A stretch of DNA of 64,000 bases from Lachnospiraceae bacterium NK4A144. GTDB taxonomy: Bacteria > Bacillota > Clostridia > Lachnospirales > Lachnospiraceae. This document shows positions 1 to 64,000 of this stretch, piece by piece. The notes below the pieces were generated by a model, which did no database searches, was not told the origin of the DNA, and saw only the letters and a list, made by a program, of their open reading frames with translations. Positions within the stretch are counted from its first letter, which is position 1, and each line of letters starts with the position of its first letter. The stretch covers positions 248,001-312,000 of the forward strand of contig AUJT01000002.1 of the NCBI GenBank assembly GCA_000424365.1, written 5' to 3'. A program made the position numbers and the translations under genes.

Positions 1-797
1 TTTCTATTTGTTTCTTCCAAAATTCGGATAGTATTTTTATCAAATCCGAGTTCTTCTGCTCTCTCTTTTGAAAACGAAGCATCTCCATGAATTTCTGATA
101 ATGACTTTGTCGACGGATATACATCACAAATGATGTGGTCCATTTTTTTGAACATTGCTATTGCCAGTCTATGGTTCCCGTCTATTGGATAATAGTCCTC
201 CATCAGCGACACCGTACAGTTTTTATCATATCCGTTTTTGTCCCAATTTTTCAGGAGTTCGATGTATTTCTTCAATCTCTTTTGAGATGTTTCCACACTA
301 TTGAATATGGATAGTCCTCTTACATATATGTCATATCCATCATCTCTTAATCCATAGTACTGCTCCGCAGCCAGATAACGAAATGCCATTGCATATGTCT
401 TACTGGTTGCTTTCCATATGTCACGAAGTGATATTTCTGCGTTCTTCTCTATAGGCTCCCCCAGCATCAGCTCATACAAAAAAGGGGATACCCATACGTA
501 CTTTGTAAATCCCCTTTCTTTCAATGTATTAATTATCTCATTCTTTATTGACTCATGTACAGCAATACATACTAGCAATCCGTCGTTATCTTTGACCTGA
601 TGCAGTGGCATAACGGGTAATCCATCCACCGTTTTCTTTTCCGGTTCTCCGGATGTTATGAAAAACTCTATGTTGTTTTCTATACCCTTCTCACATACTG
701 CCTTATAGAAACGTTTACCAATAAAGCCCGCTCCATAGATGCCGGCTTTATTTTCGGAGATGAGCTTTATTAACTCTGTAGCATTTTTTATATTCAT
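1..797 (-). CDS. Partial protein: Rossmann-like domain plus ParB-like DGNHR motif (C-terminus off the window)
   Basis: The reading frame is open from the ATG at 797 to the window edge (265 codons), so the C-terminus is missing. Residues 20-27 read YGAGFIGK, a glycine-rich nucleotide-binding loop. The following ~90 residues resemble the small Rossmann-like domain appended to many surface-polysaccharide proteins; the C-terminal part of the protein at 8758-10104 has the same type of domain. Around residue 205 there is PIDGNHRLA, the core of the ParB/sulfiredoxin-like nuclease fold. The rest shows no membrane segment or signal peptide. Function is unknown; the two motifs suggest a nucleotide-binding enzyme, possibly tied to the glycan genes nearby. 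The domain reading is inference from short motifs; the existence of the gene is well supported. Confidence 0.75.
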   Translation of the reverse strand, partial: MNIKNATELIKLISENKAGIYGAGFIGKRFYKAVCEKGIENNIEFFITSGEPEKKTVDGLPVMPLHQVKDNDGLLVCIAVHESIKNEIINTLKERGFTKYVWVSPFLYELMLGEPIEKNAEISLRDIWKATSKTYAMAFRYLAAEQYYGLRDDGYDIYVRGLSIFNSVETSQKRLKKYIELLKNWDKNGYDKNCTVSLMEDYYPIDGNHRLAIAMFKKMDHIICDVYPSTKSLSEIHGDASFSKERAEELGFDKNTIRILEETNR

Positions 798-846
798 AGA
801 AATTAACCTTTTACATACTTATGATTTCCTATATCTAAAAAATTAG

Positions 847-1398
847 TCACCTAACCGAAACAATGCTCTCCAGCAACTTACTCTTTTCCCAATCATCTTT
901 CTCATAAACATATAGCTTGTCATAGTAAAAGCCACGGAGTTTTTCTAATCCCCAAATAGCAAAATCTTCTTTACCCCTTTTTGCCATTGCCAATGCTCTT
1001 TTATCCCGAGCGCCCAGCTTCTTTACACCTCCATTATAAACAAGAACAAATGTCACATTATTACGAACAAAATTCACACTTTTATCCGTTATACCGCTAA
1101 ATAAATATGCACTATCTATTGCCTTTTTCCTGATTTCTTTACACTCAAATTCTCCATCCTTGAATTCTACCAGGCAAAACTTATCCTCTGTATCTGTTTC
1201 ACACAGCGCATCTGCTGAAGCAGCATACTCTTCTGACTTTCCTAAATTATTACAATAATTTGTCTTTGCCTGATCAAAGTCAATCGCAAGCTTTTCACTA
1301 TCAGTCATACATTCATTTAATGCGGTATTCCTTGATATTTCCTTCAGAGATTTTATCGCTCTATTATCTCTAAACTCATCGAAATATTTAAGTCTCAT
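847..1398 (-). CDS. Small partner of the upstream ABC-type ATPase; possible PD-(D/E)xK-like protein
   Basis: A 183-residue soluble protein that I do not recognise by name. Its start overlaps the end of the ATPase gene at 1388-2641 by 11 bases, so the two are translationally coupled. Residues 63-80 carry an Asp followed by a hydrophobic strand ending in E-F-K (VEFKDG, residues 77-82). This is the spacing and context of the D...(D/E)-x-K active site of PD-(D/E)xK nucleases; that is inference from one motif only. The second half (ARDKRALAMAKRG, then FAIWGLEKLRG) is basic and could bind nucleic acid. ATPase plus small nuclease-like partner is the architecture of several phage-defence systems (OLD/Gabija/Septu-like). 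No homology search supports this yet. Confidence 0.7.
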   Translation of the reverse strand: MRLKYFDEFRDNRAIKSLKEISRNTALNECMTDSEKLAIDFDQAKTNYCNNLGKSEEYAASADALCETDTEDKFCLVEFKDGEFECKEIRKKAIDSAYLFSGITDKSVNFVRNNVTFVLVYNGGVKKLGARDKRALAMAKRGKEDFAIWGLEKLRGFYYDKLYVYEKDDWEKSKLLESIVSVR

Positions 1399-2641
1399 CT
1401 AAAATATCCAATTCCTCGCTCACTTTTAAGAATGGTCGTGCCAACTTTGAATATATGCACTCCAAATTTTTACTGATATCTTCTATATTTGTGGTCATGT
1501 CAGTATTTTTTGCCAGAAGATAATATTTTGTTTTATCTGCAACATTATATTTCTTTGTAAAGTACTCAATAAAACTGATAAAATCTGCACTATGAGAACT
1601 TATTACAAAGTTTATTCCCAGCAAATCATGTAATAACACAACAATCTCTGCATAGACAAACATCCCCTCAGGATTTAAGTTTGTTTCCGGTTCATCCAAG
1701 ATCACTATTCCGTTTTCTTCAAGAAACCCCTTCTGCAATAAAGACTTGATAATTACAAATGACTTTATTCCGGTTGAAATATTTACAACAGAAACACTCT
1801 TTTTCAGTCCTTTTTCAGCATATACCATTCCTGATTCAGAATCGTCTTCGAGACTTCCGATTCCAAAATCATCCAACTTTTCATATACTTTTTCAAGTCG
1901 CTTATTTGCAATGACATCATCAACAGCAGAATTGTTTTTATTTTTTACATTAATAATCTTTTCAACCAGGTCATATCTATGACCTAGTCCTCTTCTGTAA
2001 GGTCTATTCCACATATCATCCAAGATATATGGGTCATCAATATACACAACATTCTTTACCAAATTCATTTTTTTGAGTATATCGATTTTTCTATTTTCTT
2101 CCGCTGTATACTGAATTTTTTCATCCTTTATGCATAATTCAATTTCAGATTTTTCATTAGGATAGTTTATATGACCAATCTGGGCACCGAACTCTTCATC
2201 AATATTTCTTGAAACTATTGCCTTTAATATTTCAATATCATCAGTCTCTATTGTTTCAATTATTCTTTTTTTTAATGAATCATCTATATCAGTAGACTCT
2301 TTATGTCCTAGATCATCTACAAACTTATCAATAATTTCATCATTATGACTGTATCTATACAATTCAATCATATCTCTGATAGCAGTCTCTTTTACCCTAA
2401 AAGTACCAACTCCGCGAGTGAGCCAACTACGTGAAAAAAAACTAATCGATCTCAAAATTGAACCAACTCTGTCTTCAAGTATTTTCTCTTCGAAGTCGTG
2501 AAATGAATTAAAAGTACAATACAACACCTTTCCTATCGTACTTTTCCCTGTTCCGTTTTCTCCGCAAAGTACAGTGATTCCATTGATATCTATTTCGTTA
2601 TCACCATGTAATCTACCGATATTCTTCACTCTTAATTTCAT
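1388..2641 (-). CDS. AAA/ABC-type ATPase (OLD/SMC-like), first gene of a two-gene module
   Basis: A 417-residue P-loop ATPase of the ABC/SMC-like AAA class. Walker A is GENGTGKST at residues 27-35. The ABC-signature-like STGIKSF is near residue 290, and Walker B with its catalytic glutamate (GIVILDEPETNLNP) is near 313-326. It is followed by the H-loop ISSHSADF near 350. The long middle region (~60-270), rich in charged and coiled segments, replaces the usual transporter helical domain. There are no membrane segments, so this is not a transporter. Such ATPases power nucleases in OLD-family, Gabija and retron-type defence. The gene overlaps the 183-residue partner downstream, and the pair forms a compact operon. 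The ATPase assignment is secure; a defence role is inferred from architecture and accessory location. Confidence 0.85.
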   Translation of the reverse strand: MKLRVKNIGRLHGDNEIDINGITVLCGENGTGKSTIGKVLYCTFNSFHDFEEKILEDRVGSILRSISFFSRSWLTRGVGTFRVKETAIRDMIELYRYSHNDEIIDKFVDDLGHKESTDIDDSLKKRIIETIETDDIEILKAIVSRNIDEEFGAQIGHINYPNEKSEIELCIKDEKIQYTAEENRKIDILKKMNLVKNVVYIDDPYILDDMWNRPYRRGLGHRYDLVEKIINVKNKNNSAVDDVIANKRLEKVYEKLDDFGIGSLEDDSESGMVYAEKGLKKSVSVVNISTGIKSFVIIKSLLQKGFLEENGIVILDEPETNLNPEGMFVYAEIVVLLHDLLGINFVISSHSADFISFIEYFTKKYNVADKTKYYLLAKNTDMTTNIEDISKNLECIYSKLARPFLKVSEELDILDET

Positions 2642-2739
2642 CTATATTCACCCATAATAATGATATTAAATTCAAAACGCTTTTGATTCCAACATCACTC
2701 TACGTATAAATTGTAATTTTGTAAACTATTTCCAATAAC

Positions 2740-3998
2740 TCACCGCTTCATCAACTCTTCCGCGAGTTTTGCTGCTCTTTCTGAAGCTCGTCCATCACCT
2801 ACGTATCCCAAGTCTTTATTCATCTGCTCTACCGCTGCCAGATACTCATCTTTATCAAAGTCACGTATCTTCGTTTCCATTTCATCGTTATTCTGTGCTA
2901 CAGCGAAGGGAATATTCGCGCTAATATTAGGTGTAACATACTTATTCTCTTTAATTTTGTAAAGTTCAATTATTTTAAAACTCAGGTCGCCTCGGTTTTT
3001 ACGATATTCCTCCAGATCGTCCACATAGAGAAATACCGGAATCCCGTTGCAGCCTGCATCAAATGCCATGCTTGAGTAGTCCGTGATGAGCATATCTGAT
3101 GCTGCAATTACTTCATTTGCTTCGTTCCAATGGCTTACATCGATCACGCCAAGTTCTGATTTCGCAGGATTTTTACCGCGTGCGGCAAGTATCTGGGGAT
3201 GAAGTCTCTCAAACATCACCCATTTTTGCCCAGTCGTTTCTTCCAGTGTTCTTAATACTCTTTGCTTATCGAGAGTTGCCTCTTCTTCATATACGCTTCT
3301 ATTTGTCTTCTGTCCTTTTTCTCGGAATGTCGGAGCATACAGTACTACTTTCGTATCATCAGAGACACCATATGCCTGTTTTACTGTGCGTTTTATCTCT
3401 GACCTGTCTCCGTAGAGGATATCTTCTCGAGCCTGACCTATGACTTTTATGGGACCATCATAAACCAGACCTTTTACAAAGTATTCCTTTGCCCATTTCG
3501 AATCTGTGACTACATAGTCTATGAGATCCGAATCCCTTTTACTAACAAGATGTGCGATTTTTGAGAATCCTTTTCCTCTCCACATACCTATATTTTTAAT
3601 ACCAAGTCCGGCATGCCATGTATTTATATAGTATTGACCCTTTCGCTTCAAAGTTCCAAGTGGTTTTCTGTAGTTATCTATCCAGAGCTTTGACGTTGAG
3701 AGGTAATATGCTCTGTTCCAAAGAGTTTTTTTATATACTCCGGAAACTGCTTTTCCATGTCGTTTACGAGCCAGTATATTTCCAGTCCCGGATTTCTTCG
3801 ATGCATTTCTTCCACGATATATTTAGGATTGCAGGTAAATCCACCGCGTCCCTCAAATGTCACTACCGTCACACGATTTCGCTTTATTGGAAATACTCTA
3901 CACGCCCTATATGCCAGGCTGTGGTAAAATGCTTTTATCTTTCTTTTTTGTATGTATCTGTCTTCGCTAGTCAACCGGAAGTACTCCTTACTCTTCAT
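2740..3998 (-). pseudogene. Frameshifted CDP-glycerol:poly(glycerophosphate) glycerophosphotransferase (TagB/TagF family)
   Basis: Two adjacent open frames together encode one teichoic-acid glycerophosphotransferase of about 420 residues. The first (3998 down to 3678) carries the N-terminal domain (VTFEGRGGFTCNPKYI); the second (from 3651) has the catalytic part, with INTWHAGLGIK, VLYAPTFREKG and the C-terminal ITDYSSMAFD motif. The frames join if one A is added to the A7 run at about 3727-3733. The join region then reads TLWNRAYYLSTSKLWIDNYR, the normal family sequence. Intact enzymes polymerise glycerol- or ribitol-phosphate from CDP-polyols at the membrane face. The break may be true decay, phase variation in the A-run, or a sequencing error. 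ATG at 3998 is preferred over the TTG two codons upstream. LicD and a cytidylyltransferase fusion lie about 10 kb away. Confidence 0.8.
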
Positions 3999-4073
3999 TT
4001 CCAAATCAAGCTATGATGATGAATAAAATGCTCAATATAGTCATTCTCCATTCTCGAATCATCATTACTATTA

Positions 4074-4408
4074 TTGTAACTAAACAAAAATAATTATCTG
4101 ATTCTCTAACGTTTCTTGCGAATTCATCCGTCGCCCAAAAATCATTATCCTCATCTATAAACACTATAGAATCCTTAATCGTAGGAAGCAGTGTCTGCCA
4201 ATCTCGTCCCCCAAGGACTCTGCACTGTTTATCACATTTAAGGTCTATACCGCTTTCCTGCCCAGATTCGTAGTACTCATTTATCATTTCAACAAGGGTT
4301 GTTTTCCCTGTTGCACTATCTCCTCTGATTACAGTGATATTTCTTTTTTACGAAAACTCATATTTTAAAGATGAGTTGGAAATCGTAATGTGGTGAATCC
4401 CTTTCATT
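4074..4408 (-). pseudogene. Truncated remnant of the DUF4869-associated P-loop ATPase
   Basis: This stretch is a degraded copy of the 5' third of the gene at 15042-16007. The first codons (MKGIHHITISNSSLKYEFS) and the P-loop GDSATGKTT are recognisable. The codon after YEFS is TAA, where the intact copy has a sense codon, so the frame is broken before the Walker A motif. Similarity stops abruptly at about base 4074, just after the equivalent of NYFCLVT (about residue 110). The next bases belong to an unrelated sequence running into the glycerophosphotransferase gene. It cannot make a functional ATPase; an internal ATG at 4287 would give only a 93-residue fragment without the P-loop. Confidence 0.85.
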
Positions 4409-4417
4409 CTTTCTCCT

Positions 4418-4858
4418 CTATCTAACGATCATCCCAGCCACCGGAATCAACTCTTCCATGTTATGAATAATCTGATCCGTATTAAGAATCTTTATCGTAA
4501 AATCACCATCTCCGAAATCCATAATATGTCTTAGATTAATAGTCACATCCATCATATTTCCAATTTCTAATAACCATCTTGCACAATTATCGCCACAGGC
4601 AGAAGCATTAAATATCTTATCTGGCTGTTTATAAATACAAATTAATGTCTTCACTCCACCGGATAATTCTCTTGGCGAAATACCGCCCAAAACAGGACTA
4701 TCTATTATTCTCGGACCGAGCACTTCAGATTTATCTACAGCTTTTATCATTTTTTTCGATAATTCATCTGTAATCCATTCATCGGTATAGGTATTCTTAA
4801 AATACCGAGCCGGATTATATATGGATTCCGGCATATCACCGTAATATACTGACAGCAT
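4418..4858 (-). CDS. DUF4869 domain protein (copy 1, ATPase partner lost)
   Basis: A complete 146-residue protein of the DUF4869 family, whose biochemical function is not known. It differs from the copy at 16017-16457 at only a handful of positions. Features shared by both are the start MLSVYYGDM, KSEVLGPRIIDS, LSGGVKTL and CGDNCARW. The start is set by a TTGGAGGTATAGG-type ribosome site kept in both copies. The downstream partner here is a pseudogene, so this copy is an orphan. Near-identity with copy 2 despite partner decay suggests a recent duplication or gene conversion. DUF4869 assignment is from recall of the family sequence pattern. Confidence 0.85.
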   Translation of the reverse strand: MLSVYYGDMPESIYNPARYFKNTYTDEWITDELSKKMIKAVDKSEVLGPRIIDSPVLGGISPRELSGGVKTLICIYKQPDKIFNASACGDNCARWLLEIGNMMDVTINLRHIMDFGDGDFTIKILNTDQIIHNMEELIPVAGMIVR

Positions 4859-5034
4859 CCTATACCTCCAATTTTACGTGCTCTCAATCACAAAGTTGTG
4901 CTGCTTAATTTCCGAGTACACGATTCTAATCACGCGTACCTTTTCATAACAAACAATTCATGAGACAATCCCGCCATCATCTATAGCCTTGTATAAGCTG
5001 CAAAAGCCAATAACCCCAAGATCTATGATTCTCA

Positions 5035-6843
5035 TCACTGACAGTACTTATACAATTTATACTCAAACTGATCCAGCGTATCACATTCTCCACAACTCAG
5101 TTTTTCTCTCACTCCAATCATAACCATAGTTTTAATCTGAAGGTATTTTCTTAGTTTCTTCCAAAATACCCAATCCAAACCAACTGCCCGATAATTAACT
5201 AACGACGGATTAATTCTACTCATCATGTTTTTATATTTTTCTGCATTAGCTTTTTTGTAAAAATACAGTACACCAATCTTTTTCTTCTCTGAATCATCAC
5301 TTTTTCCCTCTTCACATTTAATATTTCCAGTATTATTTCCATTTTTAAATTCCATCAATATCCAAAAAGGCTCCGCCTCTGTTTGGATCGTTGGTAAAAC
5401 TGAATTTATACGAAAATAATTCTCACCTTCTATATTAAAAATACTATTCAAAATAGTAATTTTAGTCTGATCAAAAAACTCAGCGCATGGATTTTCAATA
5501 TTTGCAATATTACCCTTACTACCAGTAAAAAATGAAATTGTGTCCCTAATCACCTTGAAAATATTATCCCAACTATTAAACACAGAAAAAATATTATAAA
5601 AAGCCATTCCATCTTCGGGATATTTTACTATTTGTATTATTTTTAGCTCTTCAAATATATTTTTCGCTATTAGATTTAACGTTGGAAATACATATATAAC
5701 GCTATCACATGAACGCTTTCTAAAGTAAACTATCGTGAAGAAACAATTATCATTTTTTCCATTTGTACAGCCTACATAAATTTCTTCAAATTCATTAATA
5801 TTTCGAAGCCACTTTTTAAATGACATCACACTATCAAACAAAACAAATATAATCTTATCGTTTATATTATTATATCTCGAAACATTTCTATTAAAATCAA
5901 AGTCTTCACAAGATACTATGATATATTTGCTATCTCTTAATACTTCTTTTATATCATTTGCACTCGCAATCTTATAAACACCACTTTCTTCATGCTGTAA
6001 ATAACATTTGCCTTGATTTGTTCCAAAATCGAAAATGCCAATAGCTCCGCCAGGCACATTCAATTTATTTGTTTTCTCTAACTGTAATGCACCAAGGTCA
6101 AATACAACTATTTTTTCTAATAACAAATTGTTCAGATTAACACTTTTATAATCTTTACCAGCCTTAAATCCCAGTTCTAATTTTTCTGCCAAACTACCAA
6201 AATGATGTTTTGCTATTTCAATCAACTCATCCTGCTCAATATATTTCGAACACTCAAAACACTTTTGAAATTTAAAAACCCATTCTAATCTATTATTTAT
6301 TTCATGTTCTAGTTGCTTGAAATCAATTCCCTCACAACAGTTATCCAATCTTTGCCAAAATTCATTACCCTGTACATCTATATTTAAAACAGAAACACAA
6401 AAACTTTCTATCTTTCTACGTCGCTCCTCTATTGTCTCTTCAGTATCACTCCAATTTTTCTCAGCAATCATCAAATATGTTTTATATTCATCTGTTTTCT
6501 GCCTGTATACTTCCTGTCGCTTTTCACAACCGTAATTTTCCTCTATCCACAGCAATTCCATACTATTTGCAAAAACTTCTTGAACCGTCCTTGTGGCCTC
6601 ATACAAAACATCCATTTTTTTGCATAATAATAAATAATAATTTTCATCGCGTTCAAAATGTTTTGCCATTTCGATCAAGTTCATAACAAGTCCAAGATTT
6701 GTATTTACAGCCAAATATGCATGATACATTTCATGTATACATGTAGATGATTCCGAGCCATATTCCATGTTCAAACTTGGCGAAATATAGATTTTCCCTC
6801 CCCATTCAAATGAAAATGCTCCAAGATTAGTATGTTTAAGCAA
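5035..6843 (-). CDS. Large unknown protein with a HExxH zinc-protease-like motif, upstream partner lies next to a TIR gene
   Basis: A 602-residue protein without signal peptide or clear membrane segment. Near the N-terminus is CIHEMYHAYLAV (HExxH at residues 37-41), followed about 48 residues later by TVQEVFANS (Glu89). This is the HExxH...E layout of gluzincin-type zinc proteases. The rest (about 200-602) is unrecognised, strongly AT-rich and Asn/Lys/Ile-rich compared with the housekeeping genes in this window. It contains many short Phe/Ile/Asn strands and could be a sensor or target-recognition region. It starts 27 bases after the TIR gene on the same strand, so the two are probably co-transcribed. 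The motif is seen directly; metal binding and proteolysis are inferred. I see no named family. Confidence 0.75.
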   Translation of the reverse strand: MLKHTNLGAFSFEWGGKIYISPSLNMEYGSESSTCIHEMYHAYLAVNTNLGLVMNLIEMAKHFERDENYYLLLCKKMDVLYEATRTVQEVFANSMELLWIEENYGCEKRQEVYRQKTDEYKTYLMIAEKNWSDTEETIEERRRKIESFCVSVLNIDVQGNEFWQRLDNCCEGIDFKQLEHEINNRLEWVFKFQKCFECSKYIEQDELIEIAKHHFGSLAEKLELGFKAGKDYKSVNLNNLLLEKIVVFDLGALQLEKTNKLNVPGGAIGIFDFGTNQGKCYLQHEESGVYKIASANDIKEVLRDSKYIIVSCEDFDFNRNVSRYNNINDKIIFVLFDSVMSFKKWLRNINEFEEIYVGCTNGKNDNCFFTIVYFRKRSCDSVIYVFPTLNLIAKNIFEELKIIQIVKYPEDGMAFYNIFSVFNSWDNIFKVIRDTISFFTGSKGNIANIENPCAEFFDQTKITILNSIFNIEGENYFRINSVLPTIQTEAEPFWILMEFKNGNNTGNIKCEEGKSDDSEKKKIGVLYFYKKANAEKYKNMMSRINPSLVNYRAVGLDWVFWKKLRKYLQIKTMVMIGVREKLSCGECDTLDQFEYKLYKYCQ

Positions 6844-6870
6844 AATTTATCTCCATAAAATATAATCAAC

Positions 6871-7344
6871 TCATAGATGCTTTTTTAATTCTGCATAAAA
6901 TCTCTCTGTTTCTGTCATTCCACAATCAATCTTTTGAAAATATCCTCTAGACCTTTCATACAACACCTTTTTATTGAATTGTTTTCTAATCTCAACATAT
7001 TTCAATACATCTTGATCACATTTTAATCTAGGCCAATATGAAAGATATTCTGGAAGTATTTCATCGCTAACCAAATAATTGACAATTGACATTTCCTTTT
7101 CGGTCGCCATTCCTATTTCAAATGGTACCCACCATGAATGCTTTGTATTGCTCGAAAGAATAACTATAATTTCTGAACACTCACGCAATTTTTGACGTAT
7201 ATGTTTTGTCAATTCCTCCCCATTATTCGTTAACATATTATCCAACACATCTAAATAAGCATCTACTCCCACAGATTCAAACACTTTCATAACACGCCGT
7301 GCAACACTTTCATCTTCTTTTTTGTGTGAAATAAAAATCCTCAT
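6871..7344 (-). CDS. TIR-domain protein
   Basis: A 157-residue protein that is almost entirely a TIR domain. It begins with the canonical first strand MRIFISHKKEDE, has a helix ARRVMKVFESVG, and the strand EIIVILSSN. It then shows SWWVPFEIGMA, where Glu76 occupies the position of the catalytic glutamate of NAD-cleaving TIR enzymes. ATG at 7344 is chosen because GGGGA lies at a usable distance; an ATG four codons upstream has its purine run too close. Bacterial stand-alone TIR proteins commonly act in anti-phage immunity (NAD depletion or signal-molecule synthesis). It lies between a small membrane protein and a HExxH protein on the same strand. Domain assignment is strong; the immune role is inferred from family and context. 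Confidence 0.85.
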   Translation of the reverse strand: MRIFISHKKEDESVARRVMKVFESVGVDAYLDVLDNMLTNNGEELTKHIRQKLRECSEIIVILSSNTKHSWWVPFEIGMATEKEMSIVNYLVSDEILPEYLSYWPRLKCDQDVLKYVEIRKQFNKKVLYERSRGYFQKIDCGMTETERFYAELKKHL

Positions 7345-7476
7345 AATTTCAATCATCCCCTATTATGTGCTAAATAATTACAAACTATTATCCTTTTGTA
7401 CTAGCCAAAATCTGACTTTAGACTAAATTTTTTCATGCCTGCACCCGCAAAGAATTGAATATATATATAACACAAT

Positions 7477-7929
7477 TTATTTCTCTAACAACGTACATAC
7501 AAAAATAGACACATATATAATCAAAACACACACCGGAACAAGTCTCTCCAAATGAGAAATTGGCCAGTACTTGAATCTATTTTTTCCATAATCCAGTTTT
7601 TCCCATTCATAAGCATATAAATTTAACGGTAATTCTTTTTCAATTTCATGTATAATCTCAAATTTTCCAGCGTTTAGGAGCTTATAGCTTTGAAGCAAAT
7701 ATATCCAAACATAGCAAAGTAGACATCCCAAAACAACGATAACCCACCAATATTTCTCAACGTTAAATCCATTTATACCAACAATGCCCAACACAACAGT
7801 ATGAACAGTTACAAAAAATGAATTTACATTTCCCCTTCGTTCACTTATCTTATCAGCCATTTCAACATAAAGTTTATATTGCTCTAACATTGCTTCCGAA
7901 ATATCTTTTTTATTGTTTATTAATTCCAT
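7477..7929 (-). CDS. Small integral membrane protein next to TIR gene (RipA-like)
   Basis: A 150-residue protein with an N-terminal amphipathic helix (residues 10-35) and three hydrophobic stretches near residues 37-55, 60-80 and 125-147. Its layout and the motif YKLYVEMADKISERRG match a group of small bacterial membrane proteins often encoded beside TIR genes, labelled RipA-family octameric membrane proteins in databases. That name is recalled, not verified. It lies 132 bases upstream of the TIR gene on the same strand. A plausible job is the membrane anchor, sensor or pore partner of the TIR protein; this is inference. Confidence 0.75.
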   Translation of the reverse strand: MELINNKKDISEAMLEQYKLYVEMADKISERRGNVNSFFVTVHTVVLGIVGINGFNVEKYWWVIVVLGCLLCYVWIYLLQSYKLLNAGKFEIIHEIEKELPLNLYAYEWEKLDYGKNRFKYWPISHLERLVPVCVLIIYVSIFVCTLLEK

Positions 7930-8003
7930 TTCTTAACCATTTCCATTTGATCTATCACACCTAGCACAACCAATGTCACTAACTTACGGAAAGAACTTAA
8001 TCG

Positions 8004-8942
8004 TCATCCCTCTATCTTCCCCCTCATATACGCCCCGATTTCTGCGATGGTCTTTAGTGCCTGCTCTTTCATAGGAGTAGGGAAGCTGTTCATACAGGGG
8101 AAAGTTTCAAAGCTGAGCGTACCGTCAAAGCCTATGTCTCTGAGTCCACATATAAACCCGTCCCAATCGACCCCGAGATCTGCCACACTTTCTGTCCTAA
8201 AAGTGAAGGGCATCTGGTGAAGGTCTCCTATGCCGTCGTTATCATGTATGTGCAATATTTTTAACCTGTGCCCCAAAGTAGTGACCATTTCATATGAGTC
8301 TCTGCCAACGAGGTTCATATGACCGGTATCCAGGCAAAATCCAAATCGCTCCTCACCGGCTGCATCATTCAGGCGATCAATGAGCGTTGCTGCATCATGC
8401 GGATCTGCACATACACCCTCAACTATACGTCCTGCCTGTCCTTCGTAAAGGTTCTCGAGACATATCACTACGTCATTTTCCCGCGCCATGTCTATGAGTG
8501 ACCGAAAATACTCAAAGTTCCGCTCCGTTTCAACTTCTTTTCCGAGATAATACTGCAGTTTCCATGGGTGGATCACCATGTACGGTATGTCCATAAATCC
8601 TGCAAAGAGAAAGCTTTTCGGTATGACATTTTCCATCATATATGCATTCTGCTTTTCTCTGCCAGGTCCCGGCACAAACACAGGGTACGGAGCATGCATT
8701 TGTGATATCTCGAGTCCTGCTTCTTTAAGCGCATCTTTATACGGTTTAAACTTTTCTTTAAGTTCTTCCTGCGATGCGTCGAAGAAAAGATTTAGCTTTC
8801 CTCCATATATTTCTGAGTTCATGATAAATACGTCCAGGTTGAAATCTACGCAGTCGAAGCCTGCCGCCTTTATCATATCTATACCACTTTTTGAGAGTTC
8901 CCGTTCTAATATCCCCTTTGTCTGGACACCAAGTTTCAGCAT
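8004..8942 (-). CDS. Sugar phosphate isomerase/epimerase-like TIM-barrel protein
   Basis: A 312-residue xylose-isomerase-like (AP-endonuclease-2 fold) TIM barrel. It starts MLKLGVQTKG and carries the metal-site segments QMHAPYPV, VICLENLYEG, FGFCLDTGHMNL and LHIHDNDGIGDLHQMPF, then a closing strand TLSFETFP. These fit a divalent-metal-dependent isomerase or epimerase acting on a sugar or polyol. The open frame extends 22 codons upstream, but that part is an out-of-frame reading of the previous gene, so ATG at 8942 is used. It is a paralogue of the N-terminal domain of the upstream gene (shared HDNDGI.D.HQMP.TF). Substrate is unknown; neighbouring oxidoreductase, GDPD and cytidylyltransferase genes suggest a polyol-phosphate pathway. 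Confidence 0.8.
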   Translation of the reverse strand: MLKLGVQTKGILERELSKSGIDMIKAAGFDCVDFNLDVFIMNSEIYGGKLNLFFDASQEELKEKFKPYKDALKEAGLEISQMHAPYPVFVPGPGREKQNAYMMENVIPKSFLFAGFMDIPYMVIHPWKLQYYLGKEVETERNFEYFRSLIDMARENDVVICLENLYEGQAGRIVEGVCADPHDAATLIDRLNDAAGEERFGFCLDTGHMNLVGRDSYEMVTTLGHRLKILHIHDNDGIGDLHQMPFTFRTESVADLGVDWDGFICGLRDIGFDGTLSFETFPCMNSFPTPMKEQALKTIAEIGAYMRGKIEG

Positions 8943-10104
8943 TTTCTTTGTCTTCCTCTGTAAACCATTCAGCATCAAAATAATCCACACTTGCAATGCC
9001 CATATCATGTATTTCTTTAACTATATCACGATATGCAGCAACGCACACGAGTACATGGCACTCATCCGCAGGTATTTTTCGTATCTCTTCCGGATTCTTT
9101 ATCTCCACTCCGTCAAATGTCTCTCCCCAACGGGACTCGTTCTTATCTATGATAAAGAACGGCTTGTGCCGCTGCCCAAATTTCTGCATATAGGTATGCA
9201 TGAAAGGACCTGCGCCAAAAGTGATCAGCTTCTTATTCTCATACGTCTCAAGTATCTCATCCCAATGAAATGACTTGTCCCATTCCGACGCTATACTATA
9301 TGCCATGTTGCTCATGGTATCAATGAGTTCTGTCGGTATACTTCCATACAGCCCGTCTATATCGAGAAAAAGTGCTCCGTCAAAGCCTATCCTGTGAAGC
9401 TCTCTTATAACCAGTCTCCAGTCTGTGAGGAGGATTCCACGTCCAACCGTAAATGTATAGGGCATTTGGTGCATATCATGGATGCCGTCATTGTCATTTG
9501 CGTGTAAAAACATCAGATCAGATCCGAGCTCAGTGATCATATCTACTACGTTTGATGAAAAGAGCATTGCATGCCCCACATTAAATGCCGCTGCAAAATG
9601 TGATTCACTGCGCTTTTCGATATTCGATGCACTTTGTGCTCTTTCTGCCTGACGTAGTTTATTCAATGCCCGCTTAAAATCAGCTGCATCGCAAAGGCCG
9701 TTTCGTCTGACGCGTGTATCTCCGATTTTTATATAATAGCCATTTTCGAGGACTATACGACACTCAGACTTGAGGATCACTTCCATATGATCCATTAGTT
9801 TTGCAATAACGCTGTCTACATCCTGCAATCCCTCTGTTTCTATGAGGACATACGGGATAGCAAGCCTCTCCGCGTCATGCAATACATCCCTAATACTGTC
9901 AATTTTGTCACCGGTAAGGTTTATACAACAAATTTTTGAACGTTGCGTCTCATTATTTGTATCGTTAACTGACACATCATCAGCCAATTTCTGTATCAGT
10001 TCTTCCGCATTTTTTAGCTCATCGTACCGGATTTCCAGATTTGAAAATCCGGCTCTTGTCACCGCTTCTATCAGATTACTCCGTGTACTTATTCCGGTAA
10101 TCAT
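8758..10104 (-). CDS. TIM-barrel isomerase-like domain fused to a small nucleotide-binding domain; long 3' overlap
   Basis: A 448-residue protein. Residues ~1-265 form an AP-endonuclease-2-like TIM barrel, with AFNVGHAML and LHANDNDGIHDMHQMPY matching the downstream paralogue. Several catalytic acids are replaced: the paralogue's CLDTGH is FNVGH here, so this barrel may be inactive or altered. Residues ~285-385 form a Rossmann-like unit starting LITFGAGPFMHTY. The last ~60 residues are Arg/Lys/Trp-rich and lie inside the next gene in another frame (overlap 8758-8942). This tail looks like read-through after a lost stop or small frameshift near 8945; a natural end would fall close to the ATGCTGA at the next start. 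ATG at 10104, after GGGAG, is the chosen start. Function unknown. Confidence 0.7.
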   Translation of the reverse strand: MITGISTRSNLIEAVTRAGFSNLEIRYDELKNAEELIQKLADDVSVNDTNNETQRSKICCINLTGDKIDSIRDVLHDAERLAIPYVLIETEGLQDVDSVIAKLMDHMEVILKSECRIVLENGYYIKIGDTRVRRNGLCDAADFKRALNKLRQAERAQSASNIEKRSESHFAAAFNVGHAMLFSSNVVDMITELGSDLMFLHANDNDGIHDMHQMPYTFTVGRGILLTDWRLVIRELHRIGFDGALFLDIDGLYGSIPTELIDTMSNMAYSIASEWDKSFHWDEILETYENKKLITFGAGPFMHTYMQKFGQRHKPFFIIDKNESRWGETFDGVEIKNPEEIRKIPADECHVLVCVAAYRDIVKEIHDMGIASVDYFDAEWFTEEDKENAETWCPDKGDIRTGTLKKWYRYDKGGRLRLRRFQPGRIYHELRNIWRKAKSFLRRIAGRT

Positions 10105-10163
10105 CAAGTTTCTTTTCTCCCTTTCACATACCTGTCAGGTACGTTTGTAATTATGTCTGTTAC

Positions 10164-11924
10164 TCAATTTTGTGCAAATCTTGTCATGTTTTTCTCTACG
10201 AGACTTGCTTCGATTCCCTGTACATACAGTGGTTCCTGTCCGCCCCACGCGCGAACTGCATGATCACCACCTCTGTACCGCTCCGGAACTTCTGTATCCA
10301 ATGCATAGCATGATGGATGAAGAGCCTCTGCTTTTGCCTCATCTGCACCTTTAATACAGTCGGACAATCTGCTCGCAAGCATTCCTGTCTTCGCTGTAGG
10401 ATCGAGCTCCTTCATGTACTTTATTGATTCCATAAGGAATGATGACCATACGATATACTTTTCTACGCCATGCTTCCGAACAATATCGAGAGCTTTTTCT
10501 TCCAATCCCGGATATCTATAGACTGAAGTCTTAAGCTCGATATTTAAGAGGAGACCATTTTTCTCCATATATGGTTTCAGTAAATCCAGCAACTCATCAA
10601 GAGTCGGTATGGTCGTGTGACTTCCGTCTCTCTTCATGATCTTCGTGCTCTTTAGTTCGGATAACGTATAATCTCTTAAATACCCTTTGTGGTCTGTCAC
10701 GCGATCCAGTGTCTCATCATGGAACACAACTACTTCACCATCTTTTGAGAGCTGTACATCTGTCTCAATCCCGGCAAGATCAGCTCCAAGTTCCGCAGCA
10801 GCCCTAAAAGCCTCAAGAGTATTTTCCGGATACTGCATGGACATACCTCTGTGTGCCCACACCTTCACCTCAGGGAGTTCCTGTAACTCTTCCTCAACTT
10901 TTCTGCGCCTTTCCGCATTTTCCTTCAGAAATAAATCCATTACAGAAGCTCTGGCAATCGTTTCTTTTTTCAGTACCGCTCTCTCAGCTGCAGATGACTC
11001 ATCATCTCTTGTGATACTTCTCACATGACGTACAAACGCTTCGGCTTCGTACTGCAGTCCTGAGCCTTCATAAACGGCATCGTGTGATTCATTTCGATTT
11101 GGATCCTCATATCTCACATCAAAATGCTTTGTAAGCCACCAGGGTGCCGGTCCCAAGATATATCCATTCGTCCCGGAAATAAGTATCTGTCCCTCGCTCT
11201 TTACTCCAAGTCCGCACTTGGCTGTGGCAAATCTACCGTCTCCGTAATCAAAGACCGCTTTTGTATAGAGATCCAGACCGTTTTCTGCATAGGTGGAATA
11301 AAAATGAACATCCTTATAATCAGTACCATATAAGCGGAATATAGGAAGCATGTTATAACTTCCGAGTTCCAAGAAGCTTCCGCCGTACTTTACGTCTGTG
11401 AGCTCACGCGTATTTCTACCCTCAAGTTTTGTAAACGCAGCCTCTATATCACGCACAGCGCCTATACGACCTGAGTGCGCTTCCATCATCATTTTCTGAA
11501 AGCCTTCACAATATCCGGTTTTCAGTGCTTCGAGAAGGATGAGATTGTTTTCCTCCGCCAGTTTATACAGTTCTTCTGCATCGCTCTTTGAAAAGCTCAT
11601 AGGTTTCTCACAAAGAACATGTTTACAAGCCTCAAGCGCAGTTCTCGCATAATCCACATGGGTTTCATGAGGGGATGCGATATATACGGCATCGACTTCC
11701 GACAGAAAATCTGCCATATCATCAAACGCCTTATTTAGCCCCTGCGCCTCGGCAAATCGTTCTGCACTACTCCTTCTCACATTGTAGACCGCCGTTATCT
11801 CGAGAAAACGTACATTTCCAACTGACTGTACAAATCTTCCTGCTATCCGTCCTGTTCCGATCACTCCCAGACGGATCTTTTTACCTGTTACTTTATCAAC
11901 TACTCTTGTAAAAAAATCCTTCAT
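10164..11924 (-). CDS. Gfo/Idh/MocA oxidoreductase fused to glycerophosphodiester phosphodiesterase
   Basis: A 586-residue two-enzyme fusion. Residues ~15-340 are a Gfo/Idh/MocA NAD(P)-dependent oxidoreductase: nucleotide loop GVIGTGRIAGRF, IASPHETH, and the catalytic-lysine segment CEKPMS. Residues ~355-586 are a GDPD TIM barrel: HRGMSMQYPENTLEAF, ETDVQLSKDGEVVVFHD and LNIELKTS supply the expected His, Glu, Asp and metal ligands. GDPDs split glycerophosphodiesters to glycerol-3-phosphate and an alcohol; the oxidoreductase would act on a sugar or polyol. ATG at 11924 is preceded by AAAGGA, which favours it over an upstream in-frame start. Its oxidoreductase half closely resembles the proteins at 12000-13346 and 18411-19439. 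Fusion is seen directly; joint metabolism of a glycerophosphoryl polymer is inferred. Confidence 0.85.
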   Translation of the reverse strand: MKDFFTRVVDKVTGKKIRLGVIGTGRIAGRFVQSVGNVRFLEITAVYNVRRSSAERFAEAQGLNKAFDDMADFLSEVDAVYIASPHETHVDYARTALEACKHVLCEKPMSFSKSDAEELYKLAEENNLILLEALKTGYCEGFQKMMMEAHSGRIGAVRDIEAAFTKLEGRNTRELTDVKYGGSFLELGSYNMLPIFRLYGTDYKDVHFYSTYAENGLDLYTKAVFDYGDGRFATAKCGLGVKSEGQILISGTNGYILGPAPWWLTKHFDVRYEDPNRNESHDAVYEGSGLQYEAEAFVRHVRSITRDDESSAAERAVLKKETIARASVMDLFLKENAERRRKVEEELQELPEVKVWAHRGMSMQYPENTLEAFRAAAELGADLAGIETDVQLSKDGEVVVFHDETLDRVTDHKGYLRDYTLSELKSTKIMKRDGSHTTIPTLDELLDLLKPYMEKNGLLLNIELKTSVYRYPGLEEKALDIVRKHGVEKYIVWSSFLMESIKYMKELDPTAKTGMLASRLSDCIKGADEAKAEALHPSCYALDTEVPERYRGGDHAVRAWGGQEPLYVQGIEASLVEKNMTRFAQN

Positions 11925-11999
11925 AACGTTCAATCCTTTGCACAACAACAGCGCCAAAAGCAGGTGTAGCCACTCATGGCGCTGTACATTTTCACTATT

Positions 12000-13346
12000 T
12001 TATAAACGCTCTCTCTGACGCATAAATTTCTCTACAATGTCAGACATGGCGATCGATTCTTCAGACGTAAGTCTATAGCCTGTATCAGAATTTCCGTTGA
12101 TTTTCTTTACAAACTCGGATATTTCATACCTGAATCCATCTCCCTGGAAGGTTGGCTCATAGTGCTCTATCTTATTCGGATCTTCGTAACGAATGTCAAA
12201 TTTGTGCGTGAGCCACCATGGCGACTGAGCGATTATATAGCCTTCCGTACCTGAGATCACGAGCTGACCTTCGCCCTTTACCCCGACACCCGACTTTGCA
12301 GTCGCGAGACCATCCTTGTACTTTATCATGATCTGCGTGTAGTAATCTATGCCATTAGGACCATCGATACAGTCGATCCTTATATCCTGAAAATCTGTAC
12401 CGAAAAGCTTGATTATCGGCAACAGGGGATAGCTTCCGTTTTCCAGAAATGCTCCGCCGTATTTCTCATCCGTCATCTCACGACTGGTTGGAGTCGCTAT
12501 TCTCGTAAAAGCTGCAGTCACATCGCGTATCTCGCCGATCTTTCCGCTCTTTGCCACATTTATCAGCTGCTGAAATCCCGGGCAGTATGCGGTCTTTATT
12601 CCTTCCATGAGGACTACGTTTTTTTCCTCTGCGAGCGCATAGAGTTCTTCTGCCTCTTTTCGAGTAAATGTCAGCGGTTTCTCTGACAGTACGTGCTTTT
12701 TTGCAAGCAACGCCCTTTTGGCATAGTCATAGTGTGTCTCATTCGGAGATTCGATGAACACGGCATCTACTGTATCGAGAAAAAGCTCATAGTCATGCTG
12801 CTCTACAGGAACATTATATTTTTCCTGAAATTTATGGGCTGTACCATCCTCCGTATCAGGATTATATGCCGCCACGATCTCAACACCACTCACAAACTTG
12901 GATTCATCATAGAATCTCGGAGCGAGACGTCCTGTCCCGACGAGCCCTAAGTTCACGAGTTTATCCTTTTTGGTACGCTTCATAGTACTGGATATACCCG
13001 GAGTACGCGGAAGATATGTCACCTTGCAGAAAGCATTTAGATAATCGAAATGCCCCACCCAGTCAGATCCAACGGTAAAGATATCTACATTATATCGCTG
13101 TATATCTTCAATTTTTTGTCCATCATGGTCTTCTACAATTATTTCGTCAGCAAACCCTGTCTTCTGGACATTTGCAATCCTCGTCATGATGGGATCTACT
13201 ACATTGATCTTTCCACGAGCCTCGTCAAAATGCTGTGTAGTTACACCGACTATCAGATAATCTCCCAGTTCCTTCGCGTGCTTCAGGAGATTGTAGTGTC
13301 CCTCATGAAAGAGGTCAAATGTGCCATATGTGATAACCTTTGTCAT
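12000..13346 (-). CDS. Glycerol-3-phosphate-cytidylyltransferase-like domain fused to Gfo/Idh/MocA oxidoreductase
   Basis: A 448-residue bifunctional protein. Residues 1-~130 are a TagD-type nucleotidyltransferase: TYGTFDLFHEGHYNLL contains the HxGH site, and RTPGISST is the second signature. It would make a CDP-polyol from CTP and a polyol phosphate. Residues ~133-448 are an oxidoreductase (GLVGTGRLAPRF, ESPNETH, SEKPLTF), paralogous to two other proteins in this window. Cytidylyltransferase-reductase fusions are known for CDP-ribitol synthesis, but there the reductase is normally SDR or MDR type, so the partner here is unusual. It sits downstream of LicD, which uses CDP- or phospho-linked groups. 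Domains are clear; the substrate polyol is not. Confidence 0.87.
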   Translation of the reverse strand: MTKVITYGTFDLFHEGHYNLLKHAKELGDYLIVGVTTQHFDEARGKINVVDPIMTRIANVQKTGFADEIIVEDHDGQKIEDIQRYNVDIFTVGSDWVGHFDYLNAFCKVTYLPRTPGISSTMKRTKKDKLVNLGLVGTGRLAPRFYDESKFVSGVEIVAAYNPDTEDGTAHKFQEKYNVPVEQHDYELFLDTVDAVFIESPNETHYDYAKRALLAKKHVLSEKPLTFTRKEAEELYALAEEKNVVLMEGIKTAYCPGFQQLINVAKSGKIGEIRDVTAAFTRIATPTSREMTDEKYGGAFLENGSYPLLPIIKLFGTDFQDIRIDCIDGPNGIDYYTQIMIKYKDGLATAKSGVGVKGEGQLVISGTEGYIIAQSPWWLTHKFDIRYEDPNKIEHYEPTFQGDGFRYEISEFVKKINGNSDTGYRLTSEESIAMSDIVEKFMRQRERL

Positions 13347-13416
13347 AAATATTCATCCCACCTGTTCTTGTCATCCATCAAAAGCTTATTGTACAAAAGT
13401 TTTTTCAGAATATGCC

Positions 13417-14265
13417 TTATCTCCACAGCACCTCTGAATAATTATGTCTACTAACTCTTTCACTCTCCGGTGGAAGCTGCATGTAATCTCCATAAGTATT
13501 TCTAAGGATCTCATCATATCCTACCGGCACATTATATTCTTTCCCGTCAAAGGGTAATTTTATGACATCTTTAATCCACTCTTTTTTCATGCACGTCGAA
13601 GGACAGCCTCCATCAAAATTTGCCGGAAATCCAATTCTGTTTGTTTTAGCATTTCTATATCTGACAACCAATTCTTTTCTGCCTTCTATCAATTTTTTGT
13701 AAAAAAGTTTTTTCCATATGAACTTACGCAGATAAGAGATCACGTAATGAACCGGATTTAGTGATTTTGCGGGCATGTAAATAATACGATTTATGGCCTG
13801 AACCTGATCCATACTCTCCTTGAAATAAGCACTCGTTACTTCATCATCGTCAGGGACATTATCCATAGGAAAAATATCAATAGACACGATCAGTTCAAAT
13901 TTTTTTCCATATCCTGGGTAATGTACAACTGTATCTGCTCTGCCGATCTTACCAACCATGTACGGAAGAAAATCTGACACAGGATGATCCGGATCGATAA
14001 AAATAACATTTTCAGCAAGCGGATGCTCCAACACATCTTTTCGAAATGCCTCATAATCTTCTCTAGACATCATCACATCTATATCGTCATCCCAGGGTAT
14101 AAAGCCATGATGACGAACCGCTCCGAGCAGTGTTCCCCAGGTCAACATACACTTCCAGCCTTTTTCCTCACACCGCTCCATTATCGCATCCAGCATTTCA
14201 ATAAGCATTTCTTTCTGAATTTCTTCTGATATTGCTTCTCCGGATTCACCTCTTTTTATTGACAT
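13417..14265 (-). CDS. LicD-family phosphotransferase
   Basis: A 282-residue LicD/fukutin-related nucleotidyltransferase-fold protein. Early helix EMLDAIMERCEEKGW is followed by the family signature WGTLLGAVRHHGFIPWDDDIDV, with the metal-binding D-D-D-I-D (residues ~70-80), then IFPMDNVPDD. LicD proteins attach phosphocholine or other phospho-substituents to teichoic acids and capsule. ATG at 14265 follows a strong GGAAGGAAAG site; the frame runs 20 codons further up but without a ribosome site. A 9-bp stem-loop lies 20 bases upstream. In context it probably decorates the polymer whose CDP-polyol precursor is made by the next gene. Confidence 0.88.
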   Translation of the reverse strand: MSIKRGESGEAISEEIQKEMLIEMLDAIMERCEEKGWKCMLTWGTLLGAVRHHGFIPWDDDIDVMMSREDYEAFRKDVLEHPLAENVIFIDPDHPVSDFLPYMVGKIGRADTVVHYPGYGKKFELIVSIDIFPMDNVPDDDEVTSAYFKESMDQVQAINRIIYMPAKSLNPVHYVISYLRKFIWKKLFYKKLIEGRKELVVRYRNAKTNRIGFPANFDGGCPSTCMKKEWIKDVIKLPFDGKEYNVPVGYDEILRNTYGDYMQLPPESERVSRHNYSEVLWR

Positions 14266-14284
14266 ATACTTTCCTTCCTTAATA

Positions 14285-14308
14285 ATCCCACGGTTTTCAC
14301 CGTGGGAT
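14285..14308 (-). repeat. Perfect stem-loop in the licD leader
   Basis: A perfect 9-bp inverted repeat (ATCCCACGG / CCGTGGGAT) with a 6-base loop, 20 bases before the licD start. There is no following T-run, so it is not a classical terminator. It could be an RNA leader hairpin or the palindromic end of an IS200/IS605-type element; no transposase gene is nearby. Confidence 0.5.
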
Positions 14309-14379
14309 ACATGACTTCTATCCAATTTATTGTACCATGAAACGATAAGTTTGTTTATGACTAACTTTGAAACAGGGCT

Positions 14380-14610
14380 CTATTGAAGTACACAGGTTGT
14401 CTTCCCAAAATATAAAAAGTTAATTCCACTCATAAAAACTAATGTTACATAGCGACAATTATCTATAAAAGACAAATTATTAGGTATAAATGGGTATTCC
14501 AACCAAAACATATGACGCATTTGACTCAAATGTCTCAACATGTACCCATTCCTATATGGTTGCTCGCCTCTCATATCAAACAGAATCATCACATCAAAGA
14601 GAGCACTCAT
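14380..14610 (-). CDS. Small unknown protein, translationally coupled to the preceding gene
   Basis: A 76-residue frame whose ATG overlaps the stop of the preceding gene by four bases (ATGA-type coupling), which argues that it is translated. It contains MSALFDVMILFDMRGEQPY and later hydrophobic segments but no motif that I recognise. It may be the tail end of an accessory module with the 131-residue protein. Low complexity and short length leave open that it is a decayed remnant. Confidence 0.4.
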   Translation of the reverse strand: MSALFDVMILFDMRGEQPYRNGYMLRHLSQMRHMFWLEYPFIPNNLSFIDNCRYVTLVFMSGINFLYFGKTTCVLQ

Positions 14611-15002
14611 GAATTCCTAATCATTTCAAAGCCAAAATTCGGTAGCCACATTCTCATGTAAAAATCTTTTTCAGGATTCGAGGCCATTTGTATTAATTGC
14701 TCATTTAATCCAATATCTTTCCGCCATAAAAATCTTAATTGATCTAATATGTTATATAGTCTCCATATTAAATGTTTTATGTCAGCTTCATCTTCTTTCA
14801 AGATTATTTGCGCTATTATCTTTTCAGCATCAGATATTTCAAGTGCTAATAATTCTTCATCTTCAATCCATATCATTCCATCTTTTAGCTGATCATCTAT
14901 CTTTTTTAGTCTTTCATTTATAAGATTAATTGACAATAAAAATTCATCATTATGAATCAATGGCATGTATTCTTCAATGTAGTCCGGTCCATTCATCCAC
15001 AT
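14607..15002 (-). CDS. Small acidic unknown protein downstream of the DUF4869/ATPase pair
   Basis: A 131-residue acidic, helical protein (MWMNGPDYIEEYMPLIH; MIWIEDEELLALEISDAEKI). It resembles immunity-type or DUF proteins in composition, but I cannot name a family. The acidic sequence can be read further upstream in a shifted frame (DISDDDGDVI just after the ATPase stop, then FDEDTD in the frame of this gene). The true start may therefore have been lost to a frameshift near 15020. It follows the P-loop gene by 39 bases on the same strand. Confidence 0.5.
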   Translation of the reverse strand: MWMNGPDYIEEYMPLIHNDEFLLSINLINERLKKIDDQLKDGMIWIEDEELLALEISDAEKIIAQIILKEDEADIKHLIWRLYNILDQLRFLWRKDIGLNEQLIQMASNPEKDFYMRMWLPNFGFEMIRNS

Positions 15003-15041
15003 ATCTGTGTCTTCATCAAATCACATCTCCGTCGTCATCAC

Positions 15042-16007
15042 TTATATCAACTCTATATCTGCAATCTGAGCTACAATCTTTTTTACGATATTTTCATTCA
15101 GATACGCTGGATTCAAGTGTTCTTTCTTATATTTCAAATATGAGTCCTGGCTTTTAGCAACCAGAGTCTTTGTAAAAAATCTTTCCCAACTGAAATACTC
15201 CGAACTCTCTATATGATCCGAAGGATTCTCAAGTATTTCCTTTATCTCCCCATCCTGAAATACTCCTGACGCTAATATCAACCACTCGAATGATTCCGGG
15301 AGAAACATGATGATATTTTTATTTCTAGTGCAGAGCTTCATCAGCCTGTCCATCTCCGGTCCAAACGCTGCACCATCTGCAACGATAACCACCTTTTTGT
15401 CCAGAGCTTCATTCACCTTGCTAAAGACATTTGATTTTCCCTCCGCACTTACCACTGAATAACTTTTACCTTCAGAAATTCCACTATAAAATTCAAACCC
15501 GGCATTGGAATCCTCAACTATGATTTCCTCCGGTTCAAACACCTCATGTGGTCTGTATTCTCCATAGATATGGTAAAACTCATGATATACTTGTCGTAAT
15601 CCTGCGTAACGGTTTGATGTTCTGATACCATATATCTCTTCAACACTATACGGAAGATTGGGAAGTCCCTCTCTTGTAACCAGACAAAAATAATTATCTG
15701 ATTCTTTAACAGCTCTTGCAAACTCGTCCGTCGTCAAAAAATCATTATCCTCATCTATAAACACTATGGAATCCTTCATCGTAGGAAGCAGCGTCTGCCA
15801 ATCTCTTCCTCCAAGTACTCTGCACTGCTTATCACATTTAAGATCTATGCCGCTTTCCCGCCCGGATTCATAGTATTCATTTATCATTTCAACGAGTGTT
15901 GTTTTCCCTGTTGCACTATCTCCTCTGATCACAGTGATATTTCTTTTCAAAGAAAACTCATATTTTAATGATGAGTTGGAAATTGTAATATGATGAATCC
16001 CTTTCAT
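15042..16007 (-). CDS. P-loop ATPase paired with DUF4869 (intact copy)
   Basis: A 321-residue protein starting MKGIHHITISNSSLKYEFS, with Walker A GDSATGKTTL at residues ~29-38. SIVFIDEDNDF near residue 80 is a Walker-B-like strand with acidic residues. Around 205 there is VVIVADGAAFGPEMDR, a TOPRIM-like or second acidic strand, and an LPESFEW segment follows. No membrane helices. It begins 10 bases after the DUF4869 stop, so the pair is an operon. This ATPase/DUF4869 pairing recurs, from memory, in Clostridia genomes but has no assigned function. It may act as an ATP-dependent sensor or effector in an accessory island. A broken copy lies at 4074-4408. Confidence 0.85.
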   Translation of the reverse strand: MKGIHHITISNSSLKYEFSLKRNITVIRGDSATGKTTLVEMINEYYESGRESGIDLKCDKQCRVLGGRDWQTLLPTMKDSIVFIDEDNDFLTTDEFARAVKESDNYFCLVTREGLPNLPYSVEEIYGIRTSNRYAGLRQVYHEFYHIYGEYRPHEVFEPEEIIVEDSNAGFEFYSGISEGKSYSVVSAEGKSNVFSKVNEALDKKVVIVADGAAFGPEMDRLMKLCTRNKNIIMFLPESFEWLILASGVFQDGEIKEILENPSDHIESSEYFSWERFFTKTLVAKSQDSYLKYKKEHLNPAYLNENIVKKIVAQIADIELI

Positions 16008-16476
16008 TTTCTCTCCCTATCTGACTATCATCCCAGCAACTGGGATCAGCTCTCTCATGTTATGAATAATCTGGTTCGTATTAAGAACCTTGATCGTAAA
16101 ATCACCATCTCCAAAATCCATAATATGTCTTAGATTAATAGTCACATCCATCATATTTCCAATTTCTAGTAACCATCTTGCACAATTATCACCACAAGCA
16201 GACGCATTAAATATCTTATCCGGCTGTTTATAAATACAAATTAATGTCTTCACTCCACCGGATAGTTCTCTTGGTGAAATACCGCCCAAAACAGGACTAT
16301 CTATTATTCTCGGACCGAGCACTTCAGATTTATCTACATCTTTTATCATTTTTTTCGATAATTCATCTGTAATCCATTCATCGGTATAGGTATTCTTAAA
16401 ATACCGAGCCGGATTATATATGGATTCCGACATATCACCGTAATATACTGACAGCATCCTATACCTCCAATTTACG
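15674..16476 (-). repeat. Direct repeat copy B of the DUF4869/ATPase module (~0.8 kb)
   Basis: Partner of the repeat at 4074-4878. This copy is intact and continues into the full ATPase gene, so it is probably the parent or the retained functional copy. Confidence 0.85.
16017..16457 (-). CDS. DUF4869 domain protein (copy 2, with intact ATPase partner)
   Basis: A 146-residue soluble protein of the uncharacterised DUF4869 family, first gene of the operon with the P-loop ATPase. TTGGAGGTATAGG precedes the ATG. Conserved-looking elements are the N-terminal strand MLSVYYG, KSEVLGPR, LSGGVKTLICIY, CGDNCARW and INLRHIMDF. It is nearly identical to copy 1 at 4418-4858. No catalytic signature is evident; the Cys-Gly-Asp-Asn-Cys segment could bind metal. 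Confidence 0.88.
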   Translation of the reverse strand: MLSVYYGDMSESIYNPARYFKNTYTDEWITDELSKKMIKDVDKSEVLGPRIIDSPVLGGISPRELSGGVKTLICIYKQPDKIFNASACGDNCARWLLEIGNMMDVTINLRHIMDFGDGDFTIKVLNTNQIIHNMRELIPVAGMIVR

Positions 16477-16665
16477 TTCTTTCATGGCTTTTTTAATACT
16501 CTTTTCATTGTATCACGAAAAAGCAACGCTTAAATCAATTTTCAATTTTCAACTACTAGTTAAAAGACAACCCACTTTTAACCGTGTAAAATATAAGTAA
16601 ATACACAGAACGTTCAATAAAATGTATTTATCAAGCAAGATAAACAACACTAACGAGGTTACTCT

Positions 16666-18330
16666 ATGGGAATTTTTATTCATTTATCAATTTCACAATC
16701 GGTTACAAAAGAAGAATGGGCTTCTGTTTATAAAGAAACCCTGCAGCTTGTCGATGCCTTTCCACTTGCAGAAAGACTCGAAGTACCTATCCGCGGGATA
16801 AAAACGATGTGCCTTATTCCGACAAAAGAACGAGACGAAGTATCTAGCTGGGATAACGAAAAAGTACGCACCGGATGGTTTGCCGACGGTGATTACGAGT
16901 CTCTCCATATAGCTGAGGACTACTTCCTTCCACGGGATCTTGTCACAGATGAGAGTTATGACGCAGATGCTCCTGACGCAATGTTCAGCATACTGCCTTC
17001 TTATCTCGACTATTCCTGGGATGATCCAAGATTCCGCAGATGCTATGATCTATGGGATTCAAAAACTCAGGCTGAACCGTACCATATGTACCTTCTTGCT
17101 ATCGCCTGCCTGATCGAATCACGGCTCGGTCAAAAGGCCTGCGTTTACGGCGACATTACCAGAGGTCAGTGCCGAAAAGCTGTTGAAATTGCTAACAAAC
17201 ATTTAGAGAAAAAAATTGACCTTCCCGACCGTTGTGACCCGGAAAGGCTGCTGAAAAGGCTAAAAACATTTCCTCTTTCTGAAGCAGAGATCCTGAAAGT
17301 ATATATCGACTTTTATCTAGGTACAACGGATGCCAATTTTGGTAACGAAGCACGTAAACAGTTTTCAGAATCCGCTTTCGACGAATACTGGAAAGAGCAA
17401 CTGGACGATTATCAGGTGACAACGCGAGGTTTTGCCAGCGCATTGCACGACTATCTGCTCTGGGGATTTGATCTCGAAAAACTCGCCAGATATGTAACAT
17501 TCACGGATAAAGATGGAACAGATCACTATGATGATTTTGTAAAAAGTATCATGGAAACAAATCTCCATGTTAAAGAGAAAGATGTCCGGGATCACCTACT
17601 GATCGACAAGGAAGACGAACGTCCTTACGGAATAAACACGCTGTTTGCACAGTTAGCATACGGTGGAGCCGCCAATAGAAAAGTTGACCGCTATTTTCCA
17701 CTGGAAAGCATCCGGTCAGCCTTGATTTCCTCAATAGGAGACAAGTGTGACGTAAACCGTTTGATCGATAAATATCTGGAAGAAGATGAAGAATATCAAA
17801 AGCTTGATCATTCCGACTTTGCTTCCCTGTCAGAGGAAGATCTTGAGAAAGCGATCGCACATGATCCATCAGCTGTTTTCACACAGACTATGGATAAAAG
17901 GATAAATGTAATAGAAGAAATATATGAAGAGTATGATATCTCTGATTTCGAAGATCTTCAGTATTATGAAACCGGCGATTCCATAGCCCCGGATATTGCT
18001 GAACAAGTTGGTTCTTCTTTTGCTTTCTACCGGAGTCTTCTTAAAGAAAAAAATTACACCGATCTGATGGATTCATCACCCAGAGAACGCTGTGAATGGC
18101 TTGTCTTCCAAAATCAAGGCCTTCTTCTCCGAGACAAAGACTGGAATAAGATCTTTGGAGATATCATGGAAAACCCTGATTCCTTTGCAAGATACTACCC
18201 TTGTGTACGAATGAAGCTCACCAGCAACAACCTAATTTATGTGCTTCGTGCGATCATACTCAATGACGCTTTCTATCAGTACGCATTTTCTCTTGAGAAG
18301 GAATACAGCAAGAAAAAAATAGAGGACTAA
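16666..18330 (+). CDS. Uncharacterised 554-residue soluble protein
   Basis: One of the few plus-strand genes. It starts MGIFIHLSISQSVTKEEW after a GAGG ribosome site and diverges from the DUF4869 gene across a 208-bp AT-rich spacer that must hold both promoters. No signal peptide or membrane segments. The sequence is acidic and helical, with no catalytic motif that I recognise. The first ~200 residues (LPSYLDYSWDDPRFRRCYDLW, YGDITRGQCRKAVEIAN) have strands and helices like a globular enzyme or scaffold; the rest looks like helical repeats. A strong inverted-repeat terminator follows immediately. Length, normal codon use and clean borders support a real gene of unknown function. Confidence 0.8.
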   Translation: MGIFIHLSISQSVTKEEWASVYKETLQLVDAFPLAERLEVPIRGIKTMCLIPTKERDEVSSWDNEKVRTGWFADGDYESLHIAEDYFLPRDLVTDESYDADAPDAMFSILPSYLDYSWDDPRFRRCYDLWDSKTQAEPYHMYLLAIACLIESRLGQKACVYGDITRGQCRKAVEIANKHLEKKIDLPDRCDPERLLKRLKTFPLSEAEILKVYIDFYLGTTDANFGNEARKQFSESAFDEYWKEQLDDYQVTTRGFASALHDYLLWGFDLEKLARYVTFTDKDGTDHYDDFVKSIMETNLHVKEKDVRDHLLIDKEDERPYGINTLFAQLAYGGAANRKVDRYFPLESIRSALISSIGDKCDVNRLIDKYLEEDEEYQKLDHSDFASLSEEDLEKAIAHDPSAVFTQTMDKRINVIEEIYEEYDISDFEDLQYYETGDSIAPDIAEQVGSSFAFYRSLLKEKNYTDLMDSSPRERCEWLVFQNQGLLLRDKDWNKIFGDIMENPDSFARYYPCVRMKLTSNNLIYVLRAIILNDAFYQYAFSLEKEYSKKKIED

Positions 18331-18337
18331 TGCTAAC

Positions 18338-18374
18338 GGCGTATATCCGATTCTTTTATCACCGGATATACGCC
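18338..18374. terminator. Bidirectional terminator-like hairpin between convergent genes
   Basis: A perfect 12-bp inverted repeat (GGCGTATATCCG / CGGATATACGCC) with a 13-base AT-rich loop. It lies between the stops of the 554-residue gene (plus) and the oxidoreductase (minus). T-runs are weak on both sides. Confidence 0.7.
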
Positions 18375-18410
18375 GCCTGTGTCTATTTCTACGTTTCTTT
18401 TTATGCTTTT

Positions 18411-19439
18411 TCAGCCGTCTGTGTCTATCTCTCGATCTGTGCCTTTATTTTTTCTGCGCTTACTGCGGTTTTCTCTGAGGAACTGCTCCATGACCGCTGC
18501 CCTTGCTATGCTTTCGCGTTCGTCGCGTTTCAGGTGCTCTCTCACTTCTCCACGGATCCGCGCGGCAAATTCCGTGCCCTCGTACTGCAGACCACTTCCT
18601 GCATAGTCAAAGGAATGGCTGTCTCTCTGATCCGGATCTTCACGCCGAACCTCATAGTTTGACGTGAGCCACCAGGGCGCCTTGCCGAGGATATATCCGT
18701 CTGTGCCGGATATCACGATATGACCTTCGCTCTTAACTCCGAGACCGCACTTAGCTGCCGCATATTTCTCATTTCCAAAGTCAAATATTGCCTTTGTGTA
18801 GATATCCAGACCATTTTCCGCATAGACTGACTGGAATCGCACTTCCTTATAATCTGTACCAAATAATCTAAAGATCGGCAGCAGCGTATAACTGCCAAAT
18901 TCCAGAAAGCTTCCGCCATGCTTTATGTCTGTAAGTTCTCTGGTATCCTTATCTGTAAGCCTTGTAAATGCTGCATCTATATCGTGCAGTTCACCGACAG
19001 AGCCGCTCTCCGCTTCCTTCATCATTTCGATGAACCCCTCGCAATAAGCGGTCTTTATTGCTTCCATGAGTACCAGATTTTTCTTATCTGCAAGGTAAAA
19101 AAGTTTCTCAGCTTCTTCGCGGTTTAAGCTCATGGGCTTTTCGCAAAGCACATGCTTTCCGTATTCCAGTGCGATACGCGCATAGTCTCCGTGTGTCTCG
19201 TGCGGCGATGCGATATAGACTGCGTCCACTTCATTCATAAAGCTGCACAGGTCTTCCGTATGCTTTTCTATCCCATGCTCTGCAGCAAATTTTTCTGCAC
19301 TGACGGGATTTACGTTAAATACTGCTGTCGGCATGATTCCCGGCATTTCGTCTACAGTGTCAGCAAATCGCGCAGCTATCCTTCCGGTTCCAATGATTCC
19401 GAGTCTTATTGCTCCTTCAATGTTATTATCATTATTCAT
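18411..19439 (-). CDS. Gfo/Idh/MocA-family oxidoreductase
   Basis: A 342-residue NAD(P)-dependent oxidoreductase with the nucleotide loop GIIGTGRIAARF at the N-terminus, IASPHETH, catalytic segment CEKPMSLNREEA and the C-terminal sheet domain (GGSFLEFGSYTLLPI; GTDGYILGKAPWWL). It is strongly similar to the oxidoreductase half of the GDPD fusion at 10164-11924, so it is a recent paralogue without the phosphodiesterase. ATG at 19439 has AGGG seven bases upstream; an ATG two codons earlier is possible. Probably acts on a sugar or cyclitol in surface polymer synthesis; substrate unknown. Confidence 0.88.
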   Translation of the reverse strand: MNNDNNIEGAIRLGIIGTGRIAARFADTVDEMPGIMPTAVFNVNPVSAEKFAAEHGIEKHTEDLCSFMNEVDAVYIASPHETHGDYARIALEYGKHVLCEKPMSLNREEAEKLFYLADKKNLVLMEAIKTAYCEGFIEMMKEAESGSVGELHDIDAAFTRLTDKDTRELTDIKHGGSFLEFGSYTLLPIFRLFGTDYKEVRFQSVYAENGLDIYTKAIFDFGNEKYAAAKCGLGVKSEGHIVISGTDGYILGKAPWWLTSNYEVRREDPDQRDSHSFDYAGSGLQYEGTEFAARIRGEVREHLKRDERESIARAAVMEQFLRENRSKRRKNKGTDREIDTDG

Positions 19440-19612
19440 ACTCATACCCTATCATTAAAAAATGGTATCTGCCTTTTACATCTCAGATACAAACCGCATC
19501 TTCTCCTCATTTTTATATTAACAGATTCCCCCTGTTCATGATTGCACAAAAATATGAACTTCATGCTATACTTATCACAGCTCTGCTTATTTTCTTTTTT
19601 GAAAGGATTATT

Positions 19613-20725
19613 ATGAAGCGCTTACTCATCGTTACTAATCAGCCTGCTCCGTACAGGGTTGATTTTTTTATATATCTTCAGGAAAAATACGGAAGTGACT
19701 TTGATATCTGGGTTCTTTTTTCTACAGGAAACGAATCCAGTGACAGGAAATGGAAGGCTGATGAAGACCGGCTTAAGAATAAAGTTTTTTTGAAGTCCAA
19801 AGTCATTAAACTCCGTTCATCTTTTGATACTTCTGAAAAGATTCTGACCTACGGTGCCACTCGTGAACTTAACAGGATCCGCCCCGATATGGTCATCTGC
19901 AGTGAGTATAACTTTACGGTCCTGATCGTCAAGCACTGGTGCAATGTACACAAAGTTCCCTTTATCTCCTGGACAGACGGAACCCGTTTTTCTGAGAGAC
20001 ATATCAAACCTCACCAGAAGCTTTTCCGTAAATATGTGATTAAAAACAGTGCCGGATTTATCGCAAGCTCTACTGCATCCAAAGAAAATCAGATATTCCT
20101 CGGCGCTGATCCGGGCAGGATATTTATAAGCGAGCTGGCAGTTGATATCCGGAGATTTGAGAATGCAGGTAAAAAATATGTACCTAATAATACACTGATC
20201 GCAGTAGGCGGACTTATCGAACGCAAAGGCATCGACCTGCTGCTAAAGGCACTTGCCCTGATAAGTGAAGTTGATTGGGAATTAAAGCTGGTAGGTGATG
20301 GTCCGGAAGCTTCTGCTCTCAAGTCTCTGGCGGCAGATCTCGGCATCCTTGACCGTATCGAATTCTGCGGCTTTCTGTCCGGAGATGCGCTTATCGAGGC
20401 CTACGAGAGTTCCGGCGTGTTTGTATTTCCTACAAGAGAAGACTGCTTCGGTCTCGTGACGCTGGAAGCCATGTGCTGCGCTCTGCCTGCTGTCGTATCA
20501 AAGTACGCCGACAGTTCCTATGACCTATTAGAAAATCTGGAGAGCGGCGTGATAATCGACCCTTACGACTCAGAGAAATTCGCTGCAGTTCTTAAGAAAA
20601 TATTGATCGATGATTCTCTTAAGATCTCGATGTCTCAAAAGGCAAAGGCAAAGTCTTATGAATTTTCTTTTGTAAACACTGCTCCGCCTTTTATCGAGGC
20701 TGCGAGAAACGCGCTTAAGCATTGA
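19613..20725 (+). CDS. GT4-family glycosyltransferase
   Basis: A 370-residue retaining glycosyltransferase with GT-B fold. The N-terminal domain starts MKRLLIVTNQPAPYR; the C-terminal donor-binding domain begins near VGGLIERKGIDLL. It carries the E-x7-E type signature around PTREDCFGLVTLEAMCC (residues ~265-285). ATG at 19613 follows GAAAGGA; the open frame runs far upstream but across the divergent promoter. It would transfer a sugar from a nucleotide donor to a surface glycan or flagellin. It is convergent with the nucleotide-sugar operon at 20881-23461. Confidence 0.9.
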   Translation: MKRLLIVTNQPAPYRVDFFIYLQEKYGSDFDIWVLFSTGNESSDRKWKADEDRLKNKVFLKSKVIKLRSSFDTSEKILTYGATRELNRIRPDMVICSEYNFTVLIVKHWCNVHKVPFISWTDGTRFSERHIKPHQKLFRKYVIKNSAGFIASSTASKENQIFLGADPGRIFISELAVDIRRFENAGKKYVPNNTLIAVGGLIERKGIDLLLKALALISEVDWELKLVGDGPEASALKSLAADLGILDRIEFCGFLSGDALIEAYESSGVFVFPTREDCFGLVTLEAMCCALPAVVSKYADSSYDLLENLESGVIIDPYDSEKFAAVLKKILIDDSLKISMSQKAKAKSYEFSFVNTAPPFIEAARNALKH

Positions 20726-20756
20726 AAATATCTGAAAAATACATCATCGGTACACA

Positions 20757-20805
20757 TAAAAAGACATGACGGATCATTTTTTTGTCGATCAATCATGTCT
20801 TTTTA
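20757..20805. terminator. Bidirectional terminator between convergent genes
   Basis: A 13-bp inverted repeat, TAAAAAGACATGA / TCATGTCTTTTTA, with A/T runs on both flanks, placed between the glycosyltransferase stop and the flavoprotein stop. It can end transcription from both sides. Confidence 0.85.
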
Positions 20806-20880
20806 ATGTATATGCGTTTTTTCGCCTATAGATTCTTGCACAACAGCTTTATCTTTACGACCTCTATAGAATCACGCTGG

Positions 20881-22092
20881 TTACTTCGTCAACTCATCCG
20901 CGAGATCCATGGCCCTCTCCATGCAGACATCTGCATTAAAGTGAGACCATTCTCCCCAGCGGCCGAGTCCGTATACATCATTTTCTCTGCCCCAGGACAG
21001 GAGCTTATCCATGATCGCAGGCTTCTCCAGCGTATTTAAGGGATATGCGTAGTGATTTAAGTAGCTGAAGTCACTTTCTTCTTTCTTTAATGCTACTCTC
21101 TCACCGTTTGTCTCTGTCCAGTAACCCTTTGAACCGAGCGCAAAGTTTTCCATTGCCATGATTCTGTGATAGCTGAATTCCTCACTCGGGTAGTAGATCC
21201 ACTGTGCTGTAGTCTCAAACGGCAGTGACTTTGCGTAGTAATCTATCTGCACTTCGCTGTACTTGAGCTTATTTACGCCGTCCTGTATTTCTGTTGGCAT
21301 ACCCGTGATATTCTTAAACTCTGTCCACGGCATAGCTACGATCAGCTTTTCAAACTGAAATTCATTGTTTACGGTCTTTGTATCGAAATCCACTGTATCT
21401 ACTGTGGTATTTCCGTAATAACGCTCTCCGAGCCTCTCAGACATGCGTACGAAGGTATCGCCGAAGCCTTCTTTTTTCGGATAAAGGAAGTTTGAGTGGC
21501 AAGGCTGCTTTCCGTAGAATCTGTGTTCAAGGCAGCTCATAAGCGTATCCTCAAATGACACATCCGGCAGCTTTGCGAGCCAGTAAGTACCGAGACTGTT
21601 CAGATCCTTGGAAAACATCTTTCTATTATACGGAAGCATATAGTCTTCTGCGATCTTTGTTCCGAGCTTCCAGGTGATCCAGTCAACGAATTTCTCCGGC
21701 TTTTCTGTACCAAGATTGCAGCCCGCTATAGCGATAGCTTTCAGATACTTTACCTGTTCTTCTGTAGGAAGCTGCCAGATATGCGCTTCAAAGGGGCTTC
21801 CCATGAGCTGTCCTCTAAAGTAGATCTGGGAGTCACGTGTGAAATGATTCCACTCACTCTCAGGCAGGAAACGAAACATAAACTCGTCTACTTTTCGGCT
21901 TCTGGTATCGAGGATATGTCCTCCTCCAAAGTCTACCGGCTGGCCGTTTACGTATTCCGTACGGCAGAGTCCGCCTGCTCTGTTTTCTTTCTCTATTACT
22001 GCAAAGTCCTCTATTCCTTTATCAAGGAGCATGTTTGCAAATGTTAATCCCGACGGGCCTGCACCCAGGATCAGATACTTCACTTTCTTCAT
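20881..22092 (-). CDS. FAD-dependent oxidoreductase, UDP-galactopyranose-mutase/protoporphyrinogen-oxidase-like
   Basis: A 403-residue flavoprotein. The N-terminus MKKVKYLILGAGPSGLTF is a dinucleotide-binding loop, followed by IEKENRAGGLCRTE, the second FAD motif. VDFGGGHILDTRS resembles the active-site region of UDP-galactopyranose mutases and related amine-oxidase-like enzymes. ATG at 22092 has AGAGG seven bases upstream. It is the last gene of a three-gene operon with a GDP-fucose-synthase-like epimerase and a sugar cupin. A role in making or isomerising a nucleotide sugar is therefore likely, though the exact reaction is not evident. Confidence 0.82.
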   Translation of the reverse strand: MKKVKYLILGAGPSGLTFANMLLDKGIEDFAVIEKENRAGGLCRTEYVNGQPVDFGGGHILDTRSRKVDEFMFRFLPESEWNHFTRDSQIYFRGQLMGSPFEAHIWQLPTEEQVKYLKAIAIAGCNLGTEKPEKFVDWITWKLGTKIAEDYMLPYNRKMFSKDLNSLGTYWLAKLPDVSFEDTLMSCLEHRFYGKQPCHSNFLYPKKEGFGDTFVRMSERLGERYYGNTTVDTVDFDTKTVNNEFQFEKLIVAMPWTEFKNITGMPTEIQDGVNKLKYSEVQIDYYAKSLPFETTAQWIYYPSEEFSYHRIMAMENFALGSKGYWTETNGERVALKKEESDFSYLNHYAYPLNTLEKPAIMDKLLSWGRENDVYGLGRWGEWSHFNADVCMERAMDLADELTK

Positions 22093-22109
22093 CAAAAACC
22101 TCTATATTT

Positions 22110-23048
22110 TTATCGTGTATAATCTCTGTGCTCGATGAACCAACGGTATGCGTCCTCGACACTTTCTCTTAAGTTCATGGACGGTCTCCAGCCAAGTGAA
22201 AATAGCTTTTCAGTATTTAGCTGCATATGCAGTCTGCCCTCCGGCTTATCCATATCGAAAAAGAGCTTGCCCTCATATCCGATCATATCTCTGATAGTCT
22301 CTGCGATCTGACGAATAGAAAATTCTTCGCCTCGTCCGATGTTGATCAGCGGATACTCAAATTCCTGATTCATGAGGAAAATGCATGCGCTCGCCACGTC
22401 TTTACTATTCAGAAACTCACGGCAGGCGCGTCCTGTTCCCCATACGGTAACAGTATCGATATTCTGCTCTTTTGCTTCTGTGATACGTCTTATGAGAGAC
22501 GGAACGACTCCTGCTTTATCACCGTTAAATGCTGCATATTCTCCAAAGAAATTACAGGGGATGACTGTGAAGAAATCGTCATTATATTCCTGCCTGTAGT
22601 AGTTGCAGAGCTGTACTCCCGCAGCCTTTGCAAGTGAATACGGCGTATCGATTTCATTTAGATTTGTAAATGTGGCATCCTTTTCCTCAATGGGAATAGC
22701 CGCAGTGCTGGGATATAAAAGCGCACTGCATACATTAAGAAGCCTCTTTACACCATGGTTATGGGCGCTGGAGATCACGTTCATCTCCATCTGCATATTC
22801 TGCAGGAGCACCTCTACCGGGTACTTTCTCTTGTACTCTATTCCTGCGGATATAGCCGCCAGGAAAAATACGAAATCCGGCTTATTTTTTTCAAAAAAGC
22901 GGTCTACGTCAGCCTGATTTGTGCAGTCCACCTCAGCTCTGCTGCAGCACACTACGTCTGTGTATCCCTGCTCTGCAAGCTGCGCTCTGATGGCATGTCC
23001 AAGTGCTCCGCTATGTCCTATTACGCAAATTTTGTCATTTTTATTCAT
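22110..23048 (-). CDS. NAD-dependent epimerase/reductase, GDP-L-fucose-synthase-like
   Basis: A 312-residue extended-SDR protein. The nucleotide loop is GHSGALGHAI, the catalytic serine lies in NVCSALLYPS, and PYSLAKAAG gives the Tyr-x3-Lys pair. The C-terminal half (ACREFLNSKDVASACIF; NIGRGEEFSIRQIAETI) matches GDP-fucose synthase and similar NDP-sugar epimerases. The frame overlaps the upstream cupin stop; ATG at 23048 is used, although a GTG three codons earlier is in frame. Probably finishes an NDP-deoxysugar in concert with the adjacent cupin. Confidence 0.88.
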   Translation of the reverse strand: MNKNDKICVIGHSGALGHAIRAQLAEQGYTDVVCCSRAEVDCTNQADVDRFFEKNKPDFVFFLAAISAGIEYKRKYPVEVLLQNMQMEMNVISSAHNHGVKRLLNVCSALLYPSTAAIPIEEKDATFTNLNEIDTPYSLAKAAGVQLCNYYRQEYNDDFFTVIPCNFFGEYAAFNGDKAGVVPSLIRRITEAKEQNIDTVTVWGTGRACREFLNSKDVASACIFLMNQEFEYPLINIGRGEEFSIRQIAETIRDMIGYEGKLFFDMDKPEGRLHMQLNTEKLFSLGWRPSMNLRESVEDAYRWFIEHRDYTR

Positions 23049-23053
23049 AATGA

Positions 23054-23461
23054 TCACTTATCCTGATATATATCCTTTGATCCGTCCGGTGCCTCTACGC
23101 ATACACTGTACATCTGTGCCATGATGCAGTCTTCCGGAAAGTACATGCTGTGAACCGTATAGGGTGTTACTTCAAAGAAATCGCCCTGTGAAAATGTTAT
23201 CTTTTTTTCATTTTCACGTCCGACCGGTGCGTCACCACTCTTTTCGTCTTCCGGAGCTTCATCAAGCATGTAGTACCCAACTTCTACAGAGCCTCTTACT
23301 ACAAAGAACGCCTCAGTGGAAACTTTGTGGTAATGTCCGCCGCGTATCACGTCTTTTCTTGATTCCAACACATTGAACTGCTTAAATCCATCGTGCACGA
23401 GCTGTGTGAGCTCGCCTCTATCATCTTTAAAATTAAAATCTGTTTCTAGTACTTTGATCAT
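23054..23461 (-). CDS. Sugar cupin of the WxcM/FdtA type
   Basis: A 135-residue single-domain cupin. The first cupin motif is GGHYHKVSTEAFFVVRGSVEV, the second GDFFEVTPYTVHSMYFPED. FDRGELTQL-type opening (DDRGELTQLVHDG) is typical of FdtA/WxcM ketoisomerases that move the keto group of dTDP-4-keto-6-deoxysugars. First gene of the operon with the epimerase and flavoprotein; a vegetative-type promoter lies about 55 bases upstream. Confidence 0.85.
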   Translation of the reverse strand: MIKVLETDFNFKDDRGELTQLVHDGFKQFNVLESRKDVIRGGHYHKVSTEAFFVVRGSVEVGYYMLDEAPEDEKSGDAPVGRENEKKITFSQGDFFEVTPYTVHSMYFPEDCIMAQMYSVCVEAPDGSKDIYQDK

Positions 23462-23515
23462 TTTTTACCATTACTCCCACGATCCATGCAAATTCGCTTT
23501 TGAACCCAAGTTAAT

Positions 23516-23545
23516 ATAATACCATCTATCACAAAATATTTCCAA
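23516..23545 (-). promoter_or_regulatory. Candidate sigma-A promoter of the cupin operon
   Basis: On the minus strand TTGGAA (-35), 18 bases, TATTAT (-10), ending 55 bases before the cupin start. Confidence 0.5.
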
Positions 23546-23611
23546 TCATTGATTATGCAAGGTAAATCAATCAATATAGCTATTCATATTCATTGGTCAC
23601 AAACTCCACAG

Positions 23612-23637
23612 TAAAGTGCTCCGTTTGCATCCGATCT
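23612..23637 (+). promoter_or_regulatory. Candidate sigma-28 (flagellar) promoter
   Basis: TAAAGT at 23612 and CCGATCT at 23631, close to the TAAA-N15-GCCGATAA pattern (spacing one short), oriented to the giant flagellin gene. The leader would be ~220 bases. Confidence 0.4.
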
Positions 23638-23863
23638 GTAACTTACTGTGTTTCACTTCACCTGCTTACATCTTGTTCACATAACAAATTTTATCTAGTC
23701 CTATATTTCAATCTATCCCAAATTTACCGATATATATTACGACAAGGTAAAAAATACAAAACTATCATATGACAAAGTTTGATAATTACAGAGGCAATAG
23801 TACTTCTGACCCTTACATCATTTGATCAGATACTAACTTCAGTTTTATGTAGGAGTTAAATTA

Positions 23864-25942
23864 ATGAGCACTAATATCTTAGCCCACAATCTGATGGCGA
23901 TGAACGCCGGCAGACAGCTTAAACTTAATGAAAAAACTAAAGCTACTGCAATGGAGCGTCTTTCCTCCGGTTACAAGATCAACCGCGCCGCAGACGATGC
24001 TTCAGGCCTTGCCATGTCCGAAAAAATGCGTCGCCAGATACGCGGTCTTACACAGGGTGCTTACAATATCCAGGAAGGCATTAGTTACTGCAAGACAGCC
24101 GACGGTGCTCTAAATGAAGTCTCTGACATAATGAACCGCATGGAGGAGCTGGCGGTGAAAGCCGCTAACGGCACAAATTCCGACAACGACCGTCAGGCGA
24201 TCGATGATGAGATGCAGCAGTTAAAAGCCGAAACCGGAAGAATACTTGGAACTACAAAATATAATGAGATCTATATCTGGAAGGGCGGAGAACCGAAGTT
24301 TGATACAGTCAGTGCGGGCAATACATCCGTATACTCTGTTAATTATCGAAATACTTCTTCAATAACGCTTCCACTTACAAATAACAATGCTGCGGCTTAT
24401 CCAAAAGGTTCAAATTCACAAAGTCCAAACGCATACATAAATCTCGAAGCGGATGAAACAAACGGTGTCCGATTTTATTGGACAGGTTACAACGGAAAAA
24501 CTTATTATTCCAACTGGAAAGCATGGCCACCTGATGAAGAAGCAAGTATCAACGACCCTGATGACCCAAATAAAATGATAACGACCACGCATCCTGGGGC
24601 ACTCAGTGTAAAACTTTCAGACCTAATGGATTATACTGCCTATCCCGAAACAAAAGGAATTGATGCTACGCTTTCATATACAACAAATAAGTATTCCACC
24701 CAGGCAGATCTGATCGCTTCATTAAACAGTACTAAATTTTCTACACAAACCACCACTTCCAACTATGCAAAGACGTATAAAAGTGACGGTTCCGACTATT
24801 CTGGTACGGTAAGTGCAAGTACTGTTATTTACTATCCTGCTATTGTAAAATCGGAACGCGATCTTGATAATACCGCCGATACTTCATTTGCCAAGGCTAA
24901 ACCCTCAAACGCCAGCAACATTACGAAGCCTTCTGCCTCTGGTTCAAGTTATAGCGGAACCTGGAAATTTTATTATGATTTTGATGGTATTGGTACTGTT
25001 ACTGCTTCACTTTCCAACATAACCTATAAACTAAACAGTACTTCCGAGCCAGATAAAGGGACCTGGTGGTACTGGTATCCTAACGAAGACTCTCCCTACC
25101 GCTGGCAATATGGAACACAAAAGAATCCTCCTGCCAGTCAGAGAACAGATGTATCCGGCGTAATCTATGCTCTTACAAACACTACTGACGGATTGCTTCA
25201 AGCAGACCTCGACCATGATAACACGGACTCAGGCACTATTACGCTCTCCTTTAATCTTACTGCAAATACACCATTTACCATAGAAAATGATTCAACCCAA
25301 TACACGGCTGTTGGTACTTTAACGCTCAGCATGAGCCTTAGAGAAAACGAATCACTAGCGACCGTAATGAATCGCCTGCTTGCCATGAATGGTTCGGATT
25401 TATATGCATCCTCCAATGGTTCTAACAGTGACAGCGGCGGAGTCGGTTCCAAAGGAGCTTCTTCTGTAATACGCCCCGGTTATAAATATATTTCCATCCC
25501 CACTTACAAACAGGTGGAACTTCCGGATCCTACTCCCGAGAAGACCATTCCGATCTACACCGCACCGGAGTGTACAGAGGACGTAAAGATACTGATCACC
25601 TATCCAATATTGAATCTCAACCAACTTGATCTCACGGATACGAATGTCCTTACCGTAGAGGATGCTCTTCAGGCACTTGAGGATATTCAATACGCTGCGG
25701 AGATGGTCAGTGATAACCGTGTTCTCTTTGGTGCGTATCAAAATCGTCTGGAACACGCTTATAACGGCACAATGAATACCGTAGAAAACACCACGGCTTC
25801 CGAGTCTCGCATCAGAGACGCAGATATGGCAGAGCTCATGTACTGGTATTCGCTTAATCAGATCCTGGTCAATGCAGGCGAAAGTATGCTTGCACAGGCT
25901 ACCAAAAATCCTGAAACAGTTCTACGACTGATACAGGAATAA
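23864..25942 (+). CDS. Flagellin with a very large central insert
   Basis: A 692-residue flagellin, over twice the usual ~275-300 for Lachnospiraceae. The N-terminal D0/D1 region (residues 1-~140) is canonical: NLMAMNAGRQL, ERLSSGYKINRAADDASGLA, NIQEGISYCKTADGALNEV, MEELAVKAANGTNS. The C-terminal D0 (VENTTASESRIRDADMAEL; ESMLAQATKNPETVLRLI) is also normal. Between them ~470 residues form a Thr/Ser/Asn/Tyr-rich exposed domain with no family that I recognise. It would form the outer surface of the filament and may be glycosylated. Start set by AGGAGTTAAATTA before ATG. A terminator follows at 26116. Neighbouring sugar genes could modify it (inference). Confidence 0.93.
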   Translation: MSTNILAHNLMAMNAGRQLKLNEKTKATAMERLSSGYKINRAADDASGLAMSEKMRRQIRGLTQGAYNIQEGISYCKTADGALNEVSDIMNRMEELAVKAANGTNSDNDRQAIDDEMQQLKAETGRILGTTKYNEIYIWKGGEPKFDTVSAGNTSVYSVNYRNTSSITLPLTNNNAAAYPKGSNSQSPNAYINLEADETNGVRFYWTGYNGKTYYSNWKAWPPDEEASINDPDDPNKMITTTHPGALSVKLSDLMDYTAYPETKGIDATLSYTTNKYSTQADLIASLNSTKFSTQTTTSNYAKTYKSDGSDYSGTVSASTVIYYPAIVKSERDLDNTADTSFAKAKPSNASNITKPSASGSSYSGTWKFYYDFDGIGTVTASLSNITYKLNSTSEPDKGTWWYWYPNEDSPYRWQYGTQKNPPASQRTDVSGVIYALTNTTDGLLQADLDHDNTDSGTITLSFNLTANTPFTIENDSTQYTAVGTLTLSMSLRENESLATVMNRLLAMNGSDLYASSNGSNSDSGGVGSKGASSVIRPGYKYISIPTYKQVELPDPTPEKTIPIYTAPECTEDVKILITYPILNLNQLDLTDTNVLTVEDALQALEDIQYAAEMVSDNRVLFGAYQNRLEHAYNGTMNTVENTTASESRIRDADMAELMYWYSLNQILVNAGESMLAQATKNPETVLRLIQE

Positions 25943-26007
25943 GTACCGCTATACTCTTTTTGAATCTTGACACACTGATAGTAACAAAGACTCCAACTTT
26001 GTCAGAT

Positions 26008-26027
26008 CTTCCGCGCAAGTGCGGAAG
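26008..26027 (+). terminator. Short hairpin downstream of flagellin
   Basis: A 7-bp stem (CTTCCGC / GCGGAAG) with a 6-base loop about 70 bases after the flagellin stop; no T-run. May protect the mRNA 3' end. Confidence 0.35.
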
Positions 26028-26115
26028 TCGCAGGCTCTTCCTGTCTGTGCGCATCACATATTATGCACATAGTGAATTTTTTACTTATAGGAATTCCAAC
26101 AGAATATCCTATAAA

Positions 26116-26155
26116 GAAAACTGCTGCGAGGCTCTCCTTCCCCGCAGCAGTTTTC
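26116..26155. terminator. Strong bidirectional terminator between the two flagellin genes
   Basis: A perfect 13-bp stem GAAAACTGCTGCG / CGCAGCAGTTTTC with a 14-base loop, flanked by A and T runs, 13 bases from the stop of the minus-strand flagellin-like gene. Confidence 0.9.
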
Positions 26156-26168
26156 TTATTATTTACCT

Positions 26169-27032
26169 TTATTGCAATAACTTCATCATTCCGCTTGCAG
26201 CAGAATTTGCCTGAGCTACTACTGACTGGTCAGCATGCTTTATTATTGCACCCCTTGAGTTATTGAGCATCTCAGATGCACTTTCAGATTCTCCAACACT
26301 CTTTCTGTCATCACTTGCAATTTCCGCGCCATGCAGCGATCTAAGTACCTTCTCCAGCCTCTCGTGTTCTTTTTCAAATGAATCCTGAAAAACATTTATC
26401 CGCAACTTTGCTTCACGAACCAGATCCACAGCCCGTCCCGACGACTTTTTAGTTGAAAGATCTATCTCACCTATTCCAAGGTTTCCTGACGAAGCATCGC
26501 AAAAGGCCCCACTAAAGCGTTTTCGCATCTCATTGATCGTCTGTCTCGCATCCGGACCAAATTTCTTATCAAATCCGGTGCCTGCATTTTTAGATGCCTC
26601 ATTCCCATCATTTTCTCCTGCATTCAATGGAGACAGCTCATTAAATCGCGTTGATTCCGATATGTTATCGATTTCTTCTATAAGTCTCGATGCCATATCA
26701 GCTATTTCACTTCTCTCTAGGTCGCTGAGATTATCAAAGGCTGCTTTCCTCGCAAGTTCTTCCATTTTTTGAAGCGCATCGGTTTCATCAACGAGTCTCT
26801 TCTTCGCTATCTGGAGTATACTTATCTCATCCTGTACCTCTGCCGAAATCTGTGCCGCCGCATTGCGCTGATGCATCATTCTGTCAGATATATATAATTC
26901 CGCTGCCGTATCTTCCGACTGACCTATTCCTTTACCCGTCGTATATCCGCCGGCTGTCTGCCTCTGACCATCAGACAGCAAACCATACATCCGTTTTATA
27001 TTCTTCGAAACTACAACATTTTGTACATTCAT
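26169..27032 (-). CDS. Divergent flagellin-like protein
   Basis: A 287-residue protein with the size and ends of a flagellin but strongly diverged. The N-terminal LSSGxxI signature is replaced by GLLSDGQRQTAGGYTTGKG. Recognisable remnants are ALQKMEELARKAAFDNLSD, the STRFNEL segment, and the C-terminal QSVVAQANSAASGMMKLLQ that matches the D0 helix. The middle (NEASKNAGTGFDKKFGPD) is short. ATG at 27032 lies after GGGAG and is preferred to a start ten codons upstream. A perfect sigma-28 -10 box lies ~80 bases upstream, so it is probably made with the late flagellar genes. It could be a minor filament subunit, a cap- or hook-proximal flagellin, or a regulator; undetermined. Confidence 0.8.
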   Translation of the reverse strand: MNVQNVVVSKNIKRMYGLLSDGQRQTAGGYTTGKGIGQSEDTAAELYISDRMMHQRNAAAQISAEVQDEISILQIAKKRLVDETDALQKMEELARKAAFDNLSDLERSEIADMASRLIEEIDNISESTRFNELSPLNAGENDGNEASKNAGTGFDKKFGPDARQTINEMRKRFSGAFCDASSGNLGIGEIDLSTKKSSGRAVDLVREAKLRINVFQDSFEKEHERLEKVLRSLHGAEIASDDRKSVGESESASEMLNNSRGAIIKHADQSVVAQANSAASGMMKLLQ

Positions 27033-27110
27033 ATAATCTATATACTCCCGTCTGTGCAAAAGTATAATTACTTTTGCTCTCTTACTTTATCATTTTTCCC
27101 CACGTAAGAT

Positions 27111-27118
27111 TTATCGGC
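27111..27118 (-). promoter_or_regulatory. Sigma-28 -10 element of the flagellin-like gene
   Basis: GCCGATAA on the minus strand, an exact match to the sigma-28 -10 consensus, 79 bases before the chosen ATG. The -35 (TATTAATT area) is a poor match to TAAA. Confidence 0.55.
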
Positions 27119-27171
27119 AGTAAATCAAGAATTAATAGACAAAAAATTGTACTTTTGTAGTTCTTTGTATA

Positions 27172-27201
27172 CAAAAGACCAGGGTTTTTACGCCCCGGCC
27201 C
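27172..27201 (-). terminator. Rho-independent terminator of the rpsO-pnp unit
   Basis: Minus-strand hairpin GGCCGGGG / CCCTGGTC with an 8-base loop followed by TTTTG, 20 bases after the pnp stop. Confidence 0.75.
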
Positions 27202-27221
27202 CTATTGATCATATTTAAAAA

Positions 27222-29309
27222 TTACTTTGCGTCTTTGATAGAGAAGCTCATACGACCCATACGGTCCTTGCCCATGCAGCGAACCTTTACGTGGTCACCG
27301 AGAGTCAGGACATCCTCAACATGAGCGATCCTGTGCTCAGCGATCTTGCTGATGTGGACCATTCCTTCCTTACCGGGAGCAAACTCGATGAATGCACCAA
27401 ATTCCTTGATGGAAATAACTTCGCCCTCGTAGATCTTTCCTTCTTCGAAATCACTAACGATAGTATTGATGTAAAGAAGAGCCTTATCCATTCCGTTCTG
27501 ATCTTCACCGCATACAGATACGGATCCGTCATCGTCGATATCAACCTGAACACCGCATCTCTTGATGATCTCGTTGATAGTCTTTCCTCTCTGACCAACA
27601 ACTTCACCGATCTTCTCCGGATCGATCTTTGTAAGAACGATCTTAGGTGCGTACTGTCCAACAGTCTTTCTAGGCTCAGCGATAGCCTTTGACATAACTT
27701 CATCCATGATGTAGTTACGAGCCTCGTGACACTGACGGATAGCCTGCTCTACGATAGGACGTGTAAGACCGTGGATCTTGATATCCATCTGGATAGCTGT
27801 GATACCCTCGTGAGTACCTGCTACCTTAAAGTCCATATCTCCAAAGAAGTCCTCGAGGCCCTGGATATCTGTGAGAACGATGTAATCATCATCTGTCTCG
27901 CCTGTTACCAGACCACAGGAGATACCTGCAACCATTTCCTTGATCGGTACGCCTGCAGCCATAAGAGCCATGCAGGATGCGCAGATGGATGCCTGAGATG
28001 TTGATCCGTTTGACTCAAAAGTCTCAGATACAGCACGCATTGCATACGGGAACTCCTCCTGACTCGGAAGTACAGGGAGCATTGCCTTTTCTGCAAGTGA
28101 ACCATGACCGATCTCACGACGTCCCGGTCCACGGCTAACCTTTGTCTCACCTACAGAGTAGGACGGGAAATTATACTGGTGGATATATCTCTTTTCTGTA
28201 ATGTTAGGATCAAGACCGTCAACCTTCTGCTTCTCGGACAGAGGAGCAAGTGTTACGATATCACAGATCTGTGTCTGTCCACGTGTAAACATAGCAGAAC
28301 CGTGTACACGAGGGATGATATCGATCTCAGCTGCAAGAGGACGGATTTCCTTGATGGCACGTCCGTCAGGTCTCTTATGATCCTTGAGGATCATCTTACG
28401 TACAGTCTTCTTCTGATACTGGTAAACAGCCTGAGGTACGAGAGGAGCCCACTCTTCATTGTCAGCGAGAGCTTCCTGGATCTTCTCCTGAACTGCTGCT
28501 ACTGCATCTTCACGAGCCTGCTTGTCATCGTTAAATGTAGCCTGCTCCATCTCTTCCGGAGGAACGATCTCCTTCATCTTTTCAAACATTGCTTCCGGAA
28601 TAGCCTGGCTGATGTACTCGCTCTTTTCCTTACCAACTTCTGCGGCGATCTTCTTAAAGAACTCGATGATCTCCAGATTGATCTCGTGACACTTGTAGAT
28701 AGCCTCGATCATCTTGTCATCAGGGATCTCATTTGCACCGGCCTCGATCATGATAACCTTCTGACCTACAGATGCAACAGTAAGTCTCAGATCACCCTCA
28801 TCCCAATCCTTCTGAGAAGGGTTTACGATGAATTCTCCGTCCTTCATGCCGAGCTGTGTCATTGCACAAGGGCCATCGAACGGGATATCGGAAATAGTAG
28901 TTGCCAGTGCACAGCCGAGCATAGCTGTGATCTCAGGTCTGCACTCAGGATCAACGCTCATTACCATTGCATCGAGAGTTACATCATTTCTGTAATCCTT
29001 AGGGAAAAGCGGACGCATAGGACGGTCAATGACACGGCTGGTGAGTACTGCATTCTCAGAAGCCTTGCCTTCTCTCTTATTGAATCCGCCAGGCATCCTG
29101 CCTACTGCATAAAATTTCTCTTCGTACTCAACAGAGAGCGGGAAAAAGTCAATTCCATCTCTGGGAGCCTTGCTTGCGGTAGCTGTACAAAGAACTGTGG
29201 TATCACCATAGTGCATAAGTGCGGCACCGTTCGCCTGCTTTGCAACTCTTCCTATATCGATTGAAAGAGTCTTTCCTCCGAGTTCCATTGAATAAGTCTT
29301 ATATGCCAT
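27222..29309 (-). CDS. pnp: Polyribonucleotide nucleotidyltransferase (PNPase)
   Basis: A 695-residue PNPase of standard length, degrading RNA from the 3' end with phosphate. Two RNase-PH domains flank an all-helical domain. The first begins KTYSMELGGKTLSIDIGRVAKQANG; the second carries RPDGRAIKEIRPL, GSAMFTRGQTQ and FPSYSVGETKVSRGPGRREIGHG. GVPIKEMVAGISCGLV precedes the C-terminal KH (IGEVVGQRGKTINEII) and S1 (GKIYEGEVISIKEFGAFIEF) domains. ATG at 29309 follows AGGAGAACAG. It lies 90 bases downstream of rpsO with a terminator between, the classic rpsO-pnp order; the short GTCAC/GTGAC hairpin in the leader could be a processing site. Confidence 0.97.
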   Translation of the reverse strand: MAYKTYSMELGGKTLSIDIGRVAKQANGAALMHYGDTTVLCTATASKAPRDGIDFFPLSVEYEEKFYAVGRMPGGFNKREGKASENAVLTSRVIDRPMRPLFPKDYRNDVTLDAMVMSVDPECRPEITAMLGCALATTISDIPFDGPCAMTQLGMKDGEFIVNPSQKDWDEGDLRLTVASVGQKVIMIEAGANEIPDDKMIEAIYKCHEINLEIIEFFKKIAAEVGKEKSEYISQAIPEAMFEKMKEIVPPEEMEQATFNDDKQAREDAVAAVQEKIQEALADNEEWAPLVPQAVYQYQKKTVRKMILKDHKRPDGRAIKEIRPLAAEIDIIPRVHGSAMFTRGQTQICDIVTLAPLSEKQKVDGLDPNITEKRYIHQYNFPSYSVGETKVSRGPGRREIGHGSLAEKAMLPVLPSQEEFPYAMRAVSETFESNGSTSQASICASCMALMAAGVPIKEMVAGISCGLVTGETDDDYIVLTDIQGLEDFFGDMDFKVAGTHEGITAIQMDIKIHGLTRPIVEQAIRQCHEARNYIMDEVMSKAIAEPRKTVGQYAPKIVLTKIDPEKIGEVVGQRGKTINEIIKRCGVQVDIDDDGSVSVCGEDQNGMDKALLYINTIVSDFEEGKIYEGEVISIKEFGAFIEFAPGKEGMVHISKIAEHRIAHVEDVLTLGDHVKVRCMGKDRMGRMSFSIKDAK

Positions 29310-29356
29310 CTGTTCTCCTTCTGTCACGGAATGTGACTAAAAAAATTGTGATATCG

Positions 29357-29386
29357 AAAAAAAGACGGGAATCGAAATTCCCGCCT
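29357..29386 (-). terminator. Terminator between rpsO and pnp
   Basis: Minus-strand stem GGCGGGAAT / ATTCCCGTC followed by seven T, 13 bases after the rpsO stop. It probably lets part of the transcription through to pnp, as in other bacteria. Confidence 0.85.
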
Positions 29387-29398
29387 TTCCGTACAAAA

Positions 29399-29665
29399 TT
29401 ACTTACGAAGACCAAGCTTCTCGATCAGCTCTCTGTAACGGTTGATGTCCTTCTTCTTAAGGTATGCAAGAAGACCTCTTCTCTTACCAACCATCTTCAG
29501 AAGACCTCTTCTGGAGTGATGATCATGAGTATTCTGCTTAAGGTGCTCAGTCAGCTCACGGATTCTCTCTGTGAGGATAGCAACCTGAACCTCCGGTGAA
29601 CCTGTATCACCCTCAGTCTTACCATACTTCTTTACGATCTCAGCTTTAAGTTCTTTTGTGATCAT
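29399..29665 (-). CDS. rpsO: 30S ribosomal protein S15
   Basis: An 88-residue S15, full length. [26 protein letters not shown] and [13 protein letters not shown] are the typical 16S-binding and loop sequences. S15 nucleates the 30S platform. It has its own strong promoter (29778-29806) and a ~105-base structured leader, then AAAAAGGAG before the ATG. Confidence 0.98.
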
Positions 29666-29775
29666 TTTGTAAATCTCCTTTTTACTGATAATTTGAATAT
29701 GAACCAGCTACCAAGCACCGGTCAAGGATACCAGATACTGAGTAACGGTAGTTGTGCTGTATACACAGCACTGAG
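29666..29775 (-). promoter_or_regulatory. Candidate S15-autoregulatory mRNA leader
   Basis: The rpsO 5' leader, about 105 bases from the promoter to the start, contains a perfect 7-bp hairpin (GTGCTGT / ACAGCAC at 29754-29771) and a second potential helix with ACCGGTGCTTGGTAGC nearer the ribosome site. S15 represses its own mRNA in many bacteria through such leaders, but their structures vary; binding here is inferred. Confidence 0.45.
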
Positions 29776-29777
29776 AC

Positions 29778-29806
29778 AATATATCATACTGACGCTCGCA
29801 CGTCAA
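29778..29806 (-). promoter_or_regulatory. Strong sigma-A promoter of rpsO
   Basis: Minus strand TTGACG, 17-base spacer, TATATT; 113 bases before the rpsO ATG. Confidence 0.8.
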
Positions 29807-29965
29807 GGTATTTAATCATTACTGTTCGCTCGCTTACAGCTCGCTTCAGTAACGACTTCGCGCATTTATGAGAATTCGCCTACGGCGAAAAATGCGCTCA
29901 CCCCCACATCACTTTCTTACGCAGTCAGCGGCGTAGCGCTTCCTGCTACCTGTGAACTTCAACAT
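29807..29965. other. GC-rich intergenic segment with nested palindromes
   Basis: 159 bases between the rpsO promoter and the NlpC/P60 stop. It holds a nested hairpin at 29860-29897 (GCGCATTT, then TTCGCC-TAC-GGCGAA, then AAATGCGC). It also holds a TTACTG...CAGTAA inverted repeat at ~29819-29853, whose first 19 bases recur with one mismatch at ~49108. Likely a terminator or repeat element for the hydrolase gene; no coding signal. Confidence 0.5.
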
Positions 29966-31237
29966 TTAATCCAATACTCTGCGTACTACTGCGGGTGTTC
30001 TGTAGTATGCGGAATTTATACGTATACCTGTCTTACGTGAATGTGCATTTACTATCTGTCCGTTTCCGATGTAGATACCTACGTGACTTATGCGGCCGCG
30101 GGACTTTGCATAGAAGAAAAGGTCTCCGGGCTGTGCCTCGGACGGGCTGATCTTTTTACCAACTGTGGACTGAGCTGCACTGGTACGAGGCAGTGATATA
30201 CCATATTTTCTATAAATGGACTGTACATATCCTGAGCAGTCAGCACCATTTGTGAGGCTTGTTCCACCCCATACATACGGATTTCCGATAAACTGCTTTG
30301 CATAATTTACAAGACTTACTCTGACGTCAGATACGCCCTCACCATACTTGAGCTCTGTCAGGTTCATCGCCTTATCAAGCTGCTCTGATATTTTTACATA
30401 GTCAGCACTGATCCAGCCTTCATCATCATCGACGGCGATCTTCAGCCAATCTCCATCCTGCTCTTCTATCTCGTAATCTTCATCAATAGGGATCATTGTG
30501 AGGACAGCTGATTCCGTATTAGGTTCATCTCTAACGAAAAGGGTCGTTGTCTGGACAGTGGCTACGAGCTTCATTGCTTCCTTTGCCCTGGCCTTTGCCT
30601 CATCACCCATATACAAAAATTCAGTCTTACACCAGCCCTTTACTTTTCCGGACTCTATATGTGCCCAGTTTCCGGACACTTCCAGCACCTCACATCCTGC
30701 GTCCTTTGTCATCTTACCGACAAGATCTGAGTTTTCATCAGGATTTTCACGGATATTTAAGTGATTATCTACATGAGCCACACCGATATTTACATATCCC
30801 GCGATCTTTCCATCATTATCCTGATCGTAGTCGGCTATAGCCTCTGCCTTTTCTCTGATATCATCCTCTGCCGCAGCTCCTGCATTGAGCTTTGATGTCA
30901 GATCCTCGTCAGTATCGATCGCATGGCTGCTCTCTGAGATCTCCTCACTTGATGAAGCTGAAGCTTCCGCATCTTCTGAACTTTCTGTATTTTCTACATC
31001 TTCCGCTGTTTCCGAGCTGGCTGCGATTTCTGCATCTGCCGCTGTTTCCTGGCTTTCTACACTTGCGTTCTCATCCATCACGCTTCCCGCGCCTGCTGAT
31101 ACGAGCGTATACTCTGCCGCCTGTGCCGGAACTGCAGTCACCGCTCCGGAACAGATCATGGATGCTGCGAGGATAGCTGTCAGGACTGTGTCACGATGCC
31201 TCATTTTCATTTTTTCGTAAAAATTTTTGTTTAACAT
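29966..31237 (-). CDS. Secreted NlpC/P60 peptidoglycan hydrolase with two SH3b domains
   Basis: A 423-residue exported endopeptidase. An N-terminal signal peptide (basic start, hydrophobic TAILAASMICSGAVTAV, cleavage near PAQAA) is followed by a Ser/Glu/Ala-rich linker. Then come two SH3b wall-binding domains (HVDNHLNIRENPDE...; TTLFVRDEPNTES...). The C-terminal ~120 residues are NlpC/P60, with catalytic Cys in ADCSGYVQS, His in ISHVGIYIG and the third residue in NAHSR. It cleaves the gamma-D-Glu-diamino-acid link in stem peptides. ATG at 31237 follows GAGAGAAG; an ATG five codons earlier lacks a site. Inserted here between ribF's operon and rpsO. Confidence 0.92.
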   Translation of the reverse strand: MLNKNFYEKMKMRHRDTVLTAILAASMICSGAVTAVPAQAAEYTLVSAGAGSVMDENASVESQETAADAEIAASSETAEDVENTESSEDAEASASSSEEISESSHAIDTDEDLTSKLNAGAAAEDDIREKAEAIADYDQDNDGKIAGYVNIGVAHVDNHLNIRENPDENSDLVGKMTKDAGCEVLEVSGNWAHIESGKVKGWCKTEFLYMGDEAKARAKEAMKLVATVQTTTLFVRDEPNTESAVLTMIPIDEDYEIEEQDGDWLKIAVDDDEGWISADYVKISEQLDKAMNLTELKYGEGVSDVRVSLVNYAKQFIGNPYVWGGTSLTNGADCSGYVQSIYRKYGISLPRTSAAQSTVGKKISPSEAQPGDLFFYAKSRGRISHVGIYIGNGQIVNAHSRKTGIRINSAYYRTPAVVRRVLD

Positions 31238-31256
31238 TCTTTCTTCTCTCATGACT

Positions 31257-31293
31257 AAACCCGGCTGTACTTCCCGCCGGGTTCTTTTTTGTC
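31257..31293. terminator. Terminator-like hairpin upstream of the hydrolase
   Basis: An 8-bp stem AACCCGGC / GCCGGGTT (about 31258-31286). It has a T6 run only on the plus strand; on the minus strand it is preceded by A6. It may limit leftward transcription from the transporter gene or end an antisense RNA. Confidence 0.5.
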
Positions 31294-31314
31294 ATCTGAA
31301 ACATTTTCTTTACG

Positions 31315-32991
31315 TCACATCTTTACGGATGCTGTCTTTACCGTAGCATCCTCTTTCTCCGCATCACTGATCGCAAAGGCGATATTCGTCGCATGATCAG
31401 CAACTCTCTCCAATCCGCTTATAACATCAGAGTATATCATACCTGCTTCAGGACTGCATTCATTTTTCTCTAGACGCTCTACGTGATGGTTCTGGAATTC
31501 GCGCTCCATCAGGTCTATCTCATTTTCAAGATGTTTTACATCTTCCATATGTTCGATATTATCATTCGAGAAAATATTGATCGAATAGCGGACGATCGTA
31601 TTTACTTTATCGAGAAGCTCTCCCATTTCTCTCTGAGCAGCTTTTGTAAAGGTTACATTGTGCTCGTTTCTTGTTTCTGCCATGTCTACGATGTTTTCCG
31701 CGTGATCACCGATACGCTCGATATCATTTACCACATGGAAAAGCGCACCGATCTGACGAAGGTCATCTACAGGCAGGTTTGTCTGGTTTATCTTTACCAG
31801 ATAGTTTGTAATCGAGTGATTCAGGAAATCGATATTCTGCTCGGTCTCTCGAACCATCCTGATATCGTCTTCATCCAGAGTAATGAGTGCGTTCATGGCT
31901 CTGTTCAGGTTTTCACTGGCGAGATTTGCCATACGGTTCAGCTCTTTTATAACATCGACAACTGCTGTTGCAGGTGAAAAGATAACCTTTGAGCCGATGT
32001 ACTGCAGTTCAAATGCACTGCGGTATCCAACCATATCGTCCTTGTCTTTTGACTTCGGAACTATCAGATATGTCATCTCAACAAGCTGCTTTGTAAACGG
32101 CAGTAACACAATAACCTGGAAGATCTTTATCGTCGTATGGGCATTAGCGATCATTCTACCCGGATTTGCTCCTGATACAGCCGACAGACCGCCAAGTATC
32201 GGATCCATTGCAAACATAAAGATTATGAATACGATGATCGTACCGACTATATTAAACAGTAAATGGATGAGAGAAGCTCTCTTTGCATCTCTTGTTCCGG
32301 AGAATGATGCCAAAAGTGCCGGCATACATGCACCGATATTACATCCGAGGATGATATACATACAGATCGGCAGTCCTATAAGATCCTGATTTGCCATGAG
32401 AAGCATGATGGATACTGTTACGGACGAACTCTGAATGATCGCAGTAAGAACTGTACCTACGAGTACTCCAAAGATCGGATTACTGAGACCTGCCAGGATA
32501 TCACGTATCATCTGCACATCTTTTAATGCCTTCATCGCTGTAGACATTGATGAGAGTCCCAGGAAAAGTACACCGAAGCCTGCTACTATATCAGCGATCT
32601 TTCGCACAGTAGCATTTTTTGAAAACATGTTGACGACAGCACCGGCAACCAGGAATACAGGAGCCGCTTCACTAAGATTAAATGAAACGAGCTGCGATGT
32701 AACGGTTGTACCGATATTGGCACCGAGGATCGGTCCTGCTGCCTGATAGAGTGTCATCAGACCGGAATTTACAAAGGATACGATCATGACCGTGCAGGCA
32801 CTGGACGACTGTATCACCGCTGTGAAAAAGAGACCTACCAGCATACCCTGCACCCTGTTGCTGGTCAGTTTTTCCAGTATATTACGGAGCTTGGCACCGG
32901 CAGCACGCTCGATACTTTCGCTCATGAGTTTCATACCATAAAGGAACAGTCCAAGACCTCCAAGCATGGACAATATCAGTGATATGTTCAT
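31315..32991 (-). CDS. Na/Pi cotransporter family protein with PhoU-like domain
   Basis: A 558-residue membrane protein. Residues 1-~310 contain eight or so hydrophobic helices in two inverted repeats, each with the signature Q-S-S-S (FFTAVIQSSSACTVMIVSF; VLTAIIQSSSVTVSIMLL). GANIGTTVTSQL follows the first. The C-terminal ~200 residues are PhoU-like helices (IERIGDHAENIVDMAE; LERVADHATNIAFAI). Family members move phosphate with sodium. GAGGTAAG precedes ATG and the start overlaps the ribF stop by four bases, so it is coupled to ribF. Confidence 0.93.
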   Translation of the reverse strand: MNISLILSMLGGLGLFLYGMKLMSESIERAAGAKLRNILEKLTSNRVQGMLVGLFFTAVIQSSSACTVMIVSFVNSGLMTLYQAAGPILGANIGTTVTSQLVSFNLSEAAPVFLVAGAVVNMFSKNATVRKIADIVAGFGVLFLGLSSMSTAMKALKDVQMIRDILAGLSNPIFGVLVGTVLTAIIQSSSVTVSIMLLMANQDLIGLPICMYIILGCNIGACMPALLASFSGTRDAKRASLIHLLFNIVGTIIVFIIFMFAMDPILGGLSAVSGANPGRMIANAHTTIKIFQVIVLLPFTKQLVEMTYLIVPKSKDKDDMVGYRSAFELQYIGSKVIFSPATAVVDVIKELNRMANLASENLNRAMNALITLDEDDIRMVRETEQNIDFLNHSITNYLVKINQTNLPVDDLRQIGALFHVVNDIERIGDHAENIVDMAETRNEHNVTFTKAAQREMGELLDKVNTIVRYSINIFSNDNIEHMEDVKHLENEIDLMEREFQNHHVERLEKNECSPEAGMIYSDVISGLERVADHATNIAFAISDAEKEDATVKTASVKM

Positions 32992-33995
32992 CTTACCTCA
33001 TTCCCGGAGCTCCTGCTCCGTCCTCTCTCTCTAAAAAATTCCCTACCTGCCATCATATCATGATGCATCTGCTTCTTCAAACTCTCAAGATTAGGAAATT
33101 TTTTTTCTTCTCTATGCCAGTGAAGGAGTTCTACCCTAAGTTCCTCTCCATACAGATCATCATTAAAGTCATAAAGAAATGTTTCCGCATTTACTGCCGA
33201 ATCATCTTTTATGGTTGGTTTTTGACCTATATTTGTGATGCTGTGAAAGACCTGTGTTCCGATCACAACATTAGAAAAATATACCCCGTACGGAGGAAGC
33301 AATTTGTCATGCTCCGGAACGATATTTACCGTCGGCATTTCCAGTACGGAGCTGCCGAGTTTCCTGCCATGGCTCACTTTTCCCTCTATGCTGTACGGAC
33401 GTCCGAGGAGAGTTTTTACCATTTCCATGTCTCCGTTGGAAACCCTGCTCCGAACAAGCGTAGAGCTGATTATCTCGTCATGATACCTGACTTTTTCTAC
33501 TTCTATCGTTTCATAGGGGATTATATGTCCTGACTTGTCAGTGACGCTGTTTCCCATCTGTTTCAGAAGCTCCAGATCGCCACGTCCGCCCTTACCGAAG
33601 CTGCAGTCCGGTCCTGCGGCGATGGCTCTCGCCCCAAGACCTCTCACCAGGACATCACGTATAAAGATCTCCGGTTCCATTCCCGCTGTAACTTCATTGA
33701 CGGGAAATTCGATCAGATAATCGATCTCCAGATCCGCGAGAGTCTCTCTTCTTTCATGATTTGTTGTAAGGACTTTTTGCTCCGTTCCCGTAAAGAAGGA
33801 TGCAATAGAACGGTCAAAGGTAAATACTGCTGTTTTCAGTCCCCGCTCTTTTTTCAATCTGATGATGGTATTAAGGAGCTTTTCATGTCCCCTGTGAACC
33901 CCGTCAAATTTTCCGATGGCGACTGCTGTTCCCTTAAAGTCCTTTTCGTTTTTTATATATTTCTGAAATGCCGGAATATCCGGAAAAATACGCAT
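32988..33995 (-). CDS. ribF: Bifunctional riboflavin kinase / FAD synthetase
   Basis: A 335-residue RibF that phosphorylates riboflavin to FMN and adenylates FMN to FAD. The N-terminal nucleotidyltransferase has AVAIGKFDGVHRGHEKLL and AGPDCSFGKGGRG. The C-terminal flavokinase has ISSTLVRSRVSNGDMEM, LGRPYSIEGKVSHGRKLG (with PTVNI) and the acidic HWHREEKKF helix. ATG at 33995 is set by AGAAAGG. It overlaps the next gene by four bases and follows truB in the usual truB-ribF order; the two coding regions nearly abut. Confidence 0.95.
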   Translation of the reverse strand: MRIFPDIPAFQKYIKNEKDFKGTAVAIGKFDGVHRGHEKLLNTIIRLKKERGLKTAVFTFDRSIASFFTGTEQKVLTTNHERRETLADLEIDYLIEFPVNEVTAGMEPEIFIRDVLVRGLGARAIAAGPDCSFGKGGRGDLELLKQMGNSVTDKSGHIIPYETIEVEKVRYHDEIISSTLVRSRVSNGDMEMVKTLLGRPYSIEGKVSHGRKLGSSVLEMPTVNIVPEHDKLLPPYGVYFSNVVIGTQVFHSITNIGQKPTIKDDSAVNAETFLYDFNDDLYGEELRVELLHWHREEKKFPNLESLKKQMHHDMMAGREFFRERGRSRSSGNEVR

Positions 33996-34005
33996 GATAG
34001 CCTTT

Positions 34006-35118
34006 CTACTCTGTTTTCTCTCCAAGAGCCGGATGTGACTCCTTGTCCAGAAAATACTTCACAAGCTTTGCTTCGCCTGCTGAAACCTCATATAATGCCG
34101 CAAATGCTCCATCCGAAAGCTTTACTCTGTATGTGCCGTTTTCTGCATCTGTGCTGAATCTGTTTCCGTTCCACACCAGATGTTCATCGTGCCCGGACAC
34201 GGTCAGTTCGGAATATTCAGAAAACATGCTCTCTATAGAATAAAGGTGCTTCTCTATTCCCTGGGTTCCGACTTCTTTCATGAGACGTTCTGCTTCATCA
34301 AGTGTGATCGTCTCCTCTTCGGAAAAACCTGCTGCACGGGTTCGTCTCAACTCCTCCATGGCAGCTCCCACGCCGAGTTTTTCGCCTATATCTCTGCATA
34401 GTGAACGTATGTAGGTTCCCTTTCCGCAGGAAACCTCCATTGTAACTACGGGTCCGGTGACCATAACGGTTTTTTCCCGTATCGTACCGTCTATATCCGT
34501 GTATTCTTTCTGCATTATGACCGGAGGTGCCTGCCAGGTGTAATCCTGTATGTCTACAGAGTAGATCTTTACACGACACGGTTTTCTCTCAATAACCTTG
34601 CCCTCTCGCGCAAGATCATAGAGCTTTCTGCCGTTCACCTTTTTTGCGGAATACATCGGCGGGATCTGATCGTATTCACCGACAAAATTCTGTACAGCTC
34701 GTCTCACATCTGATTCACTTAGATGTATCAGATGATGTCGGCGCGCCAGAAATTCATCACCGGTAAAATCGTCATCCTCCGGATGATTCAGTTCTCCTGT
34801 GTCTGCTGCTGTCCAGGTCTGAGTACCTGTGAGGCACGTAAGGAGCTTACCTGATGTGTCCTCAGTATCCGTAGTTATGCCAAGTCTCATGCGGCAGATA
34901 TAGGTTTTATCCGTATCTGTCAGCATACTTACCAGTGAAGTTCCCTTACCGAGACACACCGGCAGTACGCCTGTCGCGTCGGGATCAAGAGTGCCGGTAT
35001 GTCCGATTTTTCTCATATGCAGTATCCCGCGAAGCTTAGCCACCACATCATTACTGGTGAAGCCGGCTTCTTTATATATGGGCAGGATGCCGTTAAATTT
35101 GTTAGTTTCTTTTTTCAT
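34006..35118 (-). CDS. truB: tRNA pseudouridine-55 synthase
   Basis: A 370-residue TruB, about 60-70 residues longer than common. Catalytic segment HTGTLDPDATGVLPVCLGKGTS with the Asp nucleophile; RLGITTDTEDTSGK; IPPMYSAKKVNGRKLYDLAREG; CGKGTYIRSLCRDIG. A ~40-residue insert rich in Asp, Thr and His (residues ~78-118) follows the TDTEDTSG segment. A further segment within the RNA-binding region (YTDIDGTIREKTVMVTG) is also longer than usual. A C-terminal PUA-like domain remains. ATG at 35118 overlaps the end of the nrnA-like gene. It makes psi55 in the T-loop of tRNAs. Confidence 0.93.
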   Translation of the reverse strand: MKKETNKFNGILPIYKEAGFTSNDVVAKLRGILHMRKIGHTGTLDPDATGVLPVCLGKGTSLVSMLTDTDKTYICRMRLGITTDTEDTSGKLLTCLTGTQTWTAADTGELNHPEDDDFTGDEFLARRHHLIHLSESDVRRAVQNFVGEYDQIPPMYSAKKVNGRKLYDLAREGKVIERKPCRVKIYSVDIQDYTWQAPPVIMQKEYTDIDGTIREKTVMVTGPVVTMEVSCGKGTYIRSLCRDIGEKLGVGAAMEELRRTRAAGFSEEETITLDEAERLMKEVGTQGIEKHLYSIESMFSEYSELTVSGHDEHLVWNGNRFSTDAENGTYRVKLSDGAFAALYEVSAGEAKLVKYFLDKESHPALGEKTE

Positions 35119-36103
35119 TGAGCTGTCTCTCAATCTGCTCTGAAATGTTATTCAGAATATCATGGTATGTACCGGTCATACTGAAACCGGCTGCCTTTTT
35201 GTGACCGCCGCCGCCAAAAAGCTGTGCGATCTTTGAGACATCGACTTTGTCATTAGAACGCATGGAAACCTTGTATAAAAGCTGCTCATGAGAGCTCTCA
35301 TACATAAATATCGCAACATCTACGCCCTTTGTATGTAAAAGCTGATTTACTATTCCTTCAAAGTCGGTATTCTTTGCGTTGTAAAACTCCATGACTTTAT
35401 GATCTACAACAGAAGCGATACATCTGCCACCCATGAAAAGGATGCTTTCCATAACCGCTCTGCCCATGATCTGGTTCTGCAGATAGGTCTTTTCATAGAA
35501 AGTCCTGTCAATGATATCTGTAAAGTCAAATCCGAAGTCTATGAGCTTACCAACGATCTCAAGTGTACGCCTGGAAGTATTGCTGTACTGCATTACACCT
35601 GTATCATGGATGATTCCTGTGTAAAGGCACTTTGCGATATCCACATCGATCTTATCTTCGTCTATCAGCTCAAACACAAGCTCTGACGTGGAGCTTGCTG
35701 TCGGCACGATGTAAGTATATCTGCCAAATCCGGTATTACTGATATGATGATCGATGCATGCTGTTGTCTTTGCACGTGTGAAATACTCACCTGCAAGTCC
35801 GAGTCTGCCAAGATCGCCGAGATCCATAGCTATAAACAGATCAAGGCTCTCAAACTCCTGCTTCTCACCCATGAAATTTGCAGGATCAAGTTTTACCGGC
35901 CACTGGATCTCGTCAAAGCCCTTAAGATCTGCAAAGATTTCTGCCGGATGCTCAAGGAATAGTGTGACCTTCTTTTCCGGCCATACCTTTTTAAGATAAT
36001 TATAAAGAGCAAGCGTCGATCCGACCGCGTCACCGTCCGGACGGACATGGCCTGCTATACCAATAGTTTCTGCCCCTTCGACTAACTCACTTAAATTAAA
36101 CAT
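35102..36103 (-). CDS. nrnA: DHH-family phosphoesterase (NrnA-type oligoribonuclease/pAp phosphatase)
   Basis: A 333-residue DHH/DHHA1 protein. The metal-binding motifs are GHVRPDGDAVGSTL, FIAMDLGD, ACIDHHISN and YTGIIHDTG; the C-terminal DHHA1 domain ends in GGGHKKAAGFSM. NrnA degrades nanoRNAs and dephosphorylates pAp. ATG at 36103 is set by GAAAGGGAAGAT. Between rbfA and truB, its usual position in Firmicutes. Confidence 0.93.
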   Translation of the reverse strand: MFNLSELVEGAETIGIAGHVRPDGDAVGSTLALYNYLKKVWPEKKVTLFLEHPAEIFADLKGFDEIQWPVKLDPANFMGEKQEFESLDLFIAMDLGDLGRLGLAGEYFTRAKTTACIDHHISNTGFGRYTYIVPTASSTSELVFELIDEDKIDVDIAKCLYTGIIHDTGVMQYSNTSRRTLEIVGKLIDFGFDFTDIIDRTFYEKTYLQNQIMGRAVMESILFMGGRCIASVVDHKVMEFYNAKNTDFEGIVNQLLHTKGVDVAIFMYESSHEQLLYKVSMRSNDKVDVSKIAQLFGGGGHKKAAGFSMTGTYHDILNNISEQIERQLNEKRN

Positions 36104-36118
36104 ATCTTCCCTTTCAAA

Positions 36119-36185
36119 AGGCGGACCTACCCGCCTGTCCCTTCGTCTAATGATAAACGGTTTCCGACAGGTGGGCAAGTCCGCC
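36119..36185. repeat. Long imperfect inverted repeat between rbfA and nrnA
   Basis: Arms GGCGGAC...CCCGCCTGTC and GACAGGTGGG...GTCCGCC pair over 7 + 10 bp (one G-T) around a 26-base loop. In the leftward mRNA it would form a stable intercistronic hairpin just before the nrnA ribosome site. May be an mRNA processing/stabilising structure or a dispersed palindromic repeat. Confidence 0.65.
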
Positions 36186-36197
36186 CCTCACTTTTTA

Positions 36198-36593
36198 TTA
36201 TTCTTCGTCTATGTTATTTTCAGAATGTGCAGCTTTTTCTGCATCTTCTTTCATAACTTCGTCGATTCTCTTTGCCATATCTACACCATACTGAATGGAT
36301 TCATCCATGACAAATTTTAATTCCGGAGTATTACGGAGATTTACAATCCTCGCAAGCTCATGACGAATGAAACCCTTTGCGGAATTTAAGCCCGCAAGAG
36401 TATTCTCTCTCTCCTCCTCGCCGCCGAGCACACTGATATAAACCTTACAGGTCTTCAGATCCGGCGCTACATATACATCCATTACTGAGGTCATGAGACC
36501 CACTCTGGGGTCCTTTACTTCACGGATTATAGAAGAAAGAGCACGCATTACTTCACCGTTTATCCGGTTATTCTTGGTACTGTTTTTTCTCAT
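36198..36593 (-). CDS. rbfA: Ribosome-binding factor A
   Basis: A 131-residue RbfA that matures the 5' end of 16S rRNA and helps 30S assembly. Opening NRINGEVMRALSSIIREVKDPRVG; KVYISVLG and ARIVNLRNTPELKFVMDESIQYG are typical KH-like core sequences. It follows infB by three bases in the nusA-infB-rbfA order. Confidence 0.95.
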   Translation of the reverse strand: MRKNSTKNNRINGEVMRALSSIIREVKDPRVGLMTSVMDVYVAPDLKTCKVYISVLGGEEERENTLAGLNSAKGFIRHELARIVNLRNTPELKFVMDESIQYGVDMAKRIDEVMKEDAEKAAHSENNIDEE

Positions 36594-36596
36594 ATA

Positions 36597-39503
36597 TTAG
36601 TCTCTCGCAACCTCAACCATCTTGTAGCACTCTACAGTATCGAGTTCCTTAACATCATTGAAGTCTTCAAATACAAGACCGCACTCGTAGCCTTCTCTTA
36701 CTTCCTTTACGTCATCCTTGAATCTCTTCAGGCTGGCAAGCTTTCCTTCATGGATAAGCTCTCCGTCTCTCATGATCCTTACGCTGCAGCCTCTCTCAAC
36801 GATACCGCCTGTAACATATGAACCTGCGATATTACCGATCTGGCTGGCCTTAAAGATCTGGCGAATCTCTGCGTGACCGATGATCTTCTCTTCGAATACA
36901 GGAGCAAGGAGACCCTTCATAGCAGACTCAACTGCGTCGATTGCCTGATAGATGACGCTGTACAGATGGATATCTACATCTTCTGTCTCAGCTGTCTGCT
37001 TTGCAAGTGCATCAGGACGAACATTAAATCCGATGATGACCGCATTGGAAGCGCTCGCAAGGATTACGTCGGACTCATTGATGGCACCTACACCACCGTG
37101 GATAACCTTCAGAGCAACTTCGTCATTTGAAAGCTTGAGGAGTGACTGCTTAAGTGCTTCTACAGAACCCTGTACATCAGCCTTGATGATGACATTGAAT
37201 TCCTTAAGATCACCCTCTTTGATCTGTGAGTACAGATCATCAAGAGACATTCTCTGCTTTGTCTCACGGAGAAGTTCTTTCTTATGCTGTTCCTTGAAGG
37301 TCTCAGCAAATTCCTTACCTTCCTTATCTGTCTCAGGAGAGATAAAGATCTCGCCTGCTTCCGGAACATCATCAAGTCCGAGGATCTCTGCCGGAGTGGA
37401 CGGACCTGCTTCCTTGATACGCTTACCGTTCTCATCAGTCATCGCACGAACACGTCCGTGGCATGCGCCTACAGCGATGAAGTCACCTACGTGAAGTGTT
37501 CCCTTCTGAACGAGGATAGAAGCTACAGGACCTCTTCCCTTATCAAGCTGAGCCTCGATTACGAGACCTCTTGCCTTTCTGTTTGCGTTTGCTTTGAGCT
37601 CGAGCATATCTGCTGAAAGAAGGATCATCTCAAGGAGCTGATCGATTCCCTCACCGCTCTTAGCTGAAACCGGTACGAATACTGTTGATCCGCCCCAATC
37701 CTCAGGAATAAGCTCATACTCAGCAAGCTCCTGCTTTACACGATCGATGTTTGCACTGGGCTTATCGATCTTGTTTACAGCTACGATGATATCTACACCT
37801 GCTGCCTTTGCGTGGTTGATAGCTTCTACTGTCTGAGGCATTACACCATCATCAGCTGCTACTACAAGTACAGCGATATCTGTGGAGTTTGCACCACGCA
37901 TACGCATTGCTGTAAATGCTTCGTGTCCGGGTGTATCAAGGAATGTGATCTTACGATCCTGGATCTTAACCATGTAAGCACCGATCGCCTGTGTGATACC
38001 ACCTGACTCTTTATCTGTCACATGTGTCTGACGGATCTTATCAAGGAGTGAAGTCTTACCGTGGTCAACGTGACCCATGACGCAGACAACCGGAGGTCTC
38101 TTTGTCATTGTGCTCTCGTCTTCTTCGTCTTCCTTGAGAAGTTCTGCGATAACATCGACTTTCTTTTCATGCTCACAGAGAATATCATATTCTGCTGCGA
38201 TATTTTCTGCTTCTTCATAGCTAAGCTCGGAGTTAAGTGTAACAACCTGACCTGCGAGGAACAGCTTCTTGATGATCTGAGCCGACTGGATCTTCATATG
38301 ATCAGCGAGCTCACGGATCGTAAGTGTATCCGGAATTGTGATCACCTTGATCTCTTCTTCAACAGGCTTCTCAACCGGAGCAGGCTTGTGGAAACCATGA
38401 GGATTGAACTTCTTCCTTGCTCTCTCCTCCATGTTTGCCTCAGCTACTGCCTCTTTTCTTCTTCTTGCTTCGGACTGTCTTCTGCGGTCTGCGTCATAAC
38501 GGTGTCCCTGTGCGCCTCCGCGTCCTCCTGGTGCCGGTGCGGGTGCACCAGCTCCTGCAAAGCTGTTGCGGCTGTTCTGGTTCTGGTTGAAGGAACCCGG
38601 TCTTGCAGGGCCTCTAGAATTGCCCGGACGACCATTATTATTGCCAGAATTGCGGTTACCATTCTGAGCGTATGTTCCACGCTGGCCACCGCCCTGGTTA
38701 TTGTTCTGTCCAAACGGTCTGCGCTGTCCGTTGTTGTTCGAACGATTGCCATAGCTGCCTCTTCCCTGACCGTTAGAGGAACGGTTATTGTTGTTTCCGC
38801 TGCCGTTTCCGTTTGATGCGGTCTTTTTCATTGCTGCCATATTGGCATATACATTACCGATAACTCTCTTGATCGGGCTGTTCTGCTCTGTGGAAGCTGT
38901 GCTTTCCTTTGCAGCTTCTTCTGCAGCCGGCTTCTCAACTGAAACTTCCTTCTTTTCAACTACAGCCTCTGCAGCCTTCGGAGCTGCTTTTTCCTCTGAA
39001 GGAGTATGTGCATTATTCTGTACAGGCGCAGCTGTCTTTGCTGTAGTCTCAGCTGCTTTTTCCTCGTTCACAGAATCCTTCTTAAATCCTTCAAAAGCAT
39101 CCGGTGAAGCTACTTCTGTATGCTGGAAAGGCTTTCTTGCCTTCGGCTGCTCGATCTTTCCGTTACTGATCTTCACGATCTGACGACCACCGTTATTACT
39201 CTTATTTCCGCGTCCGGTATTATTGGTAGCGAAAATAATGTGCTTTTTCTTTTTTACTTTATTGTCGCCCTCAGCACCGTTTGTTGCCTTTTCTGCCGGC
39301 TTTGCTTCGCCGTCTGCTTTCTTCGGTGCTTCGCCGCCAAACTTTGATCTTACCATATCAATGTACTTATCATCGATACTGCTCATATGATTGGCAACGT
39401 CTGCGCCGTTTGAATTAAGGTACTCAACTACATCTTTATTTGATACGTTGATTCCCTTTTCCTTAAGTTCTTTTGTAAGCTTTAAAATCTGCATTTTTGC
39501 CAT
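36597..39503 (-). CDS. infB: Translation initiation factor IF-2, with a long Asn/Gly/Arg-rich linker
   Basis: A 968-residue IF-2, which places fMet-tRNA on the 30S subunit using GTP. Residues 1-~55 are the IF2N helix domain. About 60-230 is an Ala/Glu/Lys-rich disordered region; ~230-345 is extremely Asn/Gly/Arg/Gln-rich, low complexity. A second IF2N unit ([17 protein letters not shown]) precedes the G domain at ~465-635: [23 protein letters not shown]. Domains II-IV follow to the fMet-binding C-terminal barrel ([18 protein letters not shown]). The stop/start overlaps ylxQ by one base. Confidence 0.97.
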
Positions 39504-39820
39504 TAAGTATTACCCTCCCTGGACAGACGTTTCACAATCTCATTCGCAAATCCCGGATCCAGGACTGCAACAGACACTCTGGTCTCTTTACCCAAAGCAT
39601 GTCCCACTGCGTCCATGGTTCCGTGTTCAAAACATGGAACGTTGTAATATGTACATTTATCACGAAATTTCTTTTTTGTTCTCTCTGAAGCATCACGTGT
39701 GACAAGAACCACACAGGCCTTGCCTTCCTTTATTGCCTTCAAAACGGCGAATTCTCCACTCGCCATCTTTCCGGCCCGCTGCGCAAGCCCCAAAAGAGAA
39801 TCTATTTTACTCGATTCCAA
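39503..39820 (-). CDS. ylxQ: L7Ae-family ribosomal-type protein (YlxQ)
   Basis: A 105-residue L7Ae/L30e-fold RNA-binding protein: [55 protein letters not shown]7Ae-type proteins bind kink-turn RNA. Between ylxR and infB as in other Firmicutes; its start overlaps the ylxR end by 14 bases. Confidence 0.93.
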
Positions 39821-40097
39821 GCTCTTTGAACTCCTTTATGAGATGATCCACTGTGTTCTGTCCTGCCGGGATCTTGAACGATCTTTCCAGTCCTTTGCGG
39901 TCTATTGCCGCTTTCAGACATTTCTCCTGCCTGCAGATATAAGCGCCCCGCCCATTTGCACGTCCGGTAGGATCGAGTTTTATTTCTCCTTCCGGTGTCC
40001 TCACGATTCTTATCAGTTCCTTTTTGGAACGAATCGTATTACATCCTATGCACTTGCGCGTAACCTCTTTTTTCTTATCAGGCTGGTTTGTTTTCAT
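39807..40097 (-). CDS. ylxR: YlxR/RnpM-family RNA-binding protein
   Basis: A 96-residue DUF448 protein. RKCIGCNTIRSKKELIRIVR and GRANGRGAYICRQEKCL are the family signatures with paired Cys. In related bacteria YlxR (RnpM) binds RNase P RNA. ATG at 40097 is 13 bases after GGAGG, a long spacing; no better start is present in frame. Confidence 0.92.
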   Translation of the reverse strand: MKTNQPDKKKEVTRKCIGCNTIRSKKELIRIVRTPEGEIKLDPTGRANGRGAYICRQEKCLKAAIDRKGLERSFKIPAGQNTVDHLIKEFKELGIE

Positions 40098-40156
40098 CGG
40101 GGACAGATTCCTCCAACTGCATCTGCGTCTGCTCATTTGCAAACAATTTGTGAGAT

Positions 40157-41428
40157 TTATTCTTCTGTTTCCTCTACAGCTTCTTCATTATCTGCATCGG
40201 ATTCCTCAACTGAAATCTCGTCGTCAACGATCTCCTCTACAGCATCCTCAGATACTTCTTCGGATTCCTCTGTAAATTCACCGTCTTCTGTATATTCATC
40301 ATCTTCGTACTCGTCATCCTCATCAGAGAGATAATCCTCCATGCGGAATCCGGGTGCATCCTTAGCCTGTGTTTCAGACTTGATGTCGATCTTAAATCCT
40401 GTAAGTCGTGCTGCAAGACGTGCATTCTGACCTTCACGTCCGATAGCGAGTGAAAGCTGATAATCAGGTACTACAACCTTAGCTGTCTTCTCGTCACCAT
40501 CAACGATAACAGATACGACCTTTGCAGGTGAAAGAGCGTTTTCGATAAAGATCGCAGGGTTCTCATCCCAATTGATGATATCGATCTTCTCACCGCCAAG
40601 CTCCTCAACTACTGCATTTACGCGGGCACCGCTGATACCTACGCAGGCACCTACTGCATCTACGTCAGGATTGTTGCTCCATACAGCCATCTTTGTACGT
40701 GAGCCGGCCTCTCTGGAAATGCCCTTGATCTCAACTGTTCCGTCGGAAACTTCTGCAACCTCTGTCTCAAACAGACGACGTACGAGTTCCGGGTGAGTTC
40801 TGGAAACCAGGATTCTCGGTCCCTTTGAGGAATTACGAACCTCAAGTACGTAAACCTTTACGTGATCATTCGGATTCAGGATCTCTCCTGCAACCTGCTC
40901 ATTCTCAGACAGGAATGCATCTGCATGACCAAGGTTCACGCTGATATTCTTACCAATGAAACGCTGAACCACACCGGTAATAACCTCGTGTTCCTTACCA
41001 ATGAATTCATTGTAAACAGCGTTGCGCTCTTCCTCACGGATCTTCTGCAGGATAACGTTCTTTGCGCTCTGTGCTGCGATACGTCCGAAGTTCTGGCTCT
41101 TAAGCTCAACCTTTACTGTATCGCCAACGCTTACTGACGGCTTGATAGCCATTGCGTCATCCGGGCTGATCTCTGTGAGAGGATCTGTGACATCCTGTAC
41201 AACTGTCTTTTCCGCATAAAGGAAGAAAGAGCAGTCCTCCCGATTCAGGTCACAGTGTATATTCTCTGTCTTTCCATAATTACTCTTGCATGCGATCATA
41301 AGTGAATTTTCAATCGCATCCAGAAGAATATCTCTGCTGATGTCCTTCTCTTTTTCAAGGATATCAAGGGCCTGTCTCAGTTCACTTGCTGCAGTCGCCT
41401 GAGCGTCCTCTGTCTTTTTCTTTCTCAT
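40157..41428 (-). CDS. nusA: Transcription termination/antitermination factor NusA
   Basis: A 423-residue NusA. The N-terminal RNAP-binding domain (ALDILEKEKDISRDILLDAIENSL) is followed by S1 (TGVVQRFIGKNISVNLG), and two KH domains (SRTHPELVRRLFE...VGACVGISGARV; SLAIGREGQNARLAARLTGFKIDI). The last ~60 residues are almost entirely acidic (Asp/Glu). Start overlaps the rimP stop (ATGA), giving coupled translation. Confidence 0.97.
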   Translation of the reverse strand: MRKKKTEDAQATAASELRQALDILEKEKDISRDILLDAIENSLMIACKSNYGKTENIHCDLNREDCSFFLYAEKTVVQDVTDPLTEISPDDAMAIKPSVSVGDTVKVELKSQNFGRIAAQSAKNVILQKIREEERNAVYNEFIGKEHEVITGVVQRFIGKNISVNLGHADAFLSENEQVAGEILNPNDHVKVYVLEVRNSSKGPRILVSRTHPELVRRLFETEVAEVSDGTVEIKGISREAGSRTKMAVWSNNPDVDAVGACVGISGARVNAVVEELGGEKIDIINWDENPAIFIENALSPAKVVSVIVDGDEKTAKVVVPDYQLSLAIGREGQNARLAARLTGFKIDIKSETQAKDAPGFRMEDYLSDEDDEYEDDEYTEDGEFTEESEEVSEDAVEEIVDDEISVEESDADNEEAVEETEE

Positions 41429-41730
41429 TCTTCAATCTCCTTTTCGGAATTTCCGTCACCTTCATCAGGATCTACCATAAATCCGGGTGAACTTATCTCC
41501 ATTGTATAAGCATCTTCAATATAATCTTCCTGATCCAGCTTTTTGCTGACTATCCTGCTGACAAGGACACAATCATCGATCGTGATCCCGCCGGGCTTAT
41601 TGATATAAGCTCTCAGGTAATAGTTTCCATTTTCCTTTACGTACTCAGTCCTGATAAGTTCAAATCCATTGTCATCAGTAACCGGTTTTACAATCGTTGC
41701 GAATTTTTCTGCAATCTGCTGCTCAGTCAT
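41425..41730 (-). CDS. rimP: Ribosome maturation factor RimP, lacking the C-terminal domain
   Basis: A 101-residue protein holding only the RimP N-terminal domain. NGFELIRTEYVKENGNYYLRAYINKPGGITIDDC and EDAYTMEISSPGF are canonical, but the family continues ~60 more residues (the SH3-like domain after SSPGLxRPL). Here the protein ends with an acidic stretch (DPDEGDGNSEKEIEE). ATG at 41730 is set by GGAGGTAAA. The stop overlaps the nusA start, so the missing domain is not in the next bases. Normal RimP binds S12 and helps mature the 30S head. Whether this short form works is unknown. Confidence 0.9.
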   Translation of the reverse strand: MTEQQIAEKFATIVKPVTDDNGFELIRTEYVKENGNYYLRAYINKPGGITIDDCVLVSRIVSKKLDQEDYIEDAYTMEISSPGFMVDPDEGDGNSEKEIEE

Positions 41731-41763
41731 TTTACCTCCGGTCGCGGCATATCCGCGCACATA

Positions 41764-41792
41764 AGAAAAGTGGGCTCTTTGGAAGCCCACTT
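41764..41792 (-). terminator. Terminator between rluA-type gene and rimP
   Basis: Minus-strand stem AAGTGGGCT / AGCCCACTT with a 7-base loop and TTCTT following, 24 bases after the pseudouridine-synthase stop. Confidence 0.8.
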
Positions 41793-41815
41793 AACACCTA
41801 CATAGCAAAACTATA

Positions 41816-42799
41816 TCACCCGTGTGTGTCATCGTCAAGGCGTTTTTGTCTATTTATGCGGAATGCTGGAAAATCAGAAGGTAATTTTGCCTCTATACAA
41901 TACTGTTTTCCTTCAAACGGCTGCGTAAAGATCAGCCTTTCCGCATGAAGCATCGCACGAGCGTATCTGTCATCCGCTTTACCATATATAGGGTCACCGA
42001 TAAGAGGATGCCCTGCCGCTGCCATATGGACACGGATCTGATGTGTTCTCCCTGTAAGTATTTCGGCCTCTACAAGCGACATCTTTATCCCATTTTCTAC
42101 GGTTTGTTCAATAACACGATATCGCGTGAGGGCAGGTTTTCCGATCGGTGGTTCGACAATCTGCTGTTTCATGAGCACTCCGGTCACCGGACCGATGGGC
42201 AATGAGATTTCATTCCATCCGTTGTTTTCTTCAGCCGTGAAATGTCCAAAAACAGCTGCGAGATAAACCTTTCTGCAGATATTTTCATCTTTCTCACGAA
42301 ACAGCCTGCCCGCTGCCGGTCTGTTTTTCGCAAACATGAGAACTCCTGACGTATCCTTATCAAGCCTACCCACCGCACGGGGTATCACATCAATGCCACT
42401 TTCTTTATAATAATATGTGAGAAAATTTGCCTCAGAATCAAAGTAATGTCCATGTGACGGATGAACCACCGTCCCTGCTGGCTTGTCTACGATCACCAGA
42501 TCCTGATCTTCATATAGTATCTTCAAAGGACCTTCGCAGGGCACTATCCGTTCTTCATTAGATTTTTCATCAGCCAAAGTTACTCTTATTATATCCCCAG
42601 GCTGAGCCCGATCCTTTACCGTCACTTTTTTCTCATGACCGTCAGAAAATATAAGCCTTATCCCACCCTCGTGAAATTTCGCATGGCTTATCTCTCCTAC
42701 CGTAAGCTTCATCTTTGTTTTCAGAAGCTTTCCTATTATTCCATTAACTGTTTCGGGCATGTCTGCTTCCCGAACTATATATTCAAGAATCCTGTCCAT
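41816..42799 (-). CDS. RluA-family 23S/tRNA pseudouridine synthase
   Basis: A 327-residue RluA-type synthase. An N-terminal S4-like RNA-binding part (GKLLKTKMKLTVGEISHAK) precedes the catalytic domain: VIVDKPAGTVVHPSHG, AVGRLDKDTSGVLMFAKN (Asp nucleophile), EILTGRTHQIRVHMAAAGHPLIGDPIYG. The target uridine cannot be told from sequence. Lies between tandem tRNA-Glu genes and rimP, followed by a terminator. Confidence 0.92.
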   Translation of the reverse strand: MDRILEYIVREADMPETVNGIIGKLLKTKMKLTVGEISHAKFHEGGIRLIFSDGHEKKVTVKDRAQPGDIIRVTLADEKSNEERIVPCEGPLKILYEDQDLVIVDKPAGTVVHPSHGHYFDSEANFLTYYYKESGIDVIPRAVGRLDKDTSGVLMFAKNRPAAGRLFREKDENICRKVYLAAVFGHFTAEENNGWNEISLPIGPVTGVLMKQQIVEPPIGKPALTRYRVIEQTVENGIKMSLVEAEILTGRTHQIRVHMAAAGHPLIGDPIYGKADDRYARAMLHAERLIFTQPFEGKQYCIEAKLPSDFPAFRINRQKRLDDDTHG

Positions 42800-42841
42800 T
42801 CACACACTTTCTTAAGAACAAACTCCTGGCCAAAGGCGACG

Positions 42842-42879
42842 CAAAAAGCAAACCGCCAAGACCTAAGTCCTGACGGTTT
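42842..42879 (-). terminator. Terminator after the tRNA-Glu pair
   Basis: Minus-strand hairpin AAACCGTCAGGAC / GTCTTGGCGGTTT (one mismatch), 4-base loop, then GCTTTTTG; 14 bases after the second tRNA. Confidence 0.85.
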
Positions 42880-42892
42880 CCCAAGGGTTGAG

Positions 42893-42964
42893 TAGCTCGT
42901 ATCGGAATCGAACCGGTGTTTTCGCCGTGAGAGGGCGACGTCTTAGCCTCTTGACCAACGAGCC
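42893..42964 (-). tRNA. tRNA-Glu (anticodon CUC), copy 2 in transcription order
   Basis: 72 bases forming a full cloverleaf: acceptor GGCTCGT/ACGAGCT (terminal G-U), D-arm GTC...GAC, anticodon stem TCGCC/GGCGA with loop CTCTCAC, so anticodon CUC reading GAG. T-arm ACCGG-TTCGATT-CCGAT has a C-A mismatch at 50-64. CCA is not encoded. Identical to the neighbour 25 bases away. Confidence 0.93.
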
Positions 42965-42989
42965 ATATCAACAATATTAAGATGTAAAA

Positions 42990-43061
42990 TAGCTCGTATC
43001 GGAATCGAACCGGTGTTTTCGCCGTGAGAGGGCGACGTCTTAGCCTCTTGACCAACGAGCC
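42990..43061 (-). tRNA. tRNA-Glu (anticodon CUC), copy 1 in transcription order
   Basis: Same 72-base sequence as 42893-42964, including the T-stem mismatch and lack of encoded CCA. Transcribed first from the promoter at 43115-43143; both tRNAs share one terminator. Confidence 0.93.
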
Positions 43062-43114
43062 ATAAGCTATCTGCGCTTTTCAAAATCTTTTGTTCCGCGT
43101 CAGACGCAAGAAAG

Positions 43115-43143
43115 ATAATACCTCGTATTTGGAATTAATGCAA
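43115..43143 (-). promoter_or_regulatory. Sigma-A promoter of the tRNA-Glu pair
   Basis: Minus strand TTGCAT, 17 bases, TATTAT; 54 bases before the first tRNA base. Confidence 0.8.
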
Positions 43144-43415
43144 GCACTTTTTTTAATTTTTTTAAAAATCTCTCCAATTTAATTTTTATTATATTCCAAA
43201 ACCCAGTAAATACTCGTGTTCTACCACATTCATTTTCAAACTAATTACATGTATATTTTCCCGATAGCACAGTTAAAAAATCAATCACATAGCTCGCTAT
43301 GCTCATGATTTTTTAACTGCACCCTCGAAAAAATATCCTATGGAATTAGTTCAAATCTGAATGTGTCAGCACACTAGGCTTTTCAGCATTTTTGCATTAG
43401 ATACTATATGTCTTC
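43144..43415. other. AT-rich spacer between polC and the tRNA promoter
   Basis: 272 bases without coding signal. The main feature is the 50-base palindrome at 43270-43319. Confidence 0.6.
43270..43319. repeat. 50-base nested palindrome downstream of polC
   Basis: Outer 14-bp arms CAGTTAAAAAATCA / TGATTTTTTAACTG enclose a second perfect 6-bp stem CATAGC-TC-GCTATG. It probably works as the polC terminator in RNA; A/T-rich outer arms make it symmetric, so it could serve both strands. Confidence 0.7.
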
Positions 43416-46400
43416 TCAGCCTATAAGATCAAACAGACTTAACTGGTTACTGTCCGGGATATTTCCGAGAAGTCCCAGTTCTTTTAACTTATCTGCTTTG
43501 TTTCTTGAGCATCCTGTACGGATACAGAAATCATCAACTGACAGGAATTCTCCCTTATCCGCAGCATTTGTGATTGCGTTTACGAGATCATCCGCATCTT
43601 TTCCACCCATTCCGGGTACGGTATTGAGCGCCGGCATGATACGCTTATCATCTACCTGACGGAAATATTTCGCATCGACCGTATTTAGATCTATCGGCGC
43701 AAAATCAAATCCACGAGCGTACATTTCCAGAACCAGATTCATGTTTCGGATAGTATCGAGCTCGGTAGCGGTCATTTTATTTTTCCCGACTTCCTTCTGC
43801 TTATCCGTCAATTTTTTCAGTTCTTCCTCGAGTCGTCCCCGTCCGCGGCACATGGTCTCATAGTTCAGTCCTCCTCCTCCCTTTACGGCACGGATCGAGA
43901 AAAATGCCGAGTAATACGCAAGGGGCCTGTACACCTTAAACCACGCAACACGCCACGCCATCATAACGTACGCGGCTGCATGAGCCTTAGGGAACATGTA
44001 CTTTATCTTTAGACAGGACTCGATATACCAATCAGGTACATCGTGTTCTATCATGGCCTCTTTCATCTCAGGCTTCAGTCCTTTACCCTTTCGAACAGAC
44101 TCCATAGTCTTAAATGAGAGCGCCGGATCCATTCCCTTTGCGATGAGATAGATCATGATATCATCTCGACAGCATATGCATTCTGCGAGCTTCAGTCCCT
44201 TTTCTTTAATGAGCAGTTCCGCATTTCCCGCATACACGTCTGTACCGTGAGACAGACCAGAAATACGGATAAGGTCAGAAAACGACACGGGTTTCGTGTC
44301 CAAAAGCATCTGTATGGCAAAGTCGGTACCATACTCAGGTACACCAAGTGTTCCGGTCTTTACGCCGCCTATATCTTCCGGCTTGATCCCGAGAGCATCT
44401 GTATTTGAAAAAAGCGACATTACTTTTTTATCATCAAGCGGTATTTCCAGCGGATCTACACCCGTAGCGTCCTGAAGGAAACGTATCATCGTAGGATCAT
44501 CGTGTCCGAGGATATCGAGCTTCAGAAGGTTATGGTCGATGGAATGGTATTCAAAATGAGTCGTGATGATATTTGTTGACATATCGTTAGCCGGCTTCTG
44601 AATAGGAGTAAAGGAGTAGATCTGCTCTCCTCTCGGCATTACCACGATTCCACCCGGGTGCTGTCCGGTCGTTCGGAGTACCCCCTCGCACCCATGCGCT
44701 ATCCTCTCTATCTCCGCACGGCGTTTATGCTCATTATGGCGTTCATCTTCATAGTACTTGAGCACATATCCATATGCTGTTTTTTCCGCAAGAGTACCGA
44801 TAGTTCCCGCACGGAAAGTCTGTCCGGCACCGAAGATTACTTCCGTGTATTTATGCGCCTTTGACTGATAATCTCCCGAGAAGTTCAGATCGATATCAGG
44901 CTCTTTATCTCCGGAGAATCCAAGGAAAGTTTCAAACGGGATATCAAATCCCATTTTCATGAGCTTCGCCCCACATTTCGGGCATACGGCATCCGGCATA
45001 TCACATCCCGACATACCTCTCCTCTGGAAATCTTTTACAACTTCTGATTCAAAGTCATAGTAATGACATTCCGGACAGAGATAATGCGCCGCAAGTGAAT
45101 TAACCTCAGTGATACCTGCCATATTTGCGACAAAGGATGATCCAACGGATCCTCGTGATCCTACCAGATATCCGTCCTCTACAGATTTCCAAACGAGCTT
45201 CTGCGCGATAACGTACATAACGGCGTATCCGTTACCGATAATGGATTTCAGCTCGACCTCCAGTCGGTCGGAAACCTGATGCGGAAGATCATCTCCGTAG
45301 AGCTCACGTGCTTTGTTGTAGCAGATATCTCTAAGCATCTGATCGGAGTTTTCGATAACAGGCGGAGCCTTATCCGGACGCACCGGAGAAATATAATCGA
45401 TCATATCAGCGATCATATTTGGATTTGTGAGTACTACTTCACGTGCCTTATCTTCTCCGAGATACATAAACTCCTGCAGCATCTCATCCGTAGTCCTGAG
45501 GTATAAAGGAGCCTGATTATCCGCATCATCAAAGCCTTTACCAAACTGTATGATACGCCTGTAGATCTCATCCTGAGGATCAAGAAAATGTACATCGCAG
45601 GTAGCAACAACCGGCTTTTTAAATTCTTCTCCGAGTTTTACTATCCTGCGGTTTATATCCTGCAGATCTTCTACCGTATCAAAGCCCGAGTCCTCTTTTT
45701 CCAAAAGGAACTGGTTATTTCCTATGGGCTGGATTTCGAGATAGTCATAAAAATCCACCACACGCGCGAGATTTTCTTCCGGAATCTCTCTTTCAAGCGC
45801 ACGGAACAATTCTCCTGCTTCACAGGCCGAACCGACGATTATTCCCTCACGATACTCCTGCAGTTTGGACTTTGGTATCCTGGGACGGCGTCTCCAGTAA
45901 TTTATATGCGCCATAGAGACCAGTCTGTACAGATTTACACGGCCTATCTCATTTTTCGCAAGAAGAATTATATGAAATGTCGGAAGTTTACGGATTCCCT
46001 CAGGCGTAACTATCATGTTTTCCTGAAGCTCTTCCATGGTCTCTATATTTTTTTCCTCAATCATTTTTTGACAAAGGCGTAAAAATATTTCTGCCGTGCA
46101 TTCCGCATCATCTACCGCACGGTGATGATTTTCCAGAGATACTTTCAGTTCATCCGCAACTGTATCCAGCTTGTAGTTTTTCAGATCAGGCAGCAGAAAA
46201 CGTGCCATCTCGACCGTATCCACCACTGCTTTATCAAAAGGTAGATTCAGTCTTTCAGCATTTTTCGAAATAAAGCTCGTATCAAACTTCGCATTATGAG
46301 CCACCATGATAGCATCCTTGGAAAACTCAAGAAATCCAGGCAACACAGCTTCTACATTTCCCGCATCTCGGACCATATTGTCATTTATGCTCGTGAGTTC

Positions 46401-47999
46401 CTGTATACGGAACGGGATCGGAATCTCAGGATTTATAAATTCGTCATAATGGTCTACGATCACACCATTTTCTACACGTACCGCACCGATCTCTATGATC
46501 TTGTCCTTATTTGGAGAAAATCCTGTAGTCTCGATATCAAATACCACGTAGGTATCCTTCAGCGTATGCTCCGTCTTCCCATCGCCTTTTCCGATATTAA
46601 AGAACGCTTCTCTCATATCATCTACGAGATAGCCTTCACATCCGTATATCACCTTAAAATCAGGATTTGAGAGATCTGCCTTTACATGATTTGCCACAGG
46701 GAAAACCTGCACATTTCCATGATCTGTGATCGCGCAGGCATTCCAGCCCCATTTATCCGCGCGCTTCAAAATGTCGGAAACATCGCTCACTCCATCCATT
46801 TCCGAATATTTGGTATGACAATGGAGCTCCACGCGTTTCTCGGGAGCCGTATCCATCCTCGGACGGATGAAAGACCCTATTTTCTTTATTCCACGGATGC
46901 TTCCGATGACAACATCATGGTCAAAGTTATCCATCTGGGCAAATCCATGAACCTTTACAAACTGCCCGGGTTTACCCTTTTCAAGCCCTCCGGCTCCGAT
47001 AGCTTCCCTAAATTCCGGGAGCTCCTCATTTTTAAGGAAAAGCTTCATAGTGATGGAATCAGTATAGTCTGTGATGTCGATAGAGACTATCGTTCTCTCA
47101 TTTCTGATCTCATGCTCTTCATAAAAGATCAGCTGTCCCTTGATAACAACTTCTCCTATCTCACCGACTATTTCCTTGATCGGGATAGGCTCGTCATCAA
47201 AATCAGATCCACGGATGACATCAGGATTATTGGACCTCTTCTGAAATCCTCCGCCTCTTGAAAATCTTCCGTTTCTCTTTCCGCCAAAGTTTCCGCCGCT
47301 TCCCGGAGAAGTGCTTCCTGATTTCTTTTCCGAGGCTGCCTTCTGATCGGCAGATTTCTCTGCCTTTTCGTCTTTCTTTTCTTCCTGCTTTTCCGCCTTT
47401 TGTCCGGCAGCTTCCAGAGCTCTCCGGGTTATCTCAGCGATCTGCTGCTGAACACGGATTTCTGCTTCGCGCGTTCCTTCCGGCTTTTCTTCTGCTTTAT
47501 ATGAGATTCGTATATCCGCATGCAGTCCACAGCGGACATTCATCACATGCGCCAGATAATCCGCGAGTCTTTCGCCTTCCTGATGAGATATCAGATTGTC
47601 AGGGATCGTGAGAGTCACGAGACCGTTCTGTCCGTAAGAAATATTTGCATGACGGTACATCTGATTCAGGATAGGTTCTTCCTCTCTAAGCTCCATGGAA
47701 ACTGATTCTTTATACGCATCCATAAGGCTTTCCGGAGTATACTGATCCGAAAGCAGAAATGATTCATGCAGTCTGAAAGAAACTCTGGCTCTGGGAAAGA
47801 GCTGCTTTGCGAGTTCTCTTTCTGCTCTATGTACCTGATCTTTTGATATGAGATTAGGGCTTTCTATATAGACATGAAAAACATCACGACTTGTAGTTGT
47901 TCTTATCTTTTTTACTCCTACGTACTGAAAGAGCTGTCCGGTTTCTCCGGACAGCTTCAGTGTAGGAAATACTTCATAAAATGATTTGGCAGTACTCAT
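43416..47999 (-). CDS. polC: DNA polymerase III alpha subunit, PolC type
   Basis: A 1527-residue Gram-positive replicative polymerase. After an N-terminal region with a Lys/Glu/Gly-rich linker (~195-265) comes an OB fold (~285-385). The PHP domain starts VELHCHTKYSEMDGVSD; the embedded DEDD exonuclease runs from YVVFDIETTGFSP to HHRAVDDAECTAEIF. A four-Cys zinc site follows (CPECHYYDF...CPKCGAKL). The palm has EPDIDLNFSGDYQ and later GKGLKPEM and PKAHAAAYVMMAWR; helix-hairpin-helix motifs close the protein. Synthesises the leading and lagging strands. Lies 21 bases downstream of ispG, typical for Clostridia. Confidence 0.98.
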   Translation of the reverse strand: MSTAKSFYEVFPTLKLSGETGQLFQYVGVKKIRTTTSRDVFHVYIESPNLISKDQVHRAERELAKQLFPRARVSFRLHESFLLSDQYTPESLMDAYKESVSMELREEEPILNQMYRHANISYGQNGLVTLTIPDNLISHQEGERLADYLAHVMNVRCGLHADIRISYKAEEKPEGTREAEIRVQQQIAEITRRALEAAGQKAEKQEEKKDEKAEKSADQKAASEKKSGSTSPGSGGNFGGKRNGRFSRGGGFQKRSNNPDVIRGSDFDDEPIPIKEIVGEIGEVVIKGQLIFYEEHEIRNERTIVSIDITDYTDSITMKLFLKNEELPEFREAIGAGGLEKGKPGQFVKVHGFAQMDNFDHDVVIGSIRGIKKIGSFIRPRMDTAPEKRVELHCHTKYSEMDGVSDVSDILKRADKWGWNACAITDHGNVQVFPVANHVKADLSNPDFKVIYGCEGYLVDDMREAFFNIGKGDGKTEHTLKDTYVVFDIETTGFSPNKDKIIEIGAVRVENGVIVDHYDEFINPEIPIPFRIQELTSINDNMVRDAGNVEAVLPGFLEFSKDAIMVAHNAKFDTSFISKNAERLNLPFDKAVVDTVEMARFLLPDLKNYKLDTVADELKVSLENHHRAVDDAECTAEIFLRLCQKMIEEKNIETMEELQENMIVTPEGIRKLPTFHIILLAKNEIGRVNLYRLVSMAHINYWRRRPRIPKSKLQEYREGIIVGSACEAGELFRALEREIPEENLARVVDFYDYLEIQPIGNNQFLLEKEDSGFDTVEDLQDINRRIVKLGEEFKKPVVATCDVHFLDPQDEIYRRIIQFGKGFDDADNQAPLYLRTTDEMLQEFMYLGEDKAREVVLTNPNMIADMIDYISPVRPDKAPPVIENSDQMLRDICYNKARELYGDDLPHQVSDRLEVELKSIIGNGYAVMYVIAQKLVWKSVEDGYLVGSRGSVGSSFVANMAGITEVNSLAAHYLCPECHYYDFESEVVKDFQRRGMSGCDMPDAVCPKCGAKLMKMGFDIPFETFLGFSGDKEPDIDLNFSGDYQSKAHKYTEVIFGAGQTFRAGTIGTLAEKTAYGYVLKYYEDERHNEHKRRAEIERIAHGCEGVLRTTGQHPGGIVVMPRGEQIYSFTPIQKPANDMSTNIITTHFEYHSIDHNLLKLDILGHDDPTMIRFLQDATGVDPLEIPLDDKKVMSLFSNTDALGIKPEDIGGVKTGTLGVPEYGTDFAIQMLLDTKPVSFSDLIRISGLSHGTDVYAGNAELLIKEKGLKLAECICCRDDIMIYLIAKGMDPALSFKTMESVRKGKGLKPEMKEAMIEHDVPDWYIESCLKIKYMFPKAHAAAYVMMAWRVAWFKVYRPLAYYSAFFSIRAVKGGGGLNYETMCRGRGRLEEELKKLTDKQKEVGKNKMTATELDTIRNMNLVLEMYARGFDFAPIDLNTVDAKYFRQVDDKRIMPALNTVPGMGGKDADDLVNAITNAADKGEFLSVDDFCIRTGCSRNKADKLKELGLLGNIPDSNQLSLFDLIG

Positions 48000-48020
48000 T
48001 TATGCTCCTATGAATATCGA

Positions 48021-49079
48021 TCAAAGATTCTCTGCCTTATCGAGTTCTTCTTTCAGTGCTCCTAAAAGCTCTGCTTCAGGAACCTTACGTAAAATAACTC
48101 CCTTGCTGAAGATAAGGCCTTCTCCATCTCCTCCTGCGACACCAAAATCAGCTTCTCTTGCTTCTCCGGGTCCGTTTACCACACAACCCATTACAGCAAC
48201 CTTAAAGTTTTTGTGGTATCCCTGCACGAGATTTTCTACTTTATTTGCGAGATCGATAAGATTGATCCTGGTACGTCCGCAGGTCGGGCAGGAAACAACT
48301 TCCACGCCGCCCTCTCTGAGTCCGAGAGATCTGAGTATGATACGCGCACTCTTTATTTCTTCTACAGGATCACCTGTAAGAGATACACGGATCGTATCAC
48401 CTATGCCCTGATATAAAATTATGCCCAGTCCAACTCCGGATTTGATGTTTCCGCTGATAACAGTTCCGGACTCTGTGATACCTACATGAAGCGGATACTG
48501 AGTCTTTTTTGCTATCTGCTCATAGGCATGCGCGCACATCATTACATTTGATGACTTTATGCTGATCACGATATTGTCATAATCATGATCTTCTATCATC
48601 CTGACTTTATCTAAAGCACTCTCTACGAGACCTTCAGCCGTTACTCCGCCATACTTTTCAATAAGCGGCTTTTCAAGCGAACCGGAATTTACTCCCACAC
48701 GTATCGGAACATTTCTTTCCTTACATGCAGCTACAACCTTTGCAAGCTTCTCCTCGCCGCCGATATTTCCGGGATTTATACGGATCTTATCTGCGCCGTT
48801 TTCAAGAGCAGCAAGTGCCATGTGATAATCAAAGTGAATATCTGCTACGAGAGGGATATGTATCCTCTTTTTTATTTCTTTGATAGCTTCTGCACATTCA
48901 ATAGTAGGAACAGTGCAGCGGATTATCTCACAGCCTGCTTCTTCAAGCTTTAATATCTGTGCCACCGTTGCTTCTACGTCATCAGTCCTTGTATTTGTCA
49001 TTGACTGGATAGCAACAGGTGCGCCACCGCCGATAACTGTATTTCCTATATATATTTTCTTTGTATTATCTCTGTACAT
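48021..49079 (-). CDS. ispG: (E)-4-hydroxy-3-methylbut-2-enyl-diphosphate synthase
   Basis: A 352-residue IspG (GcpE) of the MEP isoprenoid route. It starts MYRDNTKKIYIGNTVIGG, with PVAIQSMTNTRTDD, ADIHFDYHMAL and RINPGNIGG. The 4Fe-4S cluster cysteines lie in VSCPTCGRTRI and GCVVNGPGEA. ATG at 49079 is set by AGGAG. Together with dxr nearby, this shows use of the MEP pathway. Confidence 0.96.
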   Translation of the reverse strand: MYRDNTKKIYIGNTVIGGGAPVAIQSMTNTRTDDVEATVAQILKLEEAGCEIIRCTVPTIECAEAIKEIKKRIHIPLVADIHFDYHMALAALENGADKIRINPGNIGGEEKLAKVVAACKERNVPIRVGVNSGSLEKPLIEKYGGVTAEGLVESALDKVRMIEDHDYDNIVISIKSSNVMMCAHAYEQIAKKTQYPLHVGITESGTVISGNIKSGVGLGIILYQGIGDTIRVSLTGDPVEEIKSARIILRSLGLREGGVEVVSCPTCGRTRINLIDLANKVENLVQGYHKNFKVAVMGCVVNGPGEAREADFGVAGGDGEGLIFSKGVILRKVPEAELLGALKEELDKAENL

Positions 49080-49189
49080 TCTCTTAAACTCCTGAAAACA
49101 AAATGAATTACTGTTCACTCGCTTAGATATGAACAGTCACCAAAATTATTTATCGTAATCAGCAAGTATCATATCACGATTCGATTTGT

Positions 49190-50728
49190 TTATCTATGGT
49201 CAATAAATTGACGCACTACAAATTCCGCCTTTTCCTCAGATCTATGCCCAACTTCGTCAACAGCTGACATTTTCAGGATATACCGTCCCGGTTTTGTGAT
49301 TTTTCTTCCATCATATTTTATTCCGTTAAGAGTTAACGAGCTCGTCACAAACGAATAGTCCCGTATAAGATTTCGTGGATCATCCGTAAATGAAATGCTT
49401 GTAAAGGTCTTTTTATCAAGCGGAGAAAAATCCATAAGCACGGGACTGGTCTTATCGATCGTAAAGTAACCAGTCTGTTCAGACACATGTCCGGAATAGT
49501 CTTCTCCATGCAGTATTACCTTGTAACTGCCTTCCTCACGCACCGTGAATTTCCCCGGGCTTGCAGTTATTTTCTGAAGCACTTCACCGTCCATTCCGCA
49601 CCTTTCGATCTTCATCACTGTTTTTTTCAGATTGAGATCAATAGCTGAAACATAACTAAAAATCGTTACATTTCCATCGTACACCTTATAATCATCAAAA
49701 CCTTTTATACCGATTTCCGGGTCGCTGCCCATTCCGTTTATGGAAAGTGTCTGCTTATAGATTTTCACGGCTGAACTATCTGTCTCCGGATCATTGTCTT
49801 CTACCTGTAGAATTGATTCCTCATAATATTTCTCTTTGATTTCCTGATCACTTTCGCCTATATTACCGGATATTGTGGGCATTCGCTTTTCAACTTCTAT
49901 TATTTCTTCTGTCTTTTGTTCTCCGGCAGTTACTCCCATATATATCCCTGTAAATGCAGATACTAAAAACGATAATGCAAGGATAGTCGTGACGATCCTT
50001 TTTCTAAATCCCAAGAATTGTAGAACGGATTTCTTGAATTCTGACACAGATTGAAACCTTTTTTCCGGATCATCTTCTGTGGCTTTTCTAAGTATTTTTT
50101 TCCACGCTGCATTTCTATAGGGGATTGTTTCTATAGTGCGCCCCAGTGAATAAATATCCGATCTTTCATCTGAGTAACCTTCGAATTGTTCCGGCGCTGC
50201 AAACGCCTTTGTTCCGAGTGATACTCTATCGGCTCCGGTATTATCAAGCCGCTCTTTTGCCGTCCCAAAGTCGATGAGACACAAGGAACCGTCCGGTCTA
50301 ACCATGATATTTTCCGGTTTCATGTCCCTGTAGATTATCGGCGGCTTTTTACTGTGAAGCTCCTCCAGCACTCCCAATAATTCCAGTGTCCATTGCTGTA
50401 CCTTTGATGCTGCATATTCCGGATCTTGTTTTATGATCGTGTCGAGGTTTTTCCCTTCCACATACTCCATCACCAGATATACCGAATCTTCTTCACGAAA
50501 TATATCCACGATCCTTACAAGATTTTTATGTTTAATCCTGCGAAGTATATCTGCCTCCGCAAAGATACTGTCTACCAGATACGAATGCTCCGGATCATTA
50601 CATCGTATGCGTTTAAGTGCCCATTTCATGCTGAGATGCGTATCTACTGCCAGATAAACATCACTCATTCCTCCACTACCAAGTTGCCGCCGGATATCAT
50701 ACTTTTCTCCGACAATCAGAGTGATCAC
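49190..50728 (-). CDS. Membrane-anchored serine/threonine protein kinase with extracellular domain
   Basis: A 512-residue kinase. Residues ~8-245 are the catalytic domain: glycine loop LGSGGMSDVY, Lys in MKWALKRI, catalytic loop IIYRDMKPENIMV (YRD in place of HRD), LIDFGTAKE, AAPEQFEG. One transmembrane helix (IVTTILALSFLVSAFTGIYM, ~250) leads to a ~240-residue outer part made of Ig/Ca-binding-like strands, not PASTA repeats. It ends with two immunoglobulin-like units (FTVREEGSYKVILHGEDYSG; ITKPGRYILKMSAVDEVGH). It has its own promoter at 50848 and a terminator-like hairpin in the leader. It interrupts the usual rseP-ispG linkage. The outer domain may sense a wall or surface cue; target unknown. 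Confidence 0.9.
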   Translation of the reverse strand: MITLIVGEKYDIRRQLGSGGMSDVYLAVDTHLSMKWALKRIRCNDPEHSYLVDSIFAEADILRRIKHKNLVRIVDIFREEDSVYLVMEYVEGKNLDTIIKQDPEYAASKVQQWTLELLGVLEELHSKKPPIIYRDMKPENIMVRPDGSLCLIDFGTAKERLDNTGADRVSLGTKAFAAPEQFEGYSDERSDIYSLGRTIETIPYRNAAWKKILRKATEDDPEKRFQSVSEFKKSVLQFLGFRKRIVTTILALSFLVSAFTGIYMGVTAGEQKTEEIIEVEKRMPTISGNIGESDQEIKEKYYEESILQVEDNDPETDSSAVKIYKQTLSINGMGSDPEIGIKGFDDYKVYDGNVTIFSYVSAIDLNLKKTVMKIERCGMDGEVLQKITASPGKFTVREEGSYKVILHGEDYSGHVSEQTGYFTIDKTSPVLMDFSPLDKKTFTSISFTDDPRNLIRDYSFVTSSLTLNGIKYDGRKITKPGRYILKMSAVDEVGHRSEEKAEFVVRQFIDHR

Positions 50729-50782
50729 CTCCTGCTTTATTATATTTTCAATGCTTGATAATTGATGGGAATTCCATCTAAG

Positions 50783-50806
50783 AAAAAAATCCGACTTTGT
50801 CGGTCT
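50783..50806 (-). terminator. Terminator-like hairpin in the kinase leader
   Basis: Minus-strand CCGAC-AAA-GTCGG followed by A and seven T, between the promoter (50848) and the kinase start. Short stem, so it may act as an attenuator rather than a full stop. Confidence 0.45.
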
Positions 50807-50847
50807 TTAAGAGAATTGCGTAAATGAACTATACGCGAACCTGTTTA

Positions 50848-50876
50848 GTATAAACACGCATAATGTATACTGTCAA
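50848..50876 (-). promoter_or_regulatory. Sigma-A promoter of the kinase gene
   Basis: Minus strand TTGACA, 17-base spacer, TTATAC; 120 bases before the kinase start. Confidence 0.7.
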
Positions 50877-50879
50877 CAT

Positions 50880-50932
50880 AAAAAAAACAGCCATCAGGGT
50901 TATCCTCGTTAAAAATTAACCCTAATGACTGT
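50880..50932 (-). terminator. Terminator of the pyrH-to-rseP operon
   Basis: Minus-strand 16-bp stem ACAGTCATTAGGGTTA / TAACCCTGATGGCTGT with few mismatches, then eight T; 50 bases after the rseP stop. Confidence 0.92.
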
Positions 50933-50982
50933 ATTTTCCCACGCTTGCGCTAAGAATATGTCTAAGTCGGATTCTTTATTAT

Positions 50983-52020
50983 CTAACGGAAAAATCTCGA
51001 GATATCGTTAAAACATACAAGGAACATCAGTACCAGCAAAACCACCATACCGATGAAATGAACAAATGCTTCTGCCTTCCGATTGACCGGACGTCCTAAA
51101 ATCGCCTCCAGGATCAGAAATACAAGTCTTCCACCATCAAGTGCTGGAACAGGAAGCAAATTCATCACTCCTAAGTTAGCAGTTAGAAGTATCGTGAGCA
51201 TCATCATATTTATCCATATGTAAAAAATACCACTAGGCTTCGACTGCTCGTATACATCACCAACAACCTGCGCTACACCTACAGGTCCTGCTACATCGTC
51301 CTTGGTGACTTTGCCCTTAAAAATCATACCGAGACTCTTCCAGGTAACCTCGATCCAATATCTGACTTCCGCTGCGCTGTAACGGATAGTTTGCAGGACA
51401 TTTCCCTTAACTCGCGCTCCGCCCATGATGCCAAAAAGATATCGTCCTGCCTCAGCATTGTAAACCGGTTCCAGAATAGTCTTGTATAACTGTCCGTCTC
51501 TGCGGTATGTTATTTCTTTTGCTTCGCCTTCATTCAGCATGAGGTCCAGACTGATGTCACGATAGATCTCAATATGGTCAGAACCAACCTTTACTATCTC
51601 GTCTCCGGTTTTTAATCCGGCTTTTTCTGCAGGATACCCTTCCATGACATCCGACACTATCGGTGCATCATAGCCGATACTTCCTACAACAAAAAGCGAA
51701 AGAAAGAATGCCAGAACGAAATTCATAAAGGGACCGGCAAAAACAGTTGCGATCCTCGCCATTACAGGAGCGTTCACAAAAGAAGTCGGACTGCTGTCCA
51801 GTTCATCTCCATCAAAACCCTCAAACTGGCAGGCGCCGCCAAAAGGCAGTGCTTTTATGGAATACTTGGTTCCACCCCGGGTAAATCCCCATATAGTGGG
51901 ACCAAGTCCAAGAGAAAACTCTACAACACCTATTCCGCTTTTCTTGCCTATTATAAAGTGGCCACCCTCATGTACCAGTATTATTACTGTAAATATAAGT
52001 ATAAATAAGATTATCTGCAC
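50983..52020 (-). CDS. rseP: RIP-type zinc metalloprotease (site-2 protease)
   Basis: A 345-residue membrane protease (RasP/RseP). HExxH is in ILVHEGGHFIIGKKSG within the first helix (residues ~16-20); the second metal motif is NLLPVPALDGGRL near residue 295. One PDZ domain lies between (YPAEKAGLKTGDEIVKVG). It cleaves anti-sigma factors and signal-peptide remnants within the membrane. Last gene before the operon terminator. Confidence 0.95.
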   Translation of the reverse strand: MQIILFILIFTVIILVHEGGHFIIGKKSGIGVVEFSLGLGPTIWGFTRGGTKYSIKALPFGGACQFEGFDGDELDSSPTSFVNAPVMARIATVFAGPFMNFVLAFFLSLFVVGSIGYDAPIVSDVMEGYPAEKAGLKTGDEIVKVGSDHIEIYRDISLDLMLNEGEAKEITYRRDGQLYKTILEPVYNAEAGRYLFGIMGGARVKGNVLQTIRYSAAEVRYWIEVTWKSLGMIFKGKVTKDDVAGPVGVAQVVGDVYEQSKPSGIFYIWINMMMLTILLTANLGVMNLLPVPALDGGRLVFLILEAILGRPVNRKAEAFVHFIGMVVLLVLMFLVCFNDISRFFR

Positions 52021-52033
52021 TTATTCACTCCGG

Positions 52034-53173
52034 TTATGCTAAAAACCCCTCTCGGGCTTCTCTTTCTGCGTCAAAGATCTGATCCAGAGTCGGTTTCTCA
52101 ATGACATGGTGCTTCTGCATAGCGCCTTCTATAGTCTCAGGTATCTCAAGATAACGGATCTTTCCCTTAAGGAAAAGCTTTACAGCTTCCTCATTTGCGG
52201 CATTAAATACAGTCGGCATGGTTCCGCCTGTTCTTGCAGCTCTGAATGCAAGAGACAGACCACGGAATGTGCTTGTATCCGGCTTCTCAAATGTCAGATC
52301 CCTGATAGCAAAGAGATCCAGTCTCTTTCTCTTAAGCGGCATTCTGTGCGGATAGAAAAGCGCATACTGGATCGGCAGATGCATATCCGGCACGCCCATC
52401 TGTCCTATTACAGCTCCGTCAGTAAACTGAACTGCCGAATGAAGGATACTCTGTGGATGTACAACAACCTCGATATCATCATAGGATACATCAAAGAGCC
52501 AATGCGCCTCCATTACCTCAAGGCCCTTATTTACAAGAGTTGATGAATCAATGGTAACTTTGGGTCCCATGTCCCAGTTTGGATGCTTCAGCGCTTCCGC
52601 AGCAGTCATCATTTCAAGATCGGATCTTTCACGTCCGCGGAAAGGTCCGCCTGAAGCTGTGAGAAGGATCTTTTCGATCTTTTCATGTTCTTCGCCCTGT
52701 AATGACTGGAAGATCGCTGAATGCTCAGAGTCCACAGGGAGCAGTCTAACGTTGTGCTTTCTAACAGCATCTGTAATGATATGACCTGCTGTTACCAGTG
52801 TCTCTTTATTTGCAAGAGCTACATCTTTTCCTGCTTCGATAGCTGCAAGTGTCGGACGGATACCGATCATTCCTACGATAGCACCTACAACTATATCTGC
52901 TTCAGCAAGTGTAGCGGCCTTTATAAGTCCGTCCATTCCGGCCAAAACTTCTGTATTAGTATCTTTTACACGCTCTTTCAGATCTGATGCAGCTTTCTCA
53001 TCATAAAGAACTGCCACTTTAGGCTCATACTTTCTGATCTGAGATTCCATCATAACTACATTTCGTCCTGCAGCCAATGCGATGATATTCAGAGAATCAG
53101 AGTAAGCATCAACTATATCAAGTGTCTGTGTTCCGATCGATCCGGTCGAACCAAGTAAAGAAATATTTTTCAC
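52034..53173 (-). CDS. dxr: 1-deoxy-D-xylulose 5-phosphate reductoisomerase (GTG start)
   Basis: A 379-residue Dxr, second enzyme of the MEP pathway. NADPH loop ISLLGSTGSIGTQTLDIV, ANKETLVTAG, LPVDSEHSAIFQ, ASGGPFRGR and HPNWDMGPKVTIDSSTLVNKGLEVMEAHWLF are canonical. The start is GTG at 53173, placed five bases after a perfect AGGAGG. The longer frame starting at 53200 overlaps cdsA and has no ribosome site. Confidence 0.96.
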   Translation of the reverse strand: MKNISLLGSTGSIGTQTLDIVDAYSDSLNIIALAAGRNVVMMESQIRKYEPKVAVLYDEKAASDLKERVKDTNTEVLAGMDGLIKAATLAEADIVVGAIVGMIGIRPTLAAIEAGKDVALANKETLVTAGHIITDAVRKHNVRLLPVDSEHSAIFQSLQGEEHEKIEKILLTASGGPFRGRERSDLEMMTAAEALKHPNWDMGPKVTIDSSTLVNKGLEVMEAHWLFDVSYDDIEVVVHPQSILHSAVQFTDGAVIGQMGVPDMHLPIQYALFYPHRMPLKRKRLDLFAIRDLTFEKPDTSTFRGLSLAFRAARTGGTMPTVFNAANEEAVKLFLKGKIRYLEIPETIEGAMQKHHVIEKPTLDQIFDAEREAREGFLA

Positions 53174-53196
53174 CTTAACCTCCTCTAGAATGATGA

Positions 53197-54003
53197 TCAC
53201 GCAACTAAAAGATCTACCAGGATAAATACAACAGGCGCAGTTATCAGTACGGAGTCAAATCTGTCGAGAATTCCTCCGTGTCCCGGTATAAGATTGCCGT
53301 AATCTTTGATACCGCGGTTTCGCTTGATGCCTGATGCAAAAAGATCTCCGATCTGAGATATGACAGCACCGGCGCCGCATACCGCACCATAGATCAGCGG
53401 GTTTCCATTTGCTGCATACGCAAGCAGAACACCTACAAGAACTGCGCCAAGCACTCCTCCTACTGATCCTTCTATCGATTTTTTCGGTGAAAGTACAGGA
53501 GCGAGTTTATGTTTTCCAAAAGTTCTTCCTGCAAGATAAGCGCATGTGTCGCAAACCCAGGAACTTATGAACACCATAAGTATCTCAACTATTCCTCTTT
53601 CGCGAATACGTATCATATAGAGACATCCAAGAAGTACCACTACATAAAGTATTCCGAAACAGATCTGCATGATATACGCAGAATCAAATTTCGGAAAGGT
53701 CAGTACATAGGTCAGCATAAACAATATCATTGAACCTATGACTACATAAAATAAGTTTTTAGGGCTCTCCGTAAAGTACATTACAACTTCATAACATACG
53801 ATGCTTAAACAGCCCATTATTTCCGGTATATCCGGTCTGTATTTCTCTCCTAACGGTATCTGTCTTATTGCACGACAAAACTCGTGATAACCGATCAATG
53901 AAACAAGAAACAGGAGGGTCCAAAATACGAACCCTCCCATATATATAGCTGCTCCAAGGATCAGCACGAGACAAATTCCGCTTAACAGTCTGGTCTTAAA
54001 CAT
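53197..54003 (-). CDS. cdsA: Phosphatidate cytidylyltransferase
   Basis: A 268-residue membrane enzyme making CDP-diacylglycerol. About eight hydrophobic helices; the C-terminal signature SQIGDLFASGIKRNRGIKDYGNLIPGHGGILDR is intact from about residue 208. It overlaps uppS by eight bases. Confidence 0.95.
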   Translation of the reverse strand: MFKTRLLSGICLVLILGAAIYMGGFVFWTLLFLVSLIGYHEFCRAIRQIPLGEKYRPDIPEIMGCLSIVCYEVVMYFTESPKNLFYVVIGSMILFMLTYVLTFPKFDSAYIMQICFGILYVVVLLGCLYMIRIRERGIVEILMVFISSWVCDTCAYLAGRTFGKHKLAPVLSPKKSIEGSVGGVLGAVLVGVLLAYAANGNPLIYGAVCGAGAVISQIGDLFASGIKRNRGIKDYGNLIPGHGGILDRFDSVLITAPVVFILVDLLVA

Positions 54004-54730
54004 TTTTTTCCTCTGATTCTACCTGTTCTCCCGTTTTACCAAAGCGACGGCTGCGGCCGGAATAATTCTCAACTGCTTTCTTTAATTCATCGGCCGTAAA
54101 AGCAGGCCAATGAATATCTGTAAAGTAAAACTCCGTATATGCGCACTGCCAAAGCAGATAGTTTGACAAACGCACCTCTCCGCTGGTACGGATTAACAGA
54201 TCCGGATCGGGAATACCCGCTGTATCCAGATGCTCAGAAATCATCTCTTCTGTGACCGGTACATCGGCAGGAATCTTTCCTTCAGCTTTTTCAGCCATGA
54301 TCTTATTCACTGCACGAGTTATCTCATCTCTGCTTCCATAATTCAGTGCTATCTGAAAATGAAGACCGTCAAAATCCTTAGTATATTCCTCCAGATCAGC
54401 GATGCTCTGCTGTATATCCGGTGCAAGAGCACTCTTATCACCGATCACACGAACACACATATGATTCTGTTTTGCAGTTTTCTGACATGTTTTCAGATAG
54501 TTACGAAGCAGATTCATGATCGCGGAAACCTCGTCTGAAGGTCTTGACCAGTTTTCTGTAGAAAACGCATAAACCGTCAGATAATGAATTCCCATATTCC
54601 AGGCTTCACGACAGATGGTTTCTACATTTTTCGCTCCCATGGTATGACCGTAGGTTCTCGGCATGCCCTTGGATTTAGCCCATCTGCCATTTCCATCCAG
54701 AATTATTGCGATATGATTTGGTACATTCAT
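53996..54730 (-). CDS. uppS: Undecaprenyl diphosphate synthase
   Basis: A 244-residue cis-prenyltransferase producing the C55 lipid carrier for wall and polysaccharide synthesis. HIAIILDGNGRWAKSKGMPR holds the catalytic Asp; YAFSTENWSRP and DLLIRTSGEVRLSNYLLWQ are the other conserved blocks. Between frr and cdsA in the usual order. Confidence 0.96.
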   Translation of the reverse strand: MNVPNHIAIILDGNGRWAKSKGMPRTYGHTMGAKNVETICREAWNMGIHYLTVYAFSTENWSRPSDEVSAIMNLLRNYLKTCQKTAKQNHMCVRVIGDKSALAPDIQQSIADLEEYTKDFDGLHFQIALNYGSRDEITRAVNKIMAEKAEGKIPADVPVTEEMISEHLDTAGIPDPDLLIRTSGEVRLSNYLLWQCAYTEFYFTDIHWPAFTADELKKAVENYSGRSRRFGKTGEQVESEEKNV

Positions 54731-54763
54731 TTTGCTGCTATTCTCCGATCTGTTGATAAAAAC

Positions 54764-55318
54764 TCAAACAGTCATTATTTCCTTTTCTTTTTCTGCTGCT
54801 ACTGCATCCACCTTCTTGATGAACTTATCTGTAACCTTCTGCAGGCTGTCCTCAAGATCATGGATCTCGTCTTCTGATACTTCTTCTGTCTTTGCGAGCT
54901 TCTTAAATGCATCGTTGCCATCACGACGAATATTACGGATAGCTACCTTACACTCTTCACCCTTCTTCTTAACATCCTTACAGAGCTGCTTTCTTCTATC
55001 CTCTGTAAGCTCAGGGAAGATAAGACGAACCATTGCACCATCACTGTTAGGATTGATGCCGATATCAGAAGTCTCTATTGCCTTGATGATCTCCTTAAGC
55101 ATGGATTTATCATAAGGCTTGATCGTGATAACACGTGCCTCCGGTACTGCAATATTAGCCACTGACTGAAGCGGAGACGGTGTTCCGTAATAATCTACAC
55201 GGATACGATCCAGAATATGCGGATTTGCTCTTCCTGCACGGATTGCTGCATATTCGCTGTCCAGATTGTCAAGTGACTTCTGCATTTTTGTTTCGTACTT
55301 AGCTATTCTCTCGTCCAT
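54764..55318 (-). CDS. frr: Ribosome recycling factor
   Basis: A 184-residue RRF. It has GRANPHILDRIRVDYYGTPSPL, KPYDKSMLKEI, SDIGINPNSDGAMVRLIFPELTEDRRKQL and RNIRRDGNDAFKKL. Releases ribosomes from mRNA with EF-G after termination. 14 bases downstream of pyrH. Confidence 0.97.
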   Translation of the reverse strand: MDERIAKYETKMQKSLDNLDSEYAAIRAGRANPHILDRIRVDYYGTPSPLQSVANIAVPEARVITIKPYDKSMLKEIIKAIETSDIGINPNSDGAMVRLIFPELTEDRRKQLCKDVKKKGEECKVAIRNIRRDGNDAFKKLAKTEEVSEDEIHDLEDSLQKVTDKFIKKVDAVAAEKEKEIMTV

Positions 55319-55332
55319 AAGGGATACCTCTC

Positions 55333-56034
55333 TTATACTGTAATTTCGGTGCCGTTAAAATCACCGCTTGCGGCATTAAGGATACTGTTCTTTTCATTCA
55401 GTCCAAAAACACGCATAGGCATTTTGTTTTCCATTGCCAGGATAGATGCTGCCAGATCCATGACCTGAAGCTTCTGTGCAACTACTTCCTCGATGGAAAG
55501 CTTATCATACTTCTTGGCATTAGGATTGATCTTCGGATCAGAATCGTAAACACCATCGATAGCCTTCGCAAGAAGGATTGCATCTGCCTCAACTTCGATC
55601 GCACGGAGAACTACTCCGGTATCTGTTGAGAAATACGGATGTCCTGTTCCACCTGCAAAGAAAACAACCTGTCCCTTTGAGAAATACTTATTTGCACGAT
55701 CTTTTGAAAAAAGCTTTGTAAATGAACCACACTCAAAAGGTGTAAGGATGCTGGTCATCATTCCTACTGATCTGAATATCTCAGATACATAGATGCAGTT
55801 CATGATAGTTGCCAGCATACCGATCTGATCAGCCTTTGTACGGTCAATATTCTCAGAGGTACGACCTCTCCAGAAGTTACCGCCGCCGATAACGATACCT
55901 ACTTCGATACCCTTATCGACAAGCTGCTTTACTTCCATTGCAACACCGCGTACGGTGGGCTCATCAAAGCCTGTTTTCTTTTCGCCGGCAAGTGCTTCGC
56001 CGGACAGTTTCAGAAGAACACGTTTCATACTCAT
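55333..56034 (-). CDS. pyrH: UMP kinase
   Basis: A 233-residue amino-acid-kinase-fold UMP kinase: RVLLKLSGEALAGEKKTGFD, IVIGGGNFWRGR, GTGHPYFSTDTGVVLRAIE, DGVYDSDPKINPNAK. Converts UMP to UDP. The ATG at 56034 is used; an ATG two codons in is equally possible. Confidence 0.97.
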   Translation of the reverse strand: MSMKRVLLKLSGEALAGEKKTGFDEPTVRGVAMEVKQLVDKGIEVGIVIGGGNFWRGRTSENIDRTKADQIGMLATIMNCIYVSEIFRSVGMMTSILTPFECGSFTKLFSKDRANKYFSKGQVVFFAGGTGHPYFSTDTGVVLRAIEVEADAILLAKAIDGVYDSDPKINPNAKKYDKLSIEEVVAQKLQVMDLAASILAMENKMPMRVFGLNEKNSILNAASGDFNGTEITV

Positions 56035-56040
56035 TACTAA

Positions 56041-57528
56041 TTACTTCTTTCTCTCCCCAATGGAGCTCTTCAGATCATCAAAGAAAGATGTCGGGCTGAC
56101 TTCTGCGTAGCACTGTGAGCAGTGACCTTCGATGACAGCACCATTATTGATCTGAACGGATTTACTCTTGATATCGCCCATAACGATAGCTGATGTATCA
56201 AGGATAACAGGACCATGTACATCGATATCGCCCTTTACAGCGCCTGCGATAACTGCGCTGGATGCTGTAATATTGCCAAGGATAACAGATTCCTGACCAA
56301 CCTTTACAGCGCCGGTAGAGATTACCTCACCGGTGATCTTTGCAGAATCGGCAAAAATCTCAGAAGCCTTTGAATTACCTGTAACACTTCCGGAAATATT
56401 AAGCTTTCCGCGAATGTGAATATTACCTCTTACTACACCGAGTACATCAAGATTTCCCTCGGATGTGATGTCACCATTGATGCTCATTCCAAGAGTGATA
56501 GCACCTGTCTCATCGGCAACTTCACCTTCTTCCAGCTCCGGAATCTGAAGGTTCTTAAGCTGATCATCACTCATATCTATACTCTCCTCTGCATTAACAA
56601 TATTTTCAACTGCAGCCTCTTCCGGCTCAGATGCAAAACTCAGATCAACCCCATCTGTAACGATTTCCTCTTCAAGTACTTCTGCTGTCTCACCCATATC
56701 TAATTCATCCTCTCCTGCAATTGTATTTTCTGATGACTGCATAAACTCATCTGCTGTCACCTCGCTCACCAGATCATCTCCGGTAAACGCATCTTCCTCA
56801 ACGATCGTTGAGTCATCTGCCGGCTCAGTTTCAATAACTACTTCGCCTGCAGTGAGTTCCTCTTTTTCCTCAGTGCCGTCTTCAGTAAGCACCTGTTCGA
56901 TCGAAACCTCACCCTCTGTAAGCACTTCTGCCGGAGCTTCGGCATAAATCTGCTCTACAGTGATATCCTCTGCTGCCACTTCATCAGCAGATGCTTCGTT
57001 CGTTCCAAAAGAAAAATCAACATCAGTCACTACTTCAGCTGATTCCTCAACCTCTTCTTCAGCCGTTTCTTCAACAGCCTCGAATGTCATATTAGCTGTG
57101 CTGATCTCCGGATCGATATCGATCGTTTCCAATTTCTTTTCCGGCTCGGATACAGGTTCCTGAACATCTGAAGCAGTTTCTTCATTCTGCTCTGCGTTCT
57201 CAGTCTCTTCGTCCTTAACAGGTACTCCGACACTTGATAAAAGTGAACTCAGATTGAAATCAAATGCTTCTGTCTCAGGTTCATCCATTGCCTCTTCATT
57301 CTGATCTGCCATAAGGCTGTCAGACAAAGGCACATCCATAGCCGACTCATTCATATCGACAACCGGACCGCCAAATTCATCATCTGTAACTGTGTCCTCT
57401 GCAATACCCTCTTCGGACCCCTTAGACAACTGATCCAGCGAGCCGTCTTTTACTTTCCCCGGCCGTTTCTCGGAAAATCCATCGACAGCCTGGGTCAGAT
57501 CTTCCTTGAAATCACTGAAAAAGCCCAT
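56041..57528 (-). CDS. Bactofilin with a long acidic N-terminal extension
   Basis: A 495-residue polymer-forming cytoskeletal protein. The C-terminal ~130 residues are a right-handed beta-helix bactofilin domain with short hydrophobic repeats (GMSINGDITSEGNLDVLG; IHIRGKLNISGSVTGN; ISTGAVKVGQESVILGNI). The first ~340 residues are disordered, Glu/Asp/Val/Thr-rich with irregular repeats (EEVTADE, EVLTEGEVSIEQVLTEDG), far longer than the ~30-60-residue tails of common bactofilins. ATG at 57528 follows GGAGGAACAGGAT. Placed just ahead of pyrH and after a polysaccharide deacetylase; a role in scaffolding wall enzymes is inferred. Confidence 0.88.
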   Translation of the reverse strand: MGFFSDFKEDLTQAVDGFSEKRPGKVKDGSLDQLSKGSEEGIAEDTVTDDEFGGPVVDMNESAMDVPLSDSLMADQNEEAMDEPETEAFDFNLSSLLSSVGVPVKDEETENAEQNEETASDVQEPVSEPEKKLETIDIDPEISTANMTFEAVEETAEEEVEESAEVVTDVDFSFGTNEASADEVAAEDITVEQIYAEAPAEVLTEGEVSIEQVLTEDGTEEKEELTAGEVVIETEPADDSTIVEEDAFTGDDLVSEVTADEFMQSSENTIAGEDELDMGETAEVLEEEIVTDGVDLSFASEPEEAAVENIVNAEESIDMSDDQLKNLQIPELEEGEVADETGAITLGMSINGDITSEGNLDVLGVVRGNIHIRGKLNISGSVTGNSKASEIFADSAKITGEVISTGAVKVGQESVILGNITASSAVIAGAVKGDIDVHGPVILDTSAIVMGDIKSKSVQINNGAVIEGHCSQCYAEVSPTSFFDDLKSSIGERKK

Positions 57529-57587
57529 ATCCTGTTCCTCCTTGCAAAGCCGCTCTAAAGCGTGCCGTTTTATCACATGGCAGACGA

Positions 57588-58613
57588 TTAATCCTCTTCT
57601 GACTGTGTTTTATATTGGTGTAGGGGTGGTGTATCCTGATCGATCGGAAGGATTTCAAGGCCACGTGCTTTCAGCCCTTTCAGAATCGCCGGCAGTGCTT
57701 CCACAGTACTCTTCTTACCGCCTGTATCGTGCAGCAGGACTACTGAAGAATTCCACTTGTCTACGCCCCTCAGCGTATTCTGAACTATTTCTCCCGACGA
57801 AAGCGCCCTTCCGGAAGAATCCCCGCAATAGACATTCCAGTCATAATATTCCATATTCTGACTGTAAAGTACTGAAATGTAACGGTCCATTGGCAAACCA
57901 GCCACTGTGTTTCCGCTGCCCCCCGGGAACCGGTAGAATTTCGGCGCTATACCTGTTTCATTATAAATTAGATTACGTATTTTATCAAGGTCATACTGGA
58001 AGCTGTCCAGATCCTTGTAAACCTCGGAATATACATGAGAATATGAATGCATTCCGATGGTATGACCCTCATCAACTATGCGTTTGTAAGTATGTCTCAG
58101 TCTCTCATCCCTGTCACCTGTACCGCATACAAAGAAGGTTGCACGCACGCCATTTTCACTAAGGATGTCCAAAATTTTGTCCGTATATATGGAAGGACCA
58201 TCATCAAAAGTAAGATACACCCTTTCTGTATTCTCAGCACCCGACTGTATCTGCTCAGCAACGGCAGAATGGCTGTCCTGATCAGAGTCATCCTGGATTC
58301 CCTCCGGAAGCATCACTGCATCAGCCGGATCTGCGTCATCAGCCTCATCCGCTTCTCTTTCTACACTGTCCTGACTTACAACGGCAGTATAATCCGTACT
58401 GTCTGCGAGCGTATGTATCCCATTTTTATCATCCGGTGTAACTTCAACCGTTTCTACCGAAACCGCTGCAGCCACCTCTTTTTTCCCTGTATTAAGGATC
58501 CCGGATCTAAATATAATGATCACAAGCACGAGAAAAACCGCAGCGAGGGCAAAAATGCCCGCTGCGGTGATCATCTGCAATTTCAATTTTCTCAAGCGCT
58601 TAGAACGAACCAT
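57588..58613 (-). CDS. Membrane-anchored polysaccharide deacetylase
   Basis: A 341-residue NodB-type carbohydrate deacetylase. An N-terminal helix (MITAAGIFALAAVFLVLVII, ~13-35) anchors it; a ~100-residue Asp/Glu-rich linker follows. The catalytic domain has YLTFDDGPSIYTDKIL (Asp pair), GMHSYSHVYSEV (His pair), FYRFPGGSGN and VVLLHDTGG. Probably removes acetyl groups from peptidoglycan or another surface glycan. Begins three bases after the lipoprotein stop. Confidence 0.93.
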   Translation of the reverse strand: MVRSKRLRKLKLQMITAAGIFALAAVFLVLVIIIFRSGILNTGKKEVAAAVSVETVEVTPDDKNGIHTLADSTDYTAVVSQDSVEREADEADDADPADAVMLPEGIQDDSDQDSHSAVAEQIQSGAENTERVYLTFDDGPSIYTDKILDILSENGVRATFFVCGTGDRDERLRHTYKRIVDEGHTIGMHSYSHVYSEVYKDLDSFQYDLDKIRNLIYNETGIAPKFYRFPGGSGNTVAGLPMDRYISVLYSQNMEYYDWNVYCGDSSGRALSSGEIVQNTLRGVDKWNSSVVLLHDTGGKKSTVEALPAILKGLKARGLEILPIDQDTPPLHQYKTQSEED

Positions 58614-58616
58614 GGA

Positions 58617-60176
58617 TCACTCGAAAAATATATCCTTTCCTACATCGAAATAATAATTATTTACAGGTCGTATCTCAGAGCCATTTATATCAAATACCTC
58701 CCAGACAACGCCGGCATGTCCTGCCGGAACCTGAAACGATGCAACTATTCCGTTCTTATTATACACTTTTACCATCGCTCCGGAAAGAGACATTTCATAA
58801 GACATCTTATTGTCATTCCTTCCGCCCTTCTGATCAGTAAGGAAATATCTGTATTCCTTATCCGAACCAACCGTTATAACCTGCGTCACGGAGTTCTCAT
58901 ATTTTCCGTTACTAAGGTTCAGAGTAAATGGTTTAAGCTCCGCCTTCGAAGTGTCATATGTCAGGACTACTTCGTACTGATTATCCTTAAGTTTATCCGG
59001 TGACTGCTTTGTCACATCCATAAGATACGTAGCCGTATCATGCTTGGTCTGTCCGCTCGGTGCCATATAGGCTACGCCTGCACAATAATCAATGGTATAC
59101 GGTCTGATATAGATATCATCGATCTCCACAGGCACGTAATCGCCATACGAGAATTTCAGATTGTACCAGTCGGCATCGTTGATCGGTACATAGAATTCAT
59201 AGTATCCGTCACCATCTGTCGCAGAATCTGCCTGATAGGAATACGCGCCCGTTTTGATAGTAACCTTGACATCTTTCAGCATGCCGCCTTCTTCGTCAGA
59301 TACATATCCGTAAACTTTTGCGTATGCCGGTATCTCCTTAACCTCATCATATGTGATGTAAGCCCGGTTAATGAGTTCCTGCTCCAGGTCATCATATTCT
59401 TTCTGCAGATCATGATTTACAGAATCATAATCTCCCATTTTAACAGAATCATTTTTTCCCTTAGTGGTCTTATAACACTCTGTCATGAAGTCATTAACAA
59501 AATAGCATCTCTGACCGCCATTCTGCCTTGCCTGTGACACATTTGTACCATACAGATTGCAGGTATAACGATATACATAAGCAAGCTTCGCTTCGTTAAA
59601 GTAATAGCCGGTGACTTCACGGCCGCTACTGCCATACTCAGTCGTAACGATCTTATCTATAAGACCAGAATCACTGTTTGTATAGACCATGGCATCTACA
59701 GTAGCTCCATTATCGCTTCTTTCAAGTCTTAGCTTCTTTTTCTGGTCAGACTTTGCTCTTTCCTGTATCTTGTCAGTCAGATCATGATCCGCTTTTTTAC
59801 TGAGATCACGCTTATTTGCCTTATAATGCTTTTCTCCATAGGCAATTATATGTTTTTCACCGGCGTGTTTGTTAATGTAATCAACTGTACCTTCAAAGCT
59901 GTCAAGAACCGCCTTTACTCCTTCATGAACAGCTTCTTCCGTAAATGCACTTTCACTTTCTGATACAGATTCTGCTGATTCTTCCACTTCGGAAGATGCT
60001 GCCTCTGTTTCATCCTTTACTGTTTCAACTTCTTCCTCGCTCTCCTCTGAGCTTTCAGTTTCCACCCGGTTGCTTACTATGCTTTCTTCCTTGCTTCCAC
60101 ATGCTGTAAGCATAACACCGAGAAGTGCTGAAACAGCGACGATACTGATTACTTTTCTTATCTTTCCAAACTTCAT
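58617..60176 (-). CDS. Lipoprotein with carboxypeptidase-regulatory-like domain
   Basis: A 519-residue secreted lipoprotein. Signal peptide MKFGKIRKVISIVAVSALL then lipobox GVMLTACGS, Cys26 lipidated. A Ser/Glu-rich linker (27-80) precedes an unknown helical part. Near residue 295 there is a carboxypeptidase-regulatory-like beta domain (AKVYGYVSDEEGGMLKDVKV; GDGYYEFYVP). The C-terminal part has strand-rich sequences without a named family. It is co-transcribed with the deacetylase and may act in envelope assembly. The ribosome site is weak. Confidence 0.85.
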   Translation of the reverse strand: MKFGKIRKVISIVAVSALLGVMLTACGSKEESIVSNRVETESSEESEEEVETVKDETEAASSEVEESAESVSESESAFTEEAVHEGVKAVLDSFEGTVDYINKHAGEKHIIAYGEKHYKANKRDLSKKADHDLTDKIQERAKSDQKKKLRLERSDNGATVDAMVYTNSDSGLIDKIVTTEYGSSGREVTGYYFNEAKLAYVYRYTCNLYGTNVSQARQNGGQRCYFVNDFMTECYKTTKGKNDSVKMGDYDSVNHDLQKEYDDLEQELINRAYITYDEVKEIPAYAKVYGYVSDEEGGMLKDVKVTIKTGAYSYQADSATDGDGYYEFYVPINDADWYNLKFSYGDYVPVEIDDIYIRPYTIDYCAGVAYMAPSGQTKHDTATYLMDVTKQSPDKLKDNQYEVVLTYDTSKAELKPFTLNLSNGKYENSVTQVITVGSDKEYRYFLTDQKGGRNDNKMSYEMSLSGAMVKVYNKNGIVASFQVPAGHAGVVWEVFDINGSEIRPVNNYYFDVGKDIFFE

Positions 60177-60372
60177 TACTCTTACAAGAAAACTTTACAG
60201 TCTTCTCCCTCCATGAAATGACAGTATTTATCCACTGCCAATGTTGTACTGCCTTAAAAAACCGATCATTTCTGACAGTATTTTCTATGTAATTAAGAAT
60301 AGCACAGATTTATGCGGCAACCGTCTTTTTAAGCAAATCCTAAGAAAAAATTAAAAAGTTTTCTGATCGCTT

Positions 60373-61299
60373 TTATCCTGTTATCAGTGAAATTACGCAC
60401 CCGGTAGCCACACTGGCAGCATAAAGAGTTCCCGTTATCGCAAGATTTTTCTTCCAACCGGAATTTACTCTAAATAAAACCATAAGCCCGACGCCCGCGC
60501 CCACAAGCAGGCCGCTCATAAGAGCACCGAAGCCTATTATGCCATCCATATAAAGCTGTGTGATCATTACTGATGAAGCACAGTTAGGTATAAGCCCGAC
60601 AATACCTGCCGCAAACTCACCGAGGAAGCCGTTTCCTGTCATGAAATTTTTAAGTGTGTCCTCTCCAAGCCAGTCGATAAGCACATTTAATAGAACAGAA
60701 AAAAGCAGGATAAATACAAATATCTGCATCGTGTGGCGCAGTGCCGGTCTCAGGATACTGGCATGTTCATGTCCTTTTCCATGATGACGATGTTCTTTTC
60801 CCTGATCAAGTATGTGAGGATTTGTTCTCTCGACTTCCACATCACAGTGGCACTTCTCTCTTGCACAAAAAAGAGCGATATTCATGTGTTCCGGCAATGC
60901 ATGCAGCACAGCTGTCATAAAGAAATCGATAACAAAGCCCCATACCATACCTATAACCATCTTTAAAAGAAGTATCTTGATTATGAGTACAGGCGATACA
61001 TGATTTGAAATAAATAACGGGAGCATCTCATCAGATGTAGACATATATATCGCAATAAGCGCTCCTACCGTTATTACCCTGCCCGCATACAGATTTGTCG
61101 CTGCAGCAGAAAAACCACACTGCGGAAAAGCACCGGCTATACCGCCGAACAAAGGCCCAAGTTTTCCGGCTTTTTCAACAGTCTTCACTACTTTTTTGCC
61201 GGCTCTGGATTCCAGATATTCCATAAATAAATATGTAAGAAACAGAAACGGAAGTAGTTTCACGGAATCAAGAAGTCCGTCCATAATAGCATCAAACAT
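60373..61299 (-). CDS. Putative metal-exporting permease (10-TM ArsP_2-type, 'putative manganese transporter')
   Basis: A 308-residue membrane protein with about eight to ten helices in two halves. Each half has a PxCGFSAA-like or PNCASS-like signature (AFPQCGFSAAATNLYAGR; IGLIPNCASSVMITQLYMDG). A His/Cys-rich cytosolic loop in the middle (REKCHCDVE; HRHHGKGHEHA, ~145-175) suits metal binding. I recall such proteins being labelled putative manganese or heavy-metal exporters. GAAAGGAAAG precedes the ATG. A perfect palindrome 36 bases upstream resembles an ArsR/SmtB-type operator. Confidence 0.82.
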   Translation of the reverse strand: MFDAIMDGLLDSVKLLPFLFLTYLFMEYLESRAGKKVVKTVEKAGKLGPLFGGIAGAFPQCGFSAAATNLYAGRVITVGALIAIYMSTSDEMLPLFISNHVSPVLIIKILLLKMVIGMVWGFVIDFFMTAVLHALPEHMNIALFCAREKCHCDVEVERTNPHILDQGKEHRHHGKGHEHASILRPALRHTMQIFVFILLFSVLLNVLIDWLGEDTLKNFMTGNGFLGEFAAGIVGLIPNCASSVMITQLYMDGIIGFGALMSGLLVGAGVGLMVLFRVNSGWKKNLAITGTLYAASVATGCVISLITG

Positions 61300-61334
61300 T
61301 TATCTTTCCTTTCGATTAAACATTCTTTCATATG

Positions 61335-61348
61335 TTCAAATATTTGAA
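61335..61348. promoter_or_regulatory. ArsR/SmtB-type operator-like palindrome
   Basis: TTCAAATATTTGAA, a perfect 14-bp palindrome ahead of the metal permease, extended by ATTC...GAAT symmetry further out. It matches the AT-rich inverted repeats bound by metal-responsive ArsR-family repressors; no such regulator is encoded in this window. Confidence 0.5.
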
Positions 61349-61363
61349 TGTTGCTAAAAACAT

Positions 61364-61392
61364 AAAAGACCCCTGGGAATCGCCCAAGAGTC
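61364..61392 (-). terminator. Terminator-like hairpin ahead of the permease
   Basis: Minus-strand GACTCTTGGG / CCCAGGGGTC with 5-base loop and TTTTATGTTTTT. No gene ends immediately before it, so it may be the stop of a short leader or small RNA, or an attenuator for the metal permease. Confidence 0.65.
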
Positions 61393-61463
61393 TGTTTCAC
61401 ACATTCTTTTATTACCAATTTTGCATTGTATACGATTATTTATCATAAATCAACAATATTTTT

Positions 61464-61540
61464 ATGATGTCAGGGTCAAAAGGTCAAAATCCGATTGTGC
61501 TTGCACAAAGAGGATTGAGACCTTGGGACCCTGACATCAT
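61464..61540. repeat. 77-base palindromic element
   Basis: Arms beginning ATGATGTCAGGGTC and ending GACCCTGACATCAT pair over about 36 bp with few mismatches around a short loop near 61500-61504. Flanking TTTTT/AAAAA on both sides. Resembles dispersed intergenic palindromes of Lachnospiraceae; only one copy in this window. Confidence 0.75.
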
Positions 61541-61596
61541 TTTTATTAAAAAAAGAATAAAGAATTATAGGCATTTCAACAAAATTCCCTATAAGT

Positions 61597-61638
61597 AAAA
61601 AAACTGTGAGAAGCCGATCATTCAACTCCCCACAGTTT
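61597..61638 (-). terminator. Terminator of the chemoreceptor gene
   Basis: Minus-strand AAAACTGTG ... CACAGTTTTTTT, beginning 7 bases after the stop. Confidence 0.85.
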
Positions 61639-61644
61639 TGTATC

Positions 61645-63681
61645 TCAGATCTTAAATATGCTGAGTTCTTCTTTTATCTCTGTTGCAGAATTAGAAACAA
61701 CATCTGCTCCATTACTAACTCCAAGACTCTCATCCGCAACTCTCTTTGCGCTTTCTGCAAGCGTTTCAACTGTTGCTGAGATTTCCTCGGAACTAGCAGA
61801 CTGCTCTTCAGAAATGGCTGCTACTGAGGATGCTATACCATCCACATCACTCATAGTATCTATCATATCCTTTATCGTACCGCTGGTTTCATTTAGATCC
61901 CTGAAAATCTTTTCAAAGGATTCACCTGCTGCTGTAACAGCCTCCGTACTGGAACTGATCGCATTAACATTTGACTGCGACTTTTCAGAAAGGTTATTTA
62001 TCTGACCCGTGATGTCTGCGATTATTTCAGTGATCTTTCCTGCCGACTCAGAACTGTCTGTAGCGAGCTTCGCTATTTCTCCCGCTACAACCGCAAAACC
62101 TTTTCCTGCTTCTCCGGCTCTGGCTGCTTCTATAGATGCGTTGAGCGAAAGCAGGTTGGTCTGCATAGCGATCGAATCGATCATTTCTACAATGCCTGTG
62201 ATCTTTTCAGCTGACTGACCTACAGTAACAACTACTTCATTCATCTCTGTCATGGAATCACTGATCGCAGACATATTTCTCTGGACATTGCCCATATCTT
62301 TCTGTCCTGCCCCTGCCTGATCCACAAGCTGAAGCATCGTGTCATTCGCTGTATTACCCTTTTGTGTCAGGTCACTTACCGCACCGGCAAGCTCTGTCGC
62401 ATTATTTGCAAGATCACTTACCGCATTTGTCATTCCCTCCATGACCTCATGTATCTGACCCATGGAATCTGACTGTTCCTTGGTCTGCTCGGTCATCTCA
62501 TTGGCAGCCATCTTACTGGTTGAAGCCTCATCACCAAGCTGACCTGCCGTTTCCTGTATTTTTGAAATGATATCACGCATTTTCTCGACATACATCCCAA
62601 GCTCATTTCGTATGAGTCCGATCTCATCACCCTTTGCTCCGGCAAAACTCACGGTAAAATCTCCGCCTGCAACAAGACTGATCTTTTTGGCAAGGGACTG
62701 GATCGGTACAGAAATTATTTTCTTTGTCGCGATCAAAATAATTGCTGCGATAACTGCACTGATAACAACCATGATAATACATGCAATAAACTGGAAATGA
62801 CGAAGTTCTTCCAGAATATCCGATTCTTTCACAGATGAGATGAGTGTCCATGTTGTACCGGGAACTGATGCAAACGCAACATAATAGGATTTACCTGATG
62901 CATAGGTAACTTTCTCTACAGTGCCTGCATTTGCTTTCCATACAGCATTCAGCTCAGGATTAGTGTCCGAAAGCATGGTTCCAACCTTATCCTGCTCGTT
63001 ATATGACATGATATATCCTGAGCCATCAACGATGAATGATGATCCTTTTTTCAGCGGCACTAATGAATTAGCCTTTTCCTGTACATCTGCAAGGAATATA
63101 TCCGTAGCGATTACGCCAAGCTCTCCGTCCTTAAAATCGACACGTCTGGAAAGTGTTATACACAGATCCTTTGTCGTGGAATCTATATACGGATCTGTAC
63201 TAACCCATGACTTGGTATCGATACCTTTTACGTACCATTCACGTTCTGTCGCAACCCAACCATCATTATGATGTGTGGTACCATTAGCAAAGAAATAAGT
63301 ATTATCCGAAAAACCAATAAAAAGTCCTATGTTTTTAATAGCATTATATTCTACTGTCGGAAGGAGATACTCAAGCATAGCATCATGATCCTTAAAATAC
63401 ACTGTTTCAAGTGTATTTGCATATGCATCAAAATGCGAAGTCACCATCTCCATCTGCGAGCCTATATCTCTGGCGTTTGCCGTCGTTTCAGCCTGCAGAT
63501 CCTGCTCAACAAGATCAAGAATCGATTTCTTTGCCTGTGTGATAAGGATTGAAATAATTATTATAATTCCTAAAATGGTAACCGGCAAAAGGATCGTAAG
63601 AAGAGTAGCACTAACACTTCTCTTTATCTTAAAATCATTGTTCTTGGCCTCGCCGCCACTCTTAGCTTTAGTTTCCGCCAT
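61645..63681 (-). CDS. Methyl-accepting chemotaxis protein with dCache sensor
   Basis: A 678-residue chemoreceptor. Helix 1 ([20 protein letters not shown], ~22-45) is followed by a ~240-residue periplasm-facing dCache domain ([39 protein letters not shown]). Then comes a second helix ([20 protein letters not shown], ~290), a HAMP segment, and the signalling domain. The conserved hairpin tip lies near residue 520 ([37 protein letters not shown]). The dCache fold often binds amino acids. ATG at 63681 is set by GGGAG. A sigma-28-like -10 box lies 57 bases upstream, linking it to the motility regulon. Confidence 0.95.
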
Positions 63682-63737
63682 ACTATATGTCTCCCTTCTG
63701 GTTAGAAAACAAGTACATCGCAACAAACACTAATTAT

Positions 63738-63746
63738 TTAATCGGC
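63738..63746 (-). promoter_or_regulatory. Sigma-28-like -10 element of the chemoreceptor gene
   Basis: GCCGATTAA on the minus strand, close to the GCCGATAA consensus; the -35 position does not match TAAA. Confidence 0.4.
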
Positions 63747-63796
63747 GTAATTTTAAGATCCCACTCCAATAAAAATGCACTTTTTTATATGCAACC

Positions 63797-63872
63797 GCTT
63801 AGAGCCAACCGAGGATGACTTTAGTTCCTCCGAGATCTGAACCCGTCGCCGACAGGCGACTGGGGGCAAGTC
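63797..63872. repeat. 76-base direct repeat, copy A
   Basis: Shares 76 aligned bases with 63925-64000. The core (63831-63864) differs at one base. Contains the stem GTCGCC / GGCGAC. No reading frame is conserved. Confidence 0.75.
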
Positions 63873-63924
63873 ACACTTCCTCGCTCGTGCGGAAGATGGG
63901 GCGCTGGACGTCCAGTGGACGTCC

Positions 63925-64000
63925 GCTTAGCGCCGACCGAAGAGGACTTTATGTCCCCCGAGATCTGAACCCGTCGCCGATAGGCGACTGGGTTCAAGTC
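63925..64000. repeat. 76-base direct repeat, copy B (reaches window edge)
   Basis: Second copy, 52 bases after copy A. Its hairpin is longer: GAACCC-GTCGCC-GATA-GGCGAC-TGGGTTC. The spacer has the palindromic GGACGTCC-A-G-TGGACGTCC pattern. More copies may follow beyond the window. Confidence 0.75.

Follow-up and report, generated by a model that had tools for sequence, protein, structure and literature searches.

Three minus-strand genes at the left end of the analysed stretch may form one TIR-signalling defence operon. They code for a membrane protein of the 8xMP family, a TIR protein that stands alone and an HExxH-motif protein of 602 aa. The operon would descend from a type IV Thoeris-like (TIR-caspase) system in which a putative metalloprotease took over from the caspase. 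We regard this reading as tentative, plausible if still short of probable. The TIR protein belongs to a caspase-associated subfamily, and the new element would be a hitherto undescribed, putative metal-dependent protease encoded behind a TIR gene, i.e., the known TIR-and-caspase plan without the caspase. The immune function put forward in the original prediction, which had been made from the DNA letters, appears to be better grounded than could be known at that time.

Three genes in an AT-rich block

The window, i.e., the whole stretch of DNA that was analysed, spans 64 kb of contig C2 (bases 248001-312000); the genome measures 4.09 Mb and is distributed over 68 contigs. Its left end is formed by an AT-rich block with a G+C content of 34.2% (positions 1-8000) vs. 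43.7% in the remainder (positions 8001-64000), and the three genes themselves show values of 30-32%. Following the minus strand, the gene for the 8xMP-family protein (150 aa; 7477..7929) is separated by 120 bp from the TIR gene (161 aa; 6871..7356), which in turn lies 27 bp ahead of the gene for the HExxH protein (602 aa; 5035..6843). All three reading frames are open on this strand, which confirms the arrangement originally predicted, three same-strand genes within an AT-rich block. The start codon of the HExxH gene is TTG (6843); GGAG (6854-6851) precedes it, and a stop codon in the same frame lies immediately upstream. Terminator-like sites were not detected within 4300-8300. The same region contains 12 promoter-like sites as compared to a mean of 21.1 in shuffles, and as the sites are fewer than in shuffles, the scan provides no promoter evidence. 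Two further genes of the AT-rich block (2740-4004 and 4006-4287) look interrupted.

Neither a caspase nor a second TIR accompanies these genes. Searched at E <= 1, the 64-kb window gave no match to the caspase profile, and Peptidase_C14 (PF00656) was not matched in the window's genome at E <= 0.001. The ThsB profile at E <= 1 matches only the window TIR itself within the window, and elsewhere in the genome ThsB_TIR matches a single further protein, of 576 aa, on contig C27. The SIR2-SLOG ThsA of type I Thoeris is likewise absent from the eight window proteins encoded at 850-7929 (Pfam).

The TIR subfamily, its caspases and the 8xMP protein

The window TIR is matched by the Pfam families TIR_2 (E 8.9e-12) and ThsB_TIR (E 1.4e-9). 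The Glu of its WVPFEIG motif, which had been singled out in the original prediction of a stand-alone TIR domain, is residue 80 (codon at 7117..7119, minus strand) and is invariant in 10 of 10 aligned subfamily members. We take this residue to be a candidate for the catalytic role that the Glu plays in TIR NADases. The subfamily around the window TIR (alignment A3) is narrow, with an invariant stretch (S..T..S.WVP.E.G.A) and an extended C-terminus; its profile matches the window TIR with E 2.9e-68, the window sequence itself being one of the ten in the profile.

Besides the window, 20 loci of this subfamily were analysed: two were collected through 8xMP (L011 and L019), two were obtained from 392 genomes of the order, one from 398 genomes of the phylum (profile search), 13 from plasmids and two from viral contigs. 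The plasmid loci represent 13 of 28 matching records (H31-H34, H36, H37, H41-H47); those omitted are H35 and H38-H40, which are equal in identity and coverage to ones that were taken, the short matches H48-H50 and eight unlisted records. Six-frame profile searches identified a caspase-like protein within the fetched flank of 17 of the 20 loci, 14 of them on the strand of the TIR gene, and a second, ThsB-like TIR in 18. The caspase is situated within 1.5 kb of the TIR in 15 of the 20 loci vs. none of 23 other-TIR loci of the order (L098-L120), a control set with 1.5 kb of flank that stems from one order and consists of weaker TIR matches, mostly TIR domains within longer proteins. Of the 23 control loci, 13 give a match to the ThsB profile, at best with 7.8e-9 and mostly through the TIR itself, as compared to the second TIRs of the 18 subfamily loci, which match it at 2e-17 or better.

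Four of the 20 loci (L011, L126, L127, L132) served as seeds for the caspase profile; without them, a caspase is found in 13 of 16 loci in the fetched flank and in 11 of 16 within 1.5 kb. Without the two loci collected through 8xMP, both the caspase and the ThsB-like TIR are present in 16 of 18. The caspase is absent from the fetched stretches of L019, L130 and L140, the last being a distant member of the subfamily (profile E 3.4e-25) with a very long branch. In two plasmids, genes for a subtilase and a CHAT protein immediately precede the subfamily TIR, with a caspase upstream on the same strand in one case (L135); in the other (L136), the opposite strand carries a caspase as well as a ThsB-like TIR. 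Since subtilase and CHAT genes precede the TIR in these two loci, the protease partner of the subfamily can vary. The coupling of TIR and protease that had been proposed for the window thus gains support from the partners of its subfamily, i.e., caspase-like proteins as well as subtilase and CHAT, while the metalloprotease is a candidate only.

In type IV Thoeris, the TIR-caspase system (Rousset et al., 2025, according to PMC12847820), N7-cADPR produced by the TIR protein switches on a caspase-like protease, and cellular proteins are degraded by this protease. The window resembles the system outlined there in the clustering of a TIR gene with a protease-like gene, a putative one in the window, but differs from it in that a caspase and a ThsB-like TIR are missing and an HExxH protein and 8xMP are present. 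Since the search for a caspase was negative, the window system is not considered a member of type IV Thoeris. A membrane protein, the TM-macro ThsA, also accompanies the TIR gene in type II Thoeris (PMC12847820); in contrast, the membrane protein of the window is an 8xMP protein without a macro domain match in Pfam.

The 8xMP assignment is based on a match to PF24838 with E 8.8e-39 and 132.9 bits, against a curated cut-off of 30. Hydropathy analysis revealed three hydrophobic regions, in agreement with the predicted 3-helix membrane protein, and the residues that are invariant in 74 sequences (alignment A5) include R32, E97, E108, W109 and E128. NCBI lists such proteins as RipA family octameric membrane proteins. 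A search of genome contigs with the 8xMP alignment yielded 151 relatives, and the best 80, which were retained, represent many groups of bacteria as well as some archaea. A TIR-like protein is the immediate neighbor in 55 of 78 loci (iterated profile), 78 being those of 85 loci in which an 8xMP ORF was called. Among the immediate same-strand neighbors, 56 of 100 match ThsB_TIR (57 of 101 if the window TIR is counted); these are 100 of 106 proteins, as six of more than 700 aa were dropped. That membrane proteins of this kind often lie next to TIR genes had indeed been suspected. A caspase-family match was obtained for only two of the 101 scanned neighbors, and 8xMP occurs in two of the 20 subfamily loci, a number that overstates the link because both, L011 and L019, were collected through 8xMP.

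With a TIR-like neighbor in 55 of 78 loci, 8xMP can itself be considered a common partner of TIR genes, and the rarity of caspases among its neighbors and of 8xMP in the subfamily loci argues that it is not core to the TIR-caspase layout. It may therefore be an independent partner, a point against the operon. Across many bacterial groups as well as in archaeal records, 8xMP genes recur directly next to ThsB-like TIR genes. A description of this pair was not found in one open-access literature collection, and the type IV Thoeris paper may treat the accessory TIR or 8xMP. The window shares with such pairs an 8xMP gene with a TIR gene as immediate same-strand neighbor; unlike in these pairs, its TIR is of the TIR_2-type subfamily and a ThsB-like gene is absent.

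The closest TIR found to that of the window (54-55%) and, among the best 80 of 151 relatives, the closest 8xMP (53%) are both encoded at L011 in Anaerobium acetethylicum, where genes for a caspase, the subfamily TIR, 8xMP and a ThsB-like TIR exist in a row. The window TIR and that of L011 form a pair in the tree (93/88), and this pair is nested among six Bacillota TIRs (86/90), of which four are accompanied by a caspase, L019 has none in the stretch seen and the window has none. L011 differs from the window in gene order and in that it encodes a caspase and a ThsB-like TIR where the window encodes the HExxH protein. The simplest history that we infer from this one genome is that an L011-like system lost its caspase and ThsB-like TIR and that the HExxH gene arrived behind the TIR gene. 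The expectation that the three genes recur together was borne out in part: TIR and 8xMP co-occur in L011 and L019, in the latter with a transposase gene between them, and all three were encountered nowhere else among the sequences searched.

The same loss could also have left the TIR and 8xMP genes as the remnant of an L011-like TIR-caspase system, with the HExxH gene as an unrelated accessory arrival. This history is possible, though we consider it rather unlikely. It is consistent with the missing caspase and second TIR at E <= 1, with the interrupted-looking genes at 2740-4004 and 4006-4287, with the lack of relatives of the HExxH protein and with the terminal branch of the window TIR, whose length of 1.01 vs. 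0.27 for L011 could reflect decay. However, the reading frames of TIR, 8xMP and HExxH proteins are all intact, the Glu of the TIR is kept, and the HExxH gene follows the TIR gene on the same strand at a distance of 27 bp. A decayed system beside an unrelated gene is a serious rival to the operon because the zincin fold is only predicted and the three-gene set was encountered in a single genome.

A proposed signalling pathway

If the three genes constitute a defence operon, they would be co-transcribed and a mechanism can be proposed by analogy with type IV Thoeris (PMC12847820). Upon phage infection, the TIR protein would convert NAD+ to an ADP-ribose-type signal, and this signal would switch on the HExxH protein, the putative metalloprotease in the position of the caspase. 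The activated protein would then cause the degradation of cell proteins, its C-terminal part might serve as a regulatory module, and 8xMP could act at the membrane, either as a second effector or as the site of complex assembly.

The HExxH gene 27 bp behind the TIR gene and the conserved Glu80 of the TIR speak for the operon, as do the caspase partners of the TIR subfamily, the affinity of TIR and 8xMP to L011, the missing Peptidase_C14 match in the genome and the C-terminal stretch common to the HExxH protein and nucleases with a different N-terminus. Against it stand the detection of the three-gene set in one genome only, an HExxH protein for which the sequences searched gave no whole-length relative, the second TIR that caspase loci of the subfamily nearly always hold and the window lacks, and the nucleases sharing the C-terminal stretch of the HExxH protein, for which no nearby TIR gene is seen. 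The two TIRs of the caspase loci also constitute a weak point of the mechanism, as either of them could be the signal maker. The metalloprotease step is the weak link of the pathway, and caution is called for above all by the single occurrence.

Alternatively, the HExxH protein might be a true partner and not the executioner: it would sense infection or control the TIR and 8xMP proteins, perhaps by proteolysis of one of the two, and cell death would be caused by the TIR via loss of NAD+ or by 8xMP via membrane damage. With TIR-like neighbors in 55 of 78 loci, 8xMP accompanies TIRs more commonly and could be an effector alone, and the HExxH protein is large and lies mostly outside the motif region. 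In the nearest TIR relatives, however, the third partner is a protease-family gene, the caspase, in what is usually taken as the effector position, and we consider such a sensing or controlling role unlikely.

In a more general form, the operon reading would describe a TIR-signalled immune system with a zinc metalloprotease as executioner, in which caspase, subtilase, CHAT and zincin effectors are interchangeable and 8xMP provides a membrane component. This wider proposal is doubtful at present. If true, TIR-made signals would command unrelated protease families beyond caspases, and the TIR subfamily of the window would mark where further protease effectors may be sought. A metallopeptidase together with a stand-alone TIR was not found described in one open-access literature collection, and two earlier articles (PMC7159879, PMC8195603) report that effectors of other conflict systems of bacteria contain metallopeptidase domains in rare cases.

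The HExxH protein

The 602-aa protein contains a single HExxH motif, HEMYH at residues 37-41 (6721..6735, minus strand), and a Glu 48 residues past the last His, E89 in the sequence QEVFAN (6577..6579), both as originally predicted; E89 is a candidate for the third zinc ligand. On these sequence features, the protein is a putative metalloprotease. Just 36 residues precede HEMYH, which is, in our judgement, short for a zincin. Known metallopeptidase families were not matched by residues 1-135, residues 1-202 or the whole protein, no match above curated cut-offs was obtained in Pfam or NCBIfam, and PADLOC, PHROGs and a sequence search of the PDB returned none. Below the Pfam threshold, TBPIP_C (E 0.014) and PTSIIB_sorb (E 0.027) were matched, neither with a usable meaning. 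A single-sequence structure model is unusable (pLDDT 35.3, pTM 0.22); its beta hairpin, followed by two long helices bearing the motifs, would fit a zincin and proves nothing. In 100,000 shuffles of the protein, HExxH occurred in 0.875%, and the combination of HExxH with ExxA[ND] 15-75 residues on in 0.017%, a figure that is a guide only because the pattern was chosen after seeing the sequence. That HEMYH is a chance match in a non-metalloenzyme, as the former frequency, the lack of metallopeptidase profile matches and a single recognisable homology that is C-terminal might suggest, appears improbable in view of the rarity of HExxH with a Glu in ExxAN at helix spacing in the shuffles (post hoc pattern) and the placement of the motifs on two long helices behind a beta hairpin in the low-confidence model.

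A whole-length relative was not found in the genomes, plasmids, phages and viral contigs searched. This includes a pattern scan of genome contigs and viral contigs, a tblastn search of plasmids and phages at E <= 0.01, and 47 other genomes of the genus. The N-terminal 135 aa by themselves gave a single plasmid match, at E 2. Twelve ORFs near other 8xMP genes carry HExxH or HQxxH motifs; four with peptidase-like motifs (L012, L041, L089, L094) were rejected as relatives, as the window protein matches none of them at E <= 10. In 396 other genomes of the family, the sole match (G112, E 6.9e-6) sits in the C-terminus of an apparent tyrosine recombinase (phmmer 1.5e-6). It was treated as chance, as the matching stretch alone retrieved only itself and a Lon-like protease (0.002) from 61 genomes; a CxxC helical element may be common to both proteins.

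Among 291 genomes of the class, four weak matches were obtained, of which L145 alone held up. This 247-aa Mrr-type nuclease matches residues 483-538 of the HExxH protein with its C-terminus (BLASTP, 41% over 56 residues), and a profile of three nuclease C-termini matches residues 480-539 with 30 bits. The C-terminal stretch of the HExxH protein comprises residues 480-602 (5038..5406, minus strand), and its first 60 residues are those shared with the nucleases. By profile, no TIR gene was found in 3.1 kb around L145, and none was apparent near L149 and L150 by annotation or near L151 and L155 by reading ORFs. Like the HExxH protein, the Mrr-type nucleases of L145, L149, L150 and L155 carry the stretch of approximately residues 480-540 at their C-terminus; the N-terminus is Mrr_cat in L145, in contrast to the HExxH region of the window protein. 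In the fourth carrier, L155 on a viral contig, the stretch follows an N-terminus that by eye resembles those of the other nucleases. The stretch is joined to two kinds of N-terminus and therefore fits a layout of enzyme plus regulatory module.

Further genes of the AT-rich block

The AT-rich block that carries the genes of the HExxH protein, the stand-alone TIR protein and the 8xMP membrane protein (PF24838) also harbors, on the reverse strand at 847-2641, a gene for an AAA_21-type ATPase and an overlapping partner gene, identified by Pfam, PADLOC and PHROGs profile matches. The ATPase comprises 417 aa and matches PADLOC HEC-02A (E 2.8e-22) and phrog_14430 (E 3.2e-31), while the 183-aa partner matches phrog_25533 (E 2.6e-6). 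The two genes are a candidate for a second defence pair within the block.

Other genes of this block appear to be interrupted. A CDP-glycerol glycerophosphotransferase-like gene is split into two ORFs on the reverse strand (2740-4004): ORF 2740-3651 matches Glyphos_transf (Pfam) and ORF 3678-4004 looks like the front part of the gene, which is probably interrupted. At 4006-4858, also on the reverse strand, a DUF4869 gene (Pfam, E 2.3e-58) is followed by a 93-aa ORF whose sequence reads like a broken P-loop ATPase.

Other neighbors of 8xMP and TIR genes

In an Oscillospiraceae MAG (L012, 3239-6423), an 8xMP gene overlaps a radical SAM gene and is preceded by a gene for a protein of 414 aa with an HEIIH motif. 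This locus is a further case of 8xMP accompanied by an HExxH protein. The 414-aa protein had no match in a Pfam scan, and no similarity was found between it and the 602-aa HExxH protein of the window.

On two plasmids (L135, 1212-5510; L136, 175-5498), a TIR gene of the same subfamily as the window's lies directly behind genes for two other proteins, an S8 subtilase and a CHAT protein, and these loci are candidates for systems using different protease sets. In three plasmid TIR-caspase loci (L121, L138 and L139), the caspase gene is immediately followed by two further genes, one small and unknown and the other coding for a metallophosphoesterase. Formimonas warabiya (L019, 2559-6411) encodes a TIR protein, a ThsB-like TIR protein and an unknown 181-aa protein, with a transposase-like gene located between these and 8xMP; a profile search found no caspase in the fetched stretch of this locus. 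The window's own genome encodes a 576-aa TIR protein at another site (L142, G000:C27, 1474-3204).

Mrr-type nucleases and their surroundings

Mrr-type nucleases of plasmids and viral contigs (L145, L149, L150 and L155) have an unnamed C-terminal stretch (GEPFW...G.) in common, and a predicted viral contig protein (L153) is identical to the L145 nuclease. A single protein of a Spirosoma plasmid (L152, 3785-5098), annotated as ImmA/IrrE metallo-endopeptidase, partially matches the Mrr-type nuclease and is possibly a single polypeptide that combines a nuclease with an HExxH protease. By eye, an ORF of L151 (9269-10273; ...FSGHG...DSCHSG) looks secreted and caspase-like; it lies ~2 kb from the Mrr-type nuclease gene.
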